Below are positions 1-29,622 of a DNA stretch of 29,622 nt, in pieces. Location: positions 1-29,622 of the IMG/VR virus record IMGVR_UViG_3300003885_000029, one strand, 5' to 3'. Under the pieces are notes generated by a model. It saw only the letters and a program-made list of their open reading frames with translations. It made no database searches and was not told where the DNA came from. The position numbers and the translations under genes were made by a program. Numbering within the stretch: position 1 is the stretch's first letter; every line of letters begins with the position of its first letter. This stretch comes from a virus.

Positions 1-1500
1 ACCCTGACCCAACCGGGGAACATGCCTGGCTAGCATGCTCGCCTGAAACTCTGCCTCGGTCTGGTCCACCTTATCGATGTCGGCCTGCAGCGCCAACAGG
101 GTCGCCGGGTCCAGCTCGACCAGATCCCCGTCGACTTCCTCGGGACTGGAACGCAAGCCCGGAGAAGGCTTGTGGCCACAATATGGGCAAGCCTTGTATA
201 TCCGCTCGTAGATCGCCAGGCACTCAGGATTCAAGCAAGTAGTGACGGGTATCGCGTCACTCGGACCCGACGAGCCCCGCTTGTCCCGTCTGTCAAGGCT
301 CCACGGATGCGGCCGGTCAGGCAGCCCGTTCCGGACCGCGTGTCGCTTGATGTTGCCCACGTGGTCGATGATTATCGCATGCGGTTTTTCGCTCTCTGCT
401 ATGAACTGCAGGCGCTGCGCGTCGGTGTAAGTATCCCACACCCCCGACAGTATCGCCGAGATCATGAGTCGGAGCGCGCGCCCTACCTGTTGGCATAGCA
501 GGGCGAACGATTCCGTCGGCCGTGCCAGGCTTACGACTTCGATCGCGGGCAAGTCGAACCCCTCGCCGAATATGTCCACGTTTACCAGCTGTAACAATTC
601 CCGCCGCCCCAGTTGCTGGACCAGTTCGGCGCGTTTTATAGCCGGCGTGTCAGCGGTAACGACCGCCGCCGGGACGCCCCGCTCGTTAAACCGGCGCGCA
701 ACGTCGGTCGCTTGTTCTACGTTAGCGGCAAACGTTACGCCGGCTTTGCCCGGGGCAATGCGGAGATAGTGCTCCACCACGTCGCCCACAATTGGCGCGC
801 GCTGCAGTTCTTTTTTTACCGATGCGTCTTTCAGTTCGCCAGTTGCTGCGCTTATTTCGATATTATCCCGATTAAAATCAGATTCGACGCCATATAACCG
901 GTAGTCTGTGAGGTAGCCCATATCGATTAATTCGCGTGGGCTGTTTCCGACGATCATTGCATCATATAACCCGTCGGCATGACGTCCAAGTCCTTTTCCG
1001 TCTGCGCGGCCCGCGGTGGCGGTTACCCCCAGCCCCCGTGCATTTGGGAACATTCTGGCCGCGGTGCCCCAGGAGTTGCCGGACAAAACGTGGTGCCCCT
1101 CGTCTTGCACCCATAGCGTTATAGTTTGCGCCCAGTCTTCCAGCTTTTTTTTCCGCCGGGTGAGGGTGTTCACACCGGCGACGGCGGTTCGTGATGCCGG
1201 GTCATAATACGAACGCCCCAACTCCCGCATATGTGAAGCTACGGCCAGTTGTACCACTTCTTTTGGCCCGATAATACGGTGTGACACTTCGTCCCGCGCC
1301 ATAGCGAGCGATATCTGTGTCACTAACTCCTGGCGGTGGGCGATAGCACAACTGGCACCCCGGTTCTCTTTTATGATCTCTGAAAATATTACCGTTTTAC
1401 CGCCGCCCGTGGGCTCCACTGCGAGAACATTCTCCGCACCTTGATCCCAGGCGGCGTATATATTAGCCTTACATGCGGCTTGATACGGGCGAAGCCTCAC
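1..1500 (-). CDS. SF2 (DEAD/DEAH-like) DNA helicase, 3' end outside window
   Basis: Open from a GTG at 1500 to the left edge (500 codons, no stop), so the C-terminus is missing. Superfamily 2 helicase motifs are present in order: Walker A EPTGGGKT (residues 29-36), the DExH box DEGHH (133-137), motif III TATAGR (160-165), motif V IFGEGFDLP (310-318) and motif VI QQVGRALR (337-344). A four-cysteine zinc ribbon follows (C422, C427, C438, C441). The family uses ATP to unwind or remodel nucleic acid; in a phage replication region it probably serves origin melting, recombination or fork restart. The GTG overlaps the TGA of the small upstream gene (GTGA), implying translational coupling, and the N-terminus LRPYQ is the usual start of this helicase type. 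No nuclease domain is visible in the part present. A role as a restriction-type or ComFA-like helicase cannot be excluded. Confidence 0.9.
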   Translation of the reverse strand, partial: MRLRPYQAACKANIYAAWDQGAENVLAVEPTGGGKTVIFSEIIKENRGASCAIAHRQELVTQISLAMARDEVSHRIIGPKEVVQLAVASHMRELGRSYYDPASRTAVAGVNTLTRRKKKLEDWAQTITLWVQDEGHHVLSGNSWGTAARMFPNARGLGVTATAGRADGKGLGRHADGLYDAMIVGNSPRELIDMGYLTDYRLYGVESDFNRDNIEISAATGELKDASVKKELQRAPIVGDVVEHYLRIAPGKAGVTFAANVEQATDVARRFNERGVPAAVVTADTPAIKRAELVQQLGRRELLQLVNVDIFGEGFDLPAIEVVSLARPTESFALLCQQVGRALRLMISAILSGVWDTYTDAQRLQFIAESEKPHAIIIDHVGNIKRHAVRNGLPDRPHPWSLDRRDKRGSSGPSDAIPVTTCLNPECLAIYERIYKACPYCGHKPSPGLRSSPEEVDGDLVELDPATLLALQADIDKVDQTEAEFQASMLARHVPRLGQG

Positions 1501-1607
1501 AGCGCGCACACCCCCGCGCAACGAGCGGCGCACATAGCAACCGGAACCACTATGGCTATTACCAAGGCGGCTATAATAGCCAGTATTTTTCCGTCTTCTT
1601 TGTTCAT
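1497..1607 (-). CDS. Small single-span membrane peptide (36 aa)
   Basis: ATG at 1607, TGA at 1499-1497. The 36-residue product has a charged start (MNKEDGK), then a hydrophobic stretch (about residues 8-27, ILAIIAALVIAIVVPVAM), then a Cys/Ala-rich tail. It looks like one transmembrane helix. It is the first gene of the leftward unit and its stop overlaps the GTG of the helicase (GTGA), so it may serve partly to couple helicase translation. No clear Shine-Dalgarno precedes the ATG. I do not recognise a family. Small membrane peptides are common in phage early regions, but the function here is unknown. Confidence 0.6.
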   Translation of the reverse strand: MNKEDGKILAIIAALVIAIVVPVAMCAARCAGVCAL

Positions 1608-1624
1608 ATTTTTATTACACCGTA

Positions 1625-1653
1625 TTGACAAGACAAATAATACCGCATAGTAT
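1625..1653 (+). promoter_or_regulatory. Rightward sigma70-type promoter for the replication operon
   Basis: A perfect -35 TTGACA (1625-1630), a 17-bp spacer and a weaker -10 TAGTAT (1648-1653, 4 of 6 matches) lie just upstream of the gene starting at 1691. Because this is promoter sequence, the in-frame TTG at 1625 is unlikely to be the translation start. Confidence 0.6.
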
Positions 1654-1666
1654 TGTAGCTCGTCAA
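1637..1666 (-). promoter_or_regulatory. Leftward sigma70-type promoter for the helicase unit
   Basis: Read on the minus strand: -35 TTGACG (1666-1661), an 18-bp spacer, and -10 TATTAT (1642-1637). It drives the 36-aa peptide and helicase genes. It lies inside the rightward promoter, so the two cannot easily be bound at once. Assigned by consensus only. Confidence 0.55.
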
Positions 1667-1690
1667 CATCAATTTACAGAGGAAAACACA

Positions 1691-2476
1691 ATGACAGGTA
1701 TTAGTATAACCGCCGACCTCGGCGACGCCCCCGCGCTGCAAAAAGCGGCTGAAACCTTTACAGCCCTGGCCGAGGATGCACTCCGCACGCCAAGCACTGC
1801 CGACGACGCAGACAGAGACATCGAACACCGCAGCGGCCACGAAGTGCCCAGCAAGCCGCCAGGTAGCAGTGAGGCGGTGCTCGACGGTAGCGGCGGGGTA
1901 GTGCTCGACGCGGAGGGCCTCCCCTGGGATGCGCGAATTCATAGCGACAGCCGAAAGATGTTGAAAAAGGAGGGCACCTGGAAACTAACCCGCGGCGTTG
2001 CTCCGGCTCTCGTCGCGTCCGTAAAGGCCGAACTGCGCGCGGCGATGGCGGTCCCCGCTCCCGACGTAACTGTTCACAACGTGGACGCTCACAAGGCCGC
2101 GGGCACCCAAGCGCCCGCCCCCTCACCCGCCAAAGCGCCGGCGCCTACAGCGGCAACCACTCCGGCACCGCCGCCCGCTAAGAAACCCGAGCCTGAACCG
2201 GTTCTACTTTACCTGATAGACGGTGAAGGATTCACGCGCGAACAACTGATCGAGGCTAAATGGAGCGAGGCCGCCATCGACGAGCTGGCCAGCGAGTTTG
2301 AGGAGTCCGCACCGGTTGCGGCAACTTTCCCCGCCATACTGGCGAAGATCGCCGAGTCTGGCGTCGACGATGTCGCCATCGCCGCGGCTCTCCAAAATGT
2401 GGGCCTTGCTTCGGTTGAAATGTTGGCCGCACGTCCTGATTTAATACCTGACTTTCACGACGCCCTGTTTCAATGA
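1691..2476 (+). CDS. Modular phage protein with Pro/Ala linker, first gene of replication operon
   Basis: 261 aa. The ATG at 1691 is chosen because AGAGGAAA lies just upstream; an in-frame TTG at 1625 sits within the promoter. Three parts are visible. Around residues 73-116 there is a WDARIHS...GTWKLTRGV segment of a type I recognise from many phage early proteins, of unknown function. Residues about 139-170 are a Pro/Ala/Lys linker. Residues about 171-200 hold a small module, LYLIDGEGFTREQL then W..AAI, resembling the C-terminus of the ssDNA-binding protein encoded at 3650-4534. The last 50 residues include VGLASVEMLAARPDLIP, also a recurring phage segment. It overlaps the DUF2800 gene by ATGA. 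Probably a DNA-metabolism accessory or adaptor protein; no catalytic motif is seen. Confidence 0.7.
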   Translation: MTGISITADLGDAPALQKAAETFTALAEDALRTPSTADDADRDIEHRSGHEVPSKPPGSSEAVLDGSGGVVLDAEGLPWDARIHSDSRKMLKKEGTWKLTRGVAPALVASVKAELRAAMAVPAPDVTVHNVDAHKAAGTQAPAPSPAKAPAPTAATTPAPPPAKKPEPEPVLLYLIDGEGFTREQLIEAKWSEAAIDELASEFEESAPVAATFPAILAKIAESGVDDVAIAAALQNVGLASVEMLAARPDLIPDFHDALFQ

Positions 2477-3657
2477 GCGAGCATTCCATTCTAGCGCCAT
2501 CAGCTGCGGGGATCTGGGGGCGCCCCGGCGGCTGTACGGCGTACCCCCGTATGGCCGCGCTGTTCCCTGAAACCGAGCCAGACCCTGCGGCGGCTATTGG
2601 CACGGCGTCACACGAGATAGGGGCGCTACTTGTTAGAGCTGCAATGGTGGGCCTGTTCAACACGTTATCGCGCGCCCAGATCGTCGGGGAAAGGGCCTCG
2701 AATGGCCTGGTGTTCACCGATGCCATGTTCGACGGTGCCGAGATATACGCCAATGATGTTATGGAAGCTATGCGCGAAAACGCTATATTCGGCGGGGGGA
2801 ACCTGCTCGTCGAAGAGCGGGTATACATGCCCAAAATTCACGAGTTATCGAATGGGACGCCCGACGCCGCCATGTACGTCGAGGCCACGAAAACGATATA
2901 TAACTGGGACTATAAATTCGGCTATATCGTGAATGATGCCTATGAACATTGGCAATCGATAAACTATATCGCGGGACTGTGCGAACGGTGGGGCCTGAAT
3001 TCGTTTAACGGTGTGGACGACCAGGAGATAACCGTCTGTATGCGAATAATACAGCCCCGCGCGTTCCATAAAGATGGCCCCGTCCGAGAATGGGTGGTTA
3101 ATTTGTCAGAGCTGCGGCCGTATTTTAATCAGCTCCATAACGCCGCCGCCGTGGCTATGAGTGATAAGGCCACATGCGCGAGCGGCTCGCATTGTCACTA
3201 CTGCGAAGCCCGTCACGCCTGCGAGGCCGCCCTGCGTGGTGGTTGGCAACTGTACGAGGCCGCAAGTGCCCCCGTCCCGGTGGACCTGTCGCCCCGTTCG
3301 CTCGGGTTTCAGCTCCAACTGATCGAACGCGCACGGGAACAGCTGGAATGCCTGGAAACAGGCTATAAGGAGCGAATAAAATCGCTTACCATGGCGGGCG
3401 AGGTGGTGCCCGGTTGGACTACCGAGCCCACTTTTTACCGTGAGGCATGGACAAAACCAGCGGCGACCGTTATCCGCATAGGGGAGCTGCTCAAGAAAGA
3501 TTTTAAAAAGCCCAAGGACGTGATCACACCGAACCAGGCGCGCAAACTGGGCGTCGACCCGGCAGTGATCGACGCCCATACAGAATTACCCCGCAAGGGA
3601 TTTAAAACAGTTCCCGTAGATGGGACACTCGCAAGAAAGGTGTTTACCAATGACTGA
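2473..3657 (+). CDS. DUF2800-family protein, RecB/Cas4-like PD-(D/E)XK nuclease
   Basis: 394 aa; the ATG at 2473 overlaps the upstream stop. It resembles the DUF2800 family, which is related to RecB/Cas4 nucleases. Visible active-site-like elements are GTASHEIG (residues 43-50), the acidic D131 in GTPD, and the DYK motif (D146, K148). Cysteines C235, C241, C244 and C250 fit the iron-sulfur or zinc cluster typical of Cas4/AddB-type nucleases. The likely role is 5'-end resection or DNA processing during phage recombination and replication, together with the DUF2815-like protein encoded next. The stop overlaps that gene by 8 bp, implying coupled translation. The family assignment is by recalled sequence pattern; nuclease activity is inferred. 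Confidence 0.8.
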   Translation: MSEHSILAPSAAGIWGRPGGCTAYPRMAALFPETEPDPAAAIGTASHEIGALLVRAAMVGLFNTLSRAQIVGERASNGLVFTDAMFDGAEIYANDVMEAMRENAIFGGGNLLVEERVYMPKIHELSNGTPDAAMYVEATKTIYNWDYKFGYIVNDAYEHWQSINYIAGLCERWGLNSFNGVDDQEITVCMRIIQPRAFHKDGPVREWVVNLSELRPYFNQLHNAAAVAMSDKATCASGSHCHYCEARHACEAALRGGWQLYEAASAPVPVDLSPRSLGFQLQLIERAREQLECLETGYKERIKSLTMAGEVVPGWTTEPTFYREAWTKPAATVIRIGELLKKDFKKPKDVITPNQARKLGVDPAVIDAHTELPRKGFKTVPVDGTLARKVFTND

Positions 3658-4534
3658 TAAGACAATCAGGACTATAAAACCAGGGGTCGGCCGTCTCGTG
3701 TCTGGGCATCCGATGGTACGAACAGCAGTAACTGACAAACACGACAAGCCTCTGCTATCTGGCGACGGCACGCCCCGTACTAGTGCTTTTTTAGGGATGG
3801 CTTACAAGAAGGGCGCGGAGACTGACTGGCGCCAGACCGCCTGGGGCGCGGAAATATACGCCGCTGGATCTGAGCAGGGGGCCTACCCCGCTGAGTCACA
3901 AAACGCGGCTTTCTCTTGGAAGGTAATAGACGGCGACAGCGCCGAGCCTAACCGCAAGATGAAAAAACCTTGCGATCAGGAAGGCTATCCCGGGCACTGG
4001 ATCATATATGGCAAGACTGAACTGCCGTTCTCCTGTTTCCACCGGGGCAAGTATAACCCGCTGGACGCCATCGCCAACAAAGCCGAAATTAAGCGCGGCG
4101 ACTACCTGCGGGTAGGCTATGACGTAACCAACAACCGCGGCAAAAATGGCGCTGCAGCCGAAACCGCCGGCGTGTACGTTAACCCGGTAATAGTCGAACT
4201 GTATCAGGCCGGTGTGGCTATAGCCACCGCGTTCGACCGTGACGGTGCGGAGTTCTTCGGCGAAGATGCCGGACAGTTACCCGAGGGGGCACAGATCGAC
4301 CCACACGTCGGGCTGGCTCCTGCTGCTGGAGGTGCTCCAGCTGGTGGGCCTGCACCCGCTCCGAAACAGGCGCCCGCACCCGCCCCGAAACCCGGCGGTG
4401 TGCAACAGGCGGAGGACTTCCTCGACGCACCGAAACTGTATAGCGTCGAAGGCAAACCGTGGACAGAGGCGCAACTACTCGCGGCCGGGTGGGAAGCTGC
4501 AGCCATCGCGGCCCTTCCGTTAGCCACTTCATGA
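3650..4534 (+). CDS. DUF2815-like single-stranded DNA-binding protein with C-terminal tail module
   Basis: 294 aa. The ATG at 3650 is preferred over one at 3620 because AAGAAAGG sits about 9 bases upstream. The first ~212 residues fit a DUF2815-type ssDNA-binding (OB-fold) protein, including GKTELPFSCF (121-130), KRGDYLRVGYDV (138-149) and AGVYVNPVIVELY (163-175). An Ala/Pro/Gly linker follows (about 213-250), then a short module, LYSVEGKPWTEAQLLAAGW...AAI (about 263-286). This module resembles one in the protein encoded at 1691-2476 and may be a partner-binding tail analogous in role to the SSB C-terminus (inference). It sits after DUF2800 and ahead of the polymerase, the usual company for this family. 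The extended C-terminus is longer than the ~180-200 aa I expect for DUF2815. Confidence 0.7.
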   Translation: MTDKTIRTIKPGVGRLVSGHPMVRTAVTDKHDKPLLSGDGTPRTSAFLGMAYKKGAETDWRQTAWGAEIYAAGSEQGAYPAESQNAAFSWKVIDGDSAEPNRKMKKPCDQEGYPGHWIIYGKTELPFSCFHRGKYNPLDAIANKAEIKRGDYLRVGYDVTNNRGKNGAAAETAGVYVNPVIVELYQAGVAIATAFDRDGAEFFGEDAGQLPEGAQIDPHVGLAPAAGGAPAGGPAPAPKQAPAPAPKPGGVQQAEDFLDAPKLYSVEGKPWTEAQLLAAGWEAAAIAALPLATS

Positions 4535-4541
4535 CAACCCC

Positions 4542-4563
4542 GTGTCGCCCCTCGGGGCGGCAC
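4542..4563 (+). other. Intercistronic hairpin
   Basis: A 10-bp GC-rich inverted repeat (4542-4551 with 4554-4563, one G-T pair) can fold with a CTCG-type tetraloop between the ssDNA-binding protein gene and the next gene. No U-tract follows, so it is more likely an mRNA-stabilising or attenuating structure than a full terminator. Confidence 0.5.
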
Positions 4564-4581
4564 ATTGCGGAGTAACACATA

Positions 4582-4806
4582 ATGCCCATATTAGATCCAG
4601 ATAACGAAATCGACGCGGCTTGCGAGACCGCCCCCGCGCTGGAGGGCTTCCAACTCCACACCGAGCTCCGGGTCAGACTGAACCAGCTGCAGAACGCCCG
4701 CACCACTGGCGAGGACAAGCGCGCCCGCGCTGCGAAGATTGGCATAATCGCGCTGCTCTTGAACTCAGAGGGCATGTACACTGTGCACGGCGGGAAACTG
4801 TTTTAG
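4582..4806 (+). CDS. Hypothetical protein (74 aa)
   Basis: The ATG at 4582 has GCGGAG about 9 bases upstream. The product is 74 aa, charged and mostly helical-looking, with ELRVRLNQLQNARTTGEDKR as its central part; it ends in a hydrophobic IIALLL stretch and MYTVHGGKLF. No recognisable domain. It lies in the replication operon between the ssDNA-binding protein and polymerase genes. The TAG stop shares its G with the GTG start of the following gene. Confidence 0.6.
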   Translation: MPILDPDNEIDAACETAPALEGFQLHTELRVRLNQLQNARTTGEDKRARAAKIGIIALLLNSEGMYTVHGGKLF

Positions 4807-5048
4807 TGTACTTTTTTAAAAAAGGCGGCAAGCAGTACCTTGACTTGCGGGGCGATTTTATTATCACACATAACCCGGTCCTGGTCCGGGCGCGCGTAAA
4901 GAGCGCGGCACCGGCAGCAGTAAGGAACGCGACCTACATCCCGGTTAGCTCAGGCTTTGGGTTCTTTAGAAAGTGTAAGGCGGTGATACACGTAGCCCGT
5001 TTTATCTTCGGCAAACCCGAGGCGTTGGGGGCGGATGATGAAGACTAA
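4806..5048 (+). CDS. Hypothetical protein (80 aa), GTG start
   Basis: The GTG at 4806 overlaps the preceding TAG (TAGTG). The 80-aa basic product begins MYFFKKGGKQYLDLRGDF and ends in an acidic GADDED. The reading frame stays open further upstream, but the overlap position and the operon's pattern favour this start. The content is Val/Phe/Lys-rich, suggesting a small beta-rich protein. Family not recognised. Its stop lies 27 bases before the TTG assigned to the polymerase, and in the same frame. Confidence 0.5.
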   Translation: MYFFKKGGKQYLDLRGDFIITHNPVLVRARVKSAAPAAVRNATYIPVSSGFGFFRKCKAVIHVARFIFGKPEALGADDED

Positions 5049-5088
5049 AGAGCCTGCAGCCAAGACGTTAGAAAATTGGCCGCACTAG
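5035..5088 (+). other. Short ORF in the -1-offset frame ahead of the polymerase
   Basis: An ATG at 5035 (and again at 5038) opens a 17-codon frame, MMKTKEPAAKTLENWPH, ending at TAG 5086-5088. It overlaps the first codons of the polymerase frame, one base out of register. Joined by a -1 shift it would give the polymerase a natural-looking N-terminus, KEPAAKTLENW followed by ALAGEL. It may be a leader peptide, a frameshift fusion or the trace of an indel. Confidence 0.35.
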
Positions 5089-7322
5089 CCGGGGAGCTCA
5101 TCCGGGCGGGCTGCGGGTACTCGACGGTTTTACCCGACTTCGATTTCGAGACGTACAGCGAGGCCGGGTACTACTTCGACGAGGTGGCGCGCCGGTGGAA
5201 GCTCCTGCCCAACGTACCGAAAGGAACGTCGCACGGGCTGGCAGCAGTCGGGGCGGCGGCATACTCGGAACACCCCTCGACCGAAGTGGTGAGCCTGGCG
5301 TATGACTTAAAAGACGGCAAAGGCCCCCAGTTGTGGGTGCCAACCATGCCCTCGCCGGTGGAGCTGTTCGACCACTTGGCCGCCGGCGGGCTCCTTGAGG
5401 CGTGGAATACCCCCTTCGAGTACCTTATCTGGTTGAACGTATGTGCACCACGTATGGGGTGGCCGGAGCTTGATTACCGACAGCTACGAGACGCGATGGC
5501 AAAATCGCGGGCGTTTTCTATGCCTGGCGGGCTTGCGAATGCCGCCAAAGTGAGCGAGGCCGATGTTCAAAAGATAGGCGACGGCCAGCGCCTGATTAAT
5601 AAATTCAGCAAGCCCAGGAACCCCACAAAGAAAGACGGCCGGCTCAGGCTTCGCACAGCGGACGCGCCCCTCGACGGCGTCAAGTTTTTCGTTTACAACA
5701 TAGGGGATATACGCACCGAGGCTGCGGTCTCCGCCAAACTCCCGGATCTGAGCCCCGACGAGCACGAGCTGTGGCTGTTGGATCAGAAAATAAATTTCCG
5801 GGGAGTCCACATCGACGCGGAGTCTCTGGTGGCTTGTATCGGTATCGTTAAAGCCGCGCACACCCAGTACACGGCGGAGCTGGTAACGATAACCGGGGGC
5901 CAGGTCCAGACAGCGGGCGAGGTCAAAAAAATAGTCGGCTGGCTCACCGCTGCAGGGCTTGACATGCCCAACCTGCAGGCGGAGACCGTCGAGGCGATGC
6001 TCGATAAGCCGGCGGGCGAGCTCCCGCCTAACTGTCGCCGAGTGCTAGAGATACGGGCGACCCTGGGCGCGGCCAGTGTTAAAAAACTATACGCCATCGA
6101 CCGGCGGCTATCTAACGACGGGCGGTTGCGCCTGCTGTTTGCGTACTACGGGGCTGACAGGACGGGCCGATTTGCGGGGAGGGGTCCACAACCGCAGAAC
6201 CTGCCGAGCTCGGGGCCGGAGGTGCGGCAGTGTACGCACCCGCGAGGGTGCCGGCATTTTTACGACGCGGGCCGGATTAGCTGCCCGTATTGCAACATAT
6301 CCAGCACACAGAACCCGCCCGCCGAATGGTCCATCGAGGCCGTTAAGGATACGCTACAGCTGATCAAAGGCGGAACCCTGGCCGATGTTGAACAGGTGTT
6401 CGGCGACGCTGTGGCGGCTATCTCGGGCTGTCTGCGGGGGCTGTTCGTAGCGGCGCCCGGTAAAACACTGATATGCTCGGACTACTCCGCCATAGAGGCC
6501 GTTGTGGTCGCCATGATCGCCGGAGAAACCTGGCGTATTGACGTATTCAGAACACACGGCAAGATATACGAGAAAACGGCGGCGGATCTGTCCGGCGTGC
6601 CGTTTGAAGAGATCCTGGAATATAAGCGGCGGACAGGGAACCACCACCCCCTGCGTAAGAAGCTGGGCAAGCCGGGCGAGCTCGCCAGCGCCTACCAGGG
6701 GAGTGTCGGTGCCTGGCGCCAATTCGGCATCGGTGCATATATCGACACAGACGACGAGATACTAGAGAAGGTGCGCGCGTGGCGTAAGAAATCGCCCATG
6801 ATAGTAAAGTTGTGGTATGGGCTCGAAGCTGCGGCCGTCTCAGCGGTCGAGAATCCCGGCCAGTGCTTTGCATACCGTGGCATCGTTTATGGTGTTACAG
6901 ACGACGTGCTTTATTGCAAATTGCCGAGCGGGCGCAAACTAACGTATCACAAGCCGCGCCTGATACCGGATACCACGTTCTGGGGGAAGCCGTGCCAAAA
7001 ACTGACATACGAAGGGTGGAACTCTGACTATAAGAAAGGCCCCACCGGTTGGATGCGGCTCGATACGTACGGTGGTAAGCTCACGGAAAACGTGACCCAG
7101 GCCATCGCCCGGGACATACTCACACACGCGATGGTTGCCATCGAGCGGGCGGGGTATGAAATCGTACTACACATACATGATGAGATCGTCGCCGAGGTTT
7201 CCCACGGCGTCGGGTCGATAGCTGAATTCGAGGAGATAATGGCCTCCCTCCCCGCGTGGGCTGCGGGGTGGCCGATAAAAGCGGCTGGCGGCTGGATGGG
7301 TCAGCGGTATAGAAAAGATTAA
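5076..7322 (+). CDS. Phage DNA polymerase, family A (Pol I-like) with 3'-5' exonuclease
   Basis: 748 aa from a TTG at 5076; no other start exists in this frame after the TAA at 5046-5048. The proofreading exonuclease motifs are visible: DFDFET (residues 21-26), NTPFEY (111-116) and YNIGD (207-211). The polymerase domain has motif A SDYSAIEA (D469 is the metal-binding aspartate), motif B around ELASAYQGSVGAWRQFG (about 534-550) and motif C HIHDE (H701, D702, E703). A cysteine cluster, CTHPRGC...CPYC (from C386), interrupts the region before motif A and looks like an inserted zinc knuckle. It replicates phage DNA together with the neighbouring ssDNA-binding protein and helicase. The weak start, with no obvious Shine-Dalgarno, is unusual; see the overlapping frame at 5035-5088. 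Confidence 0.93.
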   Translation: MAALAGELIRAGCGYSTVLPDFDFETYSEAGYYFDEVARRWKLLPNVPKGTSHGLAAVGAAAYSEHPSTEVVSLAYDLKDGKGPQLWVPTMPSPVELFDHLAAGGLLEAWNTPFEYLIWLNVCAPRMGWPELDYRQLRDAMAKSRAFSMPGGLANAAKVSEADVQKIGDGQRLINKFSKPRNPTKKDGRLRLRTADAPLDGVKFFVYNIGDIRTEAAVSAKLPDLSPDEHELWLLDQKINFRGVHIDAESLVACIGIVKAAHTQYTAELVTITGGQVQTAGEVKKIVGWLTAAGLDMPNLQAETVEAMLDKPAGELPPNCRRVLEIRATLGAASVKKLYAIDRRLSNDGRLRLLFAYYGADRTGRFAGRGPQPQNLPSSGPEVRQCTHPRGCRHFYDAGRISCPYCNISSTQNPPAEWSIEAVKDTLQLIKGGTLADVEQVFGDAVAAISGCLRGLFVAAPGKTLICSDYSAIEAVVVAMIAGETWRIDVFRTHGKIYEKTAADLSGVPFEEILEYKRRTGNHHPLRKKLGKPGELASAYQGSVGAWRQFGIGAYIDTDDEILEKVRAWRKKSPMIVKLWYGLEAAAVSAVENPGQCFAYRGIVYGVTDDVLYCKLPSGRKLTYHKPRLIPDTTFWGKPCQKLTYEGWNSDYKKGPTGWMRLDTYGGKLTENVTQAIARDILTHAMVAIERAGYEIVLHIHDEIVAEVSHGVGSIAEFEEIMASLPAWAAGWPIKAAGGWMGQRYRKD

Positions 7323-7331
7323 TATTTTATG

Positions 7332-7364
7332 TTGACACAGCCGGAATCATAACGTATATTACGT
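7332..7364 (+). promoter_or_regulatory. Strong sigma70-type promoter with palindrome over the -10
   Basis: -35 TTGACA (7332-7337), a 17-bp spacer and -10 TATATT (7355-7360, 5 of 6). An inverted repeat ACGTA-TAT-TACGT (7352-7364) covers the -10 box and could be an operator. It drives the gene at 7393 and the two coupled small genes after it, separately from the upstream replication operon. Confidence 0.7.
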
Positions 7365-7392
7365 ACATACACTACGAAACGGGGACAAAATC

Positions 7393-8001
7393 ATGAAAAC
7401 AGTGCCGACACTCGCGTCAGAACTAAATAAAAAACCAACAAAAGCAGAGGTCTTTAAGGTCGTGCAGCGAAATATCAACCTCCTTGATACCGAAGACGCA
7501 GCCCTTTTATACGCCTTTTTCATCCCAGCCATAACCAAAGTTAAAAACCCCTTTCACTGGTGTGTAAAAGCCCGCGGGAGAAAAGACGTTCGCGCTTATT
7601 TGAACCACGTTTACAGCGACGGGGAACGTACCCTGGCATCCGACGGCCACCGGGTGCATATTATAGGCGTTACCCGTGCGTCTGGTTGGTACGATGATAA
7701 TGAACAACTGATCCACGCCGCTGATTGGGCTAGATATCCGGATATAAACCGTGTTCTACCAACCGACGAAGGCGTCCCCCTGGACCTGTCGTCCCTTGAA
7801 GTGGTCCAGGGCTTGACCGGAATTGAAACGTACAGAATTAACGCAGAATATGGCGTCCGCGTACAATATGTAAAGGAAGCATTGCAGCTGTCCGGGAGCG
7901 GGGTTGTAACGTGGCACAAAGGCGCGAAAATCCTGCAGATACGCCACCCCGCCGGGCTGGCCGCTATCATGTTCACCCGCTTAAAAAAGGCTGAAAAATG
8001 A
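7393..8001 (+). CDS. Putative sliding-clamp-like (DnaN-type) processivity factor
   Basis: 202 aa; the ATG at 7393 has GGGGA about 8 bases upstream. Several segments match the pattern of bacterial beta-clamp subdomains: a strand/turn NHVYSDGERTLASDGHRVHI (residues 71-90), YPDINRVLP (115-123, like the YPdy..viP segment of DnaN), YVKEALQL (159-166, like the yLldaL helix) and a C-terminal GLAAIMFTRL (188-197, like the ..iMPmRl end of DnaN). At 202 aa it would hold about one and a half to two clamp subdomains, against three in DnaN, so a functional ring would need more subunits. Its place right behind the polymerase fits a processivity role. The call rests on motif resemblance alone; a DNA-metabolism protein of another fold is possible. 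Confidence 0.5.
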   Translation: MKTVPTLASELNKKPTKAEVFKVVQRNINLLDTEDAALLYAFFIPAITKVKNPFHWCVKARGRKDVRAYLNHVYSDGERTLASDGHRVHIIGVTRASGWYDDNEQLIHAADWARYPDINRVLPTDEGVPLDLSSLEVVQGLTGIETYRINAEYGVRVQYVKEALQLSGSGVVTWHKGAKILQIRHPAGLAAIMFTRLKKAEK

Positions 8002-8123
8002 AACCAGACGAAATAAAGCCCCGCGAGTGCGTACGGTTCGGGTGGTTGTTTGCGCTGTGGCTGGTTCTGGGCATGGCGAGCATGTTCCCGCTTGTCTACA
8101 TGTTCCGCGACATGATGCAATGA
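7998..8123 (+). CDS. Small membrane peptide (41 aa)
   Basis: ATG at 7998 overlaps the clamp-like gene's TGA (ATGA), and its own TGA overlaps the next ATG at 8120 in the same way. The 41-aa product has a charged N-terminus (MKPDEIKPREC) and one hydrophobic helix (about residues 16-37, LFALWLVLGMASMFPLVYMF), so it is probably a single-span inner-membrane peptide. Unknown function. Confidence 0.6.
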   Translation: MKPDEIKPRECVRFGWLFALWLVLGMASMFPLVYMFRDMMQ

Positions 8124-8467
8124 AAAAACAAACGTGGCAAGAGCGAGCCACCCGCTACTGCCAGCGCCTGAATGGTGTTACGCGAGCAAGAAAGCATTAT
8201 CGCTGTGGGACATGCTACGCCCGCCGATCGTTGCACCGTGAGCTGTGGCAGTACCTCCGGGCGCCGAAATGCCATTCGTGCGGGCAAGTAGACTGGACAA
8301 TCGACCTTGCAAGAACAAAGGAACATAAAAACCGGACGGGCGTTTTCGATACATGCGATTGCGGTCAAATGCCGCACCCGCACCGCAAAGGGTCGACCGT
8401 GTGGTGTGCGGGCCACCCAACAGGGCCAACCGAAGACGACTACCGGGACAGACACGGCGAGCTCTAG
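8120..8467 (+). CDS. Cysteine-rich zinc-ribbon-like protein (115 aa)
   Basis: The ATG at 8120 overlaps the previous stop (ATGA) and is chosen over an in-frame codon at 8027 that would lie wholly inside the membrane-peptide gene. The 115-aa basic product has CGTC, CHSC and CDCG pairs plus several histidines (MPHPHRKG), consistent with one or two structural zinc sites. It resembles small phage DNA- or RNA-binding proteins only in general character. It is the last gene of the rightward block; its TAG (8465-8467) interlocks with the stop of the convergent gene on the other strand. Confidence 0.65.
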   Translation: MKKQTWQERATRYCQRLNGVTRARKHYRCGTCYARRSLHRELWQYLRAPKCHSCGQVDWTIDLARTKEHKNRTGVFDTCDCGQMPHPHRKGSTVWCAGHPTGPTEDDYRDRHGEL

Positions 8468-8895
8468 CCCGACGCCCCCAACTCCGCAAGGCGGTCCAAT
8501 AGCCACAACCAGCCGGCTACGGCGACGCCTCCTATGACTGGAACCTTTAAGATAAACCACGAAACCTTGCGAACACCCGACCCGATAGCCGCCGCGCCCT
8601 GTAGATTACTCTCGAACTTTACCAGCCCTGCGGTTGCTACCGTCTGGGCCTCGATCGCGGCCGTGTTCCGCTGTGTGGCCTCCATGAGCTCGACGTGCAT
8701 GTCTTCATATGCACCGAGCCGACGTTCAAAGTGGCCGTGTATCGCCGAGGCCTGATCAGCACTGCGGGCAACCTGTTTGTTAAAATCGAGGCTTAACAAA
8801 TCAACGCTACCTTTCAGGGCGACAAAGTCCACCCGCAACTGTGCGATCTGAGTGTCGTGCTCTGCCATGCTTTGGGTTTCCCCCGTCTCCGCCAT
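8464..8895 (-). CDS. Coiled-coil protein with C-terminal membrane anchor, possibly lysis-related
   Basis: 143 aa from the ATG at 8895, with AGGG about 10 bases upstream; a GTG at 8904 is an alternative. The first ~100 residues are polar with heptad-like spacing (about residues 15-90), and a hydrophobic segment follows near the C-terminus (VSWFILKVPVIGGVAVAGWLWLL). The design, a coiled coil then one membrane helix, resembles XhlA-type phage lysis accessory proteins, but the sequence does not prove that. It is the last gene of the late operon, after the tail fibre, where lysis or host-range genes often lie. A second in-frame ATG at residue 10 could give a shorter form. Confidence 0.6.
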   Translation of the reverse strand: MAETGETQSMAEHDTQIAQLRVDFVALKGSVDLLSLDFNKQVARSADQASAIHGHFERRLGAYEDMHVELMEATQRNTAAIEAQTVATAGLVKFESNLQGAAAIGSGVRKVSWFILKVPVIGGVAVAGWLWLLDRLAELGASG

Positions 8896-8904
8896 GCTTA
8901 ACAC

Positions 8905-8970
8905 ACCCTAGCAATTAATTACACTGTTAACTATACCAAAGTATACATATTAAAAAAAGTGCGGGCTTTA
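8905..8970. other. Short AT-rich gap between tail fibre and last late gene
   Basis: This AT-rich stretch holds runs of T on the minus strand and TATACT/TATAGT-like boxes that could be -10 elements, but no convincing -35. No strong hairpin terminator is visible after the tail fibre gene. Confidence 0.3.
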
Positions 8971-10179
8971 CTACATGCCGTCTAACTGCTCACAATCAAC
9001 CACCCAGGCGGATTCCCAGCGCGCCTGGTTGTTACTAGTGTTACTTACCCGCGTCTCCCGGAACCCTCTCTGATCTAGGATAACTGACCCCACCGTAGAG
9101 GGGAACCCAAGAGCTGCCCCCCTGTCCGTTAGAACCAGGCTCACTGGTGTAAACCGTTTTCCAGAAGCAAACACCGTCCGGGCATAGTAGACGAACCCGC
9201 TTGACGCAGATCCTGAAAAGCCGTGCTCGCCCGCATCTCCCCCCTCTTCAAAATACTGGACCGCCACCATCTCCTCATCCGAGTGCGTGTTCGACCTGTA
9301 CGCGGGGACCGTCGCGCCTTCGGAGGCCCATATATCGCCGATCTCAAAGTCCACGTTCTGGAACGGGTCGAGGGCGCTATTCCACAAAACAGGGCACACG
9401 ATAAAGCACGACCGGGGGTTAACGATGTCAGACCCGGAGAACGTGGGGAACGTGAGCGTCGTAGTTATTAGCGTACGCCCCGCCCCGAATTGCACTTGAT
9501 ATACTGCGCTTTTTATCGTACTGGTTATACCTGTTATACCCACCGGGATGGCGCCTGATACCAGGTTGTTATAATCCGTAGATACTCCGTCTTTGTTTTC
9601 TATCCAAAAACTCATTGAGATGGTTTTGCCGCTGAGTTGCCAGGGGTCATAGAATCGCTGACCGAGGAAAAACTCCGCGGGGGTGGCACCCTCCTGCAGC
9701 CCTACGGCGATAAGGTGGTCCGATATTATGTCTACCCCCCCGATAGATGAGTTTGTAAGCAAGCTAACCGAGTAATTACCGTCACTGTTCGCGCCGTTGC
9801 CCCCAACCTGCCAGCGATCATAGGTATTATATACATTCGCCGCCCCCACCACGATCGCGTTTCCTCGATGCGTGATCTGAAAATTACTATTATGAAACAA
9901 ATTCCGGTCAGGTGTAGAGGTGGCCTGATTATTTATTATTACTTTTAGCGCGTCCAGGTAATCCGACGCTCCCACTTGGTCTGGGTTACCGCTTGCGGTG
10001 ATGCCCGCCTCGTCAAGCAATGATTGCTGAAAACCAAATATGTCATTTACGAGTGCCTGCTCCCACGGTGTGCCCGTGCCGTCGCCGGGGGCCGTAATGT
10101 TCTGAGCACTCCCGAGCGGATACTGTGGCGTGCCGGGGGCTACTTTGCCGGGGTATTGTGCGTCTGGAATTATGGCCAT
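8971..10179 (-). CDS. Tail fibre / receptor-binding protein
   Basis: 402 aa; the ATG at 10179 has GAGG 8 bases upstream. The N-terminal ~80 residues (PDAQYPGKVAPGTPQYP..., then a helical IFGFQQSLLDEAG region) look like the baseplate-attachment part of phage tail fibres. From about residue 95, NLFHNSNFQITHRG followed by YDRWQ matches the jelly-roll carbohydrate-binding-like domain common in tail fibres, which also has the typical WASEGATVPAYRSN and VAVQYFEEG segment near residues 290-315. The C-terminal ~80 residues are a separate tip. It follows the Mu gp48-like baseplate gene, the usual fibre position. Probably binds host surface sugars. No fibre-assembly chaperone is recognisable behind it. 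Confidence 0.8.
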   Translation of the reverse strand: MAIIPDAQYPGKVAPGTPQYPLGSAQNITAPGDGTGTPWEQALVNDIFGFQQSLLDEAGITASGNPDQVGASDYLDALKVIINNQATSTPDRNLFHNSNFQITHRGNAIVVGAANVYNTYDRWQVGGNGANSDGNYSVSLLTNSSIGGVDIISDHLIAVGLQEGATPAEFFLGQRFYDPWQLSGKTISMSFWIENKDGVSTDYNNLVSGAIPVGITGITSTIKSAVYQVQFGAGRTLITTTLTFPTFSGSDIVNPRSCFIVCPVLWNSALDPFQNVDFEIGDIWASEGATVPAYRSNTHSDEEMVAVQYFEEGGDAGEHGFSGSASSGFVYYARTVFASGKRFTPVSLVLTDRGAALGFPSTVGSVILDQRGFRETRVSNTSNNQARWESAWVVDCEQLDGM

Positions 10180-10198
10180 TTTTAAAACCTCATATTAA

Positions 10199-11008
10199 TT
10201 ACGTGTATTCTACCAAAATACCGAGCCACTGCTGCAGCGGGCATATTTTTAAACAGAGTGTCTCGAACTCATCGCGGCGGCTGGACTGGACTTGCGCCAT
10301 GCCCCCGAAAGTCTGCCCCCCTATATACAAAAAATAGGGCCACTTGGTCGCATCCAGGGGTATCGCGTACACCAGGAATGTTTCCCGGAATGTCAGGAAG
10401 TTACCACATGCGGCCTCGGGTTCTCCGCACTGGGCCAGGGCCTCCCCGCATAATGTGACCTCGTCTGACTCGGTCAACCGGATTCGATTAACTAAAGGAT
10501 ACCCCAGCGGCTCGATGGAATTCCCGGCCTCTGCAGCGACCTCGCCACACTCGGCGACAGCCTCGCCACACTCGACGATAAAAATCTGGCCTACATTCTG
10601 CCTACGTAAGTATAATAACGGATTGCGCGGTGTTACGCACTGTTTGACGCCGACCGCAGGCTCTGTTCCCGGCGTCCACCACTCATGAACGAACACGTTA
10701 AAGCCGTTCGCCTGTAAGGTGTCCTGTATGTAGCGAGGGTCCTGGCCGCCGAGAGCCTTCCAGGCGGCGTCCAGCCTGGCGCGCCTCTCAGCTTCCGTAA
10801 GGCTTGTACTAAGTAGCCCGAATTGACGCTCCCAAGCGGGGAGCTCCCGCGTGACAGCGGGGTCTGTGTCTTGCCAGACCCTATCGAGGAACGATTTAGC
10901 TGCATTCTCAGTGCCAAGCAACCCCCCGAAAAACCGCCGCAGCTGTTTATTTATCGTGGTATTCCACGCTATCGCATTCGGTAGTAGTTTTGTAAGTAGG
11001 GAGACCAT
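10199..11008 (-). CDS. Baseplate protein, Mu gp48 / YmfQ (DUF2313) family
   Basis: 269 aa; the ATG at 11008 lies 4 bases after the stop of the gp47-like gene, so it is probably translationally coupled. The N-terminal half is typical of the DUF2313 family: LDRVWQDTDPAVTRELPAWE (41-60), then LTEAERRARLDAAWKALGGQ and DPRYIQDTLQANGFNV. These proteins sit at the baseplate edge and connect to the tail fibres. The C-terminal half contains two near-identical 17-residue Cys/Gly/Ala segments (147-163 and 187-203), not something I recall as part of the family core. The remainder ends in an aromatic-rich beta segment. Confidence 0.85.
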   Translation of the reverse strand: MVSLLTKLLPNAIAWNTTINKQLRRFFGGLLGTENAAKSFLDRVWQDTDPAVTRELPAWERQFGLLSTSLTEAERRARLDAAWKALGGQDPRYIQDTLQANGFNVFVHEWWTPGTEPAVGVKQCVTPRNPLLYLRRQNVGQIFIVECGEAVAECGEVAAEAGNSIEPLGYPLVNRIRLTESDEVTLCGEALAQCGEPEAACGNFLTFRETFLVYAIPLDATKWPYFLYIGGQTFGGMAQVQSSRRDEFETLCLKICPLQQWLGILVEYT

Positions 11009-11012
11009 GACG

Positions 11013-12209
11013 CTACGCGAAACTGATCATGCCGGCTTTGGCCTTCTCGCCGATCCCCAGCGCATACAGTATGACATTAGTGCCCGCCACGCTGACTATC
11101 ACCGCCCCAAAAATGCCGCCTTCTGCGCTGACTATGGCCTCGACCACGCCGCTGACAGCACTTGACGTTATGCGATCCGAACGCGGGGGCACGCTCAGGC
11201 CATCGATATACGGCTCACGGGCGAGAAAAAACTCGATTAAACCGGCCGTTATGTCAGCTTGTACCTGTGCGGGGTCGCTGACCACAAGTCCCGTCACACG
11301 TACATCGAACGCGGTCCGCGTGATGGGAAACGTGTTCGCCAGCGCGTTAGCCGGCCGGCGTGAGGGTAACCCCGCGAGGTCGAATTCGATAGAATCGAGC
11401 ACCGCCTGCAGTTGTGCGGTTGTTGGTATGCCCTCAGGGTTACCCGAGCTGGCTGTCGTTGCCTCGATAAAAACATCGACCTGGCCTGGGCATGCGCTTG
11501 TATAGGGGTAGGCGTTCAAGATTCCCGCAACCTCTACCGACCAGAGCTCATAGTCGGCATATGCGCCACCCTGGGGGACTTTCTGAAACCGGTCGATAAC
11601 ACGCTGGCGGTAGGCTGCTATGCTCTCGCCGTTGGCCCCCGTGATCGTTGTGGAGGCGACTGCGGCATTGCGGCCTACATTCGCCAGGGGGTTAGCGAAC
11701 GACACCGTCGCACCGTCCAACAGATTCCCGATTGCGCCCGCGCCATTGCCGCCGGACTGGTCGGACGATGCTCGAATGGTGGCCTGGACGGTGGGCGCGT
11801 CTAACAATACCGCGCCAATCGTCAGATAAGTGACCCCATTATCAGCGTTTATCAGCTGCGTAAGGGAGGGGAGTGTCCCTGTCTGGTTCGTAACCGTTAT
11901 ATCGATTATAAGCTCGGCACTCGTGGCCGCTGTGGGGTCGCCGATCCCGATCAACCGCCCCCAAAATGTCAGGGGGTTAACAGACACGCCATTCACGAGG
12001 GTTTCGTCGCCGCTGGCGGTTGCTACAAACATCTGCAGGAACATAAACCCGCCATACTTATAAAGCAAAACAAAAACCCCCGCCATCGCCCGCGATAAAA
12101 CCCGCAAAAAAGACTTTGGCAGCAAAGGAATAGACTGATTTAGCGACGCCTCAAGCTGGGCGATAATATTGTCACTGATCTGTTTGGTTGTCGGTGTCGA
12201 TAAACTCAT
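11013..12209 (-). CDS. Baseplate wedge protein, P2 gpJ / Mu gp47 family
   Basis: 398 aa from the ATG at 12209, which overlaps the gp46 stop (ATGA) and has GGAAGG about 9 bases upstream; a TTG at 12224 is an unlikely alternative. It has the family arrangement: a helical N-terminus (IIAQLEASLNQSIPLLP, FLRVLSRAMAG), an ATSAELIIDITVTN beta region, FANPLANVGRNAAVAST, then GANGESIAAYRQRVIDRFQ and a C-terminal ADITAGLIEFFLAREPYIDG. It forms the baseplate wedge around the spike. It lies between gp46 and gp48 homologues exactly as in Mu. Nothing unusual in length. Confidence 0.92.
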   Translation of the reverse strand: MSLSTPTTKQISDNIIAQLEASLNQSIPLLPKSFLRVLSRAMAGVFVLLYKYGGFMFLQMFVATASGDETLVNGVSVNPLTFWGRLIGIGDPTAATSAELIIDITVTNQTGTLPSLTQLINADNGVTYLTIGAVLLDAPTVQATIRASSDQSGGNGAGAIGNLLDGATVSFANPLANVGRNAAVASTTITGANGESIAAYRQRVIDRFQKVPQGGAYADYELWSVEVAGILNAYPYTSACPGQVDVFIEATTASSGNPEGIPTTAQLQAVLDSIEFDLAGLPSRRPANALANTFPITRTAFDVRVTGLVVSDPAQVQADITAGLIEFFLAREPYIDGLSVPPRSDRITSSAVSGVVEAIVSAEGGIFGAVIVSVAGTNVILYALGIGEKAKAGMISFA

Positions 12210-12646
12210 GTTTTCGCCTTCCAATTCGCCGTGTATTCAAATTCTGATTCCCGCCCCAGCGCCTCAATACTAACGACCAGGCGGGCACGATTCAAGGCGG
12301 GTATACTTGCTAGGACCGTAACCGAGGACGCGATTTTTTTAGTTAAAAACCACTCTAGGTCCCGGCGCGCTGCGTCTTCAAGCCGCCGCATGTTGCCCGA
12401 CGTGGCCGGCAGTGACTGTAAAATATGCTGTGTTTCGCTCCTGTACTGGAACGCCGGATCCGTATCGTCCAGGCTCCCCCACCATATCTGCGGATTGCCT
12501 GTCTGGCCGTTGTCGTCCTCGTTACCGCCAAACAAAGACAGATAAACCGCCGGGCCAAATCCACCCGTCATGTCGGCCACGCCATCGGTGATCAGTATCT
12601 CGCCGCCGTCGTCGGTCTGAAATAAATTAACGTCGCCCTGTTGCAT
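12206..12646 (-). CDS. Baseplate protein, Mu gp46 family
   Basis: 146 aa. The family pattern is clear: MQQGDVNLFQTDDGGEI at the start, then MTGGFGPAVYLSLFGG, an acidic glycine loop, NPQIWWG, and a helical second half (MRRLEDAARRDLEWFL). The gp46 protein is a baseplate wedge component near the spike, analogous to P2 gpW and T4 gp25. The ATG shares its A with the TAA of the spike gene (TAATG), and its stop overlaps gp47 (ATGA), so it is translated as part of a tight chain. Confidence 0.88.
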   Translation of the reverse strand: MQQGDVNLFQTDDGGEILITDGVADMTGGFGPAVYLSLFGGNEDDNGQTGNPQIWWGSLDDTDPAFQYRSETQHILQSLPATSGNMRRLEDAARRDLEWFLTKKIASSVTVLASIPALNRARLVVSIEALGRESEFEYTANWKAKT

Positions 12647-13176
12647 TAGTTGTTGGGTCCTGTAGGCCCTGGCTGACTCGAGCCGCTCACGATGGCATGA
12701 TCGTGCTCCGCTATCTCTTTTCCGTTCACCACTGCCGAGGGTGTAACCACTCCGGTCGGTGTCGTGATGGTGCCGTCGGTTCCGATTGTAACACCGTTCA
12801 CCTCAAAAACCCCGTCGGCTCGCAACTCGTAGTACCCGAGCGCATTCGCTGCCTTGATCGACCCGTCGTTTTTAAGCCACACGTCGCACACGTCGGCGCC
12901 GGTGTCTTTGTCTCTGCCCCGGATTCGCTTGTCCCCGGGGGCGGACTTTGGGACGTTTATCGGGTCGATATATCCGACAACGACCTGACCGCCCTGCCGC
13001 GGTATGCTCACATACACCGCATAGTCTGTCGGTAGCGGGCTGGCGTCGTCCCCGGAATCAGAAAAATGCTCGCTTGTAACATTGGCGCCGCCGCCGGGGT
13101 CAATGGTTACGTCCGACACTTGCGCGCCGTTGCGAACCGCTCGCAGAAACGATAAAACCCGGCCTATCCCGCCCAT
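12646..13176 (-). CDS. Baseplate spike / puncturing protein, Mu gp45 (gpV) family
   Basis: 176 aa; the ATG at 13176 has GGAGG 7 bases upstream and overlaps the hub gene by 13 bp. The N-terminal ~80 residues look like the OB-fold of Mu gp45/P2 gpV. Repetitive Gly/Thr/Val turns (about 105-145) should form the trimeric beta-helix shaft. The C-terminal NGKEIAEHDHAIVSG carries an HxH pair (H158, H160), the arrangement that binds the buried iron at the tip of P2 gpV and phi92 spikes. The tail after it is Gly/Pro-rich. It would be the membrane-piercing tip of the tube. Confidence 0.88.
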   Translation of the reverse strand: MGGIGRVLSFLRAVRNGAQVSDVTIDPGGGANVTSEHFSDSGDDASPLPTDYAVYVSIPRQGGQVVVGYIDPINVPKSAPGDKRIRGRDKDTGADVCDVWLKNDGSIKAANALGYYELRADGVFEVNGVTIGTDGTITTPTGVVTPSAVVNGKEIAEHDHAIVSGSSQPGPTGPNN

Positions 13177-14414
13177 GGTAGCGCCTCCGGTATTTTCCCG
13201 CTAAACGATCCTGGAATAACCAGGTTTAACGTGGCTGTTTCCTTGCTCCGGTCCCGCTCGAATTCAACCGAACGAATAATAAATTCATAATCTTCATAGA
13301 TCATAGCGTCAGGAGCGTTCACCACGATAGAGGTGTTCGGCGCCCATAAGCTGCCGTTACTATCCCGCCATGTGGCCAGCTTCACCGAGTACGCGGCCAT
13401 GCTGCCGAACATACGCCCTGCTTTCGCTTCGACCGCCTGCTTGACCCCGCCGCCCTGCGTGTCAGGTGTGCGAAAAGTCATAGGCCGGACAGCGCCTAGT
13501 AACAGCGGATTTTTCACGGTGAACTGCGAACCCTCCGACCCCACCAGGACGGTGTTAAGCCCCGTTATGTGGCTGTAATACTCTTGGGGACTGAAAAACG
13601 GTGTTACAGATAGCAGCGGCGCCGAACCTTGCGCCAACCTCGTAACCGGGTTCCCTGGCTCTACCGACTGCTGAAACAGTGCTCTCCCATCGGGCGTGCT
13701 CGACATTACTATACTTCGCTGCTTGGCAAGTCCTACCAGAAATGACCACACGCGTTTGTCGTACTCGCACGCTACGCGCTCGAATGTCGCGCCCTGCTCC
13801 GCGGTGAAGGATACCCCCACACCGAAAGCGGCGGCCAGGGTTCCCGCTATCTCCCGCAGCCCTTGGCCCTCGAATTCCAACTTGGACAAGCCCTCCGCGT
13901 AAAGGCTGGCCGGCGGGGTGCAATCGCTCAGAACCCCCGGCTTTGAGTAGCCACTCACGGATACGAGGCGGCGCCCGTTCTCGAGCACTGGCGAAACCCC
14001 GACCATCGTCCCCGTGAAAAGCGTCTCGCCGCCCACCGTTACCGTTATGTTTTTATATGTGAAAGGCCGAAAAGCGTCCCGAAAAGCGGGGATGTCTGCA
14101 GTGAATGGCGCCCCGAACTCGACCAGGTCTATTCGGTCAATCGCCCGACTAATCCGGACGGAATCCCAGAACCGAAACCGCCGACCGTCGATAAGAATGG
14201 CCACCTCGTTAGCGTTCGCCGCCTGGCCGCGCTGTGGCTTGTCTGGGGGCGTACCCGGTAAGTCGGGGACTGTCACCGAGATACCTGTCGTTAGTGGCTC
14301 CGCGACGCCCGGGTTCGCCCTGGCGATACTGCCCGCCGCACTATCTACACCGTACACGCGGCGCGCGATGGTAGCGAAAGTGTCCCCCACTCTGACTTTA
14401 TACGTAAAAGACAA
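13164..14414 (-). CDS. Baseplate hub (Mu gp44 / P2 gpD-like) fused to an N-terminal LysM (gpX-like) domain
   Basis: 416 aa from a TTG at 14414; no other start fits before the LysM domain, and GAGGGGGCG lies upstream. Residues about 4-51 form a LysM/P2 gpX-like unit (YKVRVGDTFATIARRVYG ... ISVTVPDLPG). From about residue 69 the protein matches the gp44/gpD hub: NEVAILIDGRRFRFWDSVRI, FEGQGLREIAGTLAAAFGV, and later segments similar to T4 gp27-type hubs. The hub is a trimer that links tube and spike. Separate gpX and gpD genes are found in P2-like phages; here they are one protein. It overlaps the DNA-circularisation gene by 17 bp. Confidence 0.85.
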   Translation of the reverse strand: MSFTYKVRVGDTFATIARRVYGVDSAAGSIARANPGVAEPLTTGISVTVPDLPGTPPDKPQRGQAANANEVAILIDGRRFRFWDSVRISRAIDRIDLVEFGAPFTADIPAFRDAFRPFTYKNITVTVGGETLFTGTMVGVSPVLENGRRLVSVSGYSKPGVLSDCTPPASLYAEGLSKLEFEGQGLREIAGTLAAAFGVGVSFTAEQGATFERVACEYDKRVWSFLVGLAKQRSIVMSSTPDGRALFQQSVEPGNPVTRLAQGSAPLLSVTPFFSPQEYYSHITGLNTVLVGSEGSQFTVKNPLLLGAVRPMTFRTPDTQGGGVKQAVEAKAGRMFGSMAAYSVKLATWRDSNGSLWAPNTSIVVNAPDAMIYEDYEFIIRSVEFERDRSKETATLNLVIPGSFSGKIPEALPWAG

Positions 14415-15642
14415 CCTCGCGCCCCCTCGGGACTGTCAGGATCTCCGACCCGGTCAACCCGTTAGAATTTATAAAAAAATCGAGGTTATCATCGACGGAC
14501 CCATACAGCTCCGCGGTCAGGTCGATGATGGTCCGGTCCCGGGTAAGAACGAGACGGCGCTCCTGTTTCAGTGTGAACGATATCTCGACCAGGAAACCCG
14601 CCGCCAGGGCGACAGCCTCCTGTAATTTCTGATAGGCCTCCCCGGTATCAACTACGCCCAGCGCGGCATAATTCGCATCACGCCAGGAAACGACGTCGTC
14701 CAGCTGAGATAACAGGGCGTCCGCCACGCCGAGCGCGTCCGTTTTCGTCTCAAACTGATTATTTACAACCGAAACGACGTCGCCGGTGACATACGTCGAA
14801 ACGTACAGATCCCGAACATAGAATTCGTTAGCGACTAGCGGGTTCCCGCCAGATGATACGACAGCGCCGTCCCCGGAAATAATGCTCTCGATCAAATCAG
14901 AGTACGCCGATAGCCTGTCCTGTACCGCAGCCGCCGCGCGGGCGGGCGCCTGTATCATTAACGTGGTTTGAAACGCTAGTGATATGGGGTCCGAAATTAA
15001 CGTGTCTATTCCGGCGTTTATAGAGTCCACAATGGCGTCGAACTGCTGGCGCACGTCGTCCTGTACGTCCGCGATACTCTGCAGCGCGGTCGAGGTGCTG
15101 GCCAACAAGGCCTCGTACTGGCCTTTCAAAGTGGCCTTACTTACGGTGTTATCAAGCCCCGCGGACTCGTCAAACTGTTCCGCCGCGGCGGCATTGTACC
15201 CCCTGACAGCGCCCAGAACGCCCGCCGCGGGGTCGTCCTGTACTGCCGGGTATAATATGTCGATTGTTTCCCAGAATGTAACCTGTATTACCGCCTGGTT
15301 CGCTGCGGTTTTGAGGTCGTCCCGGCGAGTTATCGACCCGAACGGGACCACGTCAAGGGCGCCATACACGGGGTGCTCAAGCCTTCCGATGCCTGATTCT
15401 AACAAACCCTCGATAAACGCCGCCGCCTCGATATCGTAATCAGCCCCCCAAAAGAACACGCGCAGCGGGTAGCGCCTGCCAGAGTGGCCCAGGTCCTGCA
15501 CATAGGTTCCGTTAGCGTCTGGGAACTCAAATGCTGTTGTTTTTTTCTCGACCGTCTCCCGCACGTTCTCATACTGAAATACTGTTCGAGTGCCGCCGGG
15601 TGACGTATACGCCGCTTCCCGTATTCTGTCCTCCCACGCCAT
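14398..15642 (-). CDS. DNA-circularisation-domain tail protein, Mu gp43 family
   Basis: 414 aa. Residues 1-100 match the DNA_circ_N domain: MAWEDRIREAAYTSPGGTR, TTAFEFPDANGTYVQDLG, GRRYPLRVFFWG, LEHPVYGALDVVP. The remaining ~300 residues are Ala/Asp-rich and mostly helical (LASTSTALQSIADVQDDVRQ). These proteins lie between tape measure and hub and are believed to be baseplate-hub components despite the historic name. The ATG overlaps the tape-measure stop by one base (TGATG). Its length is normal for the family. Confidence 0.88.
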   Translation of the reverse strand: MAWEDRIREAAYTSPGGTRTVFQYENVRETVEKKTTAFEFPDANGTYVQDLGHSGRRYPLRVFFWGADYDIEAAAFIEGLLESGIGRLEHPVYGALDVVPFGSITRRDDLKTAANQAVIQVTFWETIDILYPAVQDDPAAGVLGAVRGYNAAAAEQFDESAGLDNTVSKATLKGQYEALLASTSTALQSIADVQDDVRQQFDAIVDSINAGIDTLISDPISLAFQTTLMIQAPARAAAAVQDRLSAYSDLIESIISGDGAVVSSGGNPLVANEFYVRDLYVSTYVTGDVVSVVNNQFETKTDALGVADALLSQLDDVVSWRDANYAALGVVDTGEAYQKLQEAVALAAGFLVEISFTLKQERRLVLTRDRTIIDLTAELYGSVDDNLDFFINSNGLTGSEILTVPRGREVVFYV

Positions 15643-17141
15643 CAGAACGCCCCCGAGGGCTGCAGGGTGATACCCGCGCCCAGTGCACCACCCGAAACCT
15701 CGGCGCGGCCTGTTTCGTCTTTAATTGTAACCTCTGCGGTAGAGGTGGTTCGGTTCTCTTCGATGCTGCGCGCGGTGCGCTCCTGGGGGCTGACTACGTC
15801 GGGGGAGGTTCTGCCAAACCGCTCCGGGAGACCGCCGCCGCCCCCCTCGTCGTCGCCGAAAGTGAAAAACTCAGATACGCTGTCACCGAAATCCTTCACG
15901 GCCTGTATTGAGCTGTCTATCCAGCCCATTATTTTTGTGAATGCATCGCTAACGGTCAGAACAATGCCGTCCCATAGGTCTGTAAAAAACCCCGACAACG
16001 GCTCCCAGTTTGCGATTATCAAGGCAGCGACGCCCGCTATCGCTACCGCAAAGAGCCCTAGCGGGTTGGCCATCATTAGCAGATTAATAACACCCATTAC
16101 AACCCCGACCGTTTTCAGGGCAAGAGATAAGGCCACAACGGCGGCGATCACCTTGGCAATCGTGGCGCCATGTCGAGACAAAAATCGAAACGTCGTTCCG
16201 ACGCCTTTTAGCACTTTCTTGATGCTCTCGACAAATTCTAGAAAACGCTCGTTTATCAGCTCCCGGTTGACTTTCACCCACTCTCTGCCACGCTTTGCGA
16301 TGGTTATCATATTCCGAAGCAGGTCTTTAATAACAGGAGCCAAAACGGACCCAAGCTCGGCAGCTGTCAGGGAGATATTATCTTTCAATGTTGAAAATAT
16401 GCCCGAAGTTGTCTTGCTGGCGATTTCCATCCCTTTGAAAAACACCCCGCCCTTCGAGGTCATTTTCTCGAATGCCTTTGTTAAATCGCGAGTGCCAACC
16501 TTGCCAGCTGATATCATTTTGAAAAACGCCGCGTTAACTTTCACGCCCATAGACTCGGCTAATTCGGTAAATATCGGGACGCCGGCCTCGGCGATCATGT
16601 TCAGGGACTCCATGTCGACCTTGCCTTTTAACATGGCTTTAGTGAACCCGCGGGTTATGCTGTCCAGCTTCTGTGCGTTGCCGCCGGCTGTATCACCGAG
16701 CATTTTAATCGTTTTTATCGTGTTCTGTATGTCCCCATTCATAACGGGCAACAGCTGACTTGCCGCGCCGGCCAGGGTCTCAAATTGGAAAGGGGTGGAC
16801 GCTGCGGCCGTGTTCAGTTCCTCAACCAGTTTTTTCGCTGCCTTGGCCCCCCCAAGTAAGGGCGTAAATGCCGCCTCGGCGTTCTCGATCTTAGAAAACT
16901 CCCGGATAAGTAGCCCTACGCTGGCAGTGAGTCCGCCAATGGTGATCGCGCCGAACTTGGCGACCGTTACCGCCCCCCTCCGCATTCTCGACAGCATGCG
17001 GCTGAGGGACCTATTAGCGCGAGCAAACCCGCGTTCCATGCTCCGCGTAAATTTCCTGACACGGTTTTGCATGCGCGTGACGGGCGCGGTGATACGATCC
17101 ACCGTTTTGAATACCGCCTCGACACTGAACCGCTTGGCCAT
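15642..17141 (-). CDS. Tail tape measure protein (short)
   Basis: 499 aa; the ATG at 17141 has GAGGGGG upstream. The N-terminus is Arg-rich (RMQNRVRKFTRSMERGFARA), followed by a hydrophobic GAITIGGLTASVGLLI and the conserved tape-measure block FSKIENAEAAFTPLLGG...KLVEELNTAAASTPFQ. A long hydrophobic stretch at about residues 335-385 (VIAAVVALSLALKTVGVVMG, then LFAVAIAGVAALIIA) could cross the host membrane. The C-terminus is glycine/acid-rich (FGDDEGGGGGL). It sets tail length; by the ~1.5 A-per-residue rule 499 residues give roughly 75 nm, a fairly short contractile tail. It is preceded by the chaperone pair, as usual. Confidence 0.9.
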   Translation of the reverse strand: MAKRFSVEAVFKTVDRITAPVTRMQNRVRKFTRSMERGFARANRSLSRMLSRMRRGAVTVAKFGAITIGGLTASVGLLIREFSKIENAEAAFTPLLGGAKAAKKLVEELNTAAASTPFQFETLAGAASQLLPVMNGDIQNTIKTIKMLGDTAGGNAQKLDSITRGFTKAMLKGKVDMESLNMIAEAGVPIFTELAESMGVKVNAAFFKMISAGKVGTRDLTKAFEKMTSKGGVFFKGMEIASKTTSGIFSTLKDNISLTAAELGSVLAPVIKDLLRNMITIAKRGREWVKVNRELINERFLEFVESIKKVLKGVGTTFRFLSRHGATIAKVIAAVVALSLALKTVGVVMGVINLLMMANPLGLFAVAIAGVAALIIANWEPLSGFFTDLWDGIVLTVSDAFTKIMGWIDSSIQAVKDFGDSVSEFFTFGDDEGGGGGLPERFGRTSPDVVSPQERTARSIEENRTTSTAEVTIKDETGRAEVSGGALGAGITLQPSGAF

Positions 17142-17142
17142 G

Positions 17143-17385
17143 TTACCCCCTCGGGCTGGTGTGCGTTCTTAGCTCGGGCCGCAAACCGTCATAGAAAAAT
17201 AAAATCTCGTGTGCCTGCAATGTCCGCGCGTCCGGAATACCGTTATAATCCCGGCAGACCTGCAGCAACATCGCACCATACACGCGACAAAAATCGTTTC
17301 CTCGCTCTGGGAGGGGTTGGTCCTTGCCGCCCCGGACCAACATCGCCAGAACTAATCCATTAAAAGCGCGAAAAGCGCCTCGCAT
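17143..17385 (-). CDS. Tail assembly chaperone, second-frame segment (probable -1 frameshift product)
   Basis: 80 codons ending just before the tape-measure ATG. The frame is offset by -1 from the gene at 17352-17813 and overlaps its end by 34 bases. The C-terminal half, AHEILFFYDGLRPEL, matches the extension domain of tail assembly chaperones. A free-standing start is poor: the ATG at 17385 has no Shine-Dalgarno. Expression by a -1 slip in the overlap is more likely, with GCTTTTC (17376-17370) or GCTTTTA (17367-17361) as candidate sites; reinitiation at the ATG 17343-17341 is an alternative. The -1 frame has a TAA just upstream of 17385, which limits the slip to the overlap. Conserved frameshifting at this position is known in many tailed phages. 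Confidence 0.7.
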   Translation of the reverse strand: MRGAFRAFNGLVLAMLVRGGKDQPLPERGNDFCRVYGAMLLQVCRDYNGIPDARTLQAHEILFFYDGLRPELRTHTSPRG

Positions 17386-17813
17386 GTTTTAACGTCCACG
17401 CCGGCAAGGCCTGCGAATACGCTCGGGTGGACCCTGCACATGTCCGCCAGAATAGCATACATTTTCGCTACATCATGGCCGCGCTTTTTGCCGTCCATCG
17501 CCATAAGCGACGCGCCGGTACGCTCGTGAAAGGTTATCGGGTCCTGGTGTTTGGATAATCGGTTGCGGGGTGTGTACACCGCCTCGCCATTCTCATTAAT
17601 CACGAGTGCGCCGCATTCGATGGCCTTGATCAACCGAGTACGTAATTTACCCAGCTGGGCGGCGTCTTCCGAGTCCATGTCGGCTGTGTCAACATCCAGC
17701 CCCATCATATCGGCGAACCGGTCAAACTCTTCCACCGCCATTTCAGTGGCCACAATGGGTGTGGGGTCGGGGGTGTTTGGCTTGGGTGCCGGCGTGCGCG
17801 CTTGTTCTGTCAT
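17352..17813 (-). CDS. Tail assembly chaperone (upstream-frame product)
   Basis: 153 aa; the ATG at 17813 has AGGG about 9 bases upstream. It has a Pro/Thr-rich N-terminus and then a helical domain: FDRFADMMGLDVDTADMDSE, LGKLRTRLIKAIECGALV, NRLSKHQDPITFHERTGASL, and HPSVFAGLAGVDVKTCEALF. It sits between the tube gene and the tape measure gene, the canonical place for the chaperone that binds tape-measure protein during tail assembly. It probably gives a short product plus a longer fusion with the 17143-17385 frame. Confidence 0.8.
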   Translation of the reverse strand: MTEQARTPAPKPNTPDPTPIVATEMAVEEFDRFADMMGLDVDTADMDSEDAAQLGKLRTRLIKAIECGALVINENGEAVYTPRNRLSKHQDPITFHERTGASLMAMDGKKRGHDVAKMYAILADMCRVHPSVFAGLAGVDVKTCEALFALLMD

Positions 17814-17869
17814 AATCTTGCCCTATTTTACAAAAATGGTGCCGCGCCCCAGCGTTAGCCGGGCAAGGG

Positions 17870-17900
17870 GTAGGGCTCCCGCGCAGCATATGCGCCCTAC
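17870..17900 (-). other. Hairpin between tube gene and chaperone gene
   Basis: An inverted repeat GTAGGGC (17870-17876) / GCCCTAC (17894-17900), with an inner GCGC/GCGC pair, lies in the ~100-base gap between the tail tube and chaperone genes. No U-run follows on the transcribed strand. It may reduce read-through, or protect the abundant sheath/tube mRNA from 3' decay. Confidence 0.5.
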
Positions 17901-17912
17901 CTGATAGCCTTG

Positions 17913-18296
17913 CTACTGCCTGGTTAAAATGCCTGGCCCCATAAGGGAAACAGACGCGGTGGCATTCTGGCTGCTGGCCTGCATTTCGCCGACGAGCTGC
18001 GCCGTGCCCTGGTACGAGATCCCCGAGGCGTACGTGATGGCAACCGGGAAATAATCGGCGCGATCGGTCAGGGCCTGCAAAAACTCATGGTCCCCCCTGC
18101 TGTCGTCTACCTCGACGGTCATACCATCTAGGGATAGCGGAACGCGGGTTTTTATTACCCGCGCGGTGCCGTCCCCGTTCGACTGGACCTCATTCTCAAA
18201 CCCTCCAAGCTTGCGCTGGACCTCCGCATCCGCCGCGACCGGGAACTCCCGCCCGTCTAGCGTGATGGCCTCAATACTTCCGCCAACTGCTGACAT
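17913..18296 (-). CDS. Tail tube protein, Mu gpM-like
   Basis: 127 aa; the ATG at 18296 has AGGAG 9 bases upstream. It fits the short tail tube protein family: GGSIEAITLDGREFPVAADA at the N-terminus, LGGFENEVQSNGDGTARVIK, PLSLDGMTVEVDDSRGD, and a C-terminal beta-strand SQNATASVSLMGPGI. It would polymerise inside the sheath to form the DNA conduit. It directly follows the sheath gene, as in Mu, and its strong ribosome site suits a major structural protein. Confidence 0.88.
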   Translation of the reverse strand: MSAVGGSIEAITLDGREFPVAADAEVQRKLGGFENEVQSNGDGTARVIKTRVPLSLDGMTVEVDDSRGDHEFLQALTDRADYFPVAITYASGISYQGTAQLVGEMQASSQNATASVSLMGPGILTRQ

Positions 18297-18312
18297 GATT
18301 TTGTGCTCCTGA

Positions 18313-19809
18313 TTATGCGACTACGGTGTCGGTTCCAAAGAAAAAGCCGAAATTGAAGTCGACCGATAATATGTTCACATTGCCGCTTAACTGCAGGGTA
18401 AACACCACGTCCAGCCGTTTCGGGTTCTGCGCGTTGATCTGTGCCTGTATGGTCGCTTTCGCCGCCTCTGGGTCGCTTATAATCGCCGCAAGGGCCAGGC
18501 TATCAACCATTGCTGCAACCGCCGCGACCGCCATCCTGGGTTTTTTAGCAGAGCGGTTTGTCGTCGGCTGGTTGTCTGGGATAAGTGGGGCGCCATCCCA
18601 TTCGGGCTGTTCAAAGATCAGCCCCAGGTTATACAGGATATTCTGGATCTTAACGATGTCCACGACGTAAGCATAGGCCGGATTCGGGTCGCCGGTGGGG
18701 AAATACATCGTTACTGTGTCGGCCAAGTTTACCACGCCATCCTTGACGACGATAGACGAGCTGCCCGCCTTGATAGCGACATCCCGATCTATGGCGGTCC
18801 ACTGCTCGCCGTCTGTTCCCGGGGTAATGCTCGCCATGTCGAGGCTTGCATAATCAAATGGGGGGTTTGAATTCGCACGAACGGCTATTCGTGCAACAGC
18901 ACGCGCGGCAATAACGAATTGTATATCGTTCGAGCCCGGCGCCGGAATCTGACAGTTGACCCGGTCCGTGTTTCGGCCACTGGAGACTACCGTCGCGCTC
19001 GCTACTGAAACCAGGGTGACCCCATGAAACACGACCCAGGGCTTGCGGACCAGTGCATCATATCGGCCTTCTCCAAAACTCTGGAACAGGTCAAGCGCGG
19101 TAGTGTCGGCGATGCCAAGACAACTCACAACCATTGTTTCCCATACGCTGCCTACCAGCGCCAGGGCTGCAGTTATGTCAGGGTTAACTAGACCCCCTAA
19201 AACCTGCGTGACCGCGAACACTGTGTCCGAGGTGGTGTCGCCTATAATCTCGACATATACATCGTTTGCACTTAGTCCCGCCCATTTAGTAACGAGAGTA
19301 ACATCGGCAAGGCTCCCCGTGGCAATAACTGGCATTTCAAGAACGGCATTAATGGCCGTCGCTATCGCGGTGTGTATCGCTGTCGGGGCATCACCGGGTA
19401 AAATAGTGAATACCGCAGAATCAATATTATTTATCCGCACCCGGTAGGCTTTTACTACCGCCTGTACCCCACTCGTGATAATCGTCCCGCTGGCGGGCTG
19501 TGCTGCGACGTCGTCAACAAGGGGGTAAATGGTTACGGGAATAGTACCGACGCCGTCACCATTGACCGGGAATAGCTCTCGTACTGCCAGATGTATCGGA
19601 GACCCAGGCCCAAACAGGGTGGCTACTTCCTCGGCACTGGTCACTTGCACTTTAGTCGTCGGGTAAGTCGCGAGGGTTGAACCCTGCCCGAAAACAGCGA
19701 TGCGCTGCGGGAGATCAACTGTTCGCCCCGCTCGCAAATTGAGCGCGGTTGTTTTAATGCCGAGAACTCGTGCCCTGCGGGACGGCTCCACTGCTGAACT
19801 TATACCCAT
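18313..19809 (-). CDS. Contractile tail sheath protein, Mu gpL-like
   Basis: 498 aa; the ATG at 19809 has AGGAG 9-10 bases upstream. It matches Mu gpL-type sheaths: an N-terminal VEPSRRARVLGIKTTALNL, RIAVFGQGSTLATYP, a VATLFGPGSPIHLAVRELFP segment, and the C-terminal polymerisation part with PDNQPTTNRSAKKPRMAVAA and a final VFTLQLSGNVNILSVDFNFG. The length equals that of Mu gpL (about 495 aa). It assembles around the tube and contracts at infection. The presence of this gene defines the virion as a myovirus type. Confidence 0.93.
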   Translation of the reverse strand: MGISSAVEPSRRARVLGIKTTALNLRAGRTVDLPQRIAVFGQGSTLATYPTTKVQVTSAEEVATLFGPGSPIHLAVRELFPVNGDGVGTIPVTIYPLVDDVAAQPASGTIITSGVQAVVKAYRVRINNIDSAVFTILPGDAPTAIHTAIATAINAVLEMPVIATGSLADVTLVTKWAGLSANDVYVEIIGDTTSDTVFAVTQVLGGLVNPDITAALALVGSVWETMVVSCLGIADTTALDLFQSFGEGRYDALVRKPWVVFHGVTLVSVASATVVSSGRNTDRVNCQIPAPGSNDIQFVIAARAVARIAVRANSNPPFDYASLDMASITPGTDGEQWTAIDRDVAIKAGSSSIVVKDGVVNLADTVTMYFPTGDPNPAYAYVVDIVKIQNILYNLGLIFEQPEWDGAPLIPDNQPTTNRSAKKPRMAVAAVAAMVDSLALAAIISDPEAAKATIQAQINAQNPKRLDVVFTLQLSGNVNILSVDFNFGFFFGTDTVVA

Positions 19810-19830
19810 CTGGAAATACTCCTGTGGTAA

Positions 19831-20496
19831 TTATGTGTAATCGAAATCCGCCTCGACAAGAATCTGGCCGTCCTCTGATCTTACCACATCCACCGATAAA
19901 AAATCGAGGGTGCTTTCTGCAACTTGCGGGCTGAACTCGTTAAACTCTGCCCGTAATGCTAGCCGCGCGCCGACAATCTGCTGAACGGTCTGCCCGTCAA
20001 GCTCGGGCTGAAAAACTGTTACCGACTGAGGCCATCTGCCCCACACCAGGCCGCGAAGCCCGAGGTACGTGTACTCAGCCGCCATCATTACGCTACGGAC
20101 TAGCCGGAGCGCCTTCTGTACCTCGAAAGCGGCCTCACGGTCGCCTGGCTTGTGGCCTCCTGCTGCATCCTGCGAGGAAACGGCATACCCGTAACAATCA
20201 ATATTAAAAACCGCGTCTGTTTTCTGCCGCTCCATTACATTGCTGGCCGACCGGTCATATGTGGCGCTATCAATCCACACGTTAACGAGTGGACTCCGGT
20301 CGTCGTCGTCCTGGTTGGAAAACTGCTCCCAGGGGTTCGACCGTTCTGTAAAAATCCGGAGTTTCCAATCGTCGGGATCTTTCCCCGCTGCAGTGGCGAG
20401 CGCCTGCTGACTCGCTATCTCGGTGGCCAGAATAAGGGCGATCTTGTCCCGAACTACCTCGATATTATCCGGCCGATCTATTAATGCGGGGATCAT
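19831..20496 (-). CDS. Probable tail terminator (Mu gp37-like position)
   Basis: 221 aa; the ATG at 20496 overlaps the upstream stop (ATGA). The sequence has an N-terminal helix (NIEVVRDKIALILATEIASQ), then RIFTERSNPWEQFSNQDDDD, a beta region PLVNVWIDSATYDRSAS, and NIDCYGYAVSSQD. This pattern and the location directly before the sheath fit tail-terminator/completion proteins (gp37-like). The role is inferred mainly from gene order and the DCYGYA-type strand. Confidence 0.65.
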   Translation of the reverse strand: MIPALIDRPDNIEVVRDKIALILATEIASQQALATAAGKDPDDWKLRIFTERSNPWEQFSNQDDDDRSPLVNVWIDSATYDRSASNVMERQKTDAVFNIDCYGYAVSSQDAAGGHKPGDREAAFEVQKALRLVRSVMMAAEYTYLGLRGLVWGRWPQSVTVFQPELDGQTVQQIVGARLALRAEFNEFSPQVAESTLDFLSVDVVRSEDGQILVEADFDYT

Positions 20497-20873
20497 TCGT
20501 AGGCCTCAAGTAAGCAAGTAACCACACCGAGGCCGCGGTCCGGGTTGGACTTTGACACCTTGAACCGGTAGGGGTTGCCGTTGATATCTTCGAACTGAAT
20601 CACCCACGGGCGCATACTGGAATCTGAAACGCCTATCGGGAGCCGGAAACATGCGGCGGCAAGAGTGCTTATCCGTAAAGAGACCGACGCCGACCTGCCG
20701 CTGACCAGCTGCCCCGTCTCGGGGTCAATTATCTGGCTTATGTCGTTAGAAAATCCGACCATCGATACCGGTTGGCCGAATGGGTCCGTCACGGTTATGT
20801 CCCAGCCGAACCCGCGTTTCTTATTCTCAAGAATACCCGCGAGGTGTTTCTCGGCTGTTTCACGTAGCCCCAC
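20493..20873 (-). CDS. Probable head-tail connector / stopper protein
   Basis: 126 aa from a GTG at 20873 with AAGGG 9 bases upstream. It is a beta-rich protein: FGWDITVTDPFGQPVSMVGF, DPETGQLVSGRSASVSLRIS, and a C-terminal PWVIQFEDINGNPYRFKVSK. It lies between the capsid-side linker gene and the tail terminator, where head completion/stopper proteins occur. Family membership is not certain; the connector role is by position and general character. Confidence 0.55.
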   Translation of the reverse strand: MGLRETAEKHLAGILENKKRGFGWDITVTDPFGQPVSMVGFSNDISQIIDPETGQLVSGRSASVSLRISTLAAACFRLPIGVSDSSMRPWVIQFEDINGNPYRFKVSKSNPDRGLGVVTCLLEAYE

Positions 20874-20876
20874 GAT

Positions 20877-21140
20877 TTAGCCCTTTTCGATATGGCCGGA
20901 TTTAATAAATTTCTTAATAGCAACCGCGCCGTCGACAAGGTCCTCGGCGGTGATTTCGTCACCATCTGACAGGATGCCGCGAAGGGTTGTAAGTGATCTG
21001 CCCAGACATAGTAGTAGCTTCGGGCGCTTCGGCTCTGCTGCGTCGTCGGCTGCCTTCTGCTCTGCTGCGTCGTCGGCTGCCTTCTGCTCTGCTGCAGTCA
21101 GTGGCGGAGTGGGGGCCGGAGTTGTTTTCTTTGCTGTCAT
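20877..21140 (-). CDS. Small head-region protein with Ala/Glu/Lys repeat N-terminus
   Basis: 87 aa; the ATG at 21140 has AAGGG 8 bases upstream. The N-terminal 45 residues are low-complexity, with the 9-residue unit AEQKAADDA repeated twice and partly a third time, encoded by an exact 27-bp tandem repeat. The C-terminal half is ordered-looking (LGRSLTTLRGILSDGDEITA, then LVDGAVAIKKFIKSGHIEKG). It follows the capsid gene, a position often held by a small head-completion or linker protein. Unknown function. Confidence 0.65.
   Translation of the reverse strand: MTAKKTTPAPTPPLTAAEQKAADDAAEQKAADDAAEPKRPKLLLCLGRSLTTLRGILSDGDEITAEDLVDGAVAIKKFIKSGHIEKG
21034..21096 (-). repeat. 27-bp exact tandem repeat, about 2.3 copies
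   Basis: The units 21034-21060 and 21061-21087 are identical, and 21088-21095 starts a third. The unit length is a multiple of three, so copy-number change keeps the frame and would vary the length of the Ala/Glu/Lys segment. It is coding sequence, not a CRISPR array. Confidence 0.9.
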
Positions 21141-21166
21141 GATATTACCCTTTTATTGTCAAGACA

Positions 21167-21186
21167 GGCGGGGTATAAGCCCCGCC
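21167..21186 (-). terminator. GC-rich hairpin downstream of the next small gene's leader, after the capsid gene
   Basis: A perfect 7-bp stem, GGCGGGG (21167-21173) with CCCCGCC (21180-21186), and a 6-base loop stand in the gap after the capsid stop (21203). On the transcribed minus strand no long U-run follows, so it is probably a partial terminator or 3' stabiliser that raises capsid relative to downstream expression. Confidence 0.55.
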
Positions 21187-21202
21187 TTTATCACTGCTTA
21201 AA

Positions 21203-22294
21203 TTATGCGCCCGTAGTTAGGCACCCATAGGTATCGATTGCTGTCGGGATCAACAGCGGCCGCGTGCCTACACCGCCGAACAACTGCTCGCCGTCGGGGG
21301 TGATCCAGGCATTTGTAAACAAATCCACGCCCCCGGCGGTGTCAGAAATACGGCCGGGGAGCTCGGGGAGAAGCTGATCACCAGCGCCCAACAGGCGGCC
21401 GATGTTCGGAATCGCCCCGAAAGTGGCGTCCATGCGGCCGCTACTCGCGCGAACAATAACCTTTCCCGTGTCCAGATAGGGGATTTTTGCGCCGGTCTGT
21501 GGGTCTTTATAGCGTCCACCATAAGTGAATATCTGATATGTGTAGTTACCAATATCGATAAACCCGCGATGGTTGCCGCCCGCGCCCCGGGGTGTCATAG
21601 GAACGACTGACCCCTGGTCAATGCGGCGGCCGTTAAGGTGCTTCTGAACGGTATCATCCTGGATAAACGTCTGATAGGCATTTTCGCCGAAATGCAGCTC
21701 GTCCGGATCGGATAGGCCATCGTTACGGATAACATTAGCCAGGGCCAGAATATCTCCGAGCGGATCAGCGCCAGCCGTGCCCCAGGCCGTGCCCGAGGTC
21801 GGGAAGTGTGACGCCTTCGGCTTATAATCAAGCGTATATAACGCGGCACCAGTTTCATCGGTTAACGTTAAAATACCTGTTTGCAGAATCTGGGAGGCCT
21901 GCAGCTCGATACTGCGGCGTATTTTGCGCTGTACCTTAACCATGCCGCTAGTAAGACGGGTCATTACGTCCGCGCGATAGTCCGGGTCCTGAAAAGGATC
22001 ATTGCCCGGCATACGTTTCAACAAATCAAACGAATTAATCGCCACCGCTTCCTTGTAAATCGGGGGGGTAAATTGCTTGTTTGTGTACAGGTCCGTCGAG
22101 TTCATGCGGTGCCCGGTGCTCAGATCCTGAATAACAATAGCGATATCTTCATCACTGCGAACAATGTCAATCTCGACACTTTCGCCTGAATAAAAATTCT
22201 GCTGCGGGCTTTCAAACATCCCAGACAGGTACAAGGTCGGGACCTGCTCCTGTACATATGCGCCAAGCATGCGCGAGGTGGTTTCGGTGCTCAT
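21203..22294 (-). CDS. Major capsid protein, lambda gpE family
   Basis: 363 aa; the ATG at 22294 has GGGAG 9 bases upstream. It fits the gpE family (HK97 fold): LYLSGMFESPQQNFYSGESV at the N-terminus (lambda has the same short lead), ST..Y.NKQFTPPIYKEAVAI, LKRMPGNDPFQDPDYRADVM, and a C-terminal AWITPDGEQLFGGVGTRPLL. The spine-helix region includes a long Arg/Lys-rich stretch near MVKVQRKIRRSIELQAS. It forms the icosahedral shell, matures with the S49 protease and is stabilised by the gpD-like protein. Length matches lambda gpE (341 aa) plus about 20. Confidence 0.93.
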   Translation of the reverse strand: MSTETTSRMLGAYVQEQVPTLYLSGMFESPQQNFYSGESVEIDIVRSDEDIAIVIQDLSTGHRMNSTDLYTNKQFTPPIYKEAVAINSFDLLKRMPGNDPFQDPDYRADVMTRLTSGMVKVQRKIRRSIELQASQILQTGILTLTDETGAALYTLDYKPKASHFPTSGTAWGTAGADPLGDILALANVIRNDGLSDPDELHFGENAYQTFIQDDTVQKHLNGRRIDQGSVVPMTPRGAGGNHRGFIDIGNYTYQIFTYGGRYKDPQTGAKIPYLDTGKVIVRASSGRMDATFGAIPNIGRLLGAGDQLLPELPGRISDTAGGVDLFTNAWITPDGEQLFGGVGTRPLLIPTAIDTYGCLTTGA

Positions 22295-22307
22295 GTTATG
22301 CGCTCCC

Positions 22308-22706
22308 TTACTGGTTGTCAGGAATGTTTAATTCCTGGGTATCGGTGGCGATGATTGAGAAATCGCGTAACTCGTCAATGACCACATCGTCGACGTTCGA
22401 GGCGTCGCCGTCAGCGATGATTATCAGGCGTTCCTTACGGACCGACCCGGCAACCATTGAGCGAATAGCCTCCGTTCCGGCGCCCGTGGCGGTCACATCG
22501 TAGGTCAAAACGGTTTTAGGTATGCCATCTCCCGCAGTAGTCCCACCCTTCACGAACGGGATAAGGTTCCCGTCCGCGGTAGACCGCGCCAGGATGGTGC
22601 CCGCCAGGACGGTTCCCGCGCCGGTGAAAGTGAGCAAATCATCCCGTGACTGTGCCTCGGAAAGAATGACACTGCCCACGTTAATATTATTTACGGTCAT
22701 ATTCAT
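22308..22706 (-). CDS. Head decoration protein, lambda gpD-like
   Basis: 132 aa. The pattern LTFTGAGTVLAGTILARSTA followed by LIPFVKGGTTAGDGIPKTVL and VRKERLIIIADGDASNVDDV fits the HDPD head-decoration family (lambda gpD), with a beta-tulip fold. It would form trimers on the outside of the capsid. It follows the protease gene with an ATGA overlap and precedes the capsid gene, the same order as in lambda (C, D, E). Its length is somewhat above lambda gpD (110 aa). Confidence 0.88.
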   Translation of the reverse strand: MNMTVNNINVGSVILSEAQSRDDLLTFTGAGTVLAGTILARSTADGNLIPFVKGGTTAGDGIPKTVLTYDVTATGAGTEAIRSMVAGSVRKERLIIIADGDASNVDDVVIDELRDFSIIATDTQELNIPDNQ

Positions 22707-23887
22707 GATCCCGCGCCCTCCATAGTCATGCCCAGGTTACTAGCCAAGCGTAGCTCGACCTTGTCGGCCTCGCTTGCGGCAGTAACTTCGGCGGCGTTTG
22801 TCGCATCAGCGGGGGCGGCTCCCTCGTCGTCCAACTGGCGGCTGGTGACATCCGCGCGGTTAGTCGCGGCCATCATGTAAGAGGTTTGCAGTGTCATGGA
22901 CATGCCAACACCCGAGCGAATGGACTCGCTCGCGGTCTTCACGTCGCCAGACTGCTCGCCCGCTGTTAAATGCGCGGTAACGCGATCGCGTTCCGCTTCC
23001 TGTCCAACCTGAACCGCGGCGTCGTATACATCCGGGTGATCGGCTCTGAAAGTTCTTAGGTCCATTTTACTGGCCTCCGATTTTGTGCCGCCCTTTCGTG
23101 CGGGTTTAGGTTTGGGGTCCATGACAGCCTGCGGGACCCGGCCCGTAATACTGTCAATCATACCCTTGTTTAACGCCTCCCCGGCCAGGACTGTAGCGCC
23201 CTTGCCGAAATCAGCATTAATTGCTTTTGTTGTCGTGCCGCGCCCGTTGGCGATGGCATCGACAAAAATATCATGTAATGCGTCAAGCTCCGCCCGGACA
23301 ACATCCGCGCCCGCCTTTGTGGTAACGTCGGGGCGCTTGTGAGGCGCTTTTGTGCTAGTTATCTGGACTGTGCTGTCGTCTACAAAAAATGAGGCTACCA
23401 CGCCAATAGAACCGACTCGAACGGCTCGGTTCGCTGCGGTGATAGTGTCCGCCTGGCTGGCCAGTGCATACGCAGCAGAGGCCGCAAGGTTAGCCACAAC
23501 GGCGCGCATCGGTTTTTTGGTGTTCTGTAATGCCTCGACGGTATCGAACAGGCCGTCGATGCTGCCGCCGGGGCTATCAATAGCGAGCACAATCTCTTTA
23601 ACGCTGGGATCTTGCTCGGCCGCTGCAACGGCTGAAATAATTTCGGAGTATGTGGTATTGCCCCCGCCGAACAACATCGCCAGAAAATCGGGGGCCTTCG
23701 TGAGTACTCCTTGTACGGAAACCTCGGCGGTGGCGCCGGCTATAGTCAAGAGGCGTGGGCCGCCTTCGGCAGACAACGCGGTATAGCTGGCCTCATACTG
23801 AGCTTGCTGCTCCGCCGTGGGGGTGAATCCCGCCGCGAGCGCGCGCTCCATTGCTTGCCATACATTTGATTCTAATAACCACAACAC
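22703..23887 (-). CDS. Head maturation protease (S49, lambda gpC-like) with C-terminal scaffold region
   Basis: 394 aa from a GTG at 23887, with AGAGAGG 10 bases upstream. The ClpP/SppA-like fold shows SPGGS (105-109), the serine nucleophile candidate in AASAAYA (Ser137), and VGSIGVV (158-164). Family S49 enzymes cleave the portal and scaffold during prohead maturation. Residues about 260-394 are charged, helical and Ala/Thr/Glu-rich, consistent with an internal scaffold as in lambda C/Nu3; a separately translated scaffold (from an internal start) is likely but not resolved here. Its stop overlaps the gpD-like gene. Confidence 0.9.
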   Translation of the reverse strand: MLWLLESNVWQAMERALAAGFTPTAEQQAQYEASYTALSAEGGPRLLTIAGATAEVSVQGVLTKAPDFLAMLFGGGNTTYSEIISAVAAAEQDPSVKEIVLAIDSPGGSIDGLFDTVEALQNTKKPMRAVVANLAASAAYALASQADTITAANRAVRVGSIGVVASFFVDDSTVQITSTKAPHKRPDVTTKAGADVVRAELDALHDIFVDAIANGRGTTTKAINADFGKGATVLAGEALNKGMIDSITGRVPQAVMDPKPKPARKGGTKSEASKMDLRTFRADHPDVYDAAVQVGQEAERDRVTAHLTAGEQSGDVKTASESIRSGVGMSMTLQTSYMMAATNRADVTSRQLDDEGAAPADATNAAEVTAASEADKVELRLASNLGMTMEGAGS

Positions 23888-23913
23888 AATAATTTTACCT
23901 CTCTGGTGACATG

Positions 23914-24681
23914 TTAACCGCTAATCATGCCCGCGTCAAAGCGTACGCCCCCTATGCGCGCGGCGAGCGCCATGCTGCCCGTGTCCGGGGTCGCGCGTAG
24001 CTTGATGTCCGCCGGGCCTACTATCTTTCCCGGGTAAGGGTTGTTAAATTCGATGCTCGTGTCCCCGTCCCGCTGTACCCCGAACCCAAACACCACCCCG
24101 AAAGTATCTTGCGTCATTGCTTTTATGGCCAGTGTGAAAACGGCCGTGGTAGTCCCTCCCTGGGTCCGTTGCATAGTCCCCAACATAGTCTTGAGTACCC
24201 CCGTCCAGCCCGCGGGGACAGTTGTCGCGCCGCTGACTAACCGCTGACCCACTGCGGTCATTACACCGAACACAGCGCCCGCCCCTCCTGCTGATTGGAT
24301 ACTAATCGCCCCGACGAACCCCCCGTCGCTGATACACCGGGCGCTATTCACTCGGGATATGAGACCGGGGAGACCGACGGCCGTGGTGCCGTTCAACACC
24401 ACGTCGAACTCCGGGATTATGATCCCCAGCGGACCCAGAGCACTAATGCGGACAGTGACCAGGGCCGCATCAAGTGCGCTATCACTTACTAATTCCAAGG
24501 CCTCCCCCCCGTTGGCTGGGAGTGGGACGTCGTCTTGCCCTGTGGCGCTCAAATCCCCGGTGACATCGCCGGGTATCGACGACGAAGAGCCGAAAAAGTT
24601 CATCGGCTCCACGCCCTTGACTAGCCCCAATGCCACCGCGGCGGGGAAATCATGCGTAATCTGAAACGGCCCTTTAGCCAT
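23914..24681 (-). CDS. Unknown structural-type beta-rich protein in the head operon
   Basis: 255 aa; ATG at 24681 overlaps the end of the portal gene (stop at 24674) by 8 bp. The product is Gly/Thr/Val-rich with alternating hydrophobic strands: ALVTVRISALGPLGIIIPEF, DVVLNGTTAVGLPGLISRVN, GFVGAISIQSAGGAGAVFGV, FGVVFGFGVQRDGDTSIEF. The segment PGLISRVNSARCISDGG resembles beta-sandwich proteins I associate with capsid-gene neighbourhoods in other phages. No enzymatic motif is present. Lambda has no gene here between portal and protease, so it is probably a virion surface or head-associated protein. Family not recognised with certainty. Confidence 0.6.
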   Translation of the reverse strand: MAKGPFQITHDFPAAVALGLVKGVEPMNFFGSSSSIPGDVTGDLSATGQDDVPLPANGGEALELVSDSALDAALVTVRISALGPLGIIIPEFDVVLNGTTAVGLPGLISRVNSARCISDGGFVGAISIQSAGGAGAVFGVMTAVGQRLVSGATTVPAGWTGVLKTMLGTMQRTQGGTTTAVFTLAIKAMTQDTFGVVFGFGVQRDGDTSIEFNNPYPGKIVGPADIKLRATPDTGSMALAARIGGVRFDAGMISG

Positions 24682-26329
24682 CTGCTGAATTCTCCACTAT
24701 CGATAAAATCTCGCCAACCTCGCTCGCCAGTGTGTCCCCCGCGCGTTTCACCGTGTCCGCCCCGAATTCTTTCTCGAATGCCGCAAGCGGGCGCATAGCG
24801 TCGACTTTCTGTTCGTTTTCCCTCTGCAGCGTCTTAATGTTCTTCGAGAACTTCGTCCCATTGATGCCCCGCGCCTCGCGGGCATTGGTGGACCAGCCCT
24901 GGTCGACATACATTTTGCTCCCCTTGCCCTGTTTGACCGGGTCGGTCGACATCTTAACTGTCCCGCACCAGTTAACCGCCACCCACGCGCCGTATAGGTC
25001 GTATTGGGTGGGGTCGCGCCATGCAAGAAGCATGCCCGGCGCGTCAATCTTTTGCAATAGCGTCTCGCTAACAAGCCAGGCCTGGTATATCGGCGTACAG
25101 AACGACGCGCCCCAGCTCGACCAGACGAGGTTCAAGTATATTTTAAATTCGTTTATAGCCGCCTGGCTGGCGCTGTAGTTGCTGGAAAACGCAAGCCGCA
25201 AGATCTCCGGCGGGACTTCGTTCGCCCACGCCACCGCCTGGATGATAGCCTCCTCGAACTGGCCGAAATTAGTGTCCGTCCCATTGCCGGACATGTTAAC
25301 CGGTTCCTCGCCGTGCTGCAGCTCCTCCATGACCACGCCGGGGATCTGTTCGGCGAGGTTGAACCGGCGGGCCTTGCCGTCGGTCGTGGTGGTAGAGACT
25401 ACATCGCGGCGTACCGCGCCCCCTGTGACCGGCAGCGAGCCCATTTTATCCTCGGTCTTCTTGATAAACATGGCCAAAATAGAGTTTATGACGGCTTTAC
25501 GCTGTGTCGAATCCCTGTAGCGGTCAATCTCTTTCAGGGACTGCAGAACCAGAGACAGCAAGGGCTGACCCCGTACGTCGTCGAGGCGCTTGTCTGTGCC
25601 GTACACCATCCACGAGATACGCCGGCCTGAACGCTCACCGCGTGCGGGTATACGCTTTACCTCGCCGTTGTCTTGCTTGACCCAATAGCCCACATGTCGC
25701 CCGGCTGCGTCTCGCTCTACCCCGTGGGATATGGTGTAGCCCTTGCGGAGCTTGACGTCGGCCATGAGGGGGCTGCGAACCTTATTTCCGCTCACTAGCT
25801 GCACTTGGGGGGTTTTGGTCCTCGGTGACTGCCTCAAAACGACCAGCATGTCCCCGCAGATCAGGGCCTCGGCGCGTGCGTCGCGTACAAGTGCGCCCCA
25901 GGTGCGCTGGTGCTGCCAGTCGCATACCTCGGGGGTTTTGCCCCACACGTCGAACCGGTTTTCTACGTTCTCGGACCAATCGTCGAGGGTGCCGAGCTCC
26001 ATTCCGAGTATGCCCTCCTCGGGCAAGGCCTCGGGAAATAGCCCGATGTTTATTTCATTCGTTACCAGGCGGCGGATCAGGCCGCGCGCATACATGTTTT
26101 CGTTAAATAGCTGGCTGGAACGTGCGCGCAGTGTCCAGTAATCAATATGCTGGATCTGGGTGTCGCCGAACCCGCCGAAAAACTTCCCGCCATCGTGTAC
26201 CGCGTGGCGATAGGGAGATAGGCCGGTCTGCCCGTTATATGCGGCCGGGCTCAAATCGTCGACCGATACGACAGGGGCCGCGATATCGAGCTCGGGGGGT
26301 GCGGGTGGCGGGTGGCTTGATGCTCTCAC
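24674..26329 (-). CDS. Portal protein, lambda gpB family
   Basis: 551 aa from a GTG at 26329 that overlaps the upstream TGA (GTGA). It matches the lambda gpB portal family: YRHAVHDGG near the N-terminus, LRARSSQLFNENMYARGLIR, NRFDVWGKTPEVCDWQHQRT, and the conserved VPPEILRLAFSSNYSASQAA about residue 375-395 with LNLVWSSWGA following. It forms the dodecameric ring at the head vertex through which DNA is packaged by the terminase encoded upstream. Length is close to lambda gpB (533 aa). Confidence 0.94.
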   Translation of the reverse strand: MRASSHPPPAPPELDIAAPVVSVDDLSPAAYNGQTGLSPYRHAVHDGGKFFGGFGDTQIQHIDYWTLRARSSQLFNENMYARGLIRRLVTNEINIGLFPEALPEEGILGMELGTLDDWSENVENRFDVWGKTPEVCDWQHQRTWGALVRDARAEALICGDMLVVLRQSPRTKTPQVQLVSGNKVRSPLMADVKLRKGYTISHGVERDAAGRHVGYWVKQDNGEVKRIPARGERSGRRISWMVYGTDKRLDDVRGQPLLSLVLQSLKEIDRYRDSTQRKAVINSILAMFIKKTEDKMGSLPVTGGAVRRDVVSTTTTDGKARRFNLAEQIPGVVMEELQHGEEPVNMSGNGTDTNFGQFEEAIIQAVAWANEVPPEILRLAFSSNYSASQAAINEFKIYLNLVWSSWGASFCTPIYQAWLVSETLLQKIDAPGMLLAWRDPTQYDLYGAWVAVNWCGTVKMSTDPVKQGKGSKMYVDQGWSTNAREARGINGTKFSKNIKTLQRENEQKVDAMRPLAAFEKEFGADTVKRAGDTLASEVGEILSIVENSADG

Positions 26330-26583
26330 CAGCCAGGCCGTGCAATCATGGTTCCGTTACCCGTCTGGCGGGCTTCGAGCGTAACAAGGCGGTTATACAG
26401 CGACGCGATGGTTTTCTGTATCCATTCAAGATCCGGGGCCGTGACGGTTTGCCGACTCTGGCCGGTATCAAGCGTGTACGATTGGGCGCCGTCAGTTCCG
26501 AGTGCGAGCGATGCGTCCTCATAGGCGACAATCTGGGCTTTCGTGGCCGTTATGCGTTCCTGTAAAAATGCGGGGGTGTCCAT
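26326..26583 (-). CDS. Small head-tail joining-type protein (gpW position)
   Basis: 85 aa; the ATG at 26583 is preceded by CGGAATAA. It has an N-terminal helix (PAFLQERITATKAQIVAYED) and then SYTLDTGQSRQTVTAPDLEW with a second helix IQKTIASLYNRLVTLEARQ. Its place between the terminase and portal genes and its size match lambda gpW, and the TLDTGQSRQTVT turn is common in small phage proteins at this position. I regard it as gpW-like by position; the exact family is not settled. Confidence 0.7.
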   Translation of the reverse strand: MDTPAFLQERITATKAQIVAYEDASLALGTDGAQSYTLDTGQSRQTVTAPDLEWIQKTIASLYNRLVTLEARQTGNGTMIARPGW

Positions 26584-26627
26584 TTACATTATTCCGTACC
26601 TGGCTATATGATTTGAAAATTGTACAC

Positions 26628-28631
26628 TCATTCTACCGGCTCCGCGTAGTACTGTAAAGCCACGCCCTCCGATTCGACATAATCCCAGAACCGGGGCCAG
26701 TCGATCGTATCCAGTTCAAAATACTGTACGCAGATATTCCAGGCCATGACCTCAGTGCCTGCGTAGCTATACCCGAGCAAGTCCCATAACTCATTTTTTG
26801 CGCCTCCCCGCCGGTGCCAGTAGTACACCTTGTTCCCCTTGTCGTCGATTTTCTCCCGCCGGGTCTCGACGGTGAGCTCTTTTAGCTGCTTGTCGGAGAC
26901 ATCCACCGGCGCGTTAAAATGGTAAACCCGTTGCTCCCCGGCACCCTCGACCCACTCGCGGCGCAATACCGGCGCCATACGATCCTTGTAATGGTCCACT
27001 AGAATCCTGTAGCCGACGGTCCCGGACTGCGTCTCGAACTGGGCGAACTCCTTTATCGCCTGATTTTTAGCCGGACGGTCGCGCCCGAGTATGGGGAACA
27101 CCCCGGACGAATAGTCCGCGCAAAACGTTGTAACCGTATCATTAGCGTAGCCGGCGTCGATAAACGTAAATGAGACGGGGTACACCCGGCCGTCATCGGC
27201 GGTAAATGTGGTCTCCTCGATAAGCTCCCGCAATCGCCCCCACACGGGTGACGTTAGCTCGCTGCAATCGTCGTCAGCTGCTGCAGTCTCGTACCGCTCA
27301 TACGTTATCAGGTATGGCTTGGCATCGCGCACGATACCAAACACGGCGACGGCCAGGTCCTCCTTTTGGACGTCGACCATGCACTGTAGATACAGAATTT
27401 TAGATCCGGAATGCTCGGCGGCATACTCGTTCGGGATCTCGCCCATACGATACGCCGATCGGCGATGCGCCGACACACTAACAAAAGTAACGCGGGAGCC
27501 CATGGGCTCGAACGGCCAGGCTAGCACGTTATTATAAAAAACCTGGTATCGGGGGATGTCTGTCACTTTGTTAGTCGTCGGGTCGAAACAGTCCAGGTAC
27601 TGTAAAACATTTTTCCACCAGGGCCGCATACCGACCGGGGAATACAGCGCCGGCAGATGGTACGACCTAATGTTCCGCTCGACAGGCTTTGCCGTGGGCT
27701 CCCAGGCCGCGCCATTATCTGGGCTGTATAGGAATTCCTTGTCGTGCTCGTGGTGGCCGTGCCCGCAATTCTGGCAGCAATAGCGAACCGACTCAGTGTC
27801 GAGAACGCCGTCCGACAGCTCCCAGACAAACCCCCCTATCACGCCTGTTTTTTTATCGCGAGAGGACCAGCGCAGCTCCTGGGGAAAACCACACGCGCGG
27901 CACCTGATCCTGTATTTTCGCTGATCGCCCCGGAGGTAATTGCGGTATATCACGCTGCTGGATTTGATAAGCGGGGTCGAGCCCCTGAAAATCTTCGCTC
28001 GCTCGGTGTAGCCGTCGGTCCGGGCATCGGTCAGAGCGTCGGGGTCGCCATCCTTGCCCACCACCAGCGGCCAGGCGTCGACCTCATCTTTCAGCATGAT
28101 GCAGATAGACCACATCCGCATTTTGTCCGCATTATTCGCCCCGTACGGGATCAGAAAAGCGCCCTTGTCAAATTGCAAATGATTTTTTGTTTTGCCCGTC
28201 TTGCGGGTGTTCCCCTCGTCACTCGACCTGATAATGTGGCCGAACCCGGATTGCTGGAACATGGGCAAGAAATTATTTTCGATGCGGGCCTGGGCCAGCT
28301 CCTTGTCAGCTGTAACGTACATCATAGGGAGCGTGCCGATGTGGGCCGCATAGTACAGGACGCCCGATTCCAGCAATGTCGAATATGTTATCTGCACGCC
28401 TTTCATCACGCTGACCTCGCGGACGGGGCTATCGATGTCGAAACAATCGACGATCTCGCGCATATAGGGGTTTACAGCGTAGCGGATGTACCCGGGGATT
28501 GACGTCACCGAAGCCGGCAAATAACGGTGTTCCTCGTTAAAATTGCTGGGCAATACGTGCACTACTGAGTCCACAACCGCGGCCGCTTCGTCGATCAGCC
28601 AGTCCGCCCCGATTCCATTTAGCTCAGGCAT
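26628..28631 (-). CDS. Terminase large subunit, lambda gpA family
   Basis: 667 aa. The ATPase domain shows LPASVTSIPGYIRYAVNPYM, an atypical Walker A, VMKGVQITYST (Lys at the start of the loop, as in lambda gpA), and Walker B-like ICIMLKDEVDAW. Two CxxC pairs, CRACG and CQNCG, form a zinc-finger insertion. The C-terminal nuclease includes VSFTFIDAGYANDTV with the metal-binding Asp. It cuts the concatemer and drives DNA into the prohead. Its ATG at 28631 overlaps the small-terminase gene by 8 bp. Length equals that typical of gpA (641 aa) within a few percent. Confidence 0.94.
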   Translation of the reverse strand: MPELNGIGADWLIDEAAAVVDSVVHVLPSNFNEEHRYLPASVTSIPGYIRYAVNPYMREIVDCFDIDSPVREVSVMKGVQITYSTLLESGVLYYAAHIGTLPMMYVTADKELAQARIENNFLPMFQQSGFGHIIRSSDEGNTRKTGKTKNHLQFDKGAFLIPYGANNADKMRMWSICIMLKDEVDAWPLVVGKDGDPDALTDARTDGYTERAKIFRGSTPLIKSSSVIYRNYLRGDQRKYRIRCRACGFPQELRWSSRDKKTGVIGGFVWELSDGVLDTESVRYCCQNCGHGHHEHDKEFLYSPDNGAAWEPTAKPVERNIRSYHLPALYSPVGMRPWWKNVLQYLDCFDPTTNKVTDIPRYQVFYNNVLAWPFEPMGSRVTFVSVSAHRRSAYRMGEIPNEYAAEHSGSKILYLQCMVDVQKEDLAVAVFGIVRDAKPYLITYERYETAAADDDCSELTSPVWGRLRELIEETTFTADDGRVYPVSFTFIDAGYANDTVTTFCADYSSGVFPILGRDRPAKNQAIKEFAQFETQSGTVGYRILVDHYKDRMAPVLRREWVEGAGEQRVYHFNAPVDVSDKQLKELTVETRREKIDDKGNKVYYWHRRGGAKNELWDLLGYSYAGTEVMAWNICVQYFELDTIDWPRFWDYVESEGVALQYYAEPVE

Positions 28632-29544
28632 TTTTTAACGCTCGCGCCATCTTGACCTTGGCGGGCTTAATAAATGAGCCTATCTGATCGACGATAAATT
28701 TCTCGCACTCGTCAACCGCACGCCCTGCCTTACTCATGGCCACAACCCGGAGGGCTATCGTTTTGGCGCCGTCGGTCAATAGCTTCGTGTGTGCCGCGTT
28801 TATCTGATCAATCACACCGATTTTCACCAGCTCGCGGCTTACTAGCTCGCCCTTTGTGGTGGCGTTTTTTAGGCGCTTCTCGTTTATGTCTTCGATCTGT
28901 TTCGTCGCCTTGAGCCAGTCCAGGAACGCCACATCGGTTCCATATCTCTGGATTAGCTCACGGAGCGTCATGTCCGCGAATTTCTTTATGTCGTCGGGGA
29001 TCTCATGCAGGGTGGAGCCCGTCTCGGCGGGAGAGGTGGGGCTCGTGGTGTGCCGGGCGAGGGCTTCTTGCTTTTTCGTCTGGCGTTTTTTCTCAGTCCC
29101 GCCGAGTATGCGGGGCGGTGGTGGTGCGGGGGTTGGTCGTGCAGCTGCGGGGGTGGGCTTTGCCGGCCCGGGCGGCACCACCTGGCCCGCTTTGGCCGGC
29201 GCTGCAGGCTGTGCGACCCCCGTCGCTGTCATGGTGGCAAAAATCCTAGACGCCCTGGCGTAGCCAATAGACAGCCCCCTCGACACCGCCGAAATGGTAA
29301 AGTTGCCAGACTCCCGGCAATGCGCGACGGCGTGCTCATATAGCGGGTCCAGCCCTGTAGCGGCCCCCAATGTCTCAGGGTCAGCCCTCAATCTTAAATA
29401 CTCGACCGCGGCCGGGTGTGCCGCGTCTATGCGCCGCCCTACTATTGCAGGCTTTAAAACCGTAAGACAGGCCCTTGTAATAGCAGTAGCCGTAACCCCG
29501 GCCATCGTTGAAAACTCTACTCTTTTTACAAGTTTTTTAACCAT
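28624..29544 (-). CDS. Putative terminase small subunit with an FtsK gamma-like DNA-binding domain
   Basis: 306 aa; the ATG at 29544 has no Shine-Dalgarno. Residues 5-52 look like a helix-turn-helix of the phage small-terminase type (FSTMAGVTATAITRA ... RRIDAAHPAAVEYLR). Residues 66-110 closely resemble the C-terminal gamma domain of FtsK: DPLYEHAVAHC, then TISAVSRGLSIGYARASRIF and MTATGV. A Pro/Ala linker follows (111-150), and residues about 175-306 are helical (FADMTLRELIQRYGTDVAFL, ISDQ.. and VVAMSKAGRAVDECEKFI), as in small-terminase oligomerisation regions. It overlaps the large-subunit gene by 8 bp. The small-terminase role is by position and architecture; the gamma-like part is by clear motif resemblance. 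Confidence 0.75.
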   Translation of the reverse strand: MVKKLVKRVEFSTMAGVTATAITRACLTVLKPAIVGRRIDAAHPAAVEYLRLRADPETLGAATGLDPLYEHAVAHCRESGNFTISAVSRGLSIGYARASRIFATMTATGVAQPAAPAKAGQVVPPGPAKPTPAAARPTPAPPPPRILGGTEKKRQTKKQEALARHTTSPTSPAETGSTLHEIPDDIKKFADMTLRELIQRYGTDVAFLDWLKATKQIEDINEKRLKNATTKGELVSRELVKIGVIDQINAAHTKLLTDGAKTIALRVVAMSKAGRAVDECEKFIVDQIGSFIKPAKVKMARALKNA

Positions 29545-29551
29545 AGGAAGC

Positions 29552-29557
29552 AGTGTA
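29552..29557 (-). promoter_or_regulatory. Candidate late promoter -10 (extended) for the virion operon
   Basis: On the minus strand TGG-TACACT is an extended -10-like element ending 7 bases before the ATG at 29544. No -35 is evident. If used, the transcript would be essentially leaderless, which would agree with the missing Shine-Dalgarno. Low confidence. Confidence 0.3.
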
Positions 29558-29592
29558 CCACAAGGGGTGCTACGCTTGCTACAGGGCGGCAG

Positions 29593-29610
29593 TTTGACCG
29601 ATCGGTCAAA
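29593..29610. promoter_or_regulatory. Perfect 18-bp palindrome, candidate operator of the late operon
   Basis: TTTGACCGATCGGTCAAA reads the same on both strands, about 50 bp upstream of the small-terminase start. It contains TTGACC, a -35-like sequence, on each strand. Its symmetry suits a dimeric regulator such as a TetR-type protein or a phage repressor or activator. No other copy was noticed in the window. Confidence 0.55.
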
Positions 29611-29622
29611 ATTTGTGCGAGA

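Follow-up and report, generated by a model that had tools for sequence, protein, structure and literature searches.

An FtsK gamma domain inserted in the probable small terminase of a family of cos-packaging myophages

The window analyzed here, the whole 29,622-nt stretch of IMG/VR virus record IMGVR_UViG_3300003885_000029 (positions 1 to 29,622), encodes near one edge a 306-aa protein that raises the question of what a DNA-reading domain of the translocase FtsK does within a putative packaging protein. The original prediction, made from the sequence, was that residues 66 to 110 of this open reading frame (29,217–29,349, minus strand) share the core of the FtsK gamma domain, which reads the chromosome polarity sites called KOPS, and that the domain recognizes a phage-specific target, possibly the cos or pac site.

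An FtsK gamma domain in a probable small terminase

The gene for the protein, the domains that it encodes, and the gene that adjoins it are as follows.

28,624–29,544, minus strand: gene for the probable small terminase (TerS), a 306-aa protein that carries FtsK gamma as an insert (open reading frame, PF09397, adjoining TerL, full-length relatives beside TerL).
29,383–29,538, minus strand: N-terminal helix-turn-helix (HTH), MerR/gpNu1-like, residues 3–54 (pLDDT ~93–96, Foldseek, co-variation).
29,215–29,355, minus strand: FtsK gamma core, residues 64–110 (Pfam, with a match to residue 122 at 29,179; phmmer; AlphaFold2; Foldseek).
28,999–29,214, minus strand: linker, residues 111–182, Pro/Ala/Lys-rich and mostly disordered (pLDDT 40–57 over most of residues 111–180).
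28,627–28,998, minus strand: helical C-terminal domain, residues 183–306 (the most conserved part, dN/dS 0.05).
26,628–28,631, minus strand: large terminase (TerL) of the GpA type, ATPase plus nuclease (PF05876, 145.9 bits; PF20454, 105.3 bits).

Residues 66 to 122 form a genuine FtsK gamma domain. The Pfam profile PF09397 (FtsK_gamma) matches this region at 42.1 bits (cut-off 30.6; E 7e-11) and independently matches 30 of 32 family members at E ≤ 0.01, and phmmer matches the Pseudomonas aeruginosa FtsK gamma structures 2ve8 and 2j5o by sequence (E ~1e-8). In an AlphaFold2 model of TerS, made with no templates from an alignment of 32 sequences, three gamma helices (residues 69–79, 84–91, and 95–108) are predicted at a pLDDT of ~90. 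In the PDB, each of the 13 best Foldseek matches is an FtsK gamma chain (probability 1.00, rmsd ~0.8 Å; 50% identity over 48 columns), and the helical core superposes on KOPS-bound FtsK gamma (2ve9) with an rmsd of 0.8 Å. Profile search and structure prediction thus both bear out the gamma-like core. The winged helix that had also been predicted is upheld in its helical core, whereas the wing (residues ~111–125) has low confidence in the model.

As originally proposed, the gene very probably encodes a small terminase, specifically that of a lambda-type (GpA) cos myophage, because of its gene order, the GpA-type TerL that overlaps its stop, and the cos site just upstream. The terS gene lies directly upstream of the TerL gene, with an overlap of 8 bp, and the order is the same in relatives. 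Genes for a portal, a head protease, a major head protein, a tail sheath, and a tape measure are located nearby in the window, and the phage is therefore a myophage. The protein matches phrog_57 (terminase small subunit) weakly (E 0.038), and one distant relative carries the annotation terminase small subunit. None of the Pfam TerS models matches the 306-aa protein, for which PF09397 alone passes its cut-off; a search with the Pfam cut-offs likewise finds no RecA-like motor domain in the 306 aa. The whole protein is spanned by phrog_13700 (E 1e-82), whose PHROG label is FtsK/SpoIIIE-like, host takeover. This label looks wrong for the whole family, which would be better named small terminase on the basis of gene position and cos context.

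From its N terminus, the window TerS consists of the MerR/gpNu1-like HTH, gamma, the linker, and the helical C-terminal domain, and the TerL gene follows. The N-terminal 56 residues are modeled by AlphaFold2 as a MerR-class HTH (E-H-H-E-H), for which Foldseek returns MerR-class HTHs, lambda gpNu1 (1j9i), and other packaging-motor chains, all of them weak matches (E > 0.5). The C-terminal domain is common to gamma-bearing and gamma-less TerS proteins and is presumed to be the part for oligomerization and TerL docking.

Relatives of the protein are widespread beside TerL. With the single protein as query, no close relatives came up among viral contigs; with a two-sequence alignment as query, such relatives were recovered, and two scans placed 19 and then 46 viral loci beside TerL, some of them partial or gamma-less. 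Full-length relatives are also found immediately upstream of TerL in Shewanella phage SppYZU01 and next to TerL on a contig of a metagenome-assembled genome. The C-terminal domain occupies the same place in Vibrio, Acinetobacter, Pseudoalteromonas, Aeromonas, and Oceanospirillum phages, where most proteins have a similar N-terminal HTH and none has gamma. The comparison covered ~60 related phages, and ~39 gamma-bearing relatives were found; the final count of gamma presence omits L207, the truncated L211, and L003, L011, and L092. In the TerS of L207 (185–1033), the sequence VGRIRAKRILAEL is probably a gamma that has decayed or strongly diverged; every Pfam model missed it.

A conserved fold with changed contacts

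FtsK contacts KOPS through Asn, Arg, and Glu residues, which we take to be Asn1296, Arg1300, and Glu1303 of the Escherichia coli protein. The aligned residues of the window TerS had been given as A96, R100, and A103; this assignment is correct, and two of the three contacts are indeed not retained. The three contacts are all kept in three other phage gamma proteins (L005, L006, and L007), which could therefore still bind KOPS, and their loss may thus be a peculiarity of the terminases studied here. In more than 200 other phage records, gamma is found chiefly in genes that are labeled RdgC or recombination exonuclease.

Purifying selection acts on gamma: its dN/dS is 0.215, whereas the HTH has 0.17 and the C-terminal domain 0.05. 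D66 and R97 are invariant across 38 gamma sequences, and Lys or Arg is common at positions 81, 89, 92, 97, 100, and 106 on the DNA side, while the positions at which the domain varies most include 95, 96, 99, 100, and 103. This is the pattern to be expected of a domain whose fold was retained while its target changed or its base read-out was dropped.

We favor, with fair but limited confidence, the view that gamma serves as an accessory DNA contact in a cos-packaging TerS, where its DNA binding would follow from its fold and charge. The main rival is that gamma is a protein–protein or structural module, perhaps for TerL or for XerD-like or other host proteins, and that its DNA binding has been lost. 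FtsK gamma also binds XerD, and 5dcf is among the sequence and fold matches of the window domain; the variable base-contact positions, the wing without a confident model, and the insertion in a flexible linker would also suit such a module. Yet the basic positions are largely kept, and the hypervariable positions cluster where the recognition helix would face DNA, not on a different surface. We consider this rival unlikely.

The cos site and the part of TerS that probably reads it

Nine complete linear relatives (40.8–48.5 kb) have 15-nt terminal direct repeats (16 nt in one) that start with GTTTTGATTC, and about 20 contigs of the group start exactly at GTTTTGATTC, ~90 nt before terS. These termini are cos ends, since filled-in 5′ cohesive ends would give exactly such repeats; an assembler artefact that picks one short sequence in independent assemblies is not expected. 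The group packages unit lengths from cos and is not headful. The repeats adjoin a conserved CCTCGCACA block and paired motifs, 10–12 bp apart, that precede terS. The order of elements in relatives is AAAGGTACTGT, a 22–24-nt mostly G/C-rich stretch, the 15-nt end, CGCGC, and CCTCGCACAAA, followed by two short motifs 10–12 bp apart, a −10-like box, and terS. The spacing is reflected in the mean best match between repeats, which reaches 4.0 of 6 at offset 10 and 3.9 at offset 11, higher than in shuffled sequence (3.3, sd ~0.14).

Of the left end, the window has just the inner part, as it stops ~21 nt before the physical genome end (GTTTTGATTC...). Its elements are as follows.

29,612–29,622, minus strand: conserved cos-left block TCTCGCACAAA at the very edge of the window (alignment with the left ends of relatives).
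29,594–29,609, no strand assigned: perfect 16-bp palindrome TTGACCGATCGGTCAA, single copy, where relatives have the paired motifs.
29,552–29,557, minus strand: −10-like box TACACT between the cos elements and terS (sequence; TATAAT or TACACT at this place in many relatives).

The palindrome, located where relatives have a direct repeat, is a probable TerS site. At the right genome end (L039, L042, L043, L002:2243–2283, and others), the conserved AAAGGTACTGT is accompanied by the 22–24-nt stretch, which is often G/C-rich, partly self-complementary, and highly variable in sequence among phages; it is possibly a cosQ or a terminator. A G/C-rich dyad on this right side of cos was considered as a KOPS-like target of gamma and set aside as not gamma-specific, because it is also present in gamma-less phages.

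A similar site may exist in Oceanospirillum phage vB_OsaM_PD0307 (L016), in which an HNH gene separates terS from terL and which was published as a P1-type headful phage (PMC10132091). Its first ~100 nt, just upstream of terS, include TTTTGTTTCGCGCCTCCGACCCTCGCGCAAAG and are similar to the cos of the window group, so that it may be a cos phage despite that report.

If gamma, through retargeted recognition helices that bind a phage-specific element of cos, were the main reader of cos or pac and marked where packaging starts, then phages whose TerS lacks gamma should have a different cos. Such a role would be in keeping with a real DNA-reading fold, non-KOPS contacts, and the location of TerS beside cos. 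However, the same cos terminus is found with the gamma-less TerS proteins of L070, L117, L146, L212, L213, L293, L303, the complete genomes behind L328 and L330, and others. Gamma is therefore dispensable for this cos type, and the prediction that it reads cos or pac is not supported. On a TerL tree of 66 rows, in which the position of the window is weakly supported, gamma presence changes at least seven times, and at least five of these changes are forced by well-supported branches; judged from this tree, gamma was gained or lost at least five to seven times.

Variation in cos instead follows the N-terminal HTH, whose recognition helix co-varies with the paired repeats. These fall into two broad classes, and under HTH and repeat classes that were named after the data were seen, TTGC-type repeats accompany HTH helices that start with [NA]PS in 16 of 16 cases and other HTHs in 0 of 32. 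In independent tree contrasts, HTH and repeats change together in five of six supported pairs and in the opposite manner in none (p 0.0625, the lowest possible at that sample size), and the same contrasts reveal no link of the repeats with either the first contact residue of gamma or the presence of gamma. Because of this co-variation, the HTH is the candidate repeat reader, and it probably reads the cos-proximal repeats.

Individual pairs of phages illustrate how the gamma recognition helix varies while cos is constant, and the reverse. Between L019 and L023, gamma differs at 21 of 47 positions and the linker at 41 of 57, compared with 5 of 52 in the HTH and 1 of 123 in the C-terminal domain, and the repeats are the same. 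These otherwise near-identical terminases thus carry a swapped gamma-plus-linker cassette, indicating recent recombination inside terS; gamma and linker are exchanged together between phages. Between L188 and L201, both the HTH (28 of 52) and the repeats differ, with 5 of 123 changes in the C-terminal domain, and gamma changes less. The 12 nt of cosN-left, which separate the cohesive end from the CTCGCAC block, are identical in L002 and L024 and in L029 and L030 despite different gamma helices, and overall the gamma helix does not track this stretch (partial r 0.08, p 0.18).

With the HTH controlled for, a weak residual correlation of gamma with the repeats is left (partial r 0.15, p 0.003). 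Mantel tests against the repeats gave 0.33 for the HTH and 0.24 for gamma, but a control DNA stretch was correlated as well, so these tests are not decisive and the tree contrasts were used instead. All three elements (cos, HTH, and gamma) fit into 400 bp, so that physical linkage, like ancestry, accounts for part of every association. A part of TerS other than gamma most likely picks the packaging start, and we regard gamma as the main cos reader as quite improbable.

We give an equally small chance to the idea that gamma is a second, changeable DNA-reading head that checks a fast-changing tag outside cos, which would account for a contact surface that diversifies and a gamma-linker cassette that swaps while cos stays fixed. 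If so, packaging could tell a phage's own DNA from that of related phages or of cos-mimicking satellites. Very improbable is that gamma orients loading by reading KOPS-like polar sites spread over the DNA of phage or host, or that it brings about generalized transduction, as proposed for Bacillus phages with the same domain (PMC8190038): two of the three KOPS contacts are gone, the group packages unit lengths, and GGGNAGGG (KOPS) shows neither enrichment nor strand bias in the window (4 observed versus 5.65 expected, 2 per strand) or in four gamma-bearing and one gamma-less complete relatives. A search for strand-biased octamers in the window and five complete relatives also found no motif in common.

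In the accessory-contact model that we favor, the HTH would bind the paired short cos repeats just upstream of its own gene, and the conserved C-terminal domain would assemble TerS and dock the GpA-type TerL. Gamma would be an inserted, exchangeable DNA-binding module in the flexible linker that retains its fold and basic surface, has lost the KOPS read-out of FtsK, and does not set cos specificity. The module would most likely supply an additional DNA contact that is either sequence-relaxed or directed to a phage-specific site outside the conserved cos core.

Relation to known packaging proteins

FtsK_gamma has been described in the small terminase of Bacillus phages vB_BcM_Sam46 and Sam112 (Kazantseva et al. 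2021, PMC8190038), which weakens the earlier claim of a new way to mark packaging starts, although the terminase backbone here is different. In both systems the domain is fused to a small terminase with TerL adjoining. In Sam46/Sam112, gamma is N-terminal (residues 11–70), is joined to Terminase_2, and keeps host-like DNA-binding residues, in a headful SPP1-like phage (PMC8190038). In the window TerS, a gpNu1-like HTH precedes gamma and a different C-terminal domain follows it, the contacts of gamma have diverged, and packaging is of the cos type with a GpA TerL; Pfam finds no Terminase_2 match in this protein or in family members. A literature search found no gamma small terminase besides those of Sam46/Sam112, and FtsK goes unmentioned in a review of small terminases from 2022. 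The window family is separate from Sam46/Sam112 and much larger. What is new here is the cos-type setting, the many members, the repeated gain or loss of gamma, and the diverged contacts.

The closest parallel for cos recognition is lambda gpNu1 and cosB (lambda, 21, and N15), which share with the window group a GpA-type TerL, an N-terminal MerR-like HTH, and a cos beside terS. As in those phages, cosN is constant while the R-like repeats vary to match the recognition helix; lambda and 21 have cosQ and cosN in common and differ in R sites and recognition helix (PMC4669245). Unlike lambda, the window group has 15-nt ends and short paired repeats instead of R1–R3, and its TerS differs from gpNu1 in an unrelated C-terminal sequence and the extra gamma domain. 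Compared with FtsK/SpoIIIE gamma (PF09397; 2ve8, 2ve9, 2j5o), the helical core is alike in sequence and fold, but there is no motor domain, N/R/E has become A/R/A, and confidence in the wing is low. Other phage gamma fusions (annotated RdgC/recombination exonuclease and FtsK-like genes beside RecT) likewise use gamma as a portable module, which in L005, L006, and L007 differs from the window domain in the kept contacts noted above.

Gamma is thus best read as a fast-changing, accessory, retargeted DNA-binding insert. Because natural pairs with and without gamma exist and cos has been mapped, its role in a packaging protein can be tested. A reader of host chromosome polarity has been adopted by cos-type packaging proteins across a whole family, separately from the single published case.
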